Source: Rhizomicrobium sp. (GTDB lineage: Bacteria > Pseudomonadota > Alphaproteobacteria > Micropepsales > Micropepsaceae). From it: DNA of 64,000 nt. This document shows, in pieces, positions 1 to 64,000 of the stretch. The stretch is taken from the NCBI GenBank assembly GCA_037200045.1, contig JBBCHM010000003.1:1-64000 (forward strand), read 5' to 3'. The position numbers and the translations under genes were made by a program. The notes under the pieces are model-generated. The model saw only the letters and a list, made by a program, of their open reading frames with translations. It ran no database searches and was not told the origin of the DNA. Within the stretch, counting starts at the first letter, position 1. Every line of letters starts with the position of its first letter.

Positions 1-1314
1 ATGAAAATCGTCGGCGGGAAGTGGTCCAACTGGTCGGGCGGCGTCGTCTGCAAACCCAAGGCGATCGTGGCGCCGAAGGACGAGGTCGATCTCGCCGCCG
101 CGGTGCGCACCGGCACGGCGCCGGTCCGCGTGCCCGGCACCGGCCATTCCTTCACCCCGCTGAACGCCACCGACGGCACGATCATAGATCTCTCCGCGCC
201 GGCCTTCAGCGGCCTCAAGGGCTTTGATCTCGACAAGCAGGTCGCGACCTTCGGCGCCGCCACGCATCTGTGGGAGATCGGCCCGCTGGTCCACCCCCTG
301 GGCCTCGCCCTCAAGAATATGGGCGACATCGACCGCCAGACGCTGGCCGGCGTGGTCGGCACCGGCACGCACGGTACCGGTGCCACTCTGGGCAGCCTAT
401 CCGCGGAAGTCGCCGGTTTCCGCCTGTTGCTCGCCAGCGGCGAGATCATCCATTGCGCGCCCGACGAGAACGCGGAGATCTTCGCGGCGGGGCGCACCTC
501 GATGGGCACGCTCGGCGTGATGGTCGAGATCGCGATGAAGGTGCGCGACGCCTACAAGCTGGCGGAGAAGAACTTCCTCCTGCCGATCGACGATCTGTGG
601 GACCGGCTCGACGACCTGGTCGCGACCAACCGGCATTTCGAATTCTTCTGGTTTCCCTATGCCGATGTCGCGGTGTGCAAGGCGCTGAACGAGAGCACCG
701 CGCCGGCGCCCGAGCCGCGCTCGGCGGAATACATGAAGGCGCGCGGCGAAAAGCGCGCCGCCGACGCCACGACCTTCGAGCTGATCAACGAGGTCCTGCC
801 CTATGCGCCCTTCCTGCTCCGGACGGCGCACCGGTTGTTCTCCGGCGGCATGAGCGCGGGCGACCGCGTGCGCTGGAGCCACGAGATATTTCCCAGTCCG
901 CGCACCACCCGCTTCAACGAGATGGAATACGCGGTGCCCTATGAGAAAGGCCCCGAGACCGTCCGCAAGATCGTGGCCGAAATCCGCAAGCGCCGGATCA
1001 ACACCGGCTTTCCCATCGAATTCCGCACCGTCGCTGCCGACGACGTCTGGCTGAGCCCGTTCTACCAGCGCAAAAGCGCCACAATCGCCGTGCATCAATA
1101 CCACCGGGTGAACACATCGCGGTTGTTCGACATGTGCGAGAGCATCTTCCGCGGCGTCGAGGGCCGGCCGCACTGGGGCAAGCGCCACACGCGCAGCCGC
1201 GAGGAATTCGCGGAGCTCTATCCGAAATTCGAGGATTTCCGGCGCCTGCGCGAAAAGCTCGACCCAGGCATGATCTTCTTGAATGCGCATCTGCGCGGCA
1301 TATTTGAGGGCTGA
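1..1314 (+). CDS. FAD-linked sugar-lactone oxidase (D-arabinono-1,4-lactone / L-gulonolactone oxidase family)
   Basis: A 437-residue protein of the vanillyl-alcohol-oxidase fold. The N-terminal half is the FAD-binding PCMH domain, with the pyrophosphate-binding stretch GTGTHGTG at residues 120-127. The C-terminal half is the ALO substrate domain, ending in an HWGK motif at residues 391-394 that is conserved in aldonolactone and alditol oxidases. Members oxidise sugar lactones or polyols and pass electrons to oxygen or another acceptor. No signal peptide or membrane segment is seen, so it is probably cytoplasmic. The ATG is the first base of the window and the protein begins as family members do (W-S-N-W-S-G), so it looks complete, but a start further upstream cannot be excluded. 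The exact substrate cannot be read from the sequence. Confidence 0.8.
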   Translation: MKIVGGKWSNWSGGVVCKPKAIVAPKDEVDLAAAVRTGTAPVRVPGTGHSFTPLNATDGTIIDLSAPAFSGLKGFDLDKQVATFGAATHLWEIGPLVHPLGLALKNMGDIDRQTLAGVVGTGTHGTGATLGSLSAEVAGFRLLLASGEIIHCAPDENAEIFAAGRTSMGTLGVMVEIAMKVRDAYKLAEKNFLLPIDDLWDRLDDLVATNRHFEFFWFPYADVAVCKALNESTAPAPEPRSAEYMKARGEKRAADATTFELINEVLPYAPFLLRTAHRLFSGGMSAGDRVRWSHEIFPSPRTTRFNEMEYAVPYEKGPETVRKIVAEIRKRRINTGFPIEFRTVAADDVWLSPFYQRKSATIAVHQYHRVNTSRLFDMCESIFRGVEGRPHWGKRHTRSREEFAELYPKFEDFRRLREKLDPGMIFLNAHLRGIFEG

Positions 1315-1335
1315 CAGGCTTCGAAGGAGGCCGAC

Positions 1336-1554
1336 ATGCGCAAACGGACGAAATACGCGATTTCCGCGATCTTCGGCGCGCTGGTCTTTGCCGTGCTCGC
1401 CGAGATGAACGACTGGCCGTTGGCCCTGCTTATTGGCGCCGGCGTCGGCATGACCATCGCGCTGACCGTGCACGCCTATCCCACCGACCTCGCCCCGCCG
1501 GCCGACCGCCGCCACGAGAACACCCAGCGGCGCAAGGCGGCGGCGAAGACCTAA
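1336..1554 (+). CDS. small two-helix membrane protein of unknown function
   Basis: A 72-residue protein with a clear ribosome-binding site (GGAGG, 5-6 bases before the ATG), 21 bases after the lactone-oxidase gene and so probably co-transcribed with it. Two hydrophobic stretches, about residues 8-22 and 27-46, look like a helical hairpin, followed by a polar, basic tail of about 25 residues. I do not recognise the family. The good ribosome-binding site and the membrane-hairpin pattern are the reasons to call it real. Confidence 0.6.
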   Translation: MRKRTKYAISAIFGALVFAVLAEMNDWPLALLIGAGVGMTIALTVHAYPTDLAPPADRRHENTQRRKAAAKT

Positions 1555-1557
1555 ATC

Positions 1558-1580
1558 TACCCTCCCTCAAGGGGAGGGTA
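1558..1580. repeat. short palindromic repeat at the 3' end of hisI
   Basis: Nine-base arms (TACCCTCCC and GGGAGGGTA) enclose a five-base loop. The loop holds the TGA stop codon of hisI, and the arm read on the minus strand encodes the last residues, L-P-S-P. The same element lies at 9163-9185 at the end of an unrelated gene and again inside the compound repeat at 13548-13680. The G-rich arm is not followed by a T-run on the hisI strand, so it is not a classical terminator. Confidence 0.75.
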
Positions 1581-1929
1581 GGTCGTCCAGCTTCGCCTGC
1601 CGGTAGAAACAACTCGGCGCGCCGGTGTGGCAGGCGGGGCCGATCTGGTCGACCTTCATCAGCAATACGTCGCCGTCGCAATCGATCCAGGCCTCGATGA
1701 GGCGTTGCTTGTGCCCCGACTCCTCGCCCTTCACCCAGACTTTCTTGCGCGAGCGGGACCAATAGGTGACCTCGCCGGTATCCAGCGTGCGCTCCAGCGT
1801 GTGGCGGTTCATCCAGGCGAACATCAGCACTTCGCCGGTCTGTACGCGCTGCGCGATCACGGGCACCAGCCCGTCCGCGTTGAACGCGACCTGCGCGACG
1901 AATTCGGCGGGGCTCAGGATATCGGTCAT
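1567..1929 (-). CDS. hisI: phosphoribosyl-AMP cyclohydrolase
   Basis: A 120-residue enzyme for the third step of histidine synthesis, opening the adenine ring of phosphoribosyl-AMP. The whole protein is one HisI domain: the magnesium-binding DCDGD motif is at residues 83-87 and the zinc cysteines are C84, C100 and C107 in the A-C-H-T-G and S-C-F-Y segments. Its ATG overlaps the stop of metC by four bases (ATGA), so the two are translated together even though their pathways differ. It stands apart from any other his gene in the window. The last four residues (LPSP) and the stop codon come from a small palindromic repeat. Confidence 0.95.
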   Translation of the reverse strand: MTDILSPAEFVAQVAFNADGLVPVIAQRVQTGEVLMFAWMNRHTLERTLDTGEVTYWSRSRKKVWVKGEESGHKQRLIEAWIDCDGDVLLMKVDQIGPACHTGAPSCFYRQAKLDDLPSP

Positions 1930-3089
1930 GCGGCCTCTCTTAGCCGTTCGAGGCCGGCGCTCAAATCGGCGATCAGGTCCGCCGGGTCCTCCAATCCCGC
2001 ATGGATGCGGATCAGCGGCCCTTCGAGCGCAAGCGGGGCGACGGTGCGGGCCAAGTGCGACGGCACGATCAGGCTTTCATAGCCACCCCAGGAGAATCCG
2101 ATGCCGAAATGGGCCATCCCGTCCATCAGGGCGGCGATTTGGGCGTGGCTGGCGGGCTTCAGCACCACGCCGAACAGCCCGCAGGCGCCGCTGAAATCGC
2201 GCGTCCACAGCGCGTGGCCGGGATCGCTCGGGAGCGCGGGATAGAGCACGCGCGCCACCTCCGGCCGGCCCTCGAGCCAGCCGGCCAGCGCCAGCGCGGT
2301 CTGCTGGTGCCGCTTGAGGCGAACGCCGAGCGTGCGAAGCCCGCGCAGCGCCAGGAAGCAGTCGTCGCCGCTGACATACATGCCCATATTGCCGTGCAGG
2401 TCGGAAAGCCGCGCCGCGTAACGTTCGTTCGCGGCGACATAGCCCATCATCACGTCGGCATGGCCGCCGATATATTTCGTCACCGCCTGGATCGAGAGGT
2501 CCGCGCCCTTCGCCAGTGCCGCGAAGTGCAGCGGCGTCGCCCAGGTGTTGTCGAGCAGCACCGCCGCGCCACGGGCATGCGCGACCTCGGCGATCGCCGG
2601 CACGTCCTGCACCTCGAAGGTGAGCGAGCCCGGGCTTTCGCAGAACACCGCCCGCGTGTTCGGCTTGAACAGCGCCGCGATGCCGGCGCCGATCAGGGGA
2701 TCGTAGTAGGTCGTCTCCACGCCGAAGCGCTTCAGCGTCTTGTCGCAGAAGGCGCGGGTCGGGGCATAGCAACTGTCGGCCACCAGCAGGTGATCGCCGG
2801 CGCCGCACACCGCGAGGATCGCGGTCGCCACCGCGTTCAATCCCGAACCGGCCAGCACCGTCTTCGCGGCGCCTTCCAGTTCGCAGATCGCCGCTTCGAG
2901 GCTTCGCACCGTCGGATTGCCGCGCCGCCCATAGGTGAACGGCATGGCATGGGCGTCGAGCGTCGCGATGTCGGGATAAAGGATGGTCGAGGCGCGGTAG
3001 ACCGGCGTGTTGACCACGCCGAAATGCGCCGCGCTCTCGCGCCCGGCGCGGGTCAGCTTGGTGTCCTTGCTCTCCTTGTCGTCCGCCAC
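1926..3089 (-). CDS. metC: cystathionine beta-lyase, PLP-dependent
   Basis: A 387-residue Cys/Met-metabolism PLP enzyme. It is expected to split cystathionine into homocysteine, pyruvate and ammonia on the way to methionine. The PLP lysine is K205 in A-V-T-K-Y-I-G-G-H; the S-x-Y-G-R-R-G-N-P-T segment near residue 52 and the D-N-T-W-A-T-P segment near 180 are typical of MetC-type enzymes. The start is GTG, chosen because AGGAG lies seven bases upstream. A cystathionine gamma-synthase or gamma-lyase role cannot be excluded from sequence alone, but the D-N-T-W pattern favours the beta-lyase. It is the first gene of a pair with hisI. Confidence 0.88.
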   Translation of the reverse strand: MADDKESKDTKLTRAGRESAAHFGVVNTPVYRASTILYPDIATLDAHAMPFTYGRRGNPTVRSLEAAICELEGAAKTVLAGSGLNAVATAILAVCGAGDHLLVADSCYAPTRAFCDKTLKRFGVETTYYDPLIGAGIAALFKPNTRAVFCESPGSLTFEVQDVPAIAEVAHARGAAVLLDNTWATPLHFAALAKGADLSIQAVTKYIGGHADVMMGYVAANERYAARLSDLHGNMGMYVSGDDCFLALRGLRTLGVRLKRHQQTALALAGWLEGRPEVARVLYPALPSDPGHALWTRDFSGACGLFGVVLKPASHAQIAALMDGMAHFGIGFSWGGYESLIVPSHLARTVAPLALEGPLIRIHAGLEDPADLIADLSAGLERLREAA

Positions 3090-3165
3090 GGGGCGCTCCT
3101 TTCAGCGCCTTCCACTAACGCGCCGGCGCCCCCGCCGCAACGCGGCGATTGCGACGCCGGATCGT

Positions 3166-4590
3166 TTAGGCCGGCGGCGCCTGATACGGCGCCTCCGGGA
3201 CGACCATGCTCGCCTCCGATTGCGTGCTCACGATGCGCCGGATCGGGAAGTTGAACAGCCAGATGATGGGCACCGTGGCGCCGATGATCGCCGCGATCAT
3301 CAGGAAGAACGTGACCTTGTCCATGCCGTCCCAATAGCTGCCGAGATAGCCGGCGAGCAGGTTGCCGGGGAAACTCGTCGCCAGGAACACCGCCATCATC
3401 AGCGAGCCGAGCTGCCGGGGCGCCGCCTTGGCATAGAGCGAAAGCCCGACGGGCGAGAAATAGAGTTCGCCCACCGTCAGCACGCCGAAATAGACGATGG
3501 CCCAGATCCAATAGACCTTGCCCGTGGGCCCGGCGATGTATTGCACGCCCGCCAGCAGCAGATAGGACAGCGCGATCAGCGTGCAGCCGATCGCCATCTT
3601 GTTGATGATCGAGGGCTCCTTGCCGCGCCGTTCCTGCCACGACCACAGCGCCACGACGCCGGCCGTGAAGGTGAAGATCATCACCGGGTTCACCGATTGC
3701 AGCGTGGTGACGCTGATGGTGAAGAGCCCGCCGACCGAACGGTCGACCATGTCGCGCGTCCAGAGTTCGATCGTATTGCCCGATTGCTCATAGGTCGCCC
3801 AGAACATCGTGCAGGGGATGAAGAACAGGCACAGCAGGACAACGGCCCACCAGTCCTTGGCGGTGAGCGGCGTGCGCGGCGCGGCGGCCGTCGCCGCGTT
3901 CTTGCGGCTCGGCCGATCGTTCGGCAGCCGGCGCATGGCGAACAGATAGGTGATTGTTCCGATCAGCATCGCCACGCCCGCCGAGCCGAAGCCGTATTTC
4001 CACGCGAGCCCCTCGCCGATATTGCCGGCGAACTCCTGTCCCAGGAACGCGCCCAGATTGATGCCGACATAGAAGATCGAATAGGCGCGATCGATGCGCT
4101 GGTCGCCCGGCTTGTAGAGGCCGCCGACCTGGCTCGAGATGTTCGGCTTGAAGCCGCCATTGCCCAGGATCAGGAACAGCAGCGCGAAGAAGAAATAATT
4201 CTCGAACGCCATCATGAAATGGCCGATGGCCATCAGGATGCCGCCGATGACCACGGTGTAGCGCCGGCCCAGGAAACGGTCGGCGAGAAAGCCGCCGATC
4301 AGCGGCGTGAAATAGACGAAGCCGGTGTAGAGCGAATAGATCATCGACTCGAGCGGCTGCACGCCCAGCGGCCCGCGGATGCCTTCCAGGAAATGTTTCA
4401 TCGTATAATAGCCGATGACGTGCTCGGCATGCCCCGGCAGCAGCAGATAGCCGGTCAGGTAGATCGGCAGCAGCACCCGCATGCCGTAATAGGAAAAGCG
4501 CTCCCACATCTCCGTGGTGAACAGCCAGGTCAGCCCGACCGGATGGCCGAACAAAGTCTTCTCCGGCGGAGCGGTGTCGATAATCGCCAT
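3166..4590 (-). CDS. proton-dependent oligopeptide transporter (POT/PTR2 family)
   Basis: A 474-residue inner-membrane transporter of the major facilitator superfamily that imports di- and tripeptides with protons. The E-x-x-E-R motif of the first helix is present (E-M-W-E-R-F-S-Y-Y-G), as are both PTR2 signatures: G-G-F-L-A-D-R-F-L-G-R-R around residue 90, and F-Y-V-G-I-N-L-G-A in the fifth helix. The length and a run of 12 or more hydrophobic segments fit the family. A GTG six codons upstream is possible, but GGGGGAAA lies eight bases before the ATG chosen here. Confidence 0.9.
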   Translation of the reverse strand: MAIIDTAPPEKTLFGHPVGLTWLFTTEMWERFSYYGMRVLLPIYLTGYLLLPGHAEHVIGYYTMKHFLEGIRGPLGVQPLESMIYSLYTGFVYFTPLIGGFLADRFLGRRYTVVIGGILMAIGHFMMAFENYFFFALLFLILGNGGFKPNISSQVGGLYKPGDQRIDRAYSIFYVGINLGAFLGQEFAGNIGEGLAWKYGFGSAGVAMLIGTITYLFAMRRLPNDRPSRKNAATAAAPRTPLTAKDWWAVVLLCLFFIPCTMFWATYEQSGNTIELWTRDMVDRSVGGLFTISVTTLQSVNPVMIFTFTAGVVALWSWQERRGKEPSIINKMAIGCTLIALSYLLLAGVQYIAGPTGKVYWIWAIVYFGVLTVGELYFSPVGLSLYAKAAPRQLGSLMMAVFLATSFPGNLLAGYLGSYWDGMDKVTFFLMIAAIIGATVPIIWLFNFPIRRIVSTQSEASMVVPEAPYQAPPA

Positions 4591-4639
4591 ACGGATCGTT
4601 TCCCCCACGTGAAGGGGTCACTCTGCCCAAGGAATGGCC

Positions 4640-5176
4640 TCACGGCAATTCGATGTAGCGGTCCTCGCGGGAGTAGGGGACGAAGCCCAGCCGCTGATAG
4701 AGCGGCAGGGCGCGCGGATGATCCAGCGTGCAGGTGTTCACCAGAAGCTTGGAGATCGGATGCGCCCAGGCGTTCATCACCGCCTGATAGAGAAAGAAAT
4801 ATCCGAGTCGTTTTCCGATCGCTTCGGGCATCAATCCGAAATAGGCGAGCTGGCCGGTGGCCGCGTCGCGCATGTCCAGCTCCGCCATGCCGGCGGGATT
4901 GCCGTCGAGGTAGAGGACATACAGCTCCACCTGCGGATGCTGGATGATCTGTGTCAGCGCGGCCTCGGGCAGCTTTTGCCGCTCGACCCAGAAATAGGGC
5001 CCGCCGATCGTGTCGTAGAGATAGCGGTAGAAATGCACCGGCGGATGCACCGCGCGCAGCATCGCGACCTTGCCGCGCGGCACCGGCGGCGGCAGTGCGG
5101 CGGGCTTGGCGGTCATCTCCAGGAAGGTAACGACCATCGGAATGCGCCGGCTGGCGGTCTTTTTCTTGCCGGTCAT
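4640..5176 (-). CDS. GNAT-family N-acetyltransferase
   Basis: A 178-residue acetyltransferase of unknown substrate. The GNAT acetyl-CoA site is recognisable: a beta strand with A-Y-F-G-L, then the loop and helix I-G-K-R-L-G-Y-F-F-L, and a C-terminal L-Y-Q-R-L-G-F strand. The ATG overlaps the sseA stop (ATGA), which makes it the third gene of a coupled cysK-sseA-GNAT unit. Related alphaproteobacterial proteins of this length act on small molecules or amino acids; the link to cysteine metabolism is inferred only from the operon. Confidence 0.8.
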   Translation of the reverse strand: MTGKKKTASRRIPMVVTFLEMTAKPAALPPPVPRGKVAMLRAVHPPVHFYRYLYDTIGGPYFWVERQKLPEAALTQIIQHPQVELYVLYLDGNPAGMAELDMRDAATGQLAYFGLMPEAIGKRLGYFFLYQAVMNAWAHPISKLLVNTCTLDHPRALPLYQRLGFVPYSREDRYIELP

Positions 5177-6015
5177 CCGGTCTCCACCGGCGCGTCGCTG
5201 GCGCCCCACTCGGCCCAGGAGCCGTCATACAGCGCGACATCGTGCGCCCCCGCCACCGTCATCGCCAGCAGGACGATCGCCGCGGTGATGCCCGAGCCGC
5301 AAGTGGTGACGCTGTGCCGGCCAAGGTCCACGCCATGGGCGCCGAAGGTCGCGCGCAGGTCCGCCGCCGATTTCAGCGTGCCGTCCTCGCCGGTCAGCTC
5401 CGTATACGGAACGTTCAGGCTGCCGGGGATGTGGCCGCCGCGCGTGCCGGGGCGCGGCTCCGGCTCGATCGCCTTGAAGCGCGGGATGCCGCGCGCGTCG
5501 ATCACCTGCTCGGCATGGCTTTCGAGATTGGCCTTCATCTGGCGGAAATCGCGCACCAGCGCGTTGTTCGGCCGCGCCGTGAAATGCCGCGCGAACGGCA
5601 TCGCGGTCATGTCTTCCAGCGGGCGTCCCTCGCGGCGCCATTTCGGCAGTCCGCCGTCCAGCACCACGACGTCCTCATGGCCCATGGCGCGCAGCATCCA
5701 CCAGGCGCGCGGCGCGGAGTACACGCCCGCGCTGTCATAGACCACGATCATGTTGCCGTCGCCGAGCCCCAGCTTGCGCATGCGGCTGGCGAATTTCGGC
5801 GCCGGCGCCAGCATATGCGGCAGCGGGTTCTTGTCGTCCGACAGATCGTCGATGTCAAAGAACAGCGCGCGCGGAATATGCGCCGCGGCGTATTCTGCGC
5901 GCGGATCGCGGTTCATGTTCGGCAAATACCAGGAGGCATCGACCACGCGCACGTCCGGCGCGTTGATCCGGCCCGCGAGCCATTCGGTCGAAACCAGGGG
6001 AGATTCCGCGCTCAT
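5173..6015 (-). CDS. sseA: 3-mercaptopyruvate sulfurtransferase
   Basis: A 280-residue tandem-rhodanese protein that moves the sulfur of 3-mercaptopyruvate to a thiol acceptor or cyanide. The first, inactive rhodanese domain covers roughly residues 10-140 and the catalytic one 160-275. The active cysteine is C239 in C-G-S-G-I-T-A, the signature that separates mercaptopyruvate sulfurtransferases from thiosulfate sulfurtransferases. The start is the ATG that overlaps the cysK stop by four bases; longer in-frame extensions run back into cysK and carry no family similarity. Gene order says it works with cysteine synthase. Confidence 0.93.
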   Translation of the reverse strand: MSAESPLVSTEWLAGRINAPDVRVVDASWYLPNMNRDPRAEYAAAHIPRALFFDIDDLSDDKNPLPHMLAPAPKFASRMRKLGLGDGNMIVVYDSAGVYSAPRAWWMLRAMGHEDVVVLDGGLPKWRREGRPLEDMTAMPFARHFTARPNNALVRDFRQMKANLESHAEQVIDARGIPRFKAIEPEPRPGTRGGHIPGSLNVPYTELTGEDGTLKSAADLRATFGAHGVDLGRHSVTTCGSGITAAIVLLAMTVAGAHDVALYDGSWAEWGASDAPVETG

Positions 6016-7049
6016 GGCTCGAACGGCACCGGGAAGGGTTTGCGCGGCTGCGCCAACCAGCCCGGCACGGGCAGGTTCCTGGACCGCAGGAAATCGGGAT
6101 TGAACAGCTTGCTCTGATAGCGCGTGCCGTAATCGGCCAGGATGGTCACGATGGTATGGCCCTTGCCCATCTGTCTCGCCATGCGCACCGCGCCGGCGAC
6201 ATTGATGCCGGTCGAGCCGCCCAGGCACAGCCCCTCATGTTCGAGCAGGTCGAAGACGATCGGCAGCGCCTCCTCGTCGGAGATCTCATAGGCATCGTCG
6301 ATCGGCGCACCTTCGAGATTGGCGGTGACGCGGCTCTGGCCGATGCCCTCGGTGATCGAGCTGCCATGCGCGTCGAGCTTGCCAGTCTTCACCCAGGAAT
6401 AGATCGCCGCGCCGAGCGGATCGGCGGCCGCGATCCGCACCCGCGGGTCCTTTTCCTTGAGCGCGATGGCGCAACCGGCCAGCGTGCCGCCCGTGCCGAC
6501 GGCGCAGGTGAAGCCGTCGAGCCGCCCATTGGTCTGGTGCCAGATCTCCGGACCCGTGCCTTCGATATGCGCCTGGCGGTTGGCAATATTATCGAACTGG
6601 TTCGCCCACACCGCGCCGTTCTTCTCGGTCCTGGCAAGCTGCTCGGCGATGCGGCCGGAGACCTTCACATAGTTGTTCGGGTTCTTGTACGGCACCGCCG
6701 GCACCTCGATCAGCTCGGCGCCCAGAAGGCGCAGCGCGTCCTTCTTTTCCTGGCTTTGCGTATCGGGAATGACGATCACGGTCCGGAAGCCGAGCGCATT
6801 GCCGACCACGGCGAGGCCGATCCCGGTATTGCCCGCCGTGCCCTCCACGATCACACCGCCGGGGTGGAGACGGCCCTCGCGGATCGCGTCCTCGATGATG
6901 AACAGGGCGGCGCGGTCCTTGACCGACTGGCCGGGATTCATGAACTCGGCCTTGCCCAGAATCTCGCAGCCGGTGGCTTCGCTGACACGGTTGAGGCGGA
7001 TAAGCGGAGTACGGCCGATCGCGGCAACGACGTCTTTTTTTATGTCCAT
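6012..7049 (-). CDS. cysK: cysteine synthase A (O-acetylserine sulfhydrylase)
   Basis: A 345-residue PLP enzyme of the beta family, making cysteine from O-acetylserine and sulfide. The PLP lysine is K44 in N-P-G-Q-S-V-K-D-R. The substrate loop (E-G-T-A-G-N-T-G) and the phosphate-binding G-T-G-G-T-L-A-G are present. The C-terminal extension to about 345 residues is common in alphaproteobacterial forms. It is the first gene of the minus-strand unit cysK-sseA-GNAT, joined by two successive ATGA overlaps. The 300-base region upstream is shared with the divergent histidine kinase gene. Confidence 0.93.
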   Translation of the reverse strand: MDIKKDVVAAIGRTPLIRLNRVSEATGCEILGKAEFMNPGQSVKDRAALFIIEDAIREGRLHPGGVIVEGTAGNTGIGLAVVGNALGFRTVIVIPDTQSQEKKDALRLLGAELIEVPAVPYKNPNNYVKVSGRIAEQLARTEKNGAVWANQFDNIANRQAHIEGTGPEIWHQTNGRLDGFTCAVGTGGTLAGCAIALKEKDPRVRIAAADPLGAAIYSWVKTGKLDAHGSSITEGIGQSRVTANLEGAPIDDAYEISDEEALPIVFDLLEHEGLCLGGSTGINVAGAVRMARQMGKGHTIVTILADYGTRYQSKLFNPDFLRSRNLPVPGWLAQPRKPFPVPFEP

Positions 7050-7195
7050 CTGTGCGCGTTCGTGGGGGCGAGACGAACCTAATCGCGCCGGCAGGGGCCT
7101 TCAAGCGACGAAAGGAAGCCGGCGTAAGTATTTGCCGTATCTCGGAAACTCCGCGCCGGCCCGACGCGGCGGCGCGGCCCGGCCCAAGGTGAGTC

Positions 7196-7207
7196 GGGAG
7201 CGCTCCC
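7196..7207. other. perfect 12-base palindrome in the cysK / histidine-kinase intergenic region
   Basis: GGGAGCGCTCCC reads the same on both strands and lies about 147 bases from each of the divergent genes. It could be an operator, but no regulator is known for it. The rest of 7050-7353 holds the EcfG-type promoter described separately and nothing else I can support. Confidence 0.3.
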
Positions 7208-7283
7208 AGGAGCGGAACCGCCCGCTAACCACTTCGTGCTACAAAGGCAGCGCCCGTTCTTCCTTCGATTCAAAGGCTTAGGC

Positions 7284-7308
7284 GGAACGAACCTTCGCGT
7301 TATACGTT
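7284..7308 (+). promoter_or_regulatory. EcfG-type general-stress promoter upstream of the HWE kinase
   Basis: GGAAC at 7284-7288 and CGTT at 7305-7308 are separated by exactly 16 bases, an exact match to the known alphaproteobacterial sigma-EcfG consensus (GGAAC, 16-17 bases, CGTT). Transcription would begin near 7315, leaving a leader of about 40 bases before the kinase ATG at 7354. I found no second exact match in the intergenic regions I inspected. Confidence 0.7.
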
Positions 7309-7353
7309 TTCGCCCAAGCTGTAATCGTATGTCTGCTGTCACAAAGGGGAACG

Positions 7354-8766
7354 ATGTCCATTCCGGCCGACTCGATCGTGAGCAGGGGCGCGACCGTCGC
7401 CTCCCTGGCGCTCGAGCGCATCGTGCGGTCGCCGGCCTCGCTGGTCGAGAATCTCCCCATCGGCATCTACACCTGCGATCGCGACGGTCTGCTGGTCCAG
7501 TACAATCGCCGCGCCGCCGAATTGTGGGGCCGCGCGCCCGCGCTCGGCGAGTCCTACTGGCGCTATTACGATGCCTTCAAGGCGGTGGACCGCGACGGCA
7601 AGCTGGTCGCCGCCGCCGATTCGCCGATGGCGCATGTGCTGGCGACGGGCGAGCCGGTGCGCGACCGCCAACTGACCGTCGAGCGGCAGGACGGGACCAA
7701 GGTCACGATCCTCGCCAATGCCGATCCGATCTTCGACGAGCACGGCACGCTGGTGGGCGGCGTGAATTGCTTTCAGGACATCAGCGAACTCGTGCGCATC
7801 AAGGACCAGATGCGCCAGGACCGCCGGGTGGCGCGCCATGTGATGGAGGCGCTGCCCGCCGCGATCTACACCACCGACGCGCAGGGCCGGCTCCAATATT
7901 ACAACAAGGCAGCGGAACAGCTTTGGGGCTGCGCGCCGAAGATCGGCGAACAGTTCTGGTGCGGCTCGTGGAAGATCTACCGGCCCGACGGCACTGCGCT
8001 GCCGCACGACCAATGCCCGATGGCCGTCGCGATCAAGGAAAAGCGCTCGCTCGCCGGGCCCGAGGCGGTGGTCGAGCGGCCGGATGGCACGCGCGTGCCC
8101 TTCATGCCCTATCCGACGCCGATCTTCGGCGGCGATGGCGCGCTGATCGGCGCCGTGAACATGCTGATCGATCTGACCGGCCAGAAGCGCGCCGACGCGC
8201 AGCAGCGCGGCCTGATCGACGAGCTCAACCACCGCGTCAAGAACACGCTGGCGACCATCCAGTCGCTCGCGGCCCAGACGATGCGCGGCACGCAGGGCGA
8301 CGGCGAATTCGAGGGCCGGCTGCTGGCGCTCAGCCGCGTGCACGACCAGCTCACCCGCAATGCCTGGGAATGGGCCGACCTGGCGGCGATCGCAGACGAC
8401 ACCTTCCTGCCGGCGCGGGGCTCGGCGAACAGCCATGTCGCGATCGAGGGGCCGTCGGTGCAACTGACGCCGCGCGTCGCGCTCGCCATGGGCATGGTTC
8501 TGCACGAACTCTTCTGCAACGCGATGAAATACGGCGCGCTGTCGACGCCGGCCGGCTCGGTGGCGCTGCGCTGGCATGTCGCGGGACGCCTGCTGCATGT
8601 CGATTGGCGCGAGGAGGGCGGGCGCGCCGTCGCCGCGCCGCGCAAGCGCGGTTTCGGCACGCGGCTGCTGGAGCGCAGCATCGCGCATGAGCTGGGCGGC
8701 CGCCCGGCGATTGCCTTCTCCGCCGCCGGCGTACATTGCACGATGGAAATTCCGCTGCCGGAATAG
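7354..8766 (+). CDS. PAS-domain sensor histidine kinase, HWE/HisKA_2 family
   Basis: A 470-residue soluble kinase. Two PAS domains cover about residues 30-150 and 160-280. The HWE-type dimerisation region follows, with the phospho-acceptor H293 in E-L-N-H-R-V-K-N-T-L. The ATP-binding domain carries the family's N-box (H-E-L-F-C-N-A-M-K-Y-G-A-L). No membrane segments are present, so the signal is cytoplasmic, perhaps through a PAS ligand. The ribosome-binding site AGGGG is six to seven bases before the ATG. The exact EcfG-type promoter upstream and the response regulator 14 bases downstream suggest a role in the general stress response, where HWE kinases are known to feed PhyR; that link is inference. 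Confidence 0.92.
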   Translation: MSIPADSIVSRGATVASLALERIVRSPASLVENLPIGIYTCDRDGLLVQYNRRAAELWGRAPALGESYWRYYDAFKAVDRDGKLVAAADSPMAHVLATGEPVRDRQLTVERQDGTKVTILANADPIFDEHGTLVGGVNCFQDISELVRIKDQMRQDRRVARHVMEALPAAIYTTDAQGRLQYYNKAAEQLWGCAPKIGEQFWCGSWKIYRPDGTALPHDQCPMAVAIKEKRSLAGPEAVVERPDGTRVPFMPYPTPIFGGDGALIGAVNMLIDLTGQKRADAQQRGLIDELNHRVKNTLATIQSLAAQTMRGTQGDGEFEGRLLALSRVHDQLTRNAWEWADLAAIADDTFLPARGSANSHVAIEGPSVQLTPRVALAMGMVLHELFCNAMKYGALSTPAGSVALRWHVAGRLLHVDWREEGGRAVAAPRKRGFGTRLLERSIAHELGGRPAIAFSAAGVHCTMEIPLPE

Positions 8767-8780
8767 TAGGCAGTGTTCCC

Positions 8781-9176
8781 ATGACCGATGCCGATTCCGG
8801 TTCGCGATTCCTCGATCGCCTGAGCGTGCTCGTCGTCGAGGACGAGGCGATCATCTCCTTCCTGCTCGAGGACATGCTGACCGAACTCGGCGCGAGCGAC
8901 GTGCGCCACGCCGGAACGCTCGCCGCGGCGATGGCACAGATCGAGGCGCGGATGCCCGACATCGCGGTGCTCGACGTCAATCTCGGCGGCGAGCGCGTCT
9001 ATCCGGTCGCCGAGCGGCTGGCGGCCGCCGGCGTCCGCTTCCTCTTCACCACCGGCTACGGCAGGAGCGGCATGGACCCCCGCTGGTCGGCCGGCATCGT
9101 CGTGCAGAAGCCGTTCAACCTCGCGACGATGGCGACGGCGTTGAAGGATGCGCTGGCGAATCTACCTTCCCCTTGA
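8781..9176 (+). CDS. single-domain response regulator
   Basis: A 131-residue receiver domain with no output domain. The acidic pocket is E20-D21, the phospho-acceptor is D65 in V-L-D-V-N-L, and the conserved lysine is in V-V-Q-K-P-F. It lies 14 bases after the HWE kinase gene and is its likely partner. Stand-alone receivers of this type often act as phosphate sinks or as shuttles to another regulator. The last residues (LPSP) and the stop codon are supplied by the same palindromic repeat found at the end of hisI. Confidence 0.9.
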   Translation: MTDADSGSRFLDRLSVLVVEDEAIISFLLEDMLTELGASDVRHAGTLAAAMAQIEARMPDIAVLDVNLGGERVYPVAERLAAAGVRFLFTTGYGRSGMDPRWSAGIVVQKPFNLATMATALKDALANLPSP

Positions 9177-9185
9177 GGGAGGGTA
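9163..9185. repeat. short palindromic repeat at the 3' end of the response regulator gene
   Basis: Nine-base arms (one G-T pair) around the loop CTTGA; the loop contains the TGA stop of the response regulator. It has the same sequence and the same position relative to the reading frame as the copy at 1558-1580, and gives the same C-terminal L-P-S-P. It separates the regulator from the downstream GST gene. Confidence 0.75.
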
Positions 9186-9223
9186 GTAGGCTCCCGCGCT
9201 GTCGACTCGCACGGGAGGCCCGC

Positions 9224-9859
9224 CTGTACACGCTCTATTATTTTCCCGGCAATGCCAGCCTGATGCCGCACATGCTGCTGCGCGAGATCGGCGCGCCGTT
9301 CGAGCTGCGCCTGGTCGACCGCGCCAACAACGAGCAGAAGAGCGCCGACTATCTCAAGCTCAATCCGTCGGGCACGATTCCCGTGCTGGTCGATGACGGC
9401 TTGGCCGTCCACGAGACCGCCGCCATCGCGCTCTACCTCGCCGACCGCCATCCCGAAGCGAAACTGGCGCCGCCGCCCGGCGCGCGCGAGCGCGGCGCCT
9501 ATTACAAATGGATGGTGCTGATCTCGAACGCGCTGCAGACCCAATTCCGCGCCTGGTTCTACGCCCACGAATTCGTCGACGACCCCGCCTATGCCGACTC
9601 GGTGAAGGCCGCGACGGCGGCGCGCATCGGCAAGACGTTCGACCTGATCTCGGCCCATCTCGCGATGAACACGTGGCTCCTGGGCGAGGCGTTCAGCGCC
9701 GTCGATCTCTATCTCTTCATGTTCATCCGCTGGGGCCGCGCCTTGCCGAGGCCACCACGCCTCGACCCCGTGCTGGCGGCCTACGCCGAACGCGTCGCCG
9801 CGAGGCCGGCAGTGCTGGAAGCGTTTTCGGTGGAGGAGATCGCGCCGCCATTTATTTGA
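9224..9859 (+). CDS. glutathione S-transferase family protein
   Basis: A 211-residue GST. The thioredoxin-like N-terminal domain runs from L-Y-Y-F-P-G-N-A-S to the N-P-S-G-T-I-P-V-L segment with the conserved cis-proline and the E-T-A-A-I glutathione contact; the all-helical domain follows. The start is unusual: no ATG, GTG or TTG lies at the family's N-terminus. A CTG at 9224 sits five bases after GGGAGG and gives the standard N-terminus, so I chose it. The alternative is a TTG at 9173 that overlaps the stop of the response regulator and would add 17 unrelated residues from the repeat. Substrate unknown. Confidence 0.82.
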   Translation: MYTLYYFPGNASLMPHMLLREIGAPFELRLVDRANNEQKSADYLKLNPSGTIPVLVDDGLAVHETAAIALYLADRHPEAKLAPPPGARERGAYYKWMVLISNALQTQFRAWFYAHEFVDDPAYADSVKAATAARIGKTFDLISAHLAMNTWLLGEAFSAVDLYLFMFIRWGRALPRPPRLDPVLAAYAERVAARPAVLEAFSVEEIAPPFI

Positions 9860-9868
9860 CGGCGGCTG

Positions 9869-9902
9869 GGCAAAGCAGGGTTGGCGTGGCGGCTGCTTTG
9901 CC
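9869..9902. terminator. hairpin between convergent GST and tRNA-Asn genes
   Basis: Two perfect ten-base arms (GGCAAAGCAG and CTGCTTTGCC) enclose 14 bases. It sits just after the GST stop and before the 3' end of the opposite-strand tRNA-Asn. There is no T-run on either side, so termination is likely but not certain. Confidence 0.45.
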
Positions 9903-9917
9903 TGCCCGCCGGAAAAA

Positions 9918-9992
9918 TGGCTCCCCGGGCCGGATTCGAACCAGCGACCAACCGGTTAACAGCCGGTTGCTCTACCGCTGAGCTACCGAGGA
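9918..9992 (-). tRNA. tRNA-Asn (anticodon GTT)
   Basis: A 75-base cloverleaf read on the minus strand. The acceptor arms TCCTCGG and CCGGGGA pair over seven bases, the anticodon loop is C-T-G-T-T-A-A, the T arm has the GGTTCGAATCC loop, and CCA is encoded. The anticodon GTT reads asparagine codons. Confidence 0.96.
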
Positions 9993-10080
9993 ACACGTTA
10001 AGGACGGGGTGTCTAACCCGTTTGTTTGGCAATGCAAAGCCAAATTTGGCCGCGCCCGGATTGCCCCGCCGGGCGCCCGA

Positions 10081-10110
10081 AGAAAAAGAGGCCGGGTGGT
10101 TAGCCCGGCC
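10081..10110 (-). terminator. rho-independent terminator for the tRNA-Cys transcript
   Basis: Arms GGCCGGG and CCCGGCC with a seven-base loop, followed on the minus strand by TCTTTTTCT. It lies downstream of tRNA-Cys on the same strand and upstream of tRNA-Asn, so the two tRNAs are probably separate transcripts. The remaining bases between 9993 and 10303 contain no gene I can support. Confidence 0.75.
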
Positions 10111-10303
10111 CCAAGGCGTTGGGTAATGGTGGGGTGTCTTCAAGGGAAGACAATGGAACTCTGCTACGGCAAGGTTAATAAAACCTTAACGTGCACAGTT
10201 TCGGGGCATGTACTTGTACGATTGTCCCGGCCTGCAAGCATGGCGGCGTGCTACGCGGCCTCGGTCGGCTGGTTCGCGGTGAGGATCTGGACCAAGTGAG
10301 GAT

Positions 10304-10377
10304 TGGAGGCCACGCCCGGAATTGAACCGGGGTTCACGGATTTGCAGTCCGCTGCGTCACCACTCCGCCACGTGGCC
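10304..10377 (-). tRNA. tRNA-Cys (anticodon GCA)
   Basis: A 74-base cloverleaf on the minus strand. The acceptor arms GGCCACG and CGTGGCC pair over seven bases, the anticodon loop is C-T-G-C-A-A-A, the T loop is TTCAATT, and CCA is encoded. The 160 bases between it and the next gene hold no further feature I can name. Confidence 0.96.
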
Positions 10378-10540
10378 TCGTCTGCATTAAACCCGTGGAA
10401 GCCCACGGATTTCGGCGGTAGGGGCGCCCTATATCAGAAGCATGCGCCCGCCGACAACCGCCCGCGCTTTCGCCCCGCGTTGTCAGGGCCAAACCGTCCC
10501 CCTATAAGCCGTGCCGTCCTACAGAAAGCGGGCGAATCCC

Positions 10541-11194
10541 ATGGCCGACTACGCCACCCAGCGCTTCAACATGGTCGAGTGCCAGGTCCGCACCAACGAC
10601 GTCACCGATCCGCGCATCCATGCCGCCATGCAGGGGGTGCCGCGCGAGCGCTTCGTGCCCGCCGCCAAGCGCGCCACCGCCTATGCCGATGTGCCGGTCG
10701 AGGTGGCGCAGGGCCGCTTCCTGCTCGACCCCCGCACCTTCGGCAAGCTGGTGCAACTCGCCGCGCCCAGGGCCGAGGATCGCGTCCTCGATGTCGGCTG
10801 CGCCACCGGCTATTCCACCGTGGTCCTGGCCAAGATCGCCAAATCGGTGATCGGGCTGGAGCAGGACGCCGATCTCGTCCGCGTCGCCTCCGACATGGTC
10901 CCGGCCAATGGCGCGGCCAACGCGACCGTGGTCCAGGGCGGGCTGACCGAGGGCGTGAAGGCCATGGCGCCGTTCGACGTCATCCTGATCGAGGGCGCGG
11001 TCGAATCGGTGCCCGAGTCTCTTTTGTCCCAACTTGCCGAAGGCGGGCGGCTGGCCGCGATCGTCAACGAAGGCGGGCAGGGGCGTGCAAGGCTCTATGT
11101 GCGCGAGAAAGGCGGCGTCGGCAGCCGGCTGGATTTCGACGCCACGGTCCCGCTGCTGGCCGGCTTCCGCAAGGTGGTTGGATTCGTCTTCTGA
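10541..11194 (+). CDS. pcm: protein-L-isoaspartate O-methyltransferase homologue
   Basis: A 217-residue class-I SAM-dependent methyltransferase of the PIMT family. Glycine motif I is V-L-D-V-G-C-A-T-G at residues 82-90; the acidic E at the end of beta 2 is in G-L-E-Q-D. True PIMTs repair isoaspartyl residues in aged proteins; alphaproteobacterial members next to tolC are divergent and their substrate is less certain. The ATG chosen gives the family start (M-A-D-Y-A-T-Q-R). An outer-membrane TolC-type gene follows 37 bases later. Confidence 0.85.
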   Translation: MADYATQRFNMVECQVRTNDVTDPRIHAAMQGVPRERFVPAAKRATAYADVPVEVAQGRFLLDPRTFGKLVQLAAPRAEDRVLDVGCATGYSTVVLAKIAKSVIGLEQDADLVRVASDMVPANGAANATVVQGGLTEGVKAMAPFDVILIEGAVESVPESLLSQLAEGGRLAAIVNEGGQGRARLYVREKGGVGSRLDFDATVPLLAGFRKVVGFVF

Positions 11195-11231
11195 CCTCCC
11201 CATATCCGGGACGCAGGAAGGGGCTTTTGAG

Positions 11232-12731
11232 ATGCAGACCTATATCCGCGCCGCGGTGATCCCGCTGCTCGCGCTCGGTGTTGCGACATCGACGGACGCG
11301 GCCGGCCGCCACAAGGCCAAGCCCGCGACGACGCTCGCCGCCGCCGCTCCCATGCCGTCGCCGCTGCCGCCGCCCTCGACCGAGAAGCCCAGCCTGACGC
11401 TGAACGAGGCGCTCGCCGTCGCCTACGAGACCAACCCGCAGCTTGCCGCACAGGAAGCCTCGCTGCGCGCCACCGACGAAGGCGTCGCCATCGCCAATGG
11501 CGGCTGGCGGCCGACGATCTCGGCCGGCGGCACCTATGGCTATCAGCAGTATTATTTCTTCCCGCAGCTCGTGCCGGGCCTCGGCACCTTCTCGACGATT
11601 TCGGCCCATCCGCTGCAGGGCGCGCTGACGATCACCCAGCCGATCTTCCGCGGCGGGCGCACCATCGCCGAGATCGGCCGCGCCAAGGCGCTGGTCCGCG
11701 CCGCCCGCGCCCAGCTTCTCGCCGCCGAGCAGACCGTGCTGCTGAGCGCCGCCACCTCCTACATGGATGTGGTGCGCGACACCGCGATCCTCAGGCTGCG
11801 CGAGCACAATGTGCAGGTCCTGCAAAAGCAGGCCGACGCCACCCAGGCGCAGTTCGACGCGGGATCGCTGACGCGCACCGACGTCGCCCAGAGCCAGGCG
11901 CGGCTGGCCGGCGCGCAGTCCGACCTGACCGCCGCGCGCAGCCAGCTCGCGATCAGCGCCGCCGACTTCCTCCAGGCCGTCGGCCGCCCGCCCGAGACGC
12001 TGGAGACCGAGCCGGCGCTGCCCAAGGGGCTGCCGACCGGCGCGGACGATTCCATCGTGCTGGCGCTCAAGCAGAACCCGGCAATGACCTCGGCGCGGGA
12101 GAATGAGATGGCGGCGGACTACGCGGTCGACGACGCGCTCGGCGCCCTGCTGCCGACATTCTCCGTACAGGGACAATATGGCTACGGCCAGGGCTCGCTG
12201 GTGTCGCCGACCGGCACCTTGCAGGTCGATGCCGGCCCGCCGCACACCGCCGACCATGTCGTCAGCGTGACCGGCCAGCTCAACGTGCCGATCTACCAGG
12301 CCGGCGTCGAGGACGCGACGGTCCGCCAGGCCAAGGAATTGCACAACCAGGCGTCGCTCAACGTCTCGGTGTCCGACCGGCAGGTGCGCGACGCGGTGAC
12401 CACCGCCTGGGCCCAGTTCGAATCCGCCGAAGCCTCCATCGCCTCCAACGAGGCGGCGGAGCACGCCAACGAGATCGCCTTCGAAGGCGTCACGAAAGAG
12501 CAACAGGTCGGCGGGCGTACGATATTGGACGTGCTGAACGCCGAGCAGGAGCTGCTCAATTCCGCCGTGGCGCTGGTCACCGCCAAGCGCAATGCCGAGG
12601 TCGCCGCCTTTCAGGTGCTGTCCGCCAACGGCGCCCTGACGGCGGCGAATTTGGGCCTGAAGGTGAAGCTCTACGATCCGCTCGACCACTATGAGGACGA
12701 CGCCGGCCGCTGGATCGGGCTGGGCGACTGA
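11232..12731 (+). CDS. tolC: TolC-family outer-membrane efflux channel protein
   Basis: A 499-residue outer-membrane factor for type I secretion or drug efflux. Residues 1-24 form a signal peptide ending in T-D-A-A. A proline/alanine-rich linker follows, then two OEP repeats (about residues 55-265 and 280-480) rich in long amphipathic helices, with the typical N-P-x-L, Q-P-I-F-x-G-G and G-x-x-T-x-x-D-V signatures (G-S-L-T-R-T-D-V; G-G-R-T-I-L-D-V). The inner-membrane and adaptor partners are not in the window. TolC next to a pcm-like gene is a recurrent alphaproteobacterial order. Confidence 0.93.
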   Translation: MQTYIRAAVIPLLALGVATSTDAAGRHKAKPATTLAAAAPMPSPLPPPSTEKPSLTLNEALAVAYETNPQLAAQEASLRATDEGVAIANGGWRPTISAGGTYGYQQYYFFPQLVPGLGTFSTISAHPLQGALTITQPIFRGGRTIAEIGRAKALVRAARAQLLAAEQTVLLSAATSYMDVVRDTAILRLREHNVQVLQKQADATQAQFDAGSLTRTDVAQSQARLAGAQSDLTAARSQLAISAADFLQAVGRPPETLETEPALPKGLPTGADDSIVLALKQNPAMTSARENEMAADYAVDDALGALLPTFSVQGQYGYGQGSLVSPTGTLQVDAGPPHTADHVVSVTGQLNVPIYQAGVEDATVRQAKELHNQASLNVSVSDRQVRDAVTTAWAQFESAEASIASNEAAEHANEIAFEGVTKEQQVGGRTILDVLNAEQELLNSAVALVTAKRNAEVAAFQVLSANGALTAANLGLKVKLYDPLDHYEDDAGRWIGLGD

Positions 12732-12874
12732 TCCGCGCGACATTATTTCTCGCGGCGGACGCCCGAAAACCCTTCGGAAAGCCCAAGACTCTTAACGAAG
12801 TTTTTGCCTTCTCGACCCCACTGTCCTAGGGTCACGGGTGAAATCCTTTTTCGCGAATGTCCGGAGATTCCGTC

Positions 12875-13498
12875 ATGGCGTCCAATCCGCAGCACGAACC
12901 GACGATGGAAGAAATTCTTGCGTCCATCCGCAAGATCATCTCCGAGGATTCCGCGGACGCGCCGCCCGCCGCCGCCGCGCCGGCCCCCGCCATGCACGCC
13001 GAGGCCGACGTGCTGGAACTGACCCAGGAAGTGGAAGAGGCGCCGCCCGCGCCCAAGCCCGAGCCGGTGCGCGCCGCCGCCCCGCCGCCGCCGCCCAAGC
13101 CCGACGACGTGGTGTTCGAGACCGTCGAGGAGCCGGCGCCCGTGCCGGCCGCGTCGCAGGACGACATCTTCTCCGACAAGACCCGCAAGGCGATGGACGA
13201 GACCTTCGCGAAGATCCCCGAAGCGGTCGCACCGCCGCCGGCACCCGTCGCCCCGGCGCCCGCCCGCGCTTTGTCGATCCCGGAAGGCAGCTCGGTCGAA
13301 GCGGTGTTCGAGCGCGCCATCACCGGCGCCTTCGATCCGGTGCTGCACAAGTGGATGGACGGCAACAAGGCCGACCTGCTCGCCGCCGTGAAGCCGCTGA
13401 TCCGCGAATGGATGGACGAGCACTTCCCCGCGCTGCTCGAAGGCGCGGTCCGCAACGAAGTCGAGCGCGTCGTAAAAGCGCGCGGCGGCAAGGCCTGA
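12875..13498 (+). CDS. popZ: polar organising protein PopZ (DUF2497 family)
   Basis: A 207-residue protein with the three-part PopZ layout: a short N-terminal helix (E-P-T-M-E-E-I-L-A-S-I-R-K-I-I) that binds partners, a disordered proline- and acid-rich middle of about 100 residues, and C-terminal helices (from S-V-E-A-V-F-E-R) that drive self-assembly. In Caulobacter PopZ forms a polar network that anchors the chromosome via ParB and recruits cell-cycle kinases. The ATG at 12875 follows CGGAG by about nine bases; an ATG six codons upstream is possible. The neighbour valS is the usual alphaproteobacterial context. Confidence 0.9.
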   Translation: MASNPQHEPTMEEILASIRKIISEDSADAPPAAAAPAPAMHAEADVLELTQEVEEAPPAPKPEPVRAAAPPPPPKPDDVVFETVEEPAPVPAASQDDIFSDKTRKAMDETFAKIPEAVAPPPAPVAPAPARALSIPEGSSVEAVFERAITGAFDPVLHKWMDGNKADLLAAVKPLIREWMDEHFPALLEGAVRNEVERVVKARGGKA

Positions 13499-13547
13499 TC
13501 CACGGTTTCCGGCCCGCACTTGACCGGACCTTTCCTTCTGTAATCTA

Positions 13548-13680
13548 TCGACCCTCCCCTTGAGGGAGGGTCGAAATTTGCGCAGCAAATTTCGGGGAGG
13601 GGTCGGGCCGCGCGGCAGGACCCCTCCCCGAAATCTTTTCGCTGCGCTCAAAGATTTCGACCCTCCCCGTAGGGGAGGGT
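13548..13680. repeat. compound palindromic repeat, five consecutive hairpins
   Basis: Five back-to-back inverted repeats fill the popZ-valS gap: arms 13548-13558/13564-13574, 13572-13581/13585-13594, 13593-13604/13619-13630, 13629-13638/13650-13659 and 13660-13668/13672-13680. Neighbouring hairpins share bases, and the ACCCTCCCC and CGAAAT motifs recur in mirror order around the centre. The first hairpin has the core of the elements at 1558 and 9163. The last arm (GGGGAGGGT) ends two bases before the valS ATG and looks like its ribosome-binding site. Confidence 0.8.
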
Positions 13681-13682
13681 TG

Positions 13683-16364
13683 ATGTTAGAGAAATCCATG
13701 CTCGACAAGACATTCTCGCCCGCCGAGGTCGAAGGCCGCATCTACGCCCAGTGGGAAGCCTCGGGCGCCTTCCAGGCCGGCCGCCGTCCGGCCGCCGAGC
13801 CGTTCTGCATCATGATCCCGCCGCCGAACATCACCGGGCGGCTGCACATCGGCCACGCGCTGAACAACACGCTGCAGGACATCCTCGTCCGCTTCGAGCG
13901 CATGCGCGGCAAGGACGTGCTCTGGCAGGTCGGCACCGACCATGCCGGCATCGCCACCCAGCTCATCGTCGAGCGCCAACTGGCCGAGCGCCAGCAGAGC
14001 CGCGTCGCCATGGGCCGCGAAAAATTCCTCGAAGCCGTCTGGAAGTGGAAGGACGAGTCGGGCGGCGCCATCATCCAGCAGCTTCGCCGCCTCGGCGCCA
14101 GCGCCGACTGGTCGCGCGAGCGCTTCACGATGGACGAGGGCCTCAGCCGCGCCGTCCTCAAAGTGTTCGTCGAGCTCCACAAGCAGGGCCTGATCTACAA
14201 GGACAAGCGCCTGGTGAACTGGGACCCCAAGCTGCAGACCGCGGTCAGCGATCTCGAAGTCGAGAGCATCGAGATGAAGGGCCATCTCTGGTACCTGAAA
14301 TATCCCATCGAGGGCGAGATGGGCCGGTTCATCACCGTCGCCACGACGCGCCCCGAGACCATGCTGGGCGACACCGCCATCGCGGTGCATCCGGGCGACG
14401 AACGCTACAAGGACCTGATCGGCCGCAAGGCCATCGTGCCGCTGGCCAACCGCCACATCCCGATCATCGCCGACGAGCATTCTGACCCGGAGAAGGGTAC
14501 CGGCGCGGTCAAGATCACGCCGGGCCACGACTTCAACGATTTCGAGGTCGGCAAGCGCCACGACCTTCCGCTGATCAACATCCTGAACAAGGACGGCACG
14601 CTGAACGAGAATGTGCCGCCGGCCTATCGCGGCCTCGACCGCGATGCGGCGCGCAAGACCATCCTGGCCGATCTCGAAGCGGTCGACCTGGTCGGCTGGA
14701 GCGAACCGGTCAATCTCGTCGAGCGCGTCGAACAGATCACCCATGCCGTGCCGCATGACGAGAAGACCAAGACCGTCGTGCTCGAACCTTATCTGACCGA
14801 GCAGTGGTATCTGAACGTCGCCCCGCTCGCCGCGAAGGCGATCGCGGCGGTCGAGGACGGACGCACAAGCTTCACGCCGGACAACTGGACCGGCGTCTAT
14901 TTCAACTGGATGCGCAACATCCACCCCTGGTGCATCTCGCGCCAGCTCTGGTGGGGCCATCAGATCCCGGCGTGGTACGACGAAGAGGGCCAGATCTACG
15001 TCGCGATGTCGGAGGAAGAAGCGCGCGCGCAGGCGCCGGGCAAGGCGCTCCACCGCGACACCGACGTGCTCGACACCTGGTTCTCCTCCGCGCTGTGGCC
15101 GTTTTCGACGCTGGGCTGGCCCGACAAAACGCCAGAGCTGAAGCGCTTCTACCCGACCAGCGTGCTCTCCACCGGCTTCGACATCATCTTCTTCTGGGTC
15201 GCCCGCATGATGATGATGGGCATCCATTTCATGGGCGAGGTGCCGTTCCATCGCGTGCTCATCCACACCCGGGTGCTGGACGAGCAGGGCGCCAAGATGT
15301 CCAAGACCAAGGGCAACGTCGTCGATCCGCTGACGCTGGTCGATCAGTTCGGCGCCGACGCGCTGCGCTTCACCCTGGCGCTGGCGGCGGGTCTGTCGCG
15401 CGACATGCGCATCGGGCCAAGCCGCGTCGAGCCCAACCGCAATTTCGCGACCAAGCTGTGGAACGCGGCGCGCTTCTGCGAGATGAACGGCTGCGTGACG
15501 GTGCCCGGGTTCGATCCGGCGAAGCTGACGCAAACGGTGAACCGCTGGATCGTGGCGGAAACCGCGCAGGCCGCCGCCGACGTGACCGCGAATCTCGAAG
15601 CGCTGCGCTTCAACGAGGCGGCAGCCGCGGCCTATCGCTTCGTCTATGACGTGTTCTGCGACTGGTATCTGGAAATCGCCAAGCCGATCTTCAACGGCAC
15701 GGATGAAGCGGCGAAAGCGGAAACTCGCGCCACCGCGGCTTACGCGCGCGACCAGCTTCTCGCGATCCTGCATCCCTTCATGCCCTTCATCACCGAGGAG
15801 CTCTGGGCCAAGACCGCCGAGGGCGGCGCGCCCCGCGCCACGCTGCTGATCGAAGCGGAATGGCCGCGCGGCGCCGCGACCGGCGACGATGCCGCGCGCG
15901 CCGAGATGAACTGGGTCATCGATCTGGTGAAGGGCGTCCGCTCCGTCCGCGCCGAGATGAACGTGCCGCCCTCGGCCAAGATCGCGCTGCTGCTGAAGGG
16001 CGCCGACGCGAAGACGCGCGACCGCCTGGCGCGCCAGAAGGACGTGATCCTCCAGCTTGCGCGTCTCGTCACCGCCGAGACCATCGACGACTTTCCGAAA
16101 GGCACCGCGCAATTCGTCCTCGGCGAGGCGACCGTCGGCCTGCCGCTCGGCGATGTCATCGACTTCGCCAAGGAGCGCGCGCGGCTGGAGAAGGACCTGA
16201 AGAAAGCCCATGACGAAATCGCCCGCTTCGACGCGAAGCTGTCGAACGAGCAATTCGTCGCGCGCGCGCCGGAAGACGTCCTGACCGAACAACGCGAAAA
16301 ACGCGCCGAAGCGGCGGCGACGGCGGCGCGTCTGAAGGAAGCGGTGGCCAGATTGGCCATCTGA
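13683..16364 (+). CDS. valS: valine--tRNA ligase
   Basis: An 893-residue class-I aminoacyl-tRNA synthetase that charges tRNA-Val. The HIGH motif is at residues 55-58 (P-P-P-N-I-T-G-R-L-H-I-G-H), the editing domain covers about 190-340, the K-M-S-K motif is at 538-541, and the C-terminal coiled coil (from F-A-K-E-R-A-R-L-E-K) fills the last 70 residues. The start at 13683 is preceded by GGGGAGGG from the palindromic repeat; an internal ATG at 13698 would give a slightly shorter N-terminus. In-frame codons upstream run through the repeat and are not coding. Confidence 0.96.
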   Translation: MLEKSMLDKTFSPAEVEGRIYAQWEASGAFQAGRRPAAEPFCIMIPPPNITGRLHIGHALNNTLQDILVRFERMRGKDVLWQVGTDHAGIATQLIVERQLAERQQSRVAMGREKFLEAVWKWKDESGGAIIQQLRRLGASADWSRERFTMDEGLSRAVLKVFVELHKQGLIYKDKRLVNWDPKLQTAVSDLEVESIEMKGHLWYLKYPIEGEMGRFITVATTRPETMLGDTAIAVHPGDERYKDLIGRKAIVPLANRHIPIIADEHSDPEKGTGAVKITPGHDFNDFEVGKRHDLPLINILNKDGTLNENVPPAYRGLDRDAARKTILADLEAVDLVGWSEPVNLVERVEQITHAVPHDEKTKTVVLEPYLTEQWYLNVAPLAAKAIAAVEDGRTSFTPDNWTGVYFNWMRNIHPWCISRQLWWGHQIPAWYDEEGQIYVAMSEEEARAQAPGKALHRDTDVLDTWFSSALWPFSTLGWPDKTPELKRFYPTSVLSTGFDIIFFWVARMMMMGIHFMGEVPFHRVLIHTRVLDEQGAKMSKTKGNVVDPLTLVDQFGADALRFTLALAAGLSRDMRIGPSRVEPNRNFATKLWNAARFCEMNGCVTVPGFDPAKLTQTVNRWIVAETAQAAADVTANLEALRFNEAAAAAYRFVYDVFCDWYLEIAKPIFNGTDEAAKAETRATAAYARDQLLAILHPFMPFITEELWAKTAEGGAPRATLLIEAEWPRGAATGDDAARAEMNWVIDLVKGVRSVRAEMNVPPSAKIALLLKGADAKTRDRLARQKDVILQLARLVTAETIDDFPKGTAQFVLGEATVGLPLGDVIDFAKERARLEKDLKKAHDEIARFDAKLSNEQFVARAPEDVLTEQREKRAEAAATAARLKEAVARLAI

Positions 16365-16396
16365 GCAAACAAATTCATGGAGCCGTACGGATATCG

Positions 16397-17053
16397 ATGC
16401 GCCTCTATCTTTCCTCCCACCGCTTCGGCGACCGCATCGACCTTCTGCTCGGCCTGCTGCCGAAGGGAGCCCGCGTCGGTGTGATCTCCAACGCGCTCGA
16501 CGCCACCGCGCCCGCCTCGCGCGCCGACTACGCCCGCACTGTCTACGATCCGATCGCCGAGCTTCGCGGCCACGGCCTTGACGTCTCCGATCTCGACCTG
16601 CGGAAATATTTCGGGAGTCCGGATTCGCTCGAACAGGACCTTTCGAAGCTCGATTTCATCTGGGCGACCGGCGGCAACGCGTTCCTCCTGCGCCGCGCGA
16701 TGCGCCGGAGCGGCTTCGATGCGCTGGTCGGCAAATTCCTCGCCGAGGATCGTCTCGCCTATGGCGGCGAGAGCGCCGGCGCCGTCGTCGCCTGTCCGGA
16801 CCTCAGGGGCATCGACCTGATGGACGATCCCAACCAGCTCGCCGAAGGCTACGACGCGGCGGTCATCTGGGAGGGGCTGAACCTCATCCCGTTCCATCTC
16901 GTGCCGCACTACGACTCGCCGCACGCCGCGGCGGAGGCCGCCGAGAAGGTGACCGCTTTCATGCTCGACCAGGCGATGGCCTACCGCACCATGCGCGACG
17001 GCGACGTGCTGGTCCGCGACGCGGCGGGCATCCGGGCCTATGAGCGCGGCTGA
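16397..17053 (+). CDS. peptidase S51-type protein (dipeptidase E-like)
   Basis: A 218-residue protein of the class-I glutamine-amidotransferase-like fold. The nucleophile elbow is G-G-E-S-A-G-A with S126, as in peptidase E (Asp-X dipeptidase) and cyanophycinase, and the A-T-G-G-N segment near 90-94 is also shared. It begins 32 bases after valS and may be co-transcribed. No signal peptide. A role in degrading aspartyl dipeptides is the family default, not shown here. Confidence 0.85.
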   Translation: MRLYLSSHRFGDRIDLLLGLLPKGARVGVISNALDATAPASRADYARTVYDPIAELRGHGLDVSDLDLRKYFGSPDSLEQDLSKLDFIWATGGNAFLLRRAMRRSGFDALVGKFLAEDRLAYGGESAGAVVACPDLRGIDLMDDPNQLAEGYDAAVIWEGLNLIPFHLVPHYDSPHAAAEAAEKVTAFMLDQAMAYRTMRDGDVLVRDAAGIRAYERG

Positions 17054-17197
17054 ATATTGCCGCTTTTGCGGGCAATTCCCGCGTCGCCAAGGCTTTCAAA
17101 TTACACGCCCCCGCATGGCGCGCCTTCGCCGCGTTGGCGAACGGCCGTCCGATACCTAACTATCGCCTCCTGCCATTTGCCAAACAAAGGATCTCCC

Positions 17198-18268
17198 ATG
17201 CCGACTCTGTTCGATCCCATCAAGGTGGGCGCTCTTACCTTGCCCAATCGCATCTGGATGGCGCCGCTCACGCGCACCCGGGCCCTGGAGGGCAGCCGCG
17301 TCCCCGCGCCGCTCGCCATCGAGTATTACGCCCAGCGCGCCGGCGCCGGCCTGATCCTGACCGAGGCGACCTCGGTCGATGCCATGGGCGTCGGCTATCC
17401 CAACACGCCCGGCATCTGGTCCGACGAACAGACCGAGGGCTGGAAGCCGATCGTGCAGGCCGTGCACAAGAAGGGCGGCCACATCTTCCTGCAGCTCTGG
17501 CATGTCGGCCGCATCTCCGATCCCATCTATCTCGGCGGCAAGCAGCCCGTCTCGGCCAGCGCCATCGCCGCGAAAGGCCATGTCAGCCTCGTGCGCCCGG
17601 AAAAGGACTACGAAGTGCCGCGCGCGCTGGAGACGAGCGAAATTCCCGGCATCATCGCCGCCTACAAGAAGGGCGCGCGGAACGCCAAGGCCGCCGGCTT
17701 CGACGGCGTCGAGATCCACGGCGCCAACGGCTATCTGCTCGACCAGTTCCTGCAGGACAGCACCAACCACCGCACCGACGCCTATGGCGGCAGCCGCGAG
17801 AAGCGCGCGCGCCTGATGCTCGAAGTCACCGACGCCGTTTGCGAGGTATGGGGGCCGGATCGCGTCGGCATGCATCTGGCGCCGCGCGGCGACGCGCACA
17901 CCATGGGCGACAGCGACCTCAAGACCACCTTCACCCATGTCGCCAGGGAGCTCGGCAAGCGCAAGCTCGCCTTCATCTGCGCCCGCGAGCGACAGGCAGA
18001 GGACAGCATCGGGCCTGCGCTGCGCGAAGCGTTCGGCGGCGTCTATGTCGCGAATGAGGGCTTCACCAAGGAGAGCGCGCAGGCCGCGCTCGCATCCGGC
18101 GTGGCGGACGCCGTGGCCTGGGGCAAGGACTACATCTCCAACCCCGACCTGGAGAAGCGCTTCAAGGCGAACGCCCCGCTCAACCCGTGGGACGCGGCGA
18201 CGTTCTACGCTCCCGGCCCGCACGGCTACACGGACTATCCGGCGTTGGAGCCGGCGACGGCGGCTTAG
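17198..18268 (+). CDS. NADH:flavin oxidoreductase, old yellow enzyme family
   Basis: A 356-residue FMN-dependent TIM barrel. The substrate-binding pair is in H-G-A-N-G-Y-L-L-D-Q-F, followed by the conserved N-H-R-T-D-A-Y-G-G-S. The N-terminus (L-F-D-P-I-K-V-G-x-L-x-L-P-N-R) is that of N-ethylmaleimide reductase and xenobiotic reductases. Members reduce activated C=C bonds and nitro compounds with NAD(P)H. The H-x-x-N rather than H-x-x-H pair marks the classical ene-reductase branch. A hairpin terminator follows. The physiological substrate cannot be told. Confidence 0.92.
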   Translation: MPTLFDPIKVGALTLPNRIWMAPLTRTRALEGSRVPAPLAIEYYAQRAGAGLILTEATSVDAMGVGYPNTPGIWSDEQTEGWKPIVQAVHKKGGHIFLQLWHVGRISDPIYLGGKQPVSASAIAAKGHVSLVRPEKDYEVPRALETSEIPGIIAAYKKGARNAKAAGFDGVEIHGANGYLLDQFLQDSTNHRTDAYGGSREKRARLMLEVTDAVCEVWGPDRVGMHLAPRGDAHTMGDSDLKTTFTHVARELGKRKLAFICARERQAEDSIGPALREAFGGVYVANEGFTKESAQAALASGVADAVAWGKDYISNPDLEKRFKANAPLNPWDAATFYAPGPHGYTDYPALEPATAA

Positions 18269-18281
18269 AGCGCAAAAAAGA

Positions 18282-18317
18282 CCCAGGCGGACAACGGGGG
18301 GAGATTGCCCGCCTGGG
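18282..18317. terminator. hairpin terminator after the old yellow enzyme gene
   Basis: Arms CCCAGGCGG and CCGCCTGGG with an 18-base loop. On the plus strand the stem is followed by only CTTT; on the minus strand it is followed by CTTTTTT, so it would work best on the minus strand although no minus-strand gene reads into it nearby. The following bases, 18318-18579, hold no gene that I can support. Confidence 0.55.
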
Positions 18318-18579
18318 CTTTGAGGGAGCCGGCGCTGGTCGGAGGGGGAGGACCGCACCGGTACTTTGTTGGAATGAATCTAAGTCGCCGCGGCTGGCAT
18401 TCAAGTAGTTCGGAATTATTCCAAGCTGCGTCTTGAATTTCAGGAAATCTTACCTATGCATAGGGCCTGCGCTTTCGCCGCGCTTGCACCTTTCCCGGCA
18501 TGAATTAAGGGGAGGGGGGACGCCTTCGGGAGTCCGTCAAACAATTATCTTGCCGAAGCCGGCGCCAAGCGAGCAGCAA

Positions 18580-20295
18580 ATGACAAAGTTCGACAAGTCC
18601 AAGCTTCCTTCCCGCCATGTCACCGAGGGGCCGGAGCGGGCGCCCCACCGCTCCTACTACTACGCCATGGGCCTGACCGAGGCGGAGATCCACCAGCCCT
18701 TCGTCGGCGTCGCCACCTGCTGGAACGAGGCCGCGCCCTGCAACATCGCGCTGATGCGCCAGGCGCAATCGGCCAAGAAGGGCGTGAAGGAGAACGGCGG
18801 CACGCCGCGCGAGTTCTGCACCATCACCGTCACCGACGGCATCGCGATGGGCCATGAAGGGATGAAGTCCTCGCTCGTCAGCCGCGAGGTCATCGCGGAT
18901 TCGGTGGAGCTCACCATGCGTGGCCATTGCTATGACGCGCTGGTCGGCATCGCCGGCTGCGACAAATCCCTTCCCGGCATGATGATGTCGATGCTGCGGC
19001 TGAACGTGCCGTCGGTGTTCCTCTATGGCGGCTCGATCAAGCCGGGCCATTTCCGCGGCAAGGACGTCACCGTGGTCGATCTGTTCGAAGGCGTCGGCAT
19101 GCATTCGGCCGGCAAGATGAGCGACGCCGACCTGCACGAGCTGGAATGCGTCGCCTGTCCCGGCGCCGGCGCCTGCGGCGGCCAGTTCACGGCGAACACC
19201 ATGGCCTGCGTCGCCGAAGCGATCGGCCTGGCGCTGCCTTATTCCTCCGGCCCGCCGGCCGAAGTGCTCAGCCGCGACGATTTCGCGCTCCAGGCCGGCG
19301 AGGCGGTGATGGAATTGCTCGCCAAGAACATCCGCCCGCGCGACATCGCCACCCGCAAGGCGTTCGAGAACGCGGCCCGCGTCGTCGCCGCGACCGGCGG
19401 CTCGACCAACGCGGCGCTGCACCTGCCGGCGATGGCGAACGAGGCCGGCATCAAGTTCGACCTGTTCGACGTGGCCGAGGTGTTCCGCTCCACGCCCTAT
19501 CTCGCGTCCCTCAAGCCCGGCGGCCAGTACGTCGCCAAGGACATGTGGGAGGCCGGCGGCGTGCCGATGCTGATGCGCGCGCTGCTCGACGGCGGCTTCC
19601 TGCACGGCGACTGCATGACCGTGACGGGCAAGACGGTGGCGGAGAATCTCAAGGACGTGACCTTCAATCCGCACCAGAAGGTGATGCGCGACACGACGAA
19701 TCCGCTGGCGCCGACCGGCGGCGTCGTCGGCCTCAAGGGCAACCTCGCGCCGCAGGGCGGCATCGTGAAGGTCGCCGGCCTCAAGCACGTCCATCATCGC
19801 GGCCCGGCCCGCGTGTTCGAATGCGAAGAGGATTGCTTCGCCGCCGTCGAGCGCCGCGACTACAGGGAAGGCGACGTCCTCGTCATCCGCTACGAAGGCC
19901 CCAAGGGCGGCCCCGGCATGCGCGAAATGCTCTCGACCACCGCCGCGATCTACGGCCAGGGCGTGGAGAACATCGCGCTGATCACCGACGGCCGCTTCTC
20001 CGGCGCGACGCGCGGGCTGTGCGTCGGCCATATCGGGCCGGAAGCGGCCGATGGCGGTCCGATCGGCCTCCTCAAGGACGGCGACATCATCGTCATCGAC
20101 GCCGACAAGGGCGAGATTTCGGTCGAACTCAGCGATGCCGAACTCGCCGAGCGCAGGAAGGCCTGGAAGCCGAAGGCGCCGGCCTTCAAGACCGGCGCGC
20201 TGGCGCGCTATGCCAAGAATGTCGGTCCCGCGCGCTACGGCGCTTTGACGACGCCCGGCGCGGACGAAGAAGTCCGCTGCTACGCGGATATCTAG
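18580..20295 (+). CDS. ilvD: dihydroxy-acid dehydratase
   Basis: A 571-residue IlvD/Edd-family iron-sulfur dehydratase, forming the 2-keto acids of valine and isoleucine synthesis. The three cysteine sites are seen in [10 protein letters not shown] (C47, C54), G-C-D-K-S-L-P-G (C127) and C-P-G-A-G-A-C-G-G (C193, C199). I chose the ATG that begins [11 protein letters not shown]; 49 in-frame codons upstream have no family similarity. The related sugar-acid dehydratases cannot be fully excluded, but length and the [16 protein letters not shown] segment fit IlvD. Confidence 0.92.
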
Positions 20296-20317
20296 GCATG
20301 CGCATCGCAAGAGGACT

Positions 20318-20779
20318 CTACGTCTCGGGATAGGGCGTGCCGTCCTTGTGCACGAACCGGCCGTCGGCGTTGGTGCTCATCATGTCGATGTCGGAGCAGA
20401 TCGTGACGTCGGCTGGCGCGCGCGAGCCGACTTCGAGATAAACCGCCGTCGCGTCCGATTTGTTGATCAGGTGATGGCCGTTGCCGGTGCCTTTGGGAAA
20501 GGCCGCGCAGTCGCCGGCGCGCAGCACCGTCTCGCCGCCGTCCTCGACCAGCGTGAGTTCGCCGTCGAGCACATAGACGAATTCGTCTTCATGGCTGTGC
20601 CAGTGGCGCTGGCTCGACCAGTTGCCCGGCGGCAGGCGCATGAGATTGACCCCGAAATCGGTGAGCCCGCCGGCATTGCCCAGCCGCTGGCGGACGCGCT
20701 CGGCGCAGGGTGCGTTGAATTGCGGCGGATAGGAGGTGCCCTTGCGTTCCGGCACGGCGGCGATGTCGATCTTGGGCAT
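20318..20779 (-). CDS. cupin-domain protein
   Basis: A 153-residue single-domain cupin. The metal-binding histidines are in R-H-W-H-S-H-E-D-E-F (H59, H61, H63, E66), and cupin motif 2 is F-P-K-G-T-G-N-G-H-H. GGGGAAG precedes the ATG at a normal distance. It converges on ilvD, with 22 bases between stops, and diverges from the CapA-like gene. Similar proteins are annotated only as small cupins that bind sugars or small acids; no specific function can be assigned. Confidence 0.82.
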   Translation of the reverse strand: MPKIDIAAVPERKGTSYPPQFNAPCAERVRQRLGNAGGLTDFGVNLMRLPPGNWSSQRHWHSHEDEFVYVLDGELTLVEDGGETVLRAGDCAAFPKGTGNGHHLINKSDATAVYLEVGSRAPADVTICSDIDMMSTNADGRFVHKDGTPYPET

Positions 20780-20950
20780 GGCGGTCTTCCCCGGGGGGCG
20801 AGGTCGATTATGCCGCGGAACGCCTGCCGCTCAAGGCGGGCCGCGAGCGCCGCGGCCTGGTTGACGGCGGCCACGTTAACCCTGCCGGGTTGCGCCGTCT
20901 CGACTTGGCACAGGTCCTTGCGCCAAAGTCGAATGGGCAGGATCCGTTCG

Positions 20951-22753
20951 ATGATGCGTGGGTACGGCTGGGATCACAGGGACGAGTTCGGCTGGTTCAT
21001 GACCGCCGCGCTGGTGCCGCTGTCGCTTGCCCTGCTGGCGCTGATCGTCGTCCATTTGCTGGTCTACCGTTACGACGCCAAGCTGGCCGCCGGCGATTTC
21101 GATCCGCCGTCGCAAGCCGTGGAAGGCGAGGGCGCCACGATCCTCGGCGCCGCGATCGGCGATGTGCCGGACGATGCCAGTCTTGCCGCCCTCAAGAACG
21201 AACTCGACGACCGGTTTTACGGCCTTCCCTGGAAGCGCGCTTTGGTCTTGCGCAATCGCGGCAGCGCGCCGCTGACCATCCAGAGCCTGTTCTTCCCGTT
21301 CAACCGGCCGGCGGACGCGATGGGCTTCTGCCGCATCCTGGCCGACTACGCGCCGCATTGCGCCGCGGTCATCGCCTCGACCAACGACCTGGCGTCGCTC
21401 GACCGCCGTCCCGCGACGCTCACCGCCCTCGCGCGCCTCGGCATCGCGCCTTACACCGGCGGCGGCGCGACGAAGGTCGTGTACATCCCGTCGCCGCCGA
21501 AGACCGTGGTCGTGCACGATCCGGCGCTGCCGCCGAAGATCGTCTATGTGCCCGCGCCGGCAAAGACCGTGATCGTCCCCGCACCGCCGCCGAAGATCGT
21601 CTATCTGCCGGCGCCCGATAAGCCTTCGCCGCAAATTGCCGCCAATGCGCAGCCGCCGCTGAAGCTTCAGCCCGGCGTCGGCGCCGCCGATGTGCGCTAT
21701 CCGGAAAACCAGATCTGGCTTTCCTCGGTCTACAAGCCGGGCGATACGCGGCTGACCGACATCGTCGGCGCCGGCGACGTGATGATGGGGAGCATCTCGA
21801 CCGGCCTCAATCCGGCGCTCAAGCCCGGCGTGGACGTTGCAACGCTGGTCGGGGCCGACCTCGCCGGCATTTTCCGCCATGCCGATGTCGCCTTCGTCAA
21901 TCTCGAAGGCCCGCTCTACGAAGGCGGCCAGGGCACCGGCAAGGATTGCGCCCAGTGCTTCGCGTTCCACGGGCCGACCTTCTATGCCGGCGTGCTGCGC
22001 AGCCTCGGCGTCGATGTCGTGAGCCTGGCCAACAACCATTCGGGCGATTATGGCGAAGCGGGCCGCGACTCGACGATGGCGGCGCTGCGCTCCAACGGCA
22101 TCGCCTATGGCGGGCTCGACCGCGACGGCGCCCGCGACGGCGAGATGGTGCTGCCGAGCGGCAAGCGCGTCGCGCTGATCGCCTTCGCGCCCAACAACGG
22201 CACGCTGAACATCAACGACCTGACGCGGGCCGCCGCGCTGGTGCGCGACCTGAAGAAGACGCACGACCTCGTCATGGTCTCCTTCCATGGCGGCGGCGAG
22301 GGCTGGACCTATGTCCATGTCAAGCCGGGGCCGGAAACTTTCGTCGGCGAGAACCGCGGCAACGTCACCGCCTTCGCCCACACCGTGATCGACGCCGGCG
22401 CCGACATCGTGATCGGGCAGGGCCCGCATGTGCCGCGCGCCGTCGAGGTCTATCGCGGCCATCTCATCGCCTACAGCCTGGGAAATTTCTGGACCTATTC
22501 CGGCGTGCAGACCTACGCCGTATCCGGCCTCGGCCCGGTGCTCGAGGCCTGGGTCGCGCCCGACGGCGCCATCGCCGGCTTCACGATCCATTCGACGCGG
22601 CAGGCCGGGCTCGGCGTGCCGCATCTCGATCCGCTCGACGAGGCGTCGCGCTATATGCTGTACCTGACGCGCAGCGATTTCCCCGCCACGGCCGCGCTGC
22701 TGCAAGGCCACCGCAACATCGCCTCCACCGGTCCGACCGGCGGCGGTTCGTGA
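20951..22753 (+). CDS. CapA/YwtB-like metallophosphoesterase-fold protein, membrane-anchored
   Basis: A 600-residue protein. A transmembrane helix at about residues 17-40 (after R-D-E-F-G-W-F) anchors it. A soluble domain of about 120 residues follows, then a striking proline-rich stretch at about 175-225 made of repeated K-x-V-Y/V-x-P-x-P units. From about residue 270 comes the CapA domain: [27 protein letters not shown] and G-Q-G-P-H-V-P-R. CapA homologues are tied to poly-gamma-glutamate capsule, but many are unrelated to it and no capB or capC lies nearby. AGGA is eight bases before the ATG chosen. It is followed after seven bases by the oxidoreductase genes. Confidence 0.82.
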
Positions 22754-22760
22754 GGCGCGT

Positions 22761-23216
22761 GTGACGATCAAGCTCAAGGTCAACGGGATTGAGCACGAAC
22801 TCGACATCGAGCCCGATGCGCCGCTGCTCTGGGTGATCCGCGACGAGCTCGGCCTCACCGGTACGAAATTCGGCTGTGGCATCGCGCAGTGCGGCGCCTG
22901 CACCGTGCATGTCGACGGCAACGCGCAGCGCAGCTGCGTCACGCCGGTGGGTTCGGTGGCGAATGCGGAGATCACCACCATCGAGGGCCTGAGCGCGGGC
23001 GGCCTCACGCCGGTGCAGCAGGCCTGGATCGATCATCAGGTGCCGCAATGCGGCTATTGCCAGTCGGGCATGATCATGGCGGTCAGCGCGCTGCTCAAGA
23101 CCAATCCGCGGCCCAGCGACGACGATCTCGCCGCCGCGATCACCAATATCTGCCGCTGCGGGACCTACCCGCGCATCCGGGGCGCGGTGCGCGCGCTCGC
23201 GACGCGGAAGGCCTGA
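22761..23216 (+). CDS. iorA: [2Fe-2S] subunit of an isoquinoline 1-oxidoreductase-type molybdenum hydroxylase
   Basis: A 151-residue small subunit with two [2Fe-2S] clusters: the plant-ferredoxin-type cluster ([10 protein letters not shown] ... R-S-C) and the helical cluster (C-G-Y-C-Q-S-G ... C-R-C-G-T-Y). It carries electrons from the molybdenum subunit encoded next. The start is GTG, seven bases after the CapA stop, with GAGG upstream. The pair is a typical IorAB or aldehyde-oxidase arrangement; the true substrate may be an N-heterocycle or an aldehyde. Confidence 0.9.
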
Positions 23217-23220
23217 CGCG

Positions 23221-25443
23221 ATGGCCAGCACGCGCCGCATGGTCCTGCTCGGCGGCCTCGGCGCGACCGGCGCTCTCGTCGTCGGCTATGCCTTATGGCC
23301 GAGCCACCGGCTCGATCGGGCCGACGCGCTCGCCGCCAAGCCGAACGAGCGCTTCATCGCCAACTGGATCAAGATCGCCGCCGACGACACGGTCACCGTC
23401 GTCATACCCCATTGCGACATGGGCACCGGCATCTACACCGCGCTGTCGCAGATGGCGGCGGAAGAGCTCGACGCCGACTGGAGCAAGGTCAGGATAGAGG
23501 CCGCGCCGCCCGATCCCCTGTTCGCCAACGGCGCGCTGGCGGAAGGTTTCATCCTCGAAGGCCAGGGCCTCACGCCCGATTCCGTTCCGGCCTTCCTGCG
23601 CGGGGTGGTCGACAACGCCTTCCGCACCGCGGCGGCTTACGTGAACGTGCAGACGACGGGTGGCTCCTCGGCGGTCCGCTTCACCGGGGTCTACGGGATG
23701 CGCGTCGCCGGCGCGGCGGCGCGCGAGATGCTGGTCAAGGCCGCCGCCGCGCGCTGGAATGTCGATCCGCTGTCCTGCGCGACGAAAGCGAACCGGGTGT
23801 TTCACGCCGCCTCCGGCCGCAGCCTCGGCTACGGTTCGCTGGTCGCCGACGCCGCGACCTATACGCCGTCGTCCCATCCGTCGCTGAAGCCGAAGAGCCG
23901 CTACACCCTGGTCGGCAGGAACATCGCGCGCATCGACATCCCCAGGAAGGTCGACGGCACGACGACCTACGGCCTCGATGTCGTACAGCCCGGCATGCTC
24001 TACGCCGCGATCAAGATATCGCCGGTATTCGGCGGCACGCTGAAATCGGTCGATAGCGCCACCGCCGAAGCGGCGCGCGGCGTCGGGAAGGTCGTGCGAT
24101 TGGACGATGCCGTCGTCGTCGTCGCCGACCGCTTCTGGCGCGCCCGCGACGCGGTCGCCGCGCTCGATCCGGTCTGGGACACCGCCGGCAGCGGCGTTGT
24201 GACATCGGCCGGAATTGCGAAGCGCCACGCCGCCGCGCTCGCCGGCAACGACCTCAAGAAGGACATCACCAAGGGCAACGGCGCCGGCGGCCTCCTGGGC
24301 AGCCGCGTCGTCGAGGCGACCTATACCGTGCCGTACCTGGCGCACGCCCCGATGGAGCCGATGAACGCGACGGCGCTGTGGAAGGACGGCGCGCTGGAAG
24401 TTTGGTCCGGCACCCAGGACGGCCTCGGCGCGCGCGCCTTCTGCGCCAGGACGGCCGGCGTTTCGCTCGACAAGGTGACCTATCACCTGATGCCGATGGG
24501 CGGCGGCTTCGGCCGGCGCCTTCCCGGCTTCTTCAATTTCCTCGAGCATGCGGTGAAGACCGCGGTGGCGATGCCGGGCACGCCGGTCAAACTGATCTAC
24601 ACCCGCGACCAGGACATGCAGCACGACTACTATCGCCCCAATGTCACGAGCCGTTTCAAGGGCGCGCTCGACGGCAAGGGCAACGTCGTCGCCTGGCTGA
24701 ACGACTACACGACCGACGAGGGCGCGAACACCGAGGCGCACATCGTCTACGGCGTCCCCGATCAGGCGATCCGCACGGTGAAGGTCGCGACGCATGTACC
24801 GGTCGGCCCGTGGCGCAGCGTCGAGGCGTCGTGGCACGGCTTCTTTATCGAGAGCTTCGCCGACGAATTGGCGCACGCCGCCGGCAAGGACCCGCTCGAA
24901 TTCCGCCATGCGCTGCTCGCGAATGCGCCACGGCATCTGAAGGTTCTCGACACCGTGGCCGAGAAGGCCGGCTGGGGCACGCCGATGGCGCCGGGGCGCG
25001 CGCGGGGCATCGCGATCTTCGAGTGCTTCCAGACTATCGTCGCCCATGTCGTGGAGATTACGGTCGGGCCCGGCGGCGCGCTCAAGGTCGATCGCATCGT
25101 CTCCGCCGTCGATGCCGGCATGGCGGTGAACCCGGACGGGCTGACCGCGCAGATCGAAGGCGGTATCGTCTTCGGCCTCACCGCCGCGCTGAACGGCGAG
25201 ATCACCATCGACCAGGGCGCCGTCGTCCAGGCGAACTTCCCGGACTATGAGATGGTGCGGCTGGCCGATTGCCCGAAGATCGAGGTCCACCTGATCGAAA
25301 GCGACGCGCCCCTGGGCGGCGGCGGAGAGCCGGGCGTGCCGCCGGTCGCGCCCGCCCTGGCCAACGCCATTTTCGCGGCGACCGGCATCCGCATCCGCGA
25401 CCTGCCGGTTCGCAACCACAACCTGGCCCTGGCCGCGCGTTAG
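23221..25443 (+). CDS. iorB: molybdopterin-binding subunit of an isoquinoline 1-oxidoreductase-type hydroxylase
   Basis: A 740-residue catalytic subunit of the xanthine-oxidase superfamily with bound molybdopterin cytosine dinucleotide. The N-terminus (T-R-R-M-V-L-L-G-G-L) is twin-arginine-like, pointing to export of the folded complex. Two aldehyde-oxidase domains follow; molybdenum-site segments include G-G-F-G-R-R and, near the C-terminus, G-G-G-G-E-P-G-V-P-P with the catalytic-type glutamate. It starts four bases after iorA ends. No cofactor-loading chaperone of the XdhC type is seen in the window. Confidence 0.9.
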   Translation: MASTRRMVLLGGLGATGALVVGYALWPSHRLDRADALAAKPNERFIANWIKIAADDTVTVVIPHCDMGTGIYTALSQMAAEELDADWSKVRIEAAPPDPLFANGALAEGFILEGQGLTPDSVPAFLRGVVDNAFRTAAAYVNVQTTGGSSAVRFTGVYGMRVAGAAAREMLVKAAAARWNVDPLSCATKANRVFHAASGRSLGYGSLVADAATYTPSSHPSLKPKSRYTLVGRNIARIDIPRKVDGTTTYGLDVVQPGMLYAAIKISPVFGGTLKSVDSATAEAARGVGKVVRLDDAVVVVADRFWRARDAVAALDPVWDTAGSGVVTSAGIAKRHAAALAGNDLKKDITKGNGAGGLLGSRVVEATYTVPYLAHAPMEPMNATALWKDGALEVWSGTQDGLGARAFCARTAGVSLDKVTYHLMPMGGGFGRRLPGFFNFLEHAVKTAVAMPGTPVKLIYTRDQDMQHDYYRPNVTSRFKGALDGKGNVVAWLNDYTTDEGANTEAHIVYGVPDQAIRTVKVATHVPVGPWRSVEASWHGFFIESFADELAHAAGKDPLEFRHALLANAPRHLKVLDTVAEKAGWGTPMAPGRARGIAIFECFQTIVAHVVEITVGPGGALKVDRIVSAVDAGMAVNPDGLTAQIEGGIVFGLTAALNGEITIDQGAVVQANFPDYEMVRLADCPKIEVHLIESDAPLGGGGEPGVPPVAPALANAIFAATGIRIRDLPVRNHNLALAAR

Positions 25444-25534
25444 CCATGTTTGCCGCGCCCGCCTTGTTGCGGTCGGCGCCGACCTCTAGAGTTGTACCGG
25501 ATCAGGACATGGTCGGTTCAAGGGGTTGGGCGCG

Positions 25535-26410
25535 ATGCGGTTTTGGAGGTTCATCGCCGGCGCGGCATTCGCCGCGGCGATGATCGGCACGGCGTCGGCG
25601 CAACAGGCCGGCGACGACCGCATCGCGCTGTTCCAGCCCAAGAACATCTTCAATTCCGGCCTGCGCCACGCCCATGTCGTGGCGCTCACCTTCGACGACG
25701 GCCCCAACGCCAACACGCCCGCGGTGCTCGACGCGCTGAAGGCGCTGAACGTGAAGGCGACGTTCTTCATCGTCGGCGAGATGGCGCGGCGCTATCCCGA
25801 CATCCTGGCGCGCATCGCCGCCGAGGGGCACCTGCTCGCCAACCACAGCGCGACGCATCCGCTGCTGAACCGGCGCTTCGACGCCGATCCGGAACGGCTC
25901 ATCAGCCAGATTCGTGTCGTGCACGACCTGATCGCGCCGCTGATGAAGCCGACCGACAAATTCTATTTCCGCGCGCCCTATGGCGCGTGGCGCGCCGCGC
26001 ATGCCGATATCCTCAACGCCGATCCGATCCTGCGCAACTATGTGGGGCCGATCTATTGGGAGAATGGCGGCGAGATCTCGATGACCGGCGACGGCTATGT
26101 GATGAGCGCGGCGGACTGGAGCTGCTGGCACCATGGCTGGTCGGCGGAGACCTGCGCCAAGGGCTATCTGCGCGAGATCCGCCGGCACGACGGCGGCGTG
26201 GTGCTGATGCATTGCGTGCACCGCCAGTCCGGCGCGCTGGTCGAGGCCGTGGTGCCGGCGCTGATCGAGGAAGGCTACCGCTTCGCCCGCCTCGACGAGG
26301 TGCCGCAATACAAGCAGTACGAGACGCCGCCGGCCAACGCGACCGTCGCCGACGCCGCCCGCCAGCCGATGCGCTATGCTGACTTCACCCCGCCGCTGAA
26401 GGTGAAGTAG
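25535..26410 (+). CDS. secreted polysaccharide deacetylase (NodB domain)
   Basis: A 291-residue carbohydrate esterase of family 4. Residues 1-22 form a signal peptide ending in A-S-A. The NodB motifs are T-F-D-D-G-P (catalytic D54, metal D55), H-S-A-T-H (metal histidines) and R-A-P-Y-G (motif 3). It probably removes acetyl groups from N-acetylglucosamine in peptidoglycan or another envelope polymer. AAGGGG lies nine bases before the ATG; a TTG three codons upstream is less likely. Its place after capA-iorAB suggests an envelope-related cluster, but the spacing of 91 bases leaves the operon open. Confidence 0.88.
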   Translation: MRFWRFIAGAAFAAAMIGTASAQQAGDDRIALFQPKNIFNSGLRHAHVVALTFDDGPNANTPAVLDALKALNVKATFFIVGEMARRYPDILARIAAEGHLLANHSATHPLLNRRFDADPERLISQIRVVHDLIAPLMKPTDKFYFRAPYGAWRAAHADILNADPILRNYVGPIYWENGGEISMTGDGYVMSAADWSCWHHGWSAETCAKGYLREIRRHDGGVVLMHCVHRQSGALVEAVVPALIEEGYRFARLDEVPQYKQYETPPANATVADAARQPMRYADFTPPLKVK

Positions 26411-26499
26411 CGCGCCTGTCATTCCCGGCGGGCGCAGATAGGTCGTCGGGCCGAAGCCGGTGTCGCGGCTGAGCGACCACGCCCTGATCTTGCCTTCGG

Positions 26500-26610
26500 T
26501 TAAAACCGCGCCTTGAGGGCAGGGGCGCCCGACTCGAAGCTCACGAAGTCCGGCGTCACGCGCCCCGCCAGCCCCATCAGGCCGGCAAGCGCGCTTTCGG
26601 CGATGCTCAC
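26500..26610 (-). CDS. possible 36-residue ORF coupled to the dipeptidase gene
   Basis: Its GTG overlaps the dipeptidase stop (GTGA), the arrangement seen between several true gene pairs here. It encodes a short peptide beginning S-I-A-E-S-A-L-A-G-L-M and ending in K-A-R-F, with no family I recognise. It may be a remnant of a longer gene or chance. The rest of 26411-26606 shows nothing else. Confidence 0.3.
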   Translation of the reverse strand: MSIAESALAGLMGLAGRVTPDFVSFESGAPALKARF

Positions 26611-27875
26611 TTACCGCCTCCGGCCGGCGGCGGCGGGGCGGCCGGCTTGGCGCGGCCGTCCTGCGCCGCCTGGAGCACGCGCAGCACATTGCCGCTCCAT
26701 ATCTTGCGCAGGTCGTCCTCGCGATAGCCTTCCTTGAGCAGCCGCGCGGTGATCTTCCAATTGTCGGCGCAATCCTCCAGGCCGGTGACGCCGCCGCCGC
26801 CGTCCCAGTCGGCGCCGACGCCGACATGCTCCGGCCCCACCAGCTTCAGCGCGTGCAGCATGTGCGCCATGTAGTCGTCGAAGGTCGCGCGCGGCTGCGG
26901 ATATTTCGCGCCCAGCGCCTTCATCGCGGCGCCGGCTTCCGCCACCGCCTTCCGCGCATCGGCCGGCGACAGGTCGGCCAGCCCGCGCAGCTTGCCGTAG
27001 ATCGCGCCGAACGCCTTCTCGCGCTCCGGATTGTCCGGCACGGTGATCAGATAGGCGCTCAGCGAATTGATCTGGATGACCCCGCCGATGTCGGCGAGCC
27101 GCTTCAGCCGCGCGTCGTCGATGTTGCGCGGATGGTCGTGCACCGCGCGGCAGCCGGAATGCGACAGGATGACCGGCGTCCTGGAGCCCGCTGCCATCTG
27201 GTCGAACACGTCGTCGGAGGAATGCGAGGCGTCGGGCACGATGCCCAGTTCGTTGCACAGCGCCAGCCAGTCATGGCCCATCGGCGACAGGCCCTTCCAG
27301 GTGCGGCTCTTGTCGGTGGCGGAATCGCCGAGCTGGTTGTCCTTGAAATGGATCGGCCCCGCCATGCGAGCGCCGAGCGCATAGAAGCCGCGCAGCAGCG
27401 TGACGTCGGTCCCCAGCGGATAGGAATTCTCGATCGACTGGTAGACGATCCGCTTGCCCTTGCCCGCGATGCGCGCGGCGTCGCCCGGCTTGAAGGCGAG
27501 CTCGAAATGCGCGCCGTTCTTCGCCACCATCTCGCGGATCTCCGCGGCGCGCAGCAGCGCCGCGTCGCGCGCCGCCATCATGCCGTCCGGTGTCAGCGGT
27601 CCCTGCGGCGTGTAGATCGCGAAGAACCCGCCGTCGAGCCCGCCTTCGACCATGCGCGGATAATCGACCTGGCTGAATTGCGCCGCCGTATGGCGCTGCA
27701 TGATGTCCCAGCCGGGCCGCGCGAAATTCGCCGGTGTGTCGAGATGGGTGTCGAGGCAGACCAGCTTCTGGTGCAGCGCCCGCGCGGCGGCGTCCGCTCC
27801 GGTCCGCGGTTTGGCGATGGCGGGCGCCGCCGCGAGGGCCGCGCCCGTTGCCAGCATCGTCCTGCGGGTGAGCAT
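26607..27875 (-). CDS. membrane dipeptidase (peptidase M19), exported
   Basis: A 422-residue zinc dipeptidase of the renal-dipeptidase family. Residues 1-21 are a signal sequence with a twin-arginine-like start (T-R-R-T-M-L-A-T-G). The binuclear zinc ligands are D-T-H-L-D-T (H and D), E in S-I-E-N-S-Y, and two histidines in D-A-S-H-S-S and L-S-H-S-G-C. The end is a proline- and glycine-rich tail. It lies 15 bases downstream of the beta-propeller gene on the same strand and is probably co-transcribed. Substrates are dipeptides, often with a D-residue at the C-terminal side. Confidence 0.9.
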   Translation of the reverse strand: MLTRRTMLATGAALAAAPAIAKPRTGADAAARALHQKLVCLDTHLDTPANFARPGWDIMQRHTAAQFSQVDYPRMVEGGLDGGFFAIYTPQGPLTPDGMMAARDAALLRAAEIREMVAKNGAHFELAFKPGDAARIAGKGKRIVYQSIENSYPLGTDVTLLRGFYALGARMAGPIHFKDNQLGDSATDKSRTWKGLSPMGHDWLALCNELGIVPDASHSSDDVFDQMAAGSRTPVILSHSGCRAVHDHPRNIDDARLKRLADIGGVIQINSLSAYLITVPDNPEREKAFGAIYGKLRGLADLSPADARKAVAEAGAAMKALGAKYPQPRATFDDYMAHMLHALKLVGPEHVGVGADWDGGGGVTGLEDCADNWKITARLLKEGYREDDLRKIWSGNVLRVLQAAQDGRAKPAAPPPPAGGGK

Positions 27876-27890
27876 GTTCGGCCTGTCCTC

Positions 27891-29768
27891 TCAGCGCACG
27901 GGCATCGGCTTGGGCGCCGGCGCGAAGACCGCGCGGCCGGTCTCGCGGACATCGCCGCGCCCGATCGCGCCCTCCACGATTTCATAGCCCATCAGCGCGA
28001 AGGTACGGTCGCCCAGGAAGATCGGCCGCGCATTGCCGTACCAGTCGGTGCAGGAGGCGACGCAGGCATCGTCCGCGACGCCCTTCAGGCTGGCCGTGAG
28101 TTCGCCCAGGCCGACGAATTTTCCGCCGCTGCGCCGCAGGAACAGCATGGCCGCGGAACTGTCGGTCAATTGCCGGTAAGCCGGATCGGCGGCGGTGGTG
28201 ACCGGCAAGCCGAGCACACCGTCGCCCCGATCGCCTTCGGGCTTGAAGAAAAACCCGTGGCTGCGGGTTTCGCCCTGCGCCGCGGCCTTCAGCACATAGC
28301 GGTCGCCGAGCACCGGCGCCTGGCCGCCCAACGCGACGGCCGAGAAATAGACGTTCTTGTCGTCGCCGCCGATCACCACCGCGTCGCCGCCCATCGCCTC
28401 GATCCGGTCGACGCCGTGCGGCAGCGTCAGCGCCGCCGCCTCGCCGCCACGGAGCGGCGCGGCGATCACCGTGGTGTCGAAGGACGCGGGCGTGCCCCAG
28501 CCATTGCCCTCGCCATAGAGCACATAGTCGCCGACGAAGCGGTCGTGGAAGTCGTAGCCGCCCCGGCTCGCCGGCAGGCCCCGATAATGCCGTTCGCTCA
28601 CCGCCTCGCCGCCGTCGCCGAACAGCGACAGCGGAAGCCGCAGCAGCGCGACCGCGCCGCGCGAATGCTCCGGCGCCCACATCCAGTCGCCGCGGCCGTC
28701 CTCGCGCACCAGCACGTTCAGCATCGCGCCGTCCTGGCGGAAGGCGAACTGGTCCACCGGCGCGCCGCGCACGCGCGCCGCCCGCGGCGCCCCGCCGTCG
28801 AGCGGCAGGCGATAGAGCAGGGACCCGGCGCGCCCGTCCTGTTTCTCGTCTCCCCACCAGGGCGACAGCCAGACATAGACCGCGTCCGTCGACACATAGA
28901 ACGTCCGGTTCGCGGGCCCGAACACGCCGGTCGCCTTGCAGCGCAGCACCGGGGCGGCGGTGTCGCAGGAAACCACCGTGTGCATCGCCTCGATCAGGTC
29001 GATCGGCAGCGTCGGCGGCAGGTAGATCTCGTGCGCCGTTCCGATCCGCTCGAAGCTGGGCGCCGCGCCCTTGCCGTTCCAGCGGCGCAGCGCGGGCAGC
29101 ACCACGGAAAGGCTTTGGGACTCGTCGTAGGGCAGGTAATGCGGCGAATAGAGGATCAGCCGCGTGCCGATCATCCGCGAGGCGTAATTGCGCGACGAAT
29201 AATAGTCGTTCGACCGAAGCTGATAGGCGTCCTCGAAGGCGAGGTGTCCCGCCGGGTCGATGTGGAAACGGTTGATCTGCGTGCCGCCGCGCTCATAGCT
29301 GTAGCCGATCACGACGATCCGGTCCTTGGCGATCAGCATCTCGTCGTACCAGTCGCCGCGCGCGTCGAGGCCGGGCGGATAGGCGTCGATCGAATCCACC
29401 GGCTTCATCGCGCCGCCGGCGAGCGAGACGGTGAACAGCCGGCCGCGCCGAAGGATCACCAGCGTATCGCCGTGCTGCTTGACGATGTCTCCCTCGTCGA
29501 CGCCGGTTTCCTGGTTGTTGGTGATGCTGCCGGGCGCGGTCGCGACCATGACGGATTCTATCGCCGAGCCCGGCGCCGGCGGCGCCGGTGGCGGAGGAGG
29601 GGGCGGCGGCAGGGGCCGTTTGAGCCGCTTGAGATAGCCCTGCAATTGCGCTTCGGAGGAGAACGCGGTGAGCGCGCCGGCGGCCTGCGCCGCAAAGGCA
29701 ATTCCGCTCAGGCCGACGGCGAGAAGCGCCATGGCAATTGTTTTTCGCACGCGACTGGATAACAGCAT
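27891..29768 (-). CDS. exported beta-propeller domain protein (PF09826-like)
   Basis: A 625-residue protein. A signal peptide spans about residues 1-30 (ending A-A-Q-A-A-G). A polyproline stretch of nine consecutive prolines sits near residue 55. The propeller begins with the family signature E-T-G-V-D-E-G-D-I-V-K-Q-H-G-D. Two cysteine pairs (C-D-T-A-A-P-V-L-R-C and C-V-A-S-C) suggest an oxidising compartment. Function of the family is unknown. I placed the start at the ATG that gives the signal peptide; 43 in-frame codons upstream have no signal character. Confidence 0.8.
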   Translation of the reverse strand: MLLSSRVRKTIAMALLAVGLSGIAFAAQAAGALTAFSSEAQLQGYLKRLKRPLPPPPPPPPAPPAPGSAIESVMVATAPGSITNNQETGVDEGDIVKQHGDTLVILRRGRLFTVSLAGGAMKPVDSIDAYPPGLDARGDWYDEMLIAKDRIVVIGYSYERGGTQINRFHIDPAGHLAFEDAYQLRSNDYYSSRNYASRMIGTRLILYSPHYLPYDESQSLSVVLPALRRWNGKGAAPSFERIGTAHEIYLPPTLPIDLIEAMHTVVSCDTAAPVLRCKATGVFGPANRTFYVSTDAVYVWLSPWWGDEKQDGRAGSLLYRLPLDGGAPRAARVRGAPVDQFAFRQDGAMLNVLVREDGRGDWMWAPEHSRGAVALLRLPLSLFGDGGEAVSERHYRGLPASRGGYDFHDRFVGDYVLYGEGNGWGTPASFDTTVIAAPLRGGEAAALTLPHGVDRIEAMGGDAVVIGGDDKNVYFSAVALGGQAPVLGDRYVLKAAAQGETRSHGFFFKPEGDRGDGVLGLPVTTAADPAYRQLTDSSAAMLFLRRSGGKFVGLGELTASLKGVADDACVASCTDWYGNARPIFLGDRTFALMGYEIVEGAIGRGDVRETGRAVFAPAPKPMPVR

Positions 29769-29917
29769 CGGCCCCACGCTTCCGGCTGGATTGAACCCTG
29801 CGCCGGACCTAATCCGGAATTCAAGCACAAATGGGGCGGCGGAAGGCGTGCGGAGCGACGCCCTTGCGGTCCTTGCTGGACCGTCACCCACGAGCATGTT
29901 AGCGAGCGATCCCAGTC

Positions 29918-30007
29918 GGATGGGTGGCCGAGCGGTTTAAGGCACCGGTCTTGAAAACCGGCGTGGCGGCGACGTCACCGTGAGTTCGAATCTCACCCCA
30001 TCCGCCA
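29918..30007 (+). tRNA. tRNA-Ser (anticodon TGA)
   Basis: A 90-base tRNA with the long variable arm of serine isoacceptors. Acceptor arms GGATGGG and CCCATCC pair over seven bases, the anticodon loop is C-T-T-G-A-A-A, the T loop is TTCGAAT, and CCA is encoded. A GC-rich hairpin (CCGCCACC/GGTGGCGG) overlaps its 3' end without a T-run. Confidence 0.96.
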
Positions 30008-30163
30008 CCCCTTCGGGTGGCGGGCCAAGCTGAACTCCCGAATTCGTTCCGCAAGCGATCTAAAAACCCAACGTCGCCTTCATGCTCGCGCCGCGCTCGC
30101 GGCGTTGAGCGCCGGCCGGTCCTCGCCTATCGTGTCCGCCGTCCTTCGGCTTGATTCGAGACA

Positions 30164-31093
30164 ATGATCCGCAACGCGCGCCGGCTTCTCGCCGTGGCTT
30201 CGCTGGCCGTCCTGGCGGCTGCCTGCGCCAGCACGCCGGAGCCCGGCGTGAGCGTCCCGCCCAATGCCGGCGTCTACAAGATCGGCCAGCCCTATCAGAT
30301 CGACGGCACCTGGTATTACCCCAAGGAACAGCCCGACTATGACGAGACCGGCGTCGCCTCCTGGTACGGCCCGACCTTCTACGGCCATCGCACCGCGAAC
30401 GGCGAGGTCTACACCGCCGGCGATCTGACCGCCGCGCATCGCACGCTGCCGCTGCCGGTGAATGTCCGCGTCACCAATCTCGACAACGGCAAGACCATCG
30501 TGGTGCGCGTCAACGACCGCGGCCCCTTCGCCAAGGGACGCATCATCGACCTGTCGGAGCGCGCCGCCGATCTTCTGGGCTACAAGCAGCAGGGCACGGC
30601 GCGGGTCCGCGTGACCTTCGTCGGGCGCGCCGACCTGCAGGGCGGGCGGCCGCCGCCGGACGAGACGCCGCCGGAAATCGCTTCCGCGGTTCCCGCCGCG
30701 CCGACCCGGGCGGTCGCCAGCGCCGCGCTCGGCGCCGTGCCGGGCACCGCCGTCGCGCCGCCGATCACCAACACCGATCTTCCGCCGCCGCCGCCGATCC
30801 GCGGCGCCGATGTCGCGGTCGTGACCGAGCCGACCGGCATCGTCAGCCGGGTTCCGGTTCCCGGCGTCACCCACCTCTACGTCCAGGCCGGCGCCTTCAG
30901 CAACTACCAGAACGCCGTGCGGCTGCAGGCCCGCGTCGGCGGCGGCTTGCAGATCTCGTCGGTGGTGCAGAACGGGCGCACGCTCTACCGCGTCCGGCTG
31001 GGGCCGTTCGACGATGTGGGCGAGGCCGATTCCGCGTTGGCCCGCGTCGAGAGCCTTGGTAGTAACGACGCGCAAATCGTCGTCGACCGCTAG
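30164..31093 (+). CDS. rlpA: septal-ring lytic transglycosylase RlpA, lipoprotein
   Basis: A 309-residue lipoprotein. The lipobox L-A-A-A-C puts the acylated cysteine at C21. The double-psi beta-barrel domain lies at about 45-135 (G-V-A-S-W-Y-G, H-R-T-A-N-G-E, N-D-R-G-P-F). A low-complexity proline/alanine linker follows, and a SPOR domain at about 235-309 (Y-V-Q-A-G-A-F) that binds denuded glycan strands at the division site. It heads a plus-strand cluster with the D,D-carboxypeptidase gene 20 bases downstream. Confidence 0.93.
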   Translation: MIRNARRLLAVASLAVLAAACASTPEPGVSVPPNAGVYKIGQPYQIDGTWYYPKEQPDYDETGVASWYGPTFYGHRTANGEVYTAGDLTAAHRTLPLPVNVRVTNLDNGKTIVVRVNDRGPFAKGRIIDLSERAADLLGYKQQGTARVRVTFVGRADLQGGRPPPDETPPEIASAVPAAPTRAVASAALGAVPGTAVAPPITNTDLPPPPPIRGADVAVVTEPTGIVSRVPVPGVTHLYVQAGAFSNYQNAVRLQARVGGGLQISSVVQNGRTLYRVRLGPFDDVGEADSALARVESLGSNDAQIVVDR

Positions 31094-31113
31094 TTCCAAA
31101 CGGAGTCGCCTAT

Positions 31114-32244
31114 ATGAGGTATCGCCTGCTCGGCGCGCTGTTCCTGCTGCTGGCCGCCGCCGCGCCCGCCGCGGCGGAGATCACCACTTCGGGAAACCAC
31201 GCCATCCTGATGGACGCGCAGACGGGCCAGGTGCTGTGGGCCAAGGACGCCTTCACGCCGATGCCGCCGGCCTCGATGAGCAAACTGATGACCATCGAGA
31301 TGCTGTTCAAGCGGATCCAGGACGGCCGCGTGAAGCTCACCGACACCTTCCCGGTGTCGGAGCGGGCGTGGCGCGAGCGCTCCGGCTCGGAGTGCTTCGT
31401 CAATGTCGGCGACCGCATGTCGGTCGAGAACCTCATCCAGTGCATCATCGTCGTGTCGGGCAACGACTCGACCATCGTCGTGGCCGAAGCGCTCGGCGGC
31501 ACGGTGGAAGGCTTCGTCGGCATGATGAACCAGCGGGCGCGCGAGCTCGGCCTCAACCAGTCGCATTTCGTCAATCCCGATGGTCTCGACGTGCCGGCGG
31601 GCCAGATGATGTCCGCCTTCGACCTCGCCAAGCTGGCGCGCCACATCATCGTCGATTATCCCGCGCTCTATCACTTCTTCGGCGAGAAGGACTTCATCTG
31701 GAGCAACATCCACCAGCCCAACCGCAATCCCGTGCTGTTCAACACGCCTGGCGCCGACGGCCTGAAGACCGGCCATATCGCGGCCTCCGGCTACGGCCTC
31801 GTCGCCTCGGCGCGGCGCGGCGCACAGCGCATCATCCTGGTCGTCAGCGGCCTCGCCTCGGAGAAGGACCGGGCGGACGAGGGCGCCCGCCTGATCGAGA
31901 TCGGCTTTCGCGAATTCCGCCGCTACGATTTGTTCAAGCCCGGCGACACGGTGGCGACGGCGGACGTGTTCGGCGGCGCCGACAAGACCGTGCCGCTCAC
32001 CGTGAAGGCGCCGGTCGCGATCACGCTCCAGGTCGACTCGCGGCCGGGCATGAAGGTCTCGGTGAAATACACCGCGCCGCTGAAGGCGCCCCTGGCGCAG
32101 GGCCAGCAGGTCGGAACGCTCGTCGTCACCGCGCCGGACTTTCCCGGCCTGACCGTTCCGCTTTATGTCGCCCATCCGGTCGACCAGATCGGCATTTTCG
32201 GCCGCATGATCCAGGGTATCCGCGCGCTGTTCGGCGGCAAATGA
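31114..32244 (+). CDS. D-alanyl-D-alanine carboxypeptidase (PBP5/6 family)
   Basis: A 376-residue low-molecular-weight penicillin-binding protein that trims the terminal D-Ala of peptidoglycan stem peptides. Residues 1-21 are a signal peptide. The three active-site motifs are S54-M-S-K57, S115-G-N and K218-T-G. The C-terminal PBP5 domain follows from about 285 to 360. The tail (I-F-G-R-M-I-Q-G-I-R-A-L-F) is amphipathic, as expected for the membrane-anchoring helix. Its stop overlaps the tmk start (ATGA). Confidence 0.93.
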   Translation: MRYRLLGALFLLLAAAAPAAAEITTSGNHAILMDAQTGQVLWAKDAFTPMPPASMSKLMTIEMLFKRIQDGRVKLTDTFPVSERAWRERSGSECFVNVGDRMSVENLIQCIIVVSGNDSTIVVAEALGGTVEGFVGMMNQRARELGLNQSHFVNPDGLDVPAGQMMSAFDLAKLARHIIVDYPALYHFFGEKDFIWSNIHQPNRNPVLFNTPGADGLKTGHIAASGYGLVASARRGAQRIILVVSGLASEKDRADEGARLIEIGFREFRRYDLFKPGDTVATADVFGGADKTVPLTVKAPVAITLQVDSRPGMKVSVKYTAPLKAPLAQGQQVGTLVVTAPDFPGLTVPLYVAHPVDQIGIFGRMIQGIRALFGGK

Positions 32245-32870
32245 AGCGGCGGGCGCGTTTCGTCACGCTCGAAGGCGGCGACGGCTCCGGCAAATCGACC
32301 CAGATCAAGCGCCTGGTCGCGGCGCTGGAAAAGCGCGGCGTCGACGTCGTCGCCACGCGCGAGCCGGGCGGTTCGCCGGGCGCCGAGGACATCCGCAAGC
32401 TGGTGCTCAACGGCGATCCCAAGCGCTGGGACGCGTTGACCGAGAGCCTGCTGATGTTCGCCGCGCGATCCGACCATGTCGCGCGCACGATCAAGCCGGC
32501 GCTGGCGGACGGCAAATGGGTCGTCTGCGACCGCTTTACCGATTCCACCTATGCCTATCAGGGCGCCGGCCACGGCCTGGCGCGCGAGACGATCCGCCGG
32601 ATGGAAACCCTGGTGCTCGACGGCTTCCGCCCCGACCTGACGCTGATCCTCGACATCCCGGTCGAGATCGGGCTGGCCCGCACCGCCGGCCGCTCCAAGG
32701 ACATGCGCTTCGAGGCTTTCGACCTCGCCTTCCATGAGCGCATGCGCCAGGCCTTCCTCGCCATCGCGCGCCGCGACCCCGAGCGCTGCGTCGTGATCGA
32801 TGCGGCCATCGATATGGACGCGCTGGCCACCGCGATCTGGCGGGCCGTCGCGGGACGGTTCAAGTTGTGA
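32241..32870 (+). CDS. tmk: thymidylate kinase
   Basis: A 209-residue kinase that phosphorylates dTMP. The P-loop is E-G-G-D-G-S-G-K-S-T at residues 11-20; the D-R-F motif (V-V-C-D-R-F-T-D-S) is present. A lid region with R-S-K-D follows. It is translationally coupled to the upstream carboxypeptidase through ATGA and is followed by holB after a repeat, the common tmk-holB order. Confidence 0.95.
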   Translation: MKRRARFVTLEGGDGSGKSTQIKRLVAALEKRGVDVVATREPGGSPGAEDIRKLVLNGDPKRWDALTESLLMFAARSDHVARTIKPALADGKWVVCDRFTDSTYAYQGAGHGLARETIRRMETLVLDGFRPDLTLILDIPVEIGLARTAGRSKDMRFEAFDLAFHERMRQAFLAIARRDPERCVVIDAAIDMDALATAIWRAVAGRFKL

Positions 32871-32897
32871 ATTGAGCACCTATTCCCATTATTTCCG

Positions 32898-32984
32898 CCG
32901 TCATCGCCGGGCTTGTCCCGGCGACCCATGAACACCTCCGCCGATCGTGCTAAGGGATGGCCGGCACAGGGCCGGCCATGACGG
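32898..32984. repeat. compound inverted repeat between tmk and holB
   Basis: Two hairpins of related sequence in opposite orientation. The first has arms TCGCCGGG (32904-32911) and CCCGGCGA (32917-32924); the second has TGGCCGGC (32958-32965) and GCCGGCCA (32971-32978). The outer ends are CCGTCA and TGACGG, so the whole unit is also an inverted repeat. Similar GC-rich intergenic palindromes are common in alphaproteobacteria. It differs from the CCCTCCC family at 1558, 9163 and 13548. Confidence 0.6.
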
Positions 32985-33021
32985 ATTTTGGATGGTTGGT
33001 AAGTAGCTTGGATCATCGATC

Positions 33022-34083
33022 ATGGCGCCGCGCGCGAAGAGCAAATCCGAAGACATCCCCGAGACCGACCGCGTCGAGGGTTTCGCGCACCCGCGCGAGA
33101 CGCTGCGTCTCGTCGGCCAGGACGCCGCCTTGGCCCGCGCCGCGCGCGCGATCCGGGGCGGGCATCCGCCGGGCGCCTGGCTGATCACCGGTCCGCCGGG
33201 CATCGGCAAGGCGACGCTCGCCTATCGCATCGCGCGTTACGTCCTTGCCCATGGCGCGACCGCGGACGGTCCCGAAGATCTTTCGGTTCCCGAGCGCGAA
33301 GCCAATGCGATCCGGATCGCCGTCGCCGCGCATCCGGGCCTTCTCGTCCTCAAGCGCGGCCTCAACGAGTCCGGCAAGCTGATGAGCGATCTGTCGGTCG
33401 GCGTCGTGCGCAAGCTCTCCGGCTTCTTCGGCATGACCTCGGGCGCCGGCGGCTGGCGCGTCGCCATCGTCGACACCGCCGACGACATGAACGATGCCGC
33501 CGCCAACGCGCTGCTCAAGATGCTGGAGGAGCCGCCGCCGCGCGCCATGCTGCTGCTGCTCAGCAATGTACCGGGCCGGCTGCTGCCGACCATCCGCTCG
33601 CGCTGCCAGCGCCTCGACCTGCGCCCGCTCGACGCGGCGCTGCTGGAAGCCGAGCTGGAGCGGCTGCTGCCCAACACCGGCGCCGCCGAACGCGCCGCGC
33701 TCGCGCGCCTGGCCGGCGGCTCGATCGGCATGGCGCTGCGCCTCGCCTGCGGCGACAGCGTGGCGCTCGCCCGCGAGGCCGACAACCTGCTCGACCGCGC
33801 CGCGGTGCCGGACGTCGCCGCGATCCTGGCGCTCGGCGACAAGCTCTACCGCGTCACCGACGGGCTTGCGAGCTTCGGCGAATTCCTCGCCGAAGCGCTG
33901 ACGGCGCGCATCCGCGCCCGTGCGCTGCAAGGCGGCGTGCATCTCGACCGCTGGGTCGAATGCCTGAACCGGCTGAACGCCACCTTCGCGCGCACCGCCG
34001 CGCTCAATCTCGAGCCGCGCCAGACGCTCCTGAGCGCCGCCGGGCAGCTGGCGCAGGCGCGCCGCCGGGCAGGGGCCCTCTGA
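33022..34083 (+). CDS. holB: DNA polymerase III subunit delta'
   Basis: A 353-residue AAA+ clamp-loader subunit. The N-terminal part carries a Walker-A-like G-P-P-G-I-G-K-A and continues through the D-T-A-D-D-M-N sensor region and the N-A-L-L-K-M-L-E-E-P-P motif that marks HolB/DnaX proteins, and R-S-R-C-Q-R as the SRC-type motif. The usual zinc-binding cysteines are not seen, as is common in alphaproteobacterial HolB. tatD follows two bases after its stop. Confidence 0.93.
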   Translation: MAPRAKSKSEDIPETDRVEGFAHPRETLRLVGQDAALARAARAIRGGHPPGAWLITGPPGIGKATLAYRIARYVLAHGATADGPEDLSVPEREANAIRIAVAAHPGLLVLKRGLNESGKLMSDLSVGVVRKLSGFFGMTSGAGGWRVAIVDTADDMNDAAANALLKMLEEPPPRAMLLLLSNVPGRLLPTIRSRCQRLDLRPLDAALLEAELERLLPNTGAAERAALARLAGGSIGMALRLACGDSVALAREADNLLDRAAVPDVAAILALGDKLYRVTDGLASFGEFLAEALTARIRARALQGGVHLDRWVECLNRLNATFARTAALNLEPRQTLLSAAGQLAQARRRAGAL

Positions 34084-34085
34084 CC

Positions 34086-34868
34086 ATGCTCGTCGACAGC
34101 CATTGCCATCTCGACTTCCCCGAATTCGCGGCCGAACTCGACGCGGTCGTGGCGCGGGCGAAGGACGCGGGCGTCGGGGTCTGCGTCAGCATCGGCACCA
34201 CGCTGGCCAAATTCCCCGGCGTGCGCGCGGTGGCCGAACGCTTCGACGATGTGTGGTGCTCCGTCGGCGTGCATCCGCACGAAGCCAAGGACGAGCTGCT
34301 CGACGGTCCGGGCCCGCTGATCGAAGCGGCGCGCCATCCCAAAGTGGTCGGCATCGGCGAGACCGGCCTCGACTATTTCTACGAGCACAGCCCGCGCGCC
34401 GAACAGGTCGCGAATTTCCGTGAGCATATCGACGCCGCGCGGCGGACCGGGCTTCCCGTCATCGTCCACACCCGCGACGCCGACGACGAGACCATCGCGG
34501 TGCTGCGCGAGGAAATGGCGGCCAAGCCCTTCACCGGCCTGATCCACTGCTTCACCGGCACGCAGCGCCTGGCCGACGCGGCGGTCGAACTCGGGATGTT
34601 CATCTCGGTCTCCGGCATCGCGACGTTCAAGAAGTCCGACGACTTGCGCGCCGTCCTCAAGACCGTGCCGCTGGAGCGCCTGCTGGTCGAGACCGATGCC
34701 CCCTTCCTCGCGCCCATTCCCTTTCGCGGCAAGCGCAACGAACCGGCCTTCGTCGTGAACACGGCGGCGCTGCTGGCTGGGCTCAAAGGCGTGAGCGCCG
34801 ACGCGCTGGCCGCCGCGACGACGGACAACTTCTTCCGCCTGTTCACCAAGGTGCGGAGGCCGGGATGA
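34086..34868 (+). CDS. tatD: TatD-family deoxyribonuclease
   Basis: A 260-residue metal-dependent hydrolase of the amidohydrolase fold with 3'-5' nuclease activity in characterised members. Metal ligands are in S-H-C-H-L-D near the N-terminus, G-E-T-G-L-D-Y, V-H-T-R-D-A-D, H-C-F-T-G and E-T-D-A-P-F. It begins two bases after holB and overlaps the next gene by four (ATGA). metG, which often lies between holB and tatD, is absent here. Confidence 0.93.
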   Translation: MLVDSHCHLDFPEFAAELDAVVARAKDAGVGVCVSIGTTLAKFPGVRAVAERFDDVWCSVGVHPHEAKDELLDGPGPLIEAARHPKVVGIGETGLDYFYEHSPRAEQVANFREHIDAARRTGLPVIVHTRDADDETIAVLREEMAAKPFTGLIHCFTGTQRLADAAVELGMFISVSGIATFKKSDDLRAVLKTVPLERLLVETDAPFLAPIPFRGKRNEPAFVVNTAALLAGLKGVSADALAAATTDNFFRLFTKVRRPG

Positions 34869-35680
34869 CCCTCCGCGTCACCATCCTCGGCTGCGGCTCC
34901 TCCGGCGGCGTGCCGCGCATCGGGGGCGCGGACGGCGCGGGCTTCTGGGGCGCCTGCGATCCGGCCAACCCGAAGAACCGCCGCCGCCGCTGTTCCATCC
35001 TAGTGACGCGCACCGCCGCCGCCGGCGCCACGCGGGTCCTGGTCGACACCGCGCCCGACATGCGCGAGCAGTTGATCGACGCCCATGTCTCCACGCTCGA
35101 CGGCGTCCTCATCACCCACGACCATGCCGACCAGCTCCACGGCCTGGACGATCTGCGCATGGTGGCGCTGAACATGCGCCGGCGTGTCGACGTCTACGCG
35201 GACGCGATCGCCTATGAGGGCGTGCTGGCGCGGTTCGGCTATTGCTTCGTGCAGCCGGCCGGCAGCGACTATCCGCCGATCCTCAACGCCATCCAGATCG
35301 CCGAGCCTTTCACGCCGTTCGCGATCGAAGGGAAGGGCGGTCCGGTCCCGGTGCTCGCCTTCCACCAGGGCCATGGCCGCATCCGCAGCCTCGGTTTCCG
35401 GTTCGGGCCGATCGCCTATTCGAGCGACGTCGACGCGCTGGACGACGCGGCCTTCGCCGCGCTCGACGGCGTGGAGTGCTGGATCGTCGACGCGCTGCGC
35501 TACACGCCGCATCCCAGCCACGCCCATGTCGCGCGCACGCTGGAATGGATCGCCCGCGTGAAGCCGCGCCGCGCCATCCTGACCAACATGCATGTCGACC
35601 TCGACTACGCGACGCTGGCCGCCGAACTGCCGCCGGGCATCGAGCCGGCCTATGACGGGATGGTGGTGACGATTGCGTAA
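34865..35680 (+). CDS. metallo-beta-lactamase-fold hydrolase (PhnP-like)
   Basis: A 271-residue MBL-fold protein. The metal motif is T-H-D-H-A-D-Q-L-H-G at residues 84-93, and further ligands lie in Y-S-S-D-V-D. The start (V-T-I-L-G-C-G-S-S-G-G-V-P-R) is that of the PhnP/tRNase Z-like subgroup that hydrolyses cyclic phosphodiesters. It is the last gene of the tmk-holB-tatD cluster and is coupled to tatD by ATGA. No phn genes are present, so the substrate is open. Confidence 0.88.
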   Translation: MTLRVTILGCGSSGGVPRIGGADGAGFWGACDPANPKNRRRRCSILVTRTAAAGATRVLVDTAPDMREQLIDAHVSTLDGVLITHDHADQLHGLDDLRMVALNMRRRVDVYADAIAYEGVLARFGYCFVQPAGSDYPPILNAIQIAEPFTPFAIEGKGGPVPVLAFHQGHGRIRSLGFRFGPIAYSSDVDALDDAAFAALDGVECWIVDALRYTPHPSHAHVARTLEWIARVKPRRAILTNMHVDLDYATLAAELPPGIEPAYDGMVVTIA

Positions 35681-35700
35681 GGACACCTGCTGTGCGGGCG

Positions 35701-36081
35701 TCAGGATGCCATGTTGAGATGCGCGGCAATTCCGATGGTGACTGCCAGCTTGTCCTGTGCCGGTAGCGATTTGGCCTTTGGAATATAGTCGAGGAGTTCC
35801 CGCAGGAATTCGTCGGAAACCCGACAAGCCATCTTGTGTTTTCTGGGCAGATCTCTTCTTTGGATGACCCGCGACAGCGAGATATAGCTCATTTCACGCG
35901 AGAGGCCGGGGCAACGATGCCTTGGGAGTTCGAAATCGAATGGATAGCCATCGCTGCAAACGAATAGATGCAACCCAGCATGGGCGTCGACGCAAAGATG
36001 GTATTTGAAGCTTCCGCCGTCGTCGCCCGGATTCACGACATCTTCAGTCCAGAAGCCCACGACGTCCCCAACGCCGAACAT
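35701..36081 (-). CDS. candidate toxin partner of the Panacea antitoxin, family not recognised
   Basis: A 126-residue protein whose ATG overlaps the stop of the Panacea-domain gene (TGATG), so the two are tightly coupled. The N-terminal 70 residues look rich in beta strands (V-G-D-V-V-G-F-W, F-K-Y-H-L-C-V, L-H-L-F-V-C, S-Y-I-S-L-S-R-V-I), a pattern reminiscent of the SH3-like barrel of MazF/PemK/ToxN toxins. The C-terminal third is helical. I see no confirmed toxin signature. A GTG one codon upstream is an alternative start. The base composition is clearly less GC-rich than its neighbours, suggesting transfer. Confidence 0.65.
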   Translation of the reverse strand: MFGVGDVVGFWTEDVVNPGDDGGSFKYHLCVDAHAGLHLFVCSDGYPFDFELPRHRCPGLSREMSYISLSRVIQRRDLPRKHKMACRVSDEFLRELLDYIPKAKSLPAQDKLAVTIGIAAHLNMAS

Positions 36082-36653
36082 CACACGCTATGGCGAGAGA
36101 TGTAGATCAAGTTCTCGACCTGCTCGTCATTGGCGCCGAGAAGCTGCATCTTGATCTGTGCGCGCTCGGCATCACCGCGACGCTTCCAAGCCTCTTCATA
36201 AGCCGGGTCTTGATGCGTTAAGCGCCGTATCTGACTGAAGTCGAGCAACTGCACCGTTCCTGCGGCTTCGTTGAGCAGCTCCATGTCGGTCTCCGACAGA
36301 AGTTGTTTGTTTGCCTTTCGGCGTGCGCCTATGAACTTCTGGATTTTCGGGTTATCGCGGTCCGGCACGGAAATCCATGGACGCTCCTCACCGAACTCCT
36401 TCTTGAAATCGAAAGTCGGTTTCAACGCGTCATAGGTGAATGACGGCACCGGCCCATCCTTCAGCGCGTAGTAGGTATCGAAGGTGACCGGGCGTCCGTA
36501 CCGCACAAGGTGGGACTTGTCCGCCAGAAACACCGATTTCACGATATCGTACTGTGAAAACCCGACGAAATTCTCCAGAATATAGAGGATGCTTTCGACG
36601 ACCTTCCGTTTGTCGACTTTAAGGGTCGGAAACTTGTCGGGGTTGGCTTTCAT
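36081..36653 (-). CDS. Panacea-domain (SocA/DUF4065-like) antitoxin
   Basis: A 190-residue protein whose central part fits the Panacea domain: F-S-Q-Y-D-I-V-K-S-V-F-L-A-D, the R-Y-G-R-P-V-T-F-D-T-Y-Y-A-L segment, and K-D-G-P-V-P-S, which match the L-x-Y-x-x-D, G-x-P-I-x-x-x-x-Y-x-A-x-x-x-G-P-V pattern of this family. Panacea proteins neutralise many unrelated toxins encoded beside them. The ATG at 36653 has GGTGA upstream; a GTG at 36662 is possible. The gene comes first in the pair, as is usual for antitoxins, and shares the low GC of its partner. Confidence 0.75.
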   Translation of the reverse strand: MKANPDKFPTLKVDKRKVVESILYILENFVGFSQYDIVKSVFLADKSHLVRYGRPVTFDTYYALKDGPVPSFTYDALKPTFDFKKEFGEERPWISVPDRDNPKIQKFIGARRKANKQLLSETDMELLNEAAGTVQLLDFSQIRRLTHQDPAYEEAWKRRGDAERAQIKMQLLGANDEQVENLIYISRHSV

Positions 36654-36857
36654 CGAGTTCACCGGCGCAGCTAGGGGCGAGGACGTGCGCTGCGGAAATA
36701 TCGCACGATTCCGACGCTCCGGGGAGTTAAGCTCTGCGCCGTCCCGTTTGAAAGCGTGGCGGATGGTACCGATTTGACCGCCCGCACAGATTGCACTTGC
36801 CCTTCCCTACAATCTTGTTCTAGTTTTGTTCCGGACAGGTTTTGGGACGGAGAGACG

Positions 36858-37436
36858 ATGACGAACCACACTCCCCGCGGCGTTGCGGCCCTGGAAGCCG
36901 TGCTGGAATCCGCGCAGGAGACCGCGCGCAAGAGCCTCGAACTGGCCCAATCCATCAGCCGAAAAGAAGATGATGCCGGTCAGGACCTTGCCTATAACCG
37001 GGCCATCGCCTTCATGAAGGTGAGCGCCAAGGTCGGCATGGCGCTGGCCAAGCTCAAGGGCGAGCACACCAGCAACGTGACCATCTGCCGGACGGAGGTT
37101 CACGCACCGCCGGCCCGCATCGGGCCGCCCCGCCCGCGCGCCGTAACGCCGCAAAGACCGGTCGAGAGCCTCCAACGCGCCGACCGCACCCAGCAGATCG
37201 TCGAGACCTGGATGAAGGCGCACGGCATGAAGGACGGCGACGACTGGCCGGTGCTGTATCCCGATCCGGAGGAAGACGACGCGGACGACGGCGTGCCGGA
37301 CGACGCTGGGGAGGCAAGCATCGGCCGGGACAGTGCCGTGGACCGGACTGTCGCGCGGCAGGGCATCGAGGGGCAGGGTGCCGAAGGGGAGGGGGACACC
37401 CCTCAAAATTTCGGGGGTTCGAATAGCGGAAAATGA
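36858..37436 (+). CDS. helical protein of unknown function, first gene of a two-gene module
   Basis: A 192-residue hydrophilic protein with GGAGAG eight bases before the ATG. Residues 5-75 are predicted helical by eye (A-L-E-A-V-L-E-S-A-Q-E-T-A-R-K-S; F-M-K-V-S-A-K-V-G-M-A-L-A-K-L-K-G). The middle is arginine- and proline-rich, then R-T-Q-Q-I-V-E-T-W-M-K-A-H-G. An acidic, disordered tail of about 60 residues ends the protein. Its stop overlaps the start of the next gene (ATGA). I do not recognise the family. It lies between the toxin-antitoxin pair and a MerR regulator. Confidence 0.7.
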   Translation: MTNHTPRGVAALEAVLESAQETARKSLELAQSISRKEDDAGQDLAYNRAIAFMKVSAKVGMALAKLKGEHTSNVTICRTEVHAPPARIGPPRPRAVTPQRPVESLQRADRTQQIVETWMKAHGMKDGDDWPVLYPDPEEDDADDGVPDDAGEASIGRDSAVDRTVARQGIEGQGAEGEGDTPQNFGGSNSGK

Positions 37437-37660
37437 CCCAGGCCTCGCCCTGCTCCGAGCCCCGCAAGCGCGGCCGCCCGCGCCAGCACCCGCCGAAGCT
37501 GCCATCACCGCGCGGGCGCGGCGCCCAACCCGGCAACCAGAACCGCCGCCGCCACGGGCGGTATTCGGAGGCGATGCGAGCGGCGAAGGCGGCGCTGAAG
37601 GACGAGATCGCAAAGATCGAGGCGCTCGTGGCGGGCGTCTGCGCAGCGGATAGCTCGTAA
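37433..37660 (+). CDS. small basic protein with a G-N-Q-N-R-R-R-H-G-R-Y-S motif
   Basis: A 75-residue basic protein. The N-terminus is K-R-G-R-P-R-Q-H-P-P (AT-hook-like G-R-P core). The centre is G-A-Q-P-G-N-Q-N-R-R-R-H-G-R-Y-S, followed by an alanine/lysine-rich helix. The G-x-P-x-G-N-x-N-x-x-x-H-G-x-Y motif recurs in many small uncharacterised alphaproteobacterial proteins, and a second copy of it is at 61479-61763 in this window. Coupled to the preceding gene by ATGA. DNA or RNA binding is a guess from charge. Confidence 0.65.
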   Translation: MTQASPCSEPRKRGRPRQHPPKLPSPRGRGAQPGNQNRRRHGRYSEAMRAAKAALKDEIAKIEALVAGVCAADSS

Positions 37661-37816
37661 CTGCGAGGCCCAACGACGACAACAGCCAATGCGCCATATC
37701 TATAATTTCCCATAATATTACTTATACGATAAACCGAATAGCAGCCCAAAGCCCTTGCGCCGTCCCCTGGGTCCGCCCCTACACCCCGGCGCCGTCGATG
37801 TGAGTGTCTTCGTTTC

Positions 37817-38608
37817 ATGGACCGCGATCTCAGTCCGTCCGAAACCGCCCGGCGGCTCGGCGTCACCGTCAAGGCGCTTCGGCTCTACGAGCAGCATAAA
37901 CTCATGGCGCCCAGGCGGACCGCGGCCGGCTGGCGGGTCTACGGTCCGGCCGAACTTTCGGTCCTGCATCGGGTGATCGCGCTCAAGCGGCTCGGTCTGC
38001 CGCTGGCGCGCATTGCCGGCTTGATGTCGGGCCGCGGCGTCGGGCTGGACCTTGTCCTGGCGCTCCAGGAACAGGCGCTGGCGCGGGAGGCGGAAAAGAC
38101 CGCCCTCGCCCTCGGCCTGGTCCGCGCGGCGCGGGCCAAGCTCGCGCGGAACGAGGCGCTCACCATCGACGATCTCGCAACTTTGACCACGGAGACGACG
38201 ATGACGGCCAAACCCGGCAAGGACGACATGAACGCGATTTTCGATCCGTTGATCGCCAAGCACTACGAACCCGGCGATCTCGAAGCCCTCAAGGCCCGCG
38301 CCGGCGACCACGATCCCGACGCTATAGCCCGGCAATGGGACGGATTGTTCGCCGAAGCCCGCGGCCTGATGGCCCAAGGCGATCCGGCCTCGCCCGCGGC
38401 GGCCGATCTGGCGCGGCGCTGGGCGGCGCTGACACGGCAATTCACCCAGGGCGATCCCGCTTTGGGCGAGCGCGCGGCGAAGGTCTGGAAGGACGCGATG
38501 GCCGATCCCGACGCCCAGGCAAAGCTGCCGATGGATCCGGCGCTGTGGGACTTCGTCGGCAAGGCCATGGCCGCCCTCAAGGCCGAGGGCGGCCGAGGCG
38601 ATCTTTAG
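37817..38608 (+). CDS. MerR-family regulator with TipAS-like C-terminal domain
   Basis: A 263-residue regulator. Residues 1-70 are a MerR winged helix (S-P-S-E-T-A-R-R-L-G-V-T-V-K-A-L-R-L-Y-E), residues 71-120 a coiled-coil dimer helix, and residues from about 130 a TipAS-type ligand-binding helical domain (Y-E-P-G-D, then W-A-A-L-T-R-Q-F-T-Q-G). TipA proteins bind thiopeptides and other cyclic peptides. An internal ATG (residue 129, 38201) is preceded by GGAG at six bases, so a short ligand-binding form may also be made, as in Streptomyces TipA. The 156 bases upstream are AT-rich near 37700 and may hold its promoter. Confidence 0.85.
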   Translation: MDRDLSPSETARRLGVTVKALRLYEQHKLMAPRRTAAGWRVYGPAELSVLHRVIALKRLGLPLARIAGLMSGRGVGLDLVLALQEQALAREAEKTALALGLVRAARAKLARNEALTIDDLATLTTETTMTAKPGKDDMNAIFDPLIAKHYEPGDLEALKARAGDHDPDAIARQWDGLFAEARGLMAQGDPASPAAADLARRWAALTRQFTQGDPALGERAAKVWKDAMADPDAQAKLPMDPALWDFVGKAMAALKAEGGRGDL

Positions 38609-38665
38609 CTGTGAATCCGGCCGGCCGTGGGGCCCGCGACCGCGCCGGATGCGCTATCAAGCGGC

Positions 38666-39466
38666 ATGACCGCGCCCAGCAAGGACCTCGCCGCCCTCCT
38701 CGACATCATGCGCCGCCTGCGCGCGCCCGAGGGCGGCTGCCCGTGGGACGTCGAGCAGACCTTCGAGACCATCGCGCCCTACACCATCGAGGAAGCCTAT
38801 GAGGTCTCGGCGGCGATCGAGGACAAGGACTGGGCCGGCCTGAAGGACGAGCTCGGCGACCTGCTCTTCCAGGTCGTGTTCCACGCCAGGATGGCCGAGG
38901 AGCGCGGACTGTTCGCCTTCGGCGACGTGGTCGAGGCGATCACCACCAAGATGATCCGCCGCCATCCGCATGTCTTCGGCGACGCGGATGTGCCGGCGGA
39001 TTCCCGGGCGCAGACCGCCGCCTGGGAGACGCTGAAGGCGGCCGAGCGCGGCGCCGAGGGCCCGGCCGGCGTGCTGGACAATGTTCCGCTCGCTTTACCC
39101 GCGCTGGTCCGTGCGGAGAAGCTTCAAAAACGCCTCTCAAGCGTCGGGTTCGATTGGAATTCCGCCAAGCTTGTCCTCGACAAGGTGGCCGAGGAAGCGG
39201 CGGAGATCGTCGAGGCCCAGGCCGCCGGCGCATCGCAGGCCGAGATCGCAGGCGAGGTCGGCGATCTGCTCTTCGTCGTTGCCAATCTGGCGCGGCATCT
39301 GAAGGTCGACCCGGAAGCCGCTCTGCGGACAACGAATTCCAAGGTCACCCGCCGCTTCCGCTGGATCGAGGCGGAACTCACCCGCCAGGGCCGAACGCCG
39401 AAGGAGGCGACGCTCGCCGAGATGGAGGCGCTCTGGCAGCGGGCCAAGACCGAAAGCGTCACTTGA
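38666..39466 (+). CDS. mazG: nucleoside triphosphate pyrophosphohydrolase MazG
   Basis: A 266-residue house-cleaning enzyme that hydrolyses nucleoside triphosphates to monophosphate and pyrophosphate. Two MazG domains are visible, each with the metal-binding E-x-x-E ... E-x-x-D pattern: E-E-A-Y-E ... D-E-L-G-D-L-L-F in the first and E-E-A-A-E ... G-E-V-G-D-L-L-F in the second. The start gives M-T-A-P-S-K-D-L. It converges with the next gene and overlaps it by eight bases. The adjacency to hflX-hfq is typical of alphaproteobacteria. Confidence 0.93.
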   Translation: MTAPSKDLAALLDIMRRLRAPEGGCPWDVEQTFETIAPYTIEEAYEVSAAIEDKDWAGLKDELGDLLFQVVFHARMAEERGLFAFGDVVEAITTKMIRRHPHVFGDADVPADSRAQTAAWETLKAAERGAEGPAGVLDNVPLALPALVRAEKLQKRLSSVGFDWNSAKLVLDKVAEEAAEIVEAQAAGASQAEIAGEVGDLLFVVANLARHLKVDPEAALRTTNSKVTRRFRWIEAELTRQGRTPKEATLAEMEALWQRAKTESVT

Positions 39467-40070
39467 CCCTCATCACCTTGTAGAGCCTGCCATAGCCCAC
39501 GAGGTAGAGGTCGTAGCCGCCGATCAGTCCGTGCTCGATCCGCACGTAATTCCTGCCGTCGGACTTGAAGGGCGGGGTTTCGGAATGGCCGTTGCGCTCG
39601 CGCCAAACCTGGCCGTTGGCCAGCGTCACCGTGAACGGCCCGCCCGGGACGACGTCATAGTCGGTCACGCCGATGGTGAGCGGAAGGATCTCCTGCCCGA
39701 TCGGCTGATAGGCCATCTGGGCCGGAAGTGGCGCCGCCGGCGCGTCCGCGCCGAACGGATCGAGGGAACCGAGGAACGATCCTTCCTGTGGCGGTGGCGG
39801 CGAAGCCTCCGGAGGCGGCGGCGCAGCTTGCTGGGGTGCTGCTTCGGTCTGGACCGGCAGCGGCGTCTGTGTTGGCACCTGACCCACGGGCGGCAGACCG
39901 GCCGCGGCCCGAAGCTGCGGCGCGGCCCGGTCGTAGCATTCGATCCGGGCTTCCCGGTCGGTCACATCCGTGCACTTGGCCAGAACGTCGACGACATCGT
40001 CGCGCGGCCCGGCCTGGGCTTGGCCGCCGGCAAGCAGCACGACCAGCACGATGCACCGTTTCATCCCCAT
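39459..40070 (-). CDS. exported protein of unknown function
   Basis: A 203-residue protein with a signal peptide (residues 1-21, ending Q-A-Q-A). The mature N-terminus has two cysteines in K-C-T-D-V-T-D-R-E-A-R-I-E-C-Y-D, a pattern shared with many short proteobacterial periplasmic proteins. A proline/glutamine-rich linker follows. The last 75 residues form a compact domain with G-Q-V-W-R-E-R-N-G and end in a strand-rich region (Y-D-L-Y-L-V-G-Y-G-R-L-Y-K-V). The start could also be the ATG two codons later. Function unknown. Confidence 0.75.
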   Translation of the reverse strand: MGMKRCIVLVVLLAGGQAQAGPRDDVVDVLAKCTDVTDREARIECYDRAAPQLRAAAGLPPVGQVPTQTPLPVQTEAAPQQAAPPPPEASPPPPQEGSFLGSLDPFGADAPAAPLPAQMAYQPIGQEILPLTIGVTDYDVVPGGPFTVTLANGQVWRERNGHSETPPFKSDGRNYVRIEHGLIGGYDLYLVGYGRLYKVMRVK

Positions 40071-40124
40071 TGTGCGTGCCCTCGATGCGCACGGTTATTC
40101 ACACGAAGTCCACACCCTAACGCC

Positions 40125-41417
40125 CTACTCTGTCGACAAATTCTTCCCGAAGCGCGCTTCGAAGCGGGCCGTCTCCTGTGGAGGGATTGTGAGCAGAAGC
40201 TCGACGCCGGACTTGGCTTCACGCCGCTCGCGCACCTGGGCATGGCGATAGGCCCAGGCCAGTCCCTCGCCATCGGCGTGCGGCAGCGTCAGGCGATACT
40301 GGATGTTGGCATGTGTCACCTCGCTCTCGAACCGGCGCAAAAGCTGGTCGAGGCCATCGCCCGTCAGCGCCGACACCGCGACCGGTCCGCCGGCCCGCGC
40401 GTTGCCGGCCAAGAGGCCGGCGCGCACGTCCGGCTCGATCCGGTCGATCTTGTTGAGGACTTCGATGAAGGGGCGTTCGCCATCGGTCTCGACCCCGAGG
40501 TCGGCCAGGACCTTCAGCACGTCGGCCTTCTGGGCGGCGCTCTCGGCATGGCTGGCATCGCGGACATGGACGATCACATCGGCCTCCAGCACCTCTTCCA
40601 GCGTGGCGCGGAAGGCGGCGATCAGCTCGGTCGGCAGGTCGGCGATGAAGCCCACCGTGTCGGACAGCACGGCCCGCGTCCCGTTCGGCAGCTTCAGGCC
40701 GCGCATGGTCGGATCGAGCGTCGCGAACAAGAGGTCCTTGGCGAGAACGTCGGCGGAGGTCAGCTTGTTGAACAGCGTCGACTTGCCGGCATTGGTGTAG
40801 CCGACCAGCGCGATCACCGGATAAGGCACGCGCTTGCGCGCCTGGCGCTGCAGTCCGCGCGTCCGCTTGACGCTTTCGAGATCCTTCTTGATGCGGACGA
40901 TGCGGTCGTTGATCAGCCGCCGGTCGGTCTCGATCTGGCTTTCGCCAGGACCGCCGAGAAAGCCGAAGCCGCCGCGCTGCCGCTCCAAATGGGTCCACGA
41001 CCGGACCAGCCGCGAACGCTGATAGCTCAGATGCGCCAGTTCGACCTGCAGCCGGCCCTCATGGGTGCGCGCCCGCTCGCCGAAGATCTCGAGGATCAGC
41101 GCGGTGCGGTCGAGGACCTTCGTGCTCCAGGCCTTTTCCAGATTGCGCTGCTGTACCGGCGACAATTGGGCGTTGACGATGATCACTTCCGGCTCAAGCG
41201 CTTTCGCCTGCCCCGCGATCTCCTCGACCTTGCCGCTGCCGATCAGCGTCGCCGGCGTCGGCCGCACCAGCGGCACGATCAAGCTCTCAACGACATGAAG
41301 CCCGATCGCCGCCGTCAGGCCGATCGCCTCTTCGAGACGCGCCTGCGCGTCGCGATCGAGGCGTGCACCGGCGGCGCGCGCTTTCGGCTCGACATGAATG
41401 ACAAAGGCGGTGCGCAC
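40125..41417 (-). CDS. hflX: ribosome-associated GTPase HflX
   Basis: A 430-residue TRAFAC GTPase that splits stalled or heat-damaged 70S ribosomes. The N-terminal HflX domain includes L-I-G-S-G-K-V-E-E-I and the glycine-rich G-G-F-G-F-L-G-G-P-G-E-S-Q-I-E-T-D-R-R linker. The G domain shows G-Y-T-N-A-G-K-S-T (G1), D-T-V-G-F (G3) and N-K-I-D (G4). No ATG fits: the only in-frame start after hfq is a GTG at 41417, 38 bases past the hfq stop, which gives the normal length. An upstream GTG at 41594 would overlap most of hfq. The ribosome-binding site is weak. Confidence 0.92.
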   Translation of the reverse strand: MRTAFVIHVEPKARAAGARLDRDAQARLEEAIGLTAAIGLHVVESLIVPLVRPTPATLIGSGKVEEIAGQAKALEPEVIIVNAQLSPVQQRNLEKAWSTKVLDRTALILEIFGERARTHEGRLQVELAHLSYQRSRLVRSWTHLERQRGGFGFLGGPGESQIETDRRLINDRIVRIKKDLESVKRTRGLQRQARKRVPYPVIALVGYTNAGKSTLFNKLTSADVLAKDLLFATLDPTMRGLKLPNGTRAVLSDTVGFIADLPTELIAAFRATLEEVLEADVIVHVRDASHAESAAQKADVLKVLADLGVETDGERPFIEVLNKIDRIEPDVRAGLLAGNARAGGPVAVSALTGDGLDQLLRRFESEVTHANIQYRLTLPHADGEGLAWAYRHAQVRERREAKSGVELLLTIPPQETARFEARFGKNLSTE

Positions 41418-41455
41418 GCTGTCGCGCGCATCGTCGAATCCGGATTGTTTACGGC

Positions 41456-41707
41456 TTATGCGTTTTCCTTCTCGGCCGCCGTCTCCTCCTGCAGCTGGAT
41501 CGGTCCCAGCGGCATGACGGTCGAGATCGCGTGCTTGTAGACGAGCTGCGCCTGGCCGTCCCGGCGCAGAAGAACGCAGAAATTGTCGAACCACGTGATG
41601 TTCCCCTGAAGCTTTACGCCGTTGACCAGAAAGATCGTAACGGCCGATTTGCTTTTTCGGACTGCATTCAAGAACGTGTCTTGCAGATTTTGTTGTTTTT
41701 CGCTCAT
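41456..41707 (-). CDS. hfq: RNA chaperone Hfq
   Basis: An 83-residue Sm-like protein forming the hexamer that pairs small RNAs with mRNAs. Sm1 ([13 protein letters not shown]) and Sm2 (the Y-K-H-A-I-S-T-V segment) are intact, including the K-H of the Y-K-H-A motif. The N-terminal helix starts [10 protein letters not shown]. The short C-terminal tail is typical of alphaproteobacteria. It lies between the aminotransferase gene and hflX on the same strand. Confidence 0.96.
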
Positions 41708-41789
41708 CGGGGATTCCAAGTGATTGTGCGCCGCGCCCCTGCGAAGCACTTGCGCTAGCATAGGCCGCATTGCTGCGTTTGCGAAAGGG

Positions 41790-42692
41790 CTAAGTGCCCG
41801 TTTTCGCGGCGCGCCCCGCCGAAGTCAGGCCGTAGAGTTCCTGCACCCGCCGCGTCACCGGGCCGGGTTTGCCGTTGCCGACCGGACGGCCGTTGATCGC
41901 GACGACCGGCATGACGCCGGTCGCCGACGAAATGAAAGCCTCACGGGCGGTATGGGTTTCATCCAGGGAGAAGGCTTCCTGCACAACGGGTAGCTGGGCT
42001 GCCTCCGCCGCCTCCAGGATCACCCGCCTTGTGACCCCCGGCAGGATGGCATGGCTGAGCGGGCGGGTCCGCAAGTTCCCTTGGGCGTCGACGATCCAGG
42101 CATTGGTCGAACTGCCCTCGGTGACGAACCCCGCCGCGTCCACCAGCCAGGCCTCATAGGCCCCTGCCCGCCGTGCCGCGGTCTTGGCCAGGAGATTGGG
42201 CAGGAGCTGGACGGTCTTGATGTCGCGGCGGCCCCAGCGCTCGTCGGGACGCGAGATGACCGTCACCCCGTCCTGCCGGCGCTTCTCGAACTCTCCCGGC
42301 GGAACCGACCGCGCCGTCAGGATGAGGCTTGGGCGCGGCGCGGCCTTGGGAATCGGGTGGTCGCGGCGGGCGACGCCGCGGGATATCTGCAGATAGAGCA
42401 AGCCGTTGCGCACGCCGTTGCGGCGGACCAGCTCGCGCATGACGAGCTTCAGCGCATTGCGCGGCATCGGCAAGGCGATCTCGATTTCGCGCAGCGAGCG
42501 TTCGAGACGGTCGAGATGCTCGTCCTCGTCCATCAGAAAGCCGTCGTCAACGCCGCAAACCTCATAGACCGCGTCGCCGAGCTGGAGCCCGCGATCCTCG
42601 ACATGCACCGCGGCGCTGCCGTGGCGCACATAGCGGCCATCGACATAGGCGATGCGCCCGGCCGGCGGGCGGCCGTTCCAACCCTTGCTCAC
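41790..42692 (-). CDS. dat: D-amino acid aminotransferase (class IV PLP)
   Basis: A 300-residue fold-type IV aminotransferase that interconverts D-alanine and D-glutamate in characterised members. The N-terminus has [13 protein letters not shown], and the PLP lysine is in [10 protein letters not shown]. The S-S-T-N-A-W segment binds the cofactor phosphate. The start is GTG, eight bases after the ntrX stop, with GAGG just upstream; the gene is therefore likely read with ntrX. Branched-chain specificity cannot be excluded from sequence. Confidence 0.88.
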
Positions 42693-42699
42693 TTGTGCC

Positions 42700-44112
42700 T
42701 CACGCGTTGAAGCCCTGCTCTCGCCCATTCGGGCCAACGCCCAGAGACTTCAGCTTGCGATGCAGCGCCGAGCGCTCCATGCCGATGAAGGCGGCGGTGC
42801 GCGAGATGTTGCCGCCGAAGCGGTTGATCTGCGCCACCAGATAATCGCGCTCGAATATCTCGCGCGCCTCGCGCAACGGCAGCGAGATCACCAGATCGCC
42901 GCCCCGCCCGCCGCCCCAGGGCGCGCTCGAGCCGAGATCGGCGGGCAGCAGGTCGGCCGAGATCACCTGCGCCGCGTCATCGGTGGCGAGGATCAACAGG
43001 CGCTCCACGATGTTGCGCAGCTGGCGCACATTGCCGGGCCAGGAATGGCTTTGCAGCACCGCCATTGCGTCGTCGCCGATCTCGCGCATGGCGAGGCCCG
43101 AGGTCGCCGACAGCCGCTTCATGAAATGCGCGACCAGCAGCGGAATGTCGTCGCGCCGCTCCGCCAGCGACGGCACGCGCACCGGAACGACGTTCAGCCG
43201 GTGATAGAGGTCCTCGCGGAACTTGCCGGCCACGATCTCGGCGCGCAGGTCGCGTGTCGTCGAGCAGACAATGCGGGCGTCCACCTGCACGCGCATCGTG
43301 CCGCCGACGCGGGTGAAGGTCTGGTCGACCAGCACGCGCAGGATCTTGCCCTGGGTCTCCAGCGGCATGTCGGCGACTTCGTCGAGATAGAGCGTGCCGT
43401 TATGCGCGAGCTCGAACATGCCGGTCTTGCGGGGGCCCTCGCCGGCTTCGATACCGAACAGTTCGGACTCGATCCGCGACGGCGCCATGGTGGCGCAATT
43501 GATCGCGACGAAGGCGTTGCCGGCGCGGCGCGAACGGGCATGGATCATGCGCGCCACGACTTCCTTGCCGGAGCCAGACGGCCCGGTGACGAAGATGCGG
43601 CTGTTGGTCGGCGCCACTTTCTCAATCGCCTGGCGCACCTGGCTGATCGCCGAGGACTGGCCGACGATTTCGGAATCGTCGCCGGTCTTGAGCTTGAGCT
43701 CCTGCACCTCGCGCCGCAGCCGCGAGGCTTCGAGCGCGCGGCCGACGACATGGATCAGACGGTCGGCCTTGAACGGCTTCTCGATGAAGTCGTAGGCGCC
43801 CTTCTTGATCGAGGCGACGGCGGTCTCGATCGTGCCGTGGCCGGAGATCATCACCACCGGAAGGTCGGGCTGCTCGCGCTTCAAGGTGTCGAGCACCTGG
43901 ATGCCGTCGAGCTTGGAACCCTGGAGCCAGATATCGAGCACGACGAGTTGGGGCCGGCGCACGCGCACCGCGTTGAGCGCGCCATCGCTGTCGCCGGCGA
44001 CGCGGGTCTCGTAGCCCTCATCGCGCAATATGCCCGAGATGAGATCGCGAATATCCTCTTCGTCGTCGACGACCAGGATTTCAGACGCGATCTGCGATCC
44101 GTTCTTGCTCAT
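42700..44112 (-). CDS. ntrX: nitrogen-regulation response regulator NtrX
   Basis: A 470-residue regulator: receiver domain with phospho-acceptor D60, AAA+ domain with Walker A G-P-S-G-S-G-K-E, and a Fis-type helix-turn-helix at the end (N-I-S-R-T-A-A-F-I-G-M-E-R). The GAFTGA loop that contacts sigma-54 is missing; E-L-F-G-I-E-A-G-E-G-P-R occurs instead, as in other NtrX proteins. The ATG lies 32 bases inside ntrY. With NtrY it responds to redox and nitrogen state and, in several alphaproteobacteria, to envelope signals. Confidence 0.94.
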   Translation of the reverse strand: MSKNGSQIASEILVVDDEEDIRDLISGILRDEGYETRVAGDSDGALNAVRVRRPQLVVLDIWLQGSKLDGIQVLDTLKREQPDLPVVMISGHGTIETAVASIKKGAYDFIEKPFKADRLIHVVGRALEASRLRREVQELKLKTGDDSEIVGQSSAISQVRQAIEKVAPTNSRIFVTGPSGSGKEVVARMIHARSRRAGNAFVAINCATMAPSRIESELFGIEAGEGPRKTGMFELAHNGTLYLDEVADMPLETQGKILRVLVDQTFTRVGGTMRVQVDARIVCSTTRDLRAEIVAGKFREDLYHRLNVVPVRVPSLAERRDDIPLLVAHFMKRLSATSGLAMREIGDDAMAVLQSHSWPGNVRQLRNIVERLLILATDDAAQVISADLLPADLGSSAPWGGGRGGDLVISLPLREAREIFERDYLVAQINRFGGNISRTAAFIGMERSALHRKLKSLGVGPNGREQGFNA

Positions 44113-46375
44113 CCGCCAGTCCCTTGTCTTTCGAATTCTTCTGCCGCGGCGGGAAGACCAGAAGGACCTCCGCGCCGTGCTCCGTTTCGACACCCTCGTC
44201 CGCGTCGTGACCCGCGTCCTGCAGGATCAGTTCGCCGCCATGGTCTTCCAGAATCTTGCGCACGATGGCGAGGCCGAGGCCGGTGCCCTTGGCGCGCGTC
44301 GTCACATAGGGCTCGGTCAGCCGGTCGCGATGCTCGTGCGGCAGGCCGATGCCGTTATCGGTGACGCGGAACGCGACGCGGTCCTCGGTCTTCTCCAGCG
44401 CGATGACGATGCGGCCAGGATGGTCGTCGCCCTTGGCGAGCCGCGCGTTGACGCCCTCGCCCGCGTTCTTCAGCACATTGGTGAGCGCCTGCGCCACCAG
44501 TCGTCCGTCGCATTCGAAATAGACGGCCTCCTTGGGCAGCCGCGTCTCGAAGGCGATCTGGGGATTGGCGACGCGTTGCAGGAACACCGCCTGCTGGATC
44601 AATTCCTGTGCGTTCTCGCGCCGCATCACCGGCGTCGGCATGCGCGCGAAGGAGGAGAATTCGTCGACCATGCGGCCGATGTCGCCGACCTGGCGGATGA
44701 TCGTGTCGGTGCATTGCGCGAAAACGTCGGGGTCCGTCGTGACCTCGCTGGCATATTTGCGCTTCAGGCGCTCCGCCGAAAGCTGGATCGGGGTCAGCGG
44801 ATTCTTGATCTCGTGCGCGATGCGCCGCGCGACGTCGGCCCAGGCGGCGGTGCGCTGCGCCGATACCAGATCGGTGATGTCGTCGAACGTCGCGACATAG
44901 CCGCTGCCGTCGGGCCCGCGCTCGCTCGACACCTGGACACTGAGTGCCCGCGTGGTGGTGCCGCGCTTGACCGTCACCTCGCCGCCGGCGCGGCCGACGG
45001 GTTCGGAGATCGCGCGGCGGACCAGCGCCGCCAGCTCCGGCACCGATTCCGAATAGTGGCGCCCTTCCAGTTCCTCCGGCGCGGCGTTCAGCAGGCGCGC
45101 CGCAGCACGGTTCACGATGGTGATCATGCCGTCATGGTCGAGGCCGATCACGCCGGCGCTGACGCCGGCCAGCACCGTCTCGGTGAAGCGGCGCCGCTCG
45201 TCGTTTTGGCGATTGGCGGAGACCAGCGCCGAGCGTTGGGCGTCGAGCTGGTTGATCATGCGGTTGAAAGCGCGGCCGAGCACGCCGACCTCGTCGTCGT
45301 CGCGCTCGACTTCGACCTGCACCTTGAGATCGCCGCCCGTGACCCGCTCGGCGGCGCCGATGAGGCTGGAGATCGGCCGCACCAGCCGGTTCGCCGCCCA
45401 CAGGCCGAGCCAGATGGCGGCCAAAAGGATGACCAGGGAAACGACGATGTAGAGCGCGGCGAAGATGAGCTGGACCTCGGACAGGTTCTGCTTCAGCCGG
45501 AAATACTCGTTCGCCGCCGCCGTCGAGCGCTTGTAGTAGTCGTACACGTCCGCATCGACCGGGCGCGCCACGAGAAGATAGGCGTCGTTCAGCAGCGAGA
45601 CGCGGATCAGCGCGTACATGATGCCAGTCTTGCGGTCGCCATAGGTGATGGCGGACGGATTCGCGGCGGCCCAGGCCAGATCGCTGGCGCTCGGCTTTTT
45701 CGCCGCGGAATATTTGAAGTTCGTGTTGCTGCCCTTGTAGTCGCCGTGGCTGTCGATGATGAAGGAACCCAGCAGGCCGCGCTTCTCCGCCATGTCCGCC
45801 AGCCTGGCGAACATCTGCCCGGTCTTGATCTGGTGATGCTCGTCGAGCAGCGTGGGATCGCTCTCCAGCGCCAGCATCATCTGGATGGCGTCGTTGGCGA
45901 TGCCCCTGCCCTTTTCGAGCATGTAGCGGCCCGAGATGATCTCGGTGTTGTTGATCGCCGCCTGGACGCGGTCGGAGAACCATCCCTCGATGCCGAGATT
46001 GAGGGTCACGGTCGAGAAGATCGCGACCAGGATCGCCGGCACCACGGCGATGGTGCTGAAGATCAGGACGAGCCGGACATGCAGGCGGGCGCCGGCCGTT
46101 CCGGCATTGCGCGCGATCCACAATCGGATCACGCGCCAGGCGATCAGCGCCGCCAAAGCGAGGCCGAGCGTCAGATTGAGCAGCAGCAGCGCCGTCAGCA
46201 CGCCCGCGGTCGGTGCGACCGGGCCCACGCCCGTGACTGTTGCGTAAGTGAGAAAGCCGGACAGGACTGCCAGGATGGCGACGCCGAAATCCAGCAGCGA
46301 CGAGCGCGAAATGGCCCGTATCCAATTCAGCATGCCGCCTGGGGACGGCTCTGCCACAAGGTTCGCAGTTGTCAT
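44081..46375 (-). CDS. ntrY: membrane sensor histidine kinase NtrY
   Basis: A 764-residue kinase. Two N-terminal membrane helices (about residues 20-60) and a third and fourth flanking a periplasmic region of about 190 residues come first, then HAMP, PAS and the kinase core. The phospho-acceptor histidine is in [16 protein letters not shown]-binding boxes are G-I-G-L-P and K-G-T-G-L-G-L-A-I. The ATG at 46375 follows GCGGAA; a TTG 14 codons upstream is less likely. Partner of ntrX, with overlapping genes. Confidence 0.94.
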   Translation of the reverse strand: MTTANLVAEPSPGGMLNWIRAISRSSLLDFGVAILAVLSGFLTYATVTGVGPVAPTAGVLTALLLLNLTLGLALAALIAWRVIRLWIARNAGTAGARLHVRLVLIFSTIAVVPAILVAIFSTVTLNLGIEGWFSDRVQAAINNTEIISGRYMLEKGRGIANDAIQMMLALESDPTLLDEHHQIKTGQMFARLADMAEKRGLLGSFIIDSHGDYKGSNTNFKYSAAKKPSASDLAWAAANPSAITYGDRKTGIMYALIRVSLLNDAYLLVARPVDADVYDYYKRSTAAANEYFRLKQNLSEVQLIFAALYIVVSLVILLAAIWLGLWAANRLVRPISSLIGAAERVTGGDLKVQVEVERDDDEVGVLGRAFNRMINQLDAQRSALVSANRQNDERRRFTETVLAGVSAGVIGLDHDGMITIVNRAAARLLNAAPEELEGRHYSESVPELAALVRRAISEPVGRAGGEVTVKRGTTTRALSVQVSSERGPDGSGYVATFDDITDLVSAQRTAAWADVARRIAHEIKNPLTPIQLSAERLKRKYASEVTTDPDVFAQCTDTIIRQVGDIGRMVDEFSSFARMPTPVMRRENAQELIQQAVFLQRVANPQIAFETRLPKEAVYFECDGRLVAQALTNVLKNAGEGVNARLAKGDDHPGRIVIALEKTEDRVAFRVTDNGIGLPHEHRDRLTEPYVTTRAKGTGLGLAIVRKILEDHGGELILQDAGHDADEGVETEHGAEVLLVFPPRQKNSKDKGLADEQERIADRV

Positions 46376-46501
46376 CGGGTTCCGCTGAAAACCGCCTAAA
46401 TCGCTAGCGGCGTTCAATTATCCGCCACAGTGTAGCGAAGCCACAGGATGTTGCAAGAATGCTGCGTTGCGGCAGCGCAACAGGGTTAAGCCCTGGCCGT
46501 C

Positions 46502-47950
46502 CTAATCGACGCGCAGGCCCCGTATCACTTCCAACCCCAGATCGCGGATCTTCTTGCGCAAGGTATTGCGATTGAGGCCGAGCAGGTGCGCCGCGCGTAT
46601 CTGGTTGCCGCGCGTCGCGGCCAGGCAGATCGACAGCAGCGGACGTTCGATCTCCTGCAGCACGCGGTCGTAGAGGCCAGGCGGCGGCAGCTTCTCGCCT
46701 TGCGCGAGGAAGTATTTGGTCAGGTGGCGTTCCACCGCGGTGCTCAGCGAGACCGGTTCGTCGCCGTCGTCAGCATCGCGGATGCGCGCCGGCTCCTTCA
46801 GTTCGGCGGAAATCGCCGCGGTCGGGATGACGTCGCCGGAATGAAGCACCGCGAGGCGCCGGATAAGGTTTTCGAGTTCGCGCACATTGCCCGGCCAGCG
46901 ATAGTGCTTGAGCATGTCGAAGGCCTCGGGTTCGAGCCGCTTCGACGGCAGGCCCTCGTCCTCCGCCTTGCGCAAAAAGTGGCGCACGAGATCGGGCACA
47001 TCCTCGGCGCGCTCGCGCAGAGGCGGCAGCCGCATCGGCACGACATTGAGGCGGTAGTACAGGTCCTCGCGGAACAGGCCCTGCTGGATGAGCTGGCGCA
47101 GGTCGCGATTGGTCGCGGCGATGATGCGGACATCGGTCTTGATCGGCGTGCGGCCGCCGACCGTGGTGTATTCGCCCTGTTGCAGCACGCGCAGCAGGCG
47201 CGTCTGCGCTTCGAGCGGCATGTCGCCGATCTCGTCCAGGAACAGCGTGCCGCCTTCGGCCTGTTCGAAGCGGCCGACGCCGCGATTGGTCGCGCCGGTG
47301 AAGGCGCCGCGCTCATGGCCGAACAACTCGCTTTCGACGAGCTCCTTGGGGATCGCGGCCATATTGACCGCGACGAAGGCCCCGTGGCGGCGCTTGCCGT
47401 AATCGTGCAGCGCACGCGCGACCAGTTCCTTGCCGGTGCCGCTCTCGCCCATGATCATGACGGTGAGGTCGGTCTGCGTCAGCCGCGCGATGACGCGATA
47501 GATCTCCTGCATGGCGGGCGAGCGGCCGATCAGCGGCAACCGGTCCTCGCCGCGCTGCTCGGCGGTGATGTCGCGTTTGGCCGTGGGCGAGGCAAGCGCG
47601 CGCTGGACGACGGAGGTCAGCTCCTTCAGGTCGAAAGGCTTGGGCAGGTAGTCGAACGCGCCCCGTTCCGTCGCGGTGATCGCGGTCAGGATCGTATTCT
47701 GGGCGCTCATCACCACGACCGGCAGGTCGGGCCGGATTTTCTTGATGCGAGGAATGAGATCGAAGCCGTTCTCGTCCGGCAGCACGACATCGGTGATCAC
47801 GAGATTGCCGTCGCCGGCGGAAACCCAGCGCCAAAGGCCGGCGGCCGTGCCTGTCGTGCGCACGTCGTATCCGGCGCGACCGAGCGCCTGATTCAGCACC
47901 GTGCGGATGGCGGAATCGTCGTCGCAGACGAGAATCAATCCGGCTGGCAA
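46502..47950 (-). CDS. ntrC: nitrogen regulation protein NtrC (NR(I))
   Basis: A 482-residue sigma-54 activator: receiver with phospho-acceptor D54, AAA+ domain with Walker A G-E-S-G-T-G-K-E and the sigma-54 contact loop R-G-A-F-T-G-A, and a C-terminal Fis-type helix-turn-helix ([16 protein letters not shown]). The start is TTG, decided by GGGAGG five bases upstream and by the family N-terminus; it begins one base after the ntrB stop. It activates nitrogen-assimilation genes when phosphorylated by NtrB. Confidence 0.95.
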
Positions 47951-47951
47951 A

Positions 47952-49067
47952 TCAGCCTCCCTCGCTCTGTTCCGCCGCCTTGGGCAGAAGGATTCGGAAT
48001 ATCGTCCGGCGCGGTCCGGACTCGCACTCGATCACGCCGCCATGGTCGCCGACGATCTTGGCGACCAGCGCAAGGCCGAGGCCCGAGCCGCGCGGCTTGG
48101 TGGTGACGAAGGGATCGAAAATATTCGGCATCAGATCCGGCGGCACGCCGGAGCCGTTGTCGCGCACCGTCACTTCCAGCGGCAGGCTGAGCCGCTCGCC
48201 CGCGACCGCGGCGCCGAAGCGCACGCCAGGGCGATAGCCGGTCGTCAGCGTGATTTCGCCGCCGGCCTCGGGCAGCGCATCGGCGGCATTGCGCACCAGG
48301 TTCATGAACACCTGGATCAGCTGGTCGCGATCGCCCAGCACCGGCGGTAGCGACGGATCGAAGGATTCGACGATGGTCACGCCCTTGGCGAAGCCGGTCT
48401 CCGCCACCTTGCGCACGCGGTCGAGCACCTCGTGGATGTTCACCGGCGTGCGCGGCATGGCGCGCGTGTCGCCGAACGATTCCATCCGGTCGATCAGGGC
48501 CCGGATGCGGTCGGTCTCGTCGCAGATGAGTTGCGTCAGCGTCTTGTCGGCGTCGCTGCCGGATTCCTCGAGCAGTTGCGCCGCGCCGCGGATGCCGGCG
48601 AGCGGGTTCTTGATCTCGTGCGCCAGCACCGCCGCCATCCCGTGCATCGAGCGCACGGCGCCGCGATGCAGAAGCTGGCGGTCGATGCGCTGGGCGAGGC
48701 TGCGCTCCTGGAGGATGACGACGACGGCACCCTCCGGTTCCGGGAGCGGTGTGACGTTTACATCGGCCACGCGTTCGCCGTTGCGCGGCGTGGTCAGGTC
48801 GACATTGCGCTCGCTGACCGAGGCGCCGCGTTCCCGCGCCTGGGCGACGAGTTGCAGCAGGGGGCTGCCGAAGGGTACGAGATCGGTAAGATTCTGGCGG
48901 ACCAGAAGTCCGGCGCCGGTGTCGAAAAACTGCTCCGCCGCCGGATTGACGAAGAGAATATGCAGGTCGGGACCGACCACCAAAATGGGCATAGGCAAGG
49001 CTCCAGCGATCGCCGCCGTTGCTGCCGCCTCCTTGAGCTGAAATTGGTCGCCTGCCATCGTCACCAT
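47952..49067 (-). CDS. ntrB: nitrogen sensor histidine kinase NtrB (NR(II))
   Basis: A 371-residue soluble kinase. A PAS domain covers about residues 20-125, the phospho-acceptor is H150 in [12 protein letters not shown], and the ATPase domain carries D-N-G-S-G-V-P and R-G-S-G-L-G-L-A. It phosphorylates NtrC under nitrogen limitation, controlled by PII proteins. An ATG three codons later is an alternative start. Divergent from ispDF, with about 135 bases between. dusB, often upstream of ntrB, is not present. Confidence 0.95.
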
Positions 49068-49202
49068 GCCTATTGAATAGGCAGTCTAGTTCATTGGTCA
49101 CAAACTGGGCAACAACATTGTTGCAGTGCGGTGTAGAGCTCTGCTTTTCCTTGCTGAACGGCGCTTTCGTGCTACCCAGTTCCGGCTGATTTGGGAGAAG
49201 CC

Positions 49203-50357
49203 ATGTCTGGCATCGCCGTCCTGATCGTGGCCGCCGGCCGGGGCGAACGGGCGGGCGGCCCGGTGCCGAAACAATATGCGCCGCTGCTCGGCAAGCCGAT
49301 TCTGCGTCGGTCGATCGAGGCGTTCGCGCGCCATCCCAAGGTGACCGCGATCCAGGTCGCGATCGGTCCCGACCAGGACCGCGCCTATGCGGAGGCGGTC
49401 GAGGGCCTGGACCTGCTCGCGCCCATCGTCGGCGGCGCGACGCGGCAGGAATCGGTGCGGCGCGGCCTCGAAGCGCTCGCGGGCGCCCTGCCCGACATTG
49501 TCCTCATCCACGACGCGGCGCGGCCGCTGGTGTCCACGGACGTGATCGCCGGCGTGATCGCCGCGCTGGAATCCGGTAGCGACGCCGCGGTTCCGCTGCT
49601 CGCGGTTGCCGACACCCTCAAGCGATCCGAGGATAGCAAATGGACGACGGTGTCGCGCGAAGGCCTGCATCGCGCGCAGACACCGCAGGGATTCAAGTTC
49701 ACGAAAATATTGCGCGCGCACCGGCACTATGCCGCGCAGGATGTCACGGACGACATGGCTCTGGCCGAACTGGCGGGGCTGCACATCACGGCGGTTCCGG
49801 GCGAAGACGTGAACATGAAAGTGACGGAACCCAAGGACTTCGCTCTCGCCGAAATGCATTTGCGTGCCCGGCTGGGCGAGAGCCGCACCGGCATGGGCTA
49901 CGACGTCCACCGCTTTACGGCGGGCGATCACGTTTGGCTCTGCGGCGTGAAGGTGGCGCACGATCACGGGCTCGAAGGCCATTCCGATGCCGATGCCGGA
50001 CTGCACGCGCTGACCGACGCCATCCTTGGCGCCATCGGCGAAGGCGATATCGGCCAGCACTTCCCGCCGAGCGACGAACGCTGGCGCGGCGCGCCGTCGT
50101 GGAAATTCCTCGCCCATGCCGCGTCGCTGGTGACGGCCAAGGGCGGCGCGATCTCGCATTGCGACGTCACCATCATCTGCGAGCGGCCGAAGGTCGGACC
50201 GCACCGCGAGGCGATGCGGGCGCGCATCGCGGAGATCCTCAAGCTCGACGTCGCGCGCGTCAGCGTGAAGGCGACGACGACGGAGGGCCTGGGCTTCGAA
50301 GGACGCCGCGAAGGGCTTGCGGCACAGGCGGTCGCGACCGTCAGGCTGCCCGGATGA
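49203..50357 (+). CDS. ispDF: bifunctional IspD/IspF (MEP cytidylyltransferase / cyclodiphosphate synthase)
   Basis: A 384-residue fusion of two non-consecutive steps of the MEP isoprenoid pathway. Residues 1-225 are IspD (nucleotide motif [16 protein letters not shown]). Residues 227-384 are IspF (M-G-Y-D-V-H-R-F, zinc site H-S-D-A-D, then [10 protein letters not shown]). The fusion is characteristic of alpha- and epsilonproteobacteria. GGGAGAAG is the ribosome-binding site for the ATG. The stop overlaps the pgpA start (ATGA). Confidence 0.95.
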
Positions 50358-50803
50358 TCGCAACCGCGCTCTCGACCGTCTTCGGCGTCGGCTATGCCCG
50401 TTTCGCGCCGGGCACGGCCGCGAGCCTGGTGGCGCTGCCCTTCGCCTGGCTGATCCTTTGGAAGCTTGGACCGGCGGCCCTGGCCGTCATCGCCATCGGC
50501 ACCTATTTCGTCGGCGTCTGGACCACGGACATCCATGCGGCACGGATCGGAAAGATCGATCCGTCGGAATGCGTGATCGACGAGGTCGCTGGACAATGGC
50601 TCGCCTGCGCCGCGGCGCCGCTGAGCCTCGTCGGCTTTGCGCTGGCCTTCGCGCTGTTCCGCGCCCTCGATATCTCCAAGCTGTGGCCGGTGTCGCTCGG
50701 CGAGAAGCTGCCGGGCGGATGGGGCATCATGACCGACGACCTGATCGCCGGCCTTCTTTCGGCCGTCGTCGTTGCGGCCCTGCGCTGGCGCGGCCTAATC
50801 TGA
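50354..50803 (+). CDS. pgpA: phosphatidylglycerophosphatase A
   Basis: A 149-residue membrane enzyme that removes the terminal phosphate of phosphatidylglycerol phosphate. The family signatures are [12 protein letters not shown] and [14 protein letters not shown]. Four hydrophobic segments fit its topology, and [19 protein letters not shown] close the active site. Coupled to ispDF by ATGA and followed after 23 bases by the cinA start. This is the last gene before the indel-rich stretch. Confidence 0.93.
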
Positions 50804-50826
50804 GCGGCTTCGATAAGGCTTTCGCG

Positions 50827-51317
50827 ATGTTCTCCTCTGCCCTGCCTCCGCCTCGCCGAAGTCGTGATCGCCGACGCGCGCGCCGCCAAGCTGCGGGTGG
50901 CGACGGCGGAAAGCTGCACCGGCGGGCTGATCGGCGGCCTCTTGACCGAGATACCGGGTTCGTCGGCGGTGTTCGACCGCGGCTTCATCGTCTACACCAA
51001 CCGCGCCAAGCAGGATCTCTTGAACGTGCCGGGCGATCTGATCGCCGATATGGGGCGAAGTCTCCGAAGCCGTGGCGCGCATGATGGCGGAAGGCGCGGT
51101 CGAGAACTCCAATGCCCAGCTTGCCGTTGCGGTGACGGGCATCGCCGGTCCCGGCGGCGGCTCGCCGATGAAGCCGATCGGGCTCGTCCATGTCGCGGCC
51201 TGCCGCGAGGGCCGTTCGATCCTCCACGAAGCGCACCGCTTCGGCGATATCGGGCGGACCGAGGTGCGGCTGAAGACCTGCGAAGCGGCCCTAAACCTGC
51301 TGCACCGGCTGATCTGA
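50827..51317 (+). pseudogene. cinA: CinA-family nicotinamide-nucleotide amidohydrolase, broken by two single-base insertions
   Basis: The CinA C-terminal amidohydrolase domain is split over three frames. The ATG at 50827 reads M-F-S-S-A-L, then needs removal of one C near 50846 to reach L-R-L-A-E-V-V and T-A-E-S-C-T-G-G. A second extra base in the GGGG at 51052-51055 shifts D-M-G away from E-V-S-E-A-V-A-R. The C-terminal frame has V-T-G-I-A-G-P-G-G-G-S. With both bases removed the product is 162 residues, the normal size of the stand-alone domain. Whether the frameshifts are real or sequence errors cannot be told; the clustering of such defects favours error. The 3' end overlaps the opposite-strand coq10-type gene by 27 bases. 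Confidence 0.8.
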
Positions 51318-51752
51318 CAGCGCCTTCGCCCGTGCCACGAACGCATCGGCCATCTTGATGTAGACCTTGCCGAAAGCCGCGCCGGCGACGGCGTTGAGCA
51401 GGCGGCTCTTGAACTCATAGGCGATCGAGAATTCGACGCGGCAACGGTCGGCTTGCGGCGTGAACCGCCAGTGGTTTTCCAAAATCCGGAACGGACCCGA
51501 AGTCTGCGCCACGTCGATGACGCGCGCGGCGGGATCGAGGATGATCCGGCTCGTGTACTTTTCGCGCAAGGCGCCATAGCCCACGGCCATCTCGGCGTTG
51601 AGCACGTCGCGCCCCGTCAAATGCTCGCGCGACAGCACGCGCAGCGCGACGACCCAGGGCAGGAACTCCGGGTAGCGCTCGACATCGGCGACGACCCGGA
51701 ACATCAGATCGGCCATATACGGAACGATGCGGGTCTCGGAATGGGCGCTCAC
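51291..51752 (-). CDS. Coq10/RatA-type START-domain protein, fused in frame to lipA
   Basis: A 153-residue polyketide-cyclase/START-type domain ([19 protein letters not shown]), family of the ubiquinone-binding Coq10 and E. coli RatA. In alphaproteobacteria it commonly lies beside lipA and is thought to help ubiquinone function. A GTG at 51752 is its natural start. As sequenced there is no stop between lipA and this gene, so the two read as one protein. A single missing base would hide a lipA stop in GTGA at exactly this point. Confidence 0.85.
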
Positions 51753-52688
51753 GCGCGCCCTGGCCGCCTTCAACGCGGCGAAATCGCTGTCCGCGTGGTA
51801 GGACGAGCGCGTCAGCGGCGAGGCGGAGACCATCGCGAAGCCCTTCGCGCGCGCCGTCGCCTCCAGCGCCGCGAACTCGTCGGGCGACCAGAAGCGCTGC
51901 AGCGCGGCGTGTTTCTTCGTCGGCTGGAGATACTGGCCGATGGTGAGGAAGTCGACGCCGGCGGCGCGCAGATCGTCCATCACCTGCATGATCTCCTCGC
52001 GGCTTTCGCCGAGGCCGACCATCAGGCCGGACTTGGTGAAGCCTTGCGGCGCCAGCTCCTTGGCGCGCTGGAGCAGCCGCAGCGACGCGAAATAGCGCGC
52101 GCCGGGACGCACCGTCAGATAGAGCCGCGGTACCGTTTCGAGATTGTGGTTGAACACGTCGGGCGGCGCGGTCATCACCGTCTCGATCGCGCCCTCCTTG
52201 CGCAGGAAGTCGGGCGTGAGGATCTCGATCGTCGTGCCGGGGCTCTTTGCCCGGACGGCGCGGATGACCTCGACGAAATGCCCTGCCCCGCCGTCCGCGA
52301 GATCGTCGCGGTCGACCGAGGTGATCACGACATGCTTCAGCCCGAGCTGCGCGACGGCTTGAGCGACATGCTCGGGCTCCGCCGGATCGAGTGGCGCCGG
52401 CAGTCCGGTCTTCACGTTGCAGAAGGCGCAGGCGCGGGTGCAGGTGTCGCCCATGATCATCATGGTGGCGTGGCGCTGCGTCCAGCACTCGCCGATGTTC
52501 GGGCAGGCCGCTTCCTCGCACACCGTGTGCAGGTTGTTCGCGCGCACGATCGCCCGCGTGGCGGCATATTCCTTCGATACCGGCGCTTTCACGCGAATCC
52601 AGTCCGGTTTGCGCGGAACGGGCGAATCGGGGCGGTGCGCCTTTTCCGGGTGGCGCGGCGGGTTGGTGCGGTCGATTACGATGGTCAT
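51753..52688 (-). CDS. lipA: lipoyl synthase (reads through into the Coq10-type gene)
   Basis: A radical-SAM enzyme of about 312 residues that inserts two sulfurs into octanoyl groups on carrier proteins. Both [4Fe-4S] sites are intact: the auxiliary cluster [12 protein letters not shown] and the radical-SAM C-T-R-A-C-A-F-C. The C-terminal R-S-S-Y motif is present. The ATG chosen starts M-T-I-V-I-D-R-T. No stop codon separates it from the following START-domain gene, giving a 465-residue fusion as read. Confidence 0.93.
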
Positions 52689-52782
52689 GACGTCGCTGAT
52701 ATAATCGCTTCTCTGAGCGAAATCATGGAATTTTGAACTATTGTTCCCATTATGCGTTGCATAGGGCTCCAAGGAGATTCAC

Positions 52783-53173
52783 ATGGCGGCACGCAAATCG
52801 GTCAGGGCAGCGACAAAAGTGCTCGCGCGCGGCAGTGTCCCGTCGCGCAAAAGGACGGCGCCGAAGTCGCTCTTTGACGCAGTGCCCGTGCGCACCATCG
52901 CCATTGTCGTCGGCGTCGCCGGCCTCGCGGCGCTAGGCGTGGCCCTCTTCGGACCCCCGGCGTTTCCGCGACGAATTCGTCCGGCCGATCTCCGCCGCGA
53001 CATTGGTTCCGCTTTCGGCCGCGGTCGGGCCGCAGGCGGACAAGGTCTGGGCCGAAACCCGGCCCTGGCGCAACCATGTGGCCCATGTCCTGTCCTCCAT
53101 CAATACCGGGGAAGTCCGCGACCTGATCGCCGAGCGGCTGTCGCAGTGGGTCGACCGTGTCCGCCGACTCTAG
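52783..53173 (+). pseudogene. single-helix membrane protein of unknown function, frameshifted
   Basis: AAGGAG lies seven bases before the ATG. The first 59 residues hold a basic start (A-A-R-K-S-V-R-A-A-T-K) and one membrane helix (I-A-I-V-V-G-V-A-G-L-A-A-L-G-V-A-L-F). An extra C in the run of five at 52954-52958 or so moves the reading frame; one frame over the protein continues R-R-F-R-D-E-F-V-R-P-I-S, W-A-E-T-R-P-W-R-N-H-V and R-D-L-I-A-E-R-L-S-Q-W to a stop at 53171-53173. Corrected length 129 residues. Family not recognised. Confidence 0.6.
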
Positions 53174-53252
53174 GACTTTTGTCCGTAGGCGACGCCCCAA
53201 ATAATTCGTAATATATCGAGAGAGTGCCGCCGCCGCTCGAACGGAGGCTGCC

Positions 53253-53294
53253 ATGTCGCATGCACAGAACGACAAACTCGGGGTGGAACATTGA
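53253..53294 (+). other. 13-codon ORF overlapping the start of the acyl-CoA/ACP ligase gene
   Basis: An ATG with a strong ribosome-binding site (CGGAGG) starts a 13-residue peptide (M-S-H-A-Q-N-D-K-L-G-V-E-H) whose TGA overlaps the TTG of the ligase frame. It is either a leader peptide coupled to the ligase or, more likely in this indel-rich stretch, the true N-terminus of the ligase cut off by one missing base. Confidence 0.45.
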
Positions 53295-54887
53295 GCGTCG
53301 CGAATACCGCCGCAGCGTCCGGCAAGGGACCCGTGTTGGCGGCCGAACCCGGCCGCTGGCAGCAGCCCGTCTTCCACGCCTTGATCGATGCGCGCTCGCG
53401 CTTCGGCGCGCGCCGCGCCGCGCTCGTCGACGGGGACGAACGGGTGCTCACTTATGAAGAGATCATCCGCGCCTCGCTCGCGCTGGGCCATGCGCTGAAG
53501 AAAGGCACCAGGTCGGGCGAGTCCGTCGGCATTCTCCTGCCGACCGGCGCCGGCGCCGTGATCGCCTTCTTCGCGGTCTCCGCCTATGGCCGCGTTCCCG
53601 CGATGCTCAATTTCACGAGCGGAGCCGCCGGCCTGAAGAGCGCGCTCAACACCGCCAAGGTCAAGCGCATCGTGACCGCGAAGCGCTTCATTCAGCTTGG
53701 CAAGCTCGAGGCCCTGATCGGTCAGCTCGAGAAGACGTACGAGATCGTTTATCTCGAGGACGTCCGCGAGAAGCTTTCCCTGCTGGACAAAGTCTTCGCC
53801 GCGGTCGGCTCCGTCGTGCCGAGCCTGGTCGCCAGCCACGCGATGTATTCCACACCGGCCGTGATCCTGTTCACCTCGGGCACCGAGGGCGAACCGAAGG
53901 GCGTCGCGCTCAGCCACGCCAACCTGCTTTCGAATGTCGAGCAGGTGCGCGAGCATCTCACGCTCTACGAGACCGACATCCTGTTCAATCCGCTGCCGAC
54001 CTTTCACTGCTTCGGGCTGACCGTCGGCTCGCTGATGCCGCTGCTCCTCGGCATCAAGGTCGTGTGTCACCCAACGCCGCTGCAGCCGCACGAGATCGTC
54101 AAGCGCATCCGGGAGACGGGCTCGACGATCCTGCTCTCCACCGACACGTTCATCTCGCAATATGCCCGCGCCGGCGAATCAGGGCGACCTCAACTCGCTG
54201 CGGCTCGCGGTGTGCGGCGCTGAGCGGCTGCGCGACGAGACCCGTGCCCTGCTGCGCAAGAAATACGCGATCGAGCTGCTCGAAGGCTACGGCGTCACCG
54301 AAACCGCGCCGGTCATCGCGGCCAACCAGCCCGAGGCGAACCGGCCCGGCACGGTCGGCCGCCTGATGGCCGGCATGGAGGCGAGGCTCGAACCGGTCGA
54401 AGGCATTCCGAACGCCGGCCGGCTGTTCGTGAAGGGACCGAACGTCATGCTCGGCTACATCAAGCCCGAGAAGCCCGGTGTCATCCAGCCGCCCGAGGGC
54501 GGCTGGCATGACACCGGCGACGTCGTCTCCATCGACGAAGAAGGCTTCATCGCGATCAAGGGCCGCCTCAAGCGCTTTGCCAAGATCGGCGGCGAGACGG
54601 TGTCGCTTGCCGTGGTCGAGAGCATCGCCTCGGCGCTGTGGCCCGATCACAGCCATGCGGCAATTGCGGTGCCGGATGGGCGCAAGGGCGAACTCATCGT
54701 CCTGATGACGACCAACAAGGAGGCCAGTCGGCACGACTTGGTCGGCTGGGCGCATAACCACGGCGTCACCGACTTGGCGGTGCCCCGCCGCATCCTGTCC
54801 GTCGATGAAATCCCCGTGCTCGGCACGGGCAAGACCGACTACGTCCAGGTCGAAAAGCAGGTGAAGGCGCTCGCTGCGGCGGCGTGA
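53291..54887 (+). pseudogene. AMP-binding acyl-CoA/acyl-ACP synthetase (Aas C-terminal-domain-like), frameshifted
   Basis: An ANL-superfamily ligase of about 531 residues. The ATP motif is F-T-S-G-T-E-G-E-P-K-G, the adenylate motif G-Y-G-V-T-E-T, and the hinge G-W-H-D-T-G-D. The sequence most resembles the acyl-ACP synthetase half of Aas, which re-acylates lysophospholipids. One extra base near 54166-54172 separates S-Q-Y-A-R-A from N-Q-G-D-L-N-S-L-R-L; removing it gives a continuous protein. The start is a TTG here, or an ATG at 53253 if a base is also missing before 53291. Confidence 0.82.
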
Positions 54888-54951
54888 CGCCTGTCTGGTG
54901 ATTTTCGAGGGAACCCGTGTGTTTCGCGGCGAGGCCGTACCCGCTGCCAGT

Positions 54952-54966
54952 TGACAATCATTCTCA
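54952..54966 (+). promoter_or_regulatory. Fur-type iron box upstream of bfd-bfr
   Basis: TGACAAT-C-ATTCTCA matches 12 of 14 positions of the 7-1-7 Fur consensus (TGATAAT-N-ATTATCA). It lies 44 bases before the bfd ATG, where an iron regulator could control the iron-storage genes that follow. In alphaproteobacteria Fur, Mur or Irr could use such a site; which one does here is unknown. Confidence 0.5.
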
Positions 54967-55009
54967 ATCGCACCATATCGTTGGGGTCAATCCCGGGATT
55001 GGTTTCTGG

Positions 55010-55198
55010 ATGATCGTCTGTGTCTGCAATAGGCTGAATGACGTGAAGATTCGCGGCGCGATCGAACAAGGCGCGGAATCGGCCGACCACGTGTATTCCT
55101 ATTGCAACGTGAGAAAGAACTGCGGGCGATGCCAGGAAACGATCGAAAAAATGATGGACGGCGCCGCGGCGCGGCCCCAGCTTCTGGCGGCGGAGTAG
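55010..55198 (+). CDS. bfd: bacterioferritin-associated ferredoxin
   Basis: A 62-residue [2Fe-2S] protein with the Bfd/NifU-N cysteine pattern C-V-C near the N-terminus and C-G-R-C at residues 42-45 or so. It delivers electrons to bacterioferritin to release stored iron. The start M-I-V-C-V-C-N-R-L-N is typical of the family. A Fur-type box lies upstream and bacterioferritin follows at once. Confidence 0.92.
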   Translation: MIVCVCNRLNDVKIRGAIEQGAESADHVYSYCNVRKNCGRCQETIEKMMDGAAARPQLLAAE

Positions 55199-55216
55199 CG
55201 CCGGGTCCCGAACCGC

Positions 55217-55710
55217 ATGCCGGCATTCCGGGCGATGCCGAGACGCTCCGCCTGCTCAATGTCGTTCTCAAGAATGAGCTGACGGCGATCAATCAGTACT
55301 TCCTGCATTCGCGGATGTACGGCGATTGGGGTCTGTCCCACCTCGCCAAGCACGAATACGAGGAATCCGTCGACGAGATGAAGCACGCCGATGCGCTGAT
55401 CAAGCGCATCCTGTTCCTGGGCGGCCTGCCCAACCTGCAGGACCTCGGCAAGCTGATGATCGGCGAGAACGTCAAGGAGGTTATCACCTGCGACCTGTCG
55501 CTGGAGAACCAGTCCTATCCCGATCTCAAGAAGGCGATCCGGCACTGCGAGAGCGTCGGCGATTTCGGCAGCCGCGAACTGTTCGTGCACATCCTCGAAA
55601 GCGAAGAGGAGCACATCGACTATCTGCAGACGCAGATGCGCTTGATCGAGCAGATGGGCATCCAGAACTACGTCCAGCTCCAGACCAAGGCGAACGAGAG
55701 CGGGACCTGA
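55217..55710 (+). CDS. bfr: bacterioferritin, N-terminus disturbed by a probable one-base deletion
   Basis: From 55231 to the stop the frame encodes a normal bacterioferritin: ferroxidase ligands in [14 protein letters not shown] (with the haem methionine) and E-S-E-E-E-H, about 160 residues. No start codon lies in that frame near the expected N-terminus. The ATG at 55217 is one frame off and would join by a single missing base at 55228-55231. Without an error, the first in-frame ATG is at 55129 inside bfd, adding about 34 unrelated residues. It stores iron as a 24-subunit shell with haem. Confidence 0.85.
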
Positions 55711-55736
55711 TCCCACTCCCCTTCCCTAATTGTGCG

Positions 55737-57861
55737 TCATGCCGGCATCGCGGTTGCCGGCGGCGGGCTGTAGGTCGGCGGCACGATCTCCACGTTCTGC
55801 ATCATACCCTGGTCCTCGTGGTCGAGGATGTGGCAGTGCAGGACGAACTCGCCGATATAGCGCTCGTAGCGCGTGCGGATGACGATCATATACATGCCGA
55901 TGGAAGCGCCCGGTGTGGGCCCGTTCGGATCGTTGACGTTCTTCACCCACAGCGTGTCCTTCCACACACCCTTGAGGCCGGGATATTGCGGATCCGGCGT
56001 TCCCTTGATCGGCTTGCCGTTGGCGTCGAGCGCGTAATCGTCGACCGCGCCGGGCGCGCTCACATCCTTGCCCGCGGGATCGTAGATCGCGACGACCTGG
56101 AACGGATTGACGTGGATGTGGAAGGGGTGGCTGACGAACAGCGATTGCAGTTTCCACTCGTCGACGCTGCCCAGCACCGGCTTGCGGTCGATGCGATCGG
56201 GAGCATAGGGCCTGGGCGCATAATCGGCCGATCCCACCCTCGAACTTCGTCGGTGTCGCGGCGACGTCGATATTGAAGTCGAGATATTGATGGCCGGTGA
56301 CCTCGGCCTCGGCGATCGTGGGATGCGGCACGAAGTGCGTGAACTTCAGGCCGTCCGCGATGTCCGCCGATACCGCGCCCTTGATGTCGGCGGGCATGTA
56401 TTTCTGCGCCGCGGCAAGAAGCTGGCGCTTCAATTCCGCGCCGATGTCGGCGATGTGGGCGGTCCCACCGACATGGACCTTGCCGAGCAGCCGTCCGGGC
56501 TCGTTCTGGCCCGCTCGATATTGCTTCCCGCCGGCGACGACGCATCGATGACGCAATAGTCCCCGGCCTGCGGGAACATTACGAGCGCGTCGACACGATA
56601 GCCCGGTTGAAAGGTCGCCAGCGTCGTGCGCTGTGCCTGCGCCAGGGTCAGTCCGTCCTGCGCGATGGCGTGATAGGGGATCGGATCGCCGACGCAATTC
56701 GCATTGATGAACGACTGGTCTTCCTGCGGCGCGATGCCGGCGAATTTGACGTTCGGCCGCATGCGGTAGAATTGCAGGCTGATCGTATCGCGCACGCCGG
56801 CATGGATCATGCGCCAGCGCACCATCTGGCCCGCCGTCGCGGTGAAGGTCGGCAGCACGATGCCGTTGATGCTGGTATAGCGGTCGGAGGCCAGCCAGTT
56901 GCCGGGCCCGTAGCCGCGATTGTTCTTGTCGCTGTAGCCGAGCTGCCCGTCGGTGCCGATATAGGGTCCGACGATACCGACCTGGTCCGGATTGCACGGC
57001 CAGGCAATGACCTGACCGTCCGAGTTGGTCTGGACCTGGATCGTGTAGTCCTTGGTCAGGCAGGCGTATTGGATCTGCTGCATGACGAGCACTTCTTCCG
57101 GCACGTCCTTCAGCAGGGTGTCGATGTCGCCGTTCTTGAGCGGCGTCGGCGGCCGGTTGCCCCGGATGATGATCGCGCCGGCCATGCCGCTCGAGACCTG
57201 AAGCGCGGTCGAGCCGTGGCGGTGCGTGTGATACCAGAACGTGCCCGCGGGATGATCGGATGGGATGTTGTAGATGTATTCGAAGGTCTGCTTCGGATCG
57301 ATCGACAGCAGGACGTTGTCGCTGTTCCCGGTCGGGCTGACCCATAGACCATGGGTGTGCAGGTTCGTGCCGTTGAAGCAATGCGGGTGGTTCATATCCA
57401 TGCCCGGCATGTCGGCGCAGGTGGGATCGTCCGGCAGGTCGTTGTGCAGCACGATGTGGATCGTGTCGCCGGGCGCGACGGGAATGGTCGGTGCCACATA
57501 TCGCCGGCGGGCCCCGTCGGCGCTGTTCGCGTAGCTGCGCAGTGTCACGCTGTCGAGGCGGTTGGTGGTCGGATTGTAGAGCTTGCCGATGGTGTAGACG
57601 ACGTGCATGTCGAGCCGCTTCTCGCCCGGCGCCAGGATCTGGGCGGCGGTCAGGCGCGTGCAGCGCGGCGCCCGACGCGGGCGGATGTGCCTGGGTGATC
57701 GTGTAGAGCGGCGGATTGGCGATGGCGCGTTCGCCGGCCGGCACCGCGACGGCGGCCGCCAAAGCGGCAGGCGCCGGCTTTTTCGGCGGCGCGGCAACCG
57801 CCCCGACCGCGCTGGCGATTGCGACAGCGAAAATGACAATGCGATTGATTTTTCCGGACAT
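55737..57861 (-). pseudogene. exported multicopper oxidase, broken by three single-base indels
   Basis: A signal peptide (M-S-G-K-I-N-R-I-V-I-F-A-V-A-I-A) starts at 57861. All copper sites are present but over several frames: N-L-H-T-H-G-L-W, W-Y-H-T-H-R-H-G, H-P-F-H-I-H-V-N and L-H-C-H-I-L-D-H-E-D-Q-G-M-M with the type-1 cysteine and axial methionine. The breaks are an extra base near 57659, a missing base near 56517 and an extra base near 56234. Corrected, the protein has 707 residues, longer than laccases of about 500. Substrate unknown; CotA/bilirubin-oxidase-like. Confidence 0.85.
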
Positions 57862-58011
57862 AAGCGTCCCCTGCTCGTTGTGGCTTCCCGCACACAGACG
57901 CAGTGCACACCGAACGGCATTTTCAGGACACGCGCAGGCTGGAAGGAATCCGCCGCGCTACTGGAACTCGTCAGGGAAGGTTAAAGCCGTCGAGATTGTC
58001 TGTCCAGCGGA

Positions 58012-58668
58012 TCAGAACTCGGCTTCGAGTTCTTCCACCGCGTCGGGCTCGGCCTTCGCGGCTTCGATCCATTCGAGCATTTCGGGCAGGTTGAGGATCG
58101 TTTCGCAATAATCGGCGCAGAGCCTGTCCAGCTTGACATGATAGGTATGGAAGCGCGTGCACACCGGCGCATACATCGCGTCCGCGAGCGTCGGCTTCTC
58201 GCCGAAGAGATAGGGCCCGTCATAGCGCTTCAGGCATTCGCGCCAGATCGCGACGACGCGATCGATGTCGGCCTGCGCGCCGGCCCAGACCTTGAAGTCG
58301 GGATAGCGCGCCTTGAGGTTCATCGGCAGCGCCGAGCGCAGATTGGCGAAGCCGGAATGCATCTCGCCGGAGATCGACCGGCAATGGGTGCGCGCCTTCA
58401 GGTCCTTGGGCAGCAAACCGCTCTTGGAATGTGTCTCGTGGAGATATTCCGCGATGGCCAGCGTGTCCCATACCTTGATCTCGCCGTCGGTGAGACAGGG
58501 CACAAGAAAAGACGGCGACAAAAGCAGAAGCTCGGCGCGGGTGTCGGGGTCGTCGGTCGAGAGCACTTTCTCGTCGAATTCCAGCCCCGCCATGCGGCAA
58601 AGCAGCCAGCCGCGCAGCGACCAGGACGAATAGTTCTTGCTCGAAATCGTCAGGAGCGCTTTACCCAT
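58012..58668 (-). CDS. glutathione S-transferase family protein
   Basis: A 218-residue GST, intact although its neighbours are broken. The thioredoxin-like domain has the S-S-W-S-L-R-G-W-L-L helix with the active-site serine, and V-P-C-L-T-D-G as the cis-proline region. The helical domain includes F-G-E-K-P-T-L-A-D-A-M-Y. The N-terminus (L-T-I-S-S-K-N-Y-S-S-W-S-L-R) is typical of the Ure2p/YfcF-like group. I chose the ATG giving M-G-K-A-L-L-T; longer in-frame starts add unrelated residues. Confidence 0.9.
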   Translation of the reverse strand: MGKALLTISSKNYSSWSLRGWLLCRMAGLEFDEKVLSTDDPDTRAELLLLSPSFLVPCLTDGEIKVWDTLAIAEYLHETHSKSGLLPKDLKARTHCRSISGEMHSGFANLRSALPMNLKARYPDFKVWAGAQADIDRVVAIWRECLKRYDGPYLFGEKPTLADAMYAPVCTRFHTYHVKLDRLCADYCETILNLPEMLEWIEAAKAEPDAVEELEAEF

Positions 58669-58814
58669 TGCGACGATTCTTCCGCTAACGTTGTAACCAA
58701 TTATTTCGCACCGCAGCATAAAATGCACTAGTATTTTTCGCCGTGAGGGCGTGAAATCGTTCCATTATTGCCGCACCGCAAAACGGGCTGTCCAAGAGGC
58801 GTTCGGTTCTCGAT

Positions 58815-60034
58815 ATGTTGTACGACGCCTATCAGGCCCAGTCGGACTTGCTCGCGCCTTTGCGCGCCTGGGCCGGGCTGACGAGCGCGGTGTTCCGCGA
58901 CACGGCCGCTGGCCCGAGCGCGAACTACATCCTCAAGAGCATTTCGGCCGCTGCGGAAGTTTTGAACCGCGCTCATCTCACCCATGAGCGGCCGAGCTAC
59001 GAGGTCGAGACCATCGAGGTCGAGGGCCGTGAGGTGCCGGTCGCGGAAGTGGCGGCGCTGGAGACGCCCTTCGCCACCCTGCTCCACTTCAAGAAACAGA
59101 CCAATGTCCGAGCAGCCGCGCGTGATGATCGTGGCGCCGATGGCCGGGCATTTCCCCACCCTGCTGCGCCACACGGTCAAGACCATGCTGGCCGACCACG
59201 ACGTCTACATCACGGACTGGAAGAACGCGCGCGACGTCCCGCTGGCCGCCGGCCGCTTCGGCGTGGACGACTATATCGACCACACGATCCGCTTCTTCGA
59301 ACATATGGGGCCGGGCGCGCATGTCGTGGCGGTGTGCCAGCCCTGCGCCGCGCTGCTCGCGACGGCCGCCGTGATGGCGCAGGCCGACCATCCCTGCCAG
59401 CCGCGCAGCATGACGCTGATGGCGGGCCCCGTGGACACACGCGTCAGCCCGACGACGGTCAACCAGCTCGCGACCGAGCATCCGATCGAATGGTTCGAGC
59501 AGAACCTGATCACCACCGTGCCGCGCCGATATCCGGGCGCCCATCGCCGCGTCTATCCAGGCTTCATGCAGGTGTCGGCGTTCCTGTCGATGAACCTGGC
59601 GCGCCATATCCGGGCGCATGTCGATCTCTTCGACCATATCCGCAAGGGCGAGGACGAGAAGGCCGAAGCCAACCGCAAATTCTACGACGAGTATTTCTCG
59701 GTCGCGGACCTGCCGGCGGAGTTCTATCTCGAGACCGTGCGCAAGGTGTTCCAGGAGTTCCACCTGCCCCTCGGCAAGTTCGAGCATCGCGGCACGCGCG
59801 TGGAACCCGGCGCGATCAGGAAGACGGCGCTGCTCACCGTGGAGGGTGAGCGCGACGACATCTGCTCCGTCGGCCAGACGCTGGCGGCGCACGACCTCAC
59901 GCCGTCGATCAAGCCGTTCCGCAAGAAGCACTATGTGCAGGCCGGAGTCGGCCATTACGGCGTGTTCTTCCGGCACGCGCTGGCAAACGCAGATCTATCC
60001 AATCGTGCGCAACATGATCCTCGCGAACAACTGA
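58815..60034 (+). pseudogene. phaZ: intracellular polyhydroxybutyrate depolymerase PhaZ, broken by two single-base insertions
   Basis: The gene starts M-L-Y-D-A-Y-Q-A-Q-S-D, as intracellular PhaZ proteins do. An extra A near 59107 moves the frame before S-E-Q-P-R-V-M-I-V-A-P-M-A-G-H, and an extra T near 59967 before S-G-T-R-W-Q-T-Q-I-Y-P. The V-C-Q-P-C segment matches the catalytic-cysteine region of the family. Corrected length is 405 residues, the usual size. It degrades stored PHB. TTGC-N6-GCAA at 58768-58781, about 34 bases upstream, resembles PhaR-type operators, but weakly. Confidence 0.85.
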
Positions 60035-60257
60035 CGTCGGCCTAGCGCCCACCGCATCCGGTCCCACAGGGATCGGCAAACGGTTCCGGGTTCCGCAGCC
60101 ATTTGTCGTTAATCGTCTTCGAACGTTCCAAAAAAGAACGCCGGGAACCGTCCCACTTCGTATTGCCTTTTCGAAAATCATTCGCAAAGTGTCGCAACTC
60201 TCAGGCGCGTGGCAGGGGGCTGCGCCATATGTGGGATCATCAACAAGGAGCGCATTC

Positions 60258-60578
60258 ATGAAGTTTTACGCAACCGCGGTCGTCGCTGCCGTCCTGGCCT
60301 TTGCAACGCCGGCTCTCGCGGAAGACCTGCAGATCAACGTCAAGAACAACACGAGCACGGAGCTGACGGAGCTGTATGTCTCTCACGTCGGGACGAATTC
60401 GTGGGAAGAGAACATCCTGAGCGGGAAGGTCGACCCGGGCGAGGACCTGTCGGTCGACATCACCGATGGCCGCTCGACCTGCTCGTACGACATCAAGGCC
60501 GTGTTCAGCGACGGCGGCACCGCCGAGTTCCGCAACCAGAATCTGTGCGAAACGACGGACTTCTCCGTTCACGACTGA
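60258..60578 (+). CDS. small exported protein of unknown function
   Basis: A 106-residue protein with AAGGAG eight bases before the ATG and a clear signal peptide (residues 1-21, ending P-A-L-A). The mature part is a strand-rich domain (I-N-V-K-N-N-T-S-T-E-L-T-E-L-Y-V-S) with two cysteines, in S-T-C-S-Y-D and N-L-C-E-T-T, that could form a disulfide. It resembles small periplasmic proteins with a N-x-T-x-x-x-I-x-x-L-Y-V-S pattern seen in other proteobacteria, all uncharacterised. It has its own terminator and so is a single-gene unit. Confidence 0.78.
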   Translation: MKFYATAVVAAVLAFATPALAEDLQINVKNNTSTELTELYVSHVGTNSWEENILSGKVDPGEDLSVDITDGRSTCSYDIKAVFSDGGTAEFRNQNLCETTDFSVHD

Positions 60579-60603
60579 ACGCGTTACGCCGGCATGAGAG
60601 GGG

Positions 60604-60639
60604 CCTGGTGCGAAAGTCTCGCGCCGGGTCTTTTCTTTT
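60604..60639 (+). terminator. rho-independent terminator of the small exported-protein gene
   Basis: Ten-base arms (CCTGGTGCGA and TCGCGCCGGG, with two G-T pairs) around a five-base loop, followed by TCTTTTCTTTT. It lies 26 bases after the stop and just before the 3' end of the opposite-strand N-acetyltransferase gene. Confidence 0.85.
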
Positions 60640-60658
60640 GCGGCGGGCCGCATCGCGT

Positions 60659-61482
60659 TCATGGCGCGGCGGCCTCCTGCCCCAGGACCTGCTCGTGCCG
60701 CGCGACGATCTTGGGCCACAGCGTCGCGGTCTCCGGTACATCTAGCCTGAAATCCTCGCGCAGGGTGGCGACGAGATCGTCGGCGTTTTCGAGCACGCGG
60801 TCGGTGTAGCCCGCCGGCGTGATCGTGCGCAGGACGCGGCCGCGGAGCAGCCGTACCGTGCCGCCCGGCCTGTGCGCGAAGCAGAACAGGTTCAGCACGA
60901 AGTGCGAGTCCGGCGCGGTCTGAAGCTCGGCGCAGCGGCGGCGAGGCGCGTCTCGTCGGCGGGATCGAGGTGGAAATCGAAACTCGGCGCGGCGCCGTTC
61001 GGGTGGCTGCGCATCCGCCACCACGCGCCGTCGGCGCGCGACAAGTTGAAGACATAGCCATTCGAGGCGAAGTCGCCCGGCACGACGCGGATCGGTTCGA
61101 GCGGCCCGTCGCCGAAGCCGACATCGGCGAGATATGTCCCCTCCTCCAGTTCGACCTTGAGCACCAGGTGATTGGCCTCCACCGCCGCGCCGGCGGCTTC
61201 GCGCATCACCGCGCCGGTGGCGCGCGTCGCGCGGAAGCCGAGTTCGCCGAGCGCCCAGCCGAGAATGCCGTTCATCTCGTAGCACCAGCCGCCGCGGCGG
61301 CGGTTCACGATCTTCTCGTAGATCGCCGGCCGCGCGATGGTGACGGGCCGGCCGAGCTGGACGTCGAGATTCTCGTACGGGACGGCCAGCATGTGGGCGC
61401 GATGGACCTCGGTCCGCCCCGCCAGCGTCGGCGGTGGGCGATGGTCGAGCCCGATGCGGGCGAGATAGGCGTCGATGTTCAT
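60659..61482 (-). pseudogene. nat: arylamine N-acetyltransferase, broken by a one-base deletion
   Basis: The NAT catalytic triad is visible: cysteine in R-R-G-G-W-C-Y-E-M-N, histidine in E-A-N-H-L-V-L and aspartate in Y-L-A-D-V-G-F-G-D-G. One base appears to be missing near 60945; the frame moves from D-E-T-R-L-A-A to C-A-E-L-Q-T-A-P-D-S-H-F-V-L. Corrected length is about 274 residues, normal for bacterial NATs, which transfer acetyl from acetyl-CoA to arylamines and hydrazines. The ATG overlaps the stop of the upstream HG-motif gene (ATGA). Confidence 0.85.
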
Positions 61483-61763
61483 GAATGCCCCTCCAGATCG
61501 GCGGCCAGAACCCGCATCAGCCATTCGAAGGCGCGGATGCCGTCATGCAGGTATTTGGCGTCGCGGGAATAATAGCCGTGAATGCGACGGTTCTCATTGC
61601 CGGGCTGGCCGCCGCGGCGGCGTTTCAGCTTCGATGCGAAAATGCGGTTCGATTCGCGCGGATCGCGCTCAAACGCCTGGACGTATTGGCGAACCAGGCT
61701 GGATATCGAATCGGGCGAGAAGGCCGGCGATCCCGGCACCAATGTCGAGATGCCGTTCCTCAT
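61479..61763 (-). CDS. small protein with a G-N-E-N-R-R-I-H-G-Y-Y-S motif
   Basis: Up to 94 residues. The part I trust, about residues 18-94, runs from S-I-S-S-L-V-R-Q-Y through R-R-R-G-G-Q-P-G-N-E-N-R-R-I-H-G-Y-Y-S to a helical end. It shares the G-x-Q-P-G-N-x-N-R-R-x-H-G-x-Y-S core with the small protein at 37433-37660, in otherwise different context. Its stop overlaps the NAT start by four bases. The 5' end overlaps the opposite-strand gene starting at 61750, so either start may be misplaced; a GTG at 61739 is an alternative. Function unknown. Confidence 0.6.
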   Translation of the reverse strand: MRNGISTLVPGSPAFSPDSISSLVRQYVQAFERDPRESNRIFASKLKRRRGGQPGNENRRIHGYYSRDAKYLHDGIRAFEWLMRVLAADLEGHS

Positions 61764-62139
61764 CGCGCCGATGACCCAGGACGGCAGGCTGCTGGGCTAT
61801 TCCTACATCTCTTCCAAGCTCGTCGCGTCGTCCCAGGCCGCCGCCCTGGAGATCCGCAACAAGATCGTCTTCATCCAGGACGCCTATGTCCGGGACGTGA
61901 ACGCGACGCCGGTCTCGCTGGCAAGCGATCCGACCAAGGTCGACACCGCGCTGCTCGCCACCCGTCTGGTCCTGGAGGCCCGCAAGGTCGTCGGCAGCGC
62001 CAAGGTCGCCCGCATCGTCTTCGGCGATGGGGCAAAGGACACCGGAATCAAGTTCGCGCCGCTGCATCCGGTCCAGACCCCCGCCCAAGCCGATCGGGCG
62101 GACAATGTGACGCCGGCCCCGGCCAAGCCGGCGCCCTGA
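61750..62139 (+). CDS. protein of unknown function, possibly 5'-truncated
   Basis: A 129-residue protein from an ATG reading M-P-F-L-I-A-P-M. The body looks real: [14 protein letters not shown], a helical [16 protein letters not shown], and a proline/alanine-rich tail. The first residues resemble the inside of an exported protein (M-P-x-L-x-x-P-x-x-x-D-G-x-L), and no signal peptide or membrane anchor is found upstream, where the sequence instead codes on the other strand. It may have lost its N-terminus. No family assigned. Confidence 0.55.
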
Positions 62140-62320
62140 CGGCCGGCGGCCGGAATTCCACCTTTTTCGTGACAAATATTGTGGCCCGACAGCCGTTGCG
62201 CCGGGCCGGCGCTTTTGGCATATGTTCGCCGCCCTTGAAGCGGTTAGGTCCTTCCGCCGGCCATGGGGACGGGCGGTTCGTTCGCGCCGTCCGGAAAACC
62301 GAAAACTCGAGGGATCTACC

Positions 62321-64000
62321 ATGTCCATCAATCTCACACTCGTCCTCGTGGCGGGCGTGTTGGCGCTTCTCTACGGCATCTGGACCATCCGTTCGGTCCT
62401 CAGCCTCAGCGCCGGCAATGCGCGCATGCAGGAAATCGCCCAGGCGATCCAGGAAGGCGCCGGCGCCTATCTGAACCGCCAATACACCACGATCGCCGGC
62501 GTCGGCGTCGTCATCTTCATTCTCGCCTTCGTCTTCCTCGGCTGGCAGGTCGCCGTCGGCTTCCTGATCGGCTCGACGCTGTCGGGCGCGGCCGGCTATG
62601 TCGGCATGTACGTCTCGGTGCGCGCCAATGTGCGCACCGCCGAGGCCGCGCGCCACGGCCTGGCCGAGGGCCTGTCGATCGCGTTCCGCTCCGGCGCCGT
62701 CACCGGCATGCTGGTGGTGGGTCTCGGCCTTCTGGCGGTCGCCGGCTACTACGCCGTCCTCACCGCCGGCCTCGGCCTCGACATCGGCGTTCCCGAGCAG
62801 AGCCGCATCATCGTCGACTCGCTGGTCGGCCTGGGCTTCGGTGCCTCGCTGATCTCGATCTTCGCCCGCCTCGGCGGCGGCATCTTCACCAAGGGCGCCG
62901 ACGTCGGCGGCGACATGGTCGGCAAGGTTGAAGCCGGTATCCCCGAGGACGACCCCCGCAACCCCGCCACCATCGCCGACAATGTCGGCGACAATGTCGG
63001 CGACTGCGCCGGCATGGCGGCCGACCTGTTCGAAACCTTCGCGGTAACCACCGTCGCCACGATGGTGCTGGCCTCGATCTACTTCGACGGCGAGCTCAAG
63101 GCCAAGCTGATGCTCTATCCGCTCGCCATCGCGGCCATGAGCATCGTGACCTCGATCATCGGCACCTTCTTCGTCCGCCTCGGCGCGTCGAAGAACATCA
63201 TGGGCGCGCTCTACAAGGGCGTGATCGCGACCGTCGTCCTGTCGCTGATCGGCCTGTGGCCGCTGACCGACTATCTCGTCGGCATGAAGACCGAGCTGTC
63301 GAGCGGCAGCGCCTCCTATACCGGCCTGTCGCTGTTCGAATGCGGCGTCGTCGGTCTCATCGTCACGGGCCTCCTGATCTGGATCACCGAGTACTACACC
63401 GGCACCAACTACCGTCCGGTGCGGGTGATCGCGCAGTCCTCGGTGACCGGCCACGGCACCAACGTCATCCAGGGCCTGGCGATCTCGATGGAAGCGACGG
63501 CGCTGCCGGCGCTCGTGATCTGCGGCGGCATCGTGGCGACCTATATGCTGGCAGGCCTGTTCGGCACCGCGATCGCGGTTTCGACCATGCTGTCGCTCGC
63601 CGGCATGATCGTGGCGCTCGATGCCTTCGGTCCGGTTACCGACAATGCCGGCGGCATCGCCGAGATGGCCGGCCTCGAAGGCGACGTGCGCAAGACGACG
63701 GATGCGCTCGACGCGGTCGGCAACACGACCAAGGCCGTGACCAAGGGCTACGCCATCGGTTCGGCCGGCCTCGGCGCGCTGGTGCTGTTCGCGGCCTATA
63801 CCGCCGATCTGCACTACTTCGCCGATCACGCCGGCGGTTCCGGCTTCTTCGCCGACCTGGATCTGTCGAAGCTGACCTTCGGTCTCGACAATCCCTGGGT
63901 CGTCGTCGGCCTGTTCGTCGGCGGTCTGCTGCCCTATCTGTTCGGCGGCATGGCGATGACGGCGGTCGGCCGCGCGGCCGGCGCAGTGGTCGAGGAAGTG
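62321..64000 (+). CDS. hppA: membrane-bound proton-pumping pyrophosphatase, 3' end outside the window
   Basis: The first 560 codons of a membrane pyrophosphatase, which uses pyrophosphate hydrolysis to pump H+ across the inner membrane. The catalytic segments [14 protein letters not shown] and [13 protein letters not shown] are intact, among many hydrophobic helices. Residue K471 in G-N-T-T-K-A is the lysine that marks the K+-independent class; K+-dependent enzymes have alanine there. The ATG begins [11 protein letters not shown]. The gene runs off the window at a codon boundary. Confidence 0.96.

Follow-up and report, generated by a model that had tools for sequence, protein, structure and literature searches.

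A little-studied two-gene unit of Rhizomicrobium pairs a helical protein with a small relative of phage terminase small subunits

What kind of system is encoded by two small overlapping genes that lie beside a putative toxin-antitoxin pair in a 64,000-nucleotide stretch of Rhizomicrobium sp. DNA (the window)? A sequence-only reading of this stretch had described two genes overlapping by ATGA, the second encoding a basic 75-residue protein with GRPR and an HG motif, and had proposed that their products are oppositely charged. All of this is borne out by the open reading frames at 36858-37436 (A) and 37433-37660 (B). The pair, the nucleotide elements at its junction and the adjoining genes are as follows.

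36858..37436, + strand: gene A, 192 aa; a helical hairpin at residues 9-67, followed by a VTxxR segment and a disordered acidic tail.
37433..37660, + strand: gene B, 75 aa; one long helix preceded by a basic arm that carries GRPR and RGAQPGNQNRRRHGRYS.
37386..37404, + strand: G-tract/C-tract GGGGAGGGGGACACCCCTC, preceding the junction motif.
37416..37424, + strand: junction motif GGTTCGAAT, located within the 3' end of A, with 8 nt separating it from the start codon of B.
36081..36662, - strand: Panacea/SocA-domain antitoxin-like neighbour, outside the pair (Pfam PF13274, E 8e-16).
35701..36084, - strand: 127-aa ORF, candidate toxin partner, overlapping the Panacea gene.

Both A and B behave as coding genes, as judged by their low dN/dS against the orthologues in another genome (G028). 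The ratio for A was 0.25 over all residues, 0.10 for residues 1-85 and 0.50 for the tail, and that for B was 0.36, as compared to 0.86 and 0.88 in the two wrong frames of B; these values indicate purifying selection on both genes. The net charge of A is -9 (-10 in residues 86-192) and that of B is +10 (+11 in residues 1-45), the sequence of B including GRPR and GAQPGNQNRRRHGRYS. The AlphaFold2 model of A as a single chain (mean pLDDT 69, pTM 0.38) has two confident helices at residues 9-32 and 39-67, mostly above 90, a weaker helix at 104-121 and a low-confidence tail, while the model of B (pLDDT 77, pTM 0.42) consists of a low-confidence arm and one helix spanning residues 33-74. The earlier description of A as a helical protein with an acidic disordered tail therefore holds in this genome but not in general, since the strongly acidic tail is absent from several A proteins (alignment A3; L010).

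Direct searches assigned neither protein to a family. For A there was no match in PHROG, no plasmid match by tblastn, no Foldseek match of the AlphaFold2 model at E≤0.001, and nothing reaching any curated cut-off in Pfam or NCBIfam. Window B passed no curated cut-off in Pfam, had no NCBIfam match at E≤10 and gave weak matches in PHROG (best 0.043) and by tblastn (17 plasmid and 4 phage records at E≤1). Pfam and NCBIfam searches revealed no catalytic domain in either protein, and a reading of the pair as a defence system was discarded, as neither A nor B had a PADLOC match at E≤0.1.

The two genes recur together. Searches with single sequences covered 61 genomes, the window's own and those of 60 relatives, and detected A in 9 and B in 23 of them, all of one genus. 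With the A profile, 37 loci came to light, distributed over 24 of 69 genomes searched in this genus. In a sample of the class (385 genomes of 276 genera, with at most nine candidates per genome scored) the profile found A in four genomes, all of this genus. On the segments examined it gave 68 matches below 1e-3, and none on the same segments reversed. The counts for A loci cover 31 of the 37, and because loci were de-duplicated by 120 nt only, close relatives may remain among them. An HG-type B lies just downstream in 26 of the 31, which confirms the co-occurrence expected from the window. In 25 loci it carries GNxN..[HT]G on the same strand (including L179, with TG), and the 26th (L160) has the variant PRNCN..HG. 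Elsewhere A is followed by GNRN without HG (L182) or by a short helical partner without the HG motif (L171, L172, L174 and L176). At L031, near a contig end, A and B are joined in one open frame (A-profile E 3.1e-5); similar one-frame arrangements read by eye in L060, L064, L094, L108 and L047 were dropped, the A profile giving them no support.

Many B matches, on the other hand, have no detectable A, and HG-module small proteins are present in both alphaproteobacteria and Chloroflexi. At five B loci (L042, L046, L066, L073 and L101) a divergent helical partner, G2, was found, which matches alignment A3 by profile (2.6e-5, score 36.4 versus at most 17.2 in 60 shuffles) but gives no match to A6. 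The window itself holds a second HG-motif ORF (61479-61763, - strand, 94 aa) with no detectable A, and a near copy of it occurs at G000:C1:1547241 (L004), where the ORF next to it is duplicated as well. One further copy of A, again followed by a B, was detected by profile in the window's own genome. The end of this paralogous B is doubtful because its dN/dS beyond codon 60 in the paralogue pair is 2.68; probably the real end lies before the stop of the ORF, or the ORF overlaps another gene. A-B is a fast-evolving, little-studied two-gene unit that recurs in divergent sequence.

The reach of this unit extends to plasmids. Eleven plasmid records contain a match to an A-like protein (A'), and in six of the nine opened (H34 and H35 were left out) a gene annotated as "hypothetical protein" is followed by one for an "HGGxSTG domain-containing protein" (B'). 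The six hosts are Sulfitobacter sp. W027, S. indolifex, Pseudosulfitobacter, Microvirga lotononidis, Microvirga sp. VF16 and Methylobacterium; the Haematobacter, Microvirga terrae and one Sulfitobacter faviae record have no annotated HGGxSTG gene after the A' match; the gene tables of the plasmids are incomplete. Profile-profile comparison by hhalign gave E-values, each applying to one pair, of 3.8e-6 for A and A' (score 43.6 versus at most 15.4 in 100 column shuffles and 17.5 reversed) and 2.3e-11 for B and B' (59.4 versus 16.5 and 14.0, respectively), and the A profile matched single A' sequences weakly (best 0.0012). The plasmid pairs share with A-B the gene order and either close spacing (6 nt apart) or a 4-nt overlap, as in Sulfitobacter sp. 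W027 (K3759_RS18900/RS18895) and Methylobacterium sp. FF17 (OF380_RS28235/RS28740). They differ in that B' keeps a Cys-rich CGAKTRxGxPC...CRMHGG part lacking in window B, and in that many A' proteins have a VTVEHVHV.GGQA segment in place of the acidic tail. The HGGxSTG family model NF041373 matched the three plasmid B' proteins scanned and neither window B nor any of 19 B proteins of the genus. By profile similarity and shared order, these "hypothetical + HGGxSTG" pairs are distant homologues of A-B.

A second relationship of B is with the small subunit of phage terminases (TerS). An alignment of four TerS-type sequences, one of them annotated as TerS, matched B by hhalign at 4.9e-6 and B' at 1.3e-19, both without shuffle controls. 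Its members are two HG proteins whose genes immediately precede a terminase gene (one from an Acinetobacter plasmid, one from Pasteurella phage Pm86), the halovirus HGTV-1 protein named terminase small subunit, and a Geobacillus phage GBK1 protein that bears another name and has no terminase seen beside it. In a sample of 19 B proteins, 11 matched the NCBIfam TerS model NF040601 at E≤1 (best 3.6e-4), and 9, 8 and 2 matched the PHROG TerS families 1889, 509 and 9231, respectively, at E≤0.1 (best 0.0016, 0.0014 and 0.012); the NF040601 cut-off of 120 bits was reached by neither window B nor its relatives. The common element is a GAPKGNKNALKHGIYS-type module, which B shares with HG-type TerS proteins (NF040601; HGTV-1 gene 3; Pm86 ORF53, annotated as hypothetical). 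By these alignments, B is a carrier of the phage TerS HG module. TerS proteins of this type have ~200 residues, as opposed to the 75 of window B, and the large terminase gene follows immediately in Pm86 and after one intervening gene in HGTV-1, whereas none adjoins window B. The opinion that neither protein resembles a known family thus fails for B, and the concern that the motif might be a fragment of a larger known protein proved partly justified, the motif being common to TerS and HGGxSTG proteins. A split TerS, with A as the rest of the protein and B as its HG module, was rejected, since the scores of A (7.9) and A' (10.2) fell within 60 shuffles each and A has no similarity to the part after the HG motif in the four-sequence alignment.

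The reading that we prefer, and hold tentatively, is that A and B would be the halves of one small nucleic-acid-binding complex. The helical hairpin of A (with the acidic tail in this genome) would pack with the helix of B, and the basic GNxN..HG arm of B would contact DNA (or RNA) in the TerS manner. The complex would probably recognise the junction motif, GGTTC[GA]A[AT]T, and thereby control its own expression, and some dispersed copies of this motif may be further sites. This reading draws on the coupling of the genes, the one-frame form at L031, and the matches to the plasmid pairs and TerS; the absence of similarity of A to the rest of TerS and the empty Foldseek search with A speak against it.

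The distribution of the nucleotide motif bears on this proposal. GGTTC[GA]A[AT]T occurs in the 200 nt upstream of the B motif at 28 of 77 B loci in the discovery set and at 7/7 later loci, a set collected with the A profile and restricted to loci with a readable B motif. Dinucleotide shuffles gave means of 0.72 and 0.02 (largest 4 and 1) for the two sets, and other windows of the same loci contained it in 10 of 1835 and 0 of 86 cases. At A loci the motif tracks the HG-type B: it is found at 23 of 26 loci with, and 0/5 without, such a partner, although these five may be related and do not count as five events. The case for a recognised site is built on the later loci, this contrast, the uncommon codons described below and the excess of dispersed copies in genomes with A. 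Against it stand L166, L179 and L180, with an HG/TG-type B and without the full motif, and 49 of the 84 unique B loci without a motif within 200 nt, including every Chloroflexi and viral locus counted. The tract that precedes the motif in the window is less constant, with G-runs or C-runs at its position in many relatives, not all.

In 33 of the 35 loci the motif lies in the sense direction, a bias compatible with action in mRNA or in DNA. It is in the frame of B at 26 of the 33 sense loci, spelling V-R/Q-I/M/L with codons that are uncommon in six window genes (GTT, 10/139 Val; CGA, 5/191 Arg; ATA, 3/81 Ile). Other motifs encode G-S-N in the frame of A, with codons that are not uncommon (TCG, 24/78 Ser; AAT, 13/40 Asn), a point against the preferred reading. 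B and the motif are in different frames in the window and in G028. Its conservation across reading frames suggests selection on the nucleotides themselves.

This selection could also operate in the message, the motif serving translation coupling or ribosome binding at the B start, in which case A-B itself would not have to bind the motif. We regard this as rather unlikely, if the most serious competitor. The near-uniform orientation and the prevalence of the B frame are in its favour, as is the position of the motif, which begins 22-49 nt before the RG codon at 21 of the 33 sense loci and has its end overlapped by ATG in L016 and by TTG in L014. The out-of-frame motifs of the window and G028 do not fit, nor does the distance in the window, where the motif ends 8 nt before the ATG, and the same ten bases are dispersed at places where no B is seen. 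Structure at the junction is not conserved either: no consensus pairs were found among relatives, and the single Rfam match among 20 sources fell short of the gathering score, so that a structured RNA was rejected. The motif fits the consensus of the tRNA T-arm loop, a candidate that was dismissed because most of the pieces compared have A or G in place of the closing C; for the dispersed copies, ARAGORN found no tRNA in 19 own-genome stretches holding them. Two further observations concern the DNA in front of HG proteins. In L043, L064 and L094 the junction motif or the GTTCGAAT core occurs twice before B, 63-75 nt apart, and a TAGAACA..TGTGCTA-like near-palindrome, resembling an SOS-type operator, precedes the Chloroflexi HG proteins at L075, L076, L086, L087, L092, L093, L095 and L105.

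The genomic surroundings bear on a different proposal. Preceding the pair in the window are holB-, tatD- and MBL-fold-like genes, and its neighbours are the MBL-fold gene, the Panacea pair, a MerR/TipAS gene and a mazG-like gene (holB, tatD, MBL-fold and mazG being names from reading of the ORFs). The Panacea domain of the 36081-36662 protein scores 59.4 bits over a cut-off of 25.7; the NCBIfam SocA equivalog is not reached (13.1 of 190 bits). Panacea is described as an antitoxin domain paired with many toxins (PMC8832971). The region 35701-36662 has the corresponding layout of Panacea (PanAT) systems, the domain with an adjacent small overlapping partner gene, whose 127-aa product has no match in Pfam, NCBIfam or PADLOC and is possibly an undescribed toxin. 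The sequence-only reading was thus correct in placing A-B beside a toxin-antitoxin-like pair, but not in treating the latter as its context. A-B follows the same MBL-fold gene in three other genomes (G028, G022 and BS750m-G3, L059), with mazG behind it in G028 only among the syntenic stretches examined, and none of these three stretches has SocA, the 127-aa partner ORF or MerR at E≤1e-4. From these sites the pair appears to be inherited at the MBL-fold position, and the toxin-antitoxin genes beside it seem to have been added locally; a functional link between them was rejected on this ground.

Could A-B itself be a type II toxin-antitoxin-like module, in which A, as the first gene and with its acidic tail, neutralises the basic B? 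Its gene order and ATGA overlap, as in a small overlapping two-gene operon, the opposite charges and the patchy multi-copy distribution would suit such a role, and known toxin-antitoxin genes lie near five of the nine plasmid loci, a count uncontrolled for their background frequency on plasmids. We nevertheless consider this improbable, since neither protein has a toxin or antitoxin family match above cut-off in Pfam, NCBIfam or PADLOC, the Foldseek search (of A alone) is likewise empty, B resembles a terminase module rather than any known toxin, the two are fused in one ORF at L031, and the pair is retained at one chromosomal site.

The dispersed copies of the motif raise a further alternative. 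The string GGTTCGAATR occurs 22 times in the window's own genome versus 2 in reversed controls, some copies lying in extragenic hairpins or behind terminator-like sequences and others in coding-like genes (by eye), and 26 times versus 3 in G022, where many copies are intergenic and some tandem. Over 41 genomes the count is 345 versus 206, with a mean excess of 7.6 in genomes with A (n=15) and 0.96 in those without (n=26; p 0.013, kinship uncorrected). The G022 copies belong to a longer repeat of their own and may be unrelated to A-B, which counts against including them as sites of the complex. This repeat, approximately gcgaatttttcgGGTTCGAATGncgcgaaa...gcaag...GCGTGGAYARG, is dispersed and mostly intergenic, at times tandem at 93-105 bp (L129-L134, L140, L141 and L144 in G022; L112 in the own genome), and has no Rfam match above threshold. 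Separately, a perfect 12-bp inverted repeat, CATTCGAACCGC-AAAGC-GCGGTTCGAATG, lies near a gene end at G000:C2:555653-555681 (L124).

RAYT transposases maintain or move REP sequences, and by analogy A-B might maintain or move the dispersed GGTTCGAATR copies. The excess in the two genomes, the tandem pairs in G022 and the tracking of the excess with A would be in keeping with this. It is nonetheless hardly probable: no catalytic domain was matched by A or B, several of the 22 own-genome sites lie inside ordinary-looking coding genes, and the excess over the genus sample is modest. Least probable is a phage-packaging relic, with B a leftover TerS domain that merely persists: the TerS homology agrees with it, but both genes are under purifying selection and the pair is kept at the syntenic site in four genomes, the own included.

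Returning to the preferred reading of A-B as a self-regulating nucleic-acid-binding complex, a bolder extension, which we think unlikely, is a chromosomal two-protein system derived from a phage-packaging recognition module that would recognise the motif at its own junction and at some of the ~20 dispersed sites. Our searches found no described counterpart of a sequence-specific genome-marking or regulatory system of this type. The literature search found no paper containing HGGxSTG, the core strings or the model names, no description of the pair in the titles or abstract openings of the terminase papers listed, and nothing on TTCGAA with extragenic palindromes; the junction motif GGTTC[GA]A[AT]T is new here. 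The link of the HG protein to a constant partner gene and a conserved nucleotide site makes an unnamed hypothetical pair testable. Overall, the results suggest a reuse of the phage terminase recognition part on both chromosomes and plasmids.
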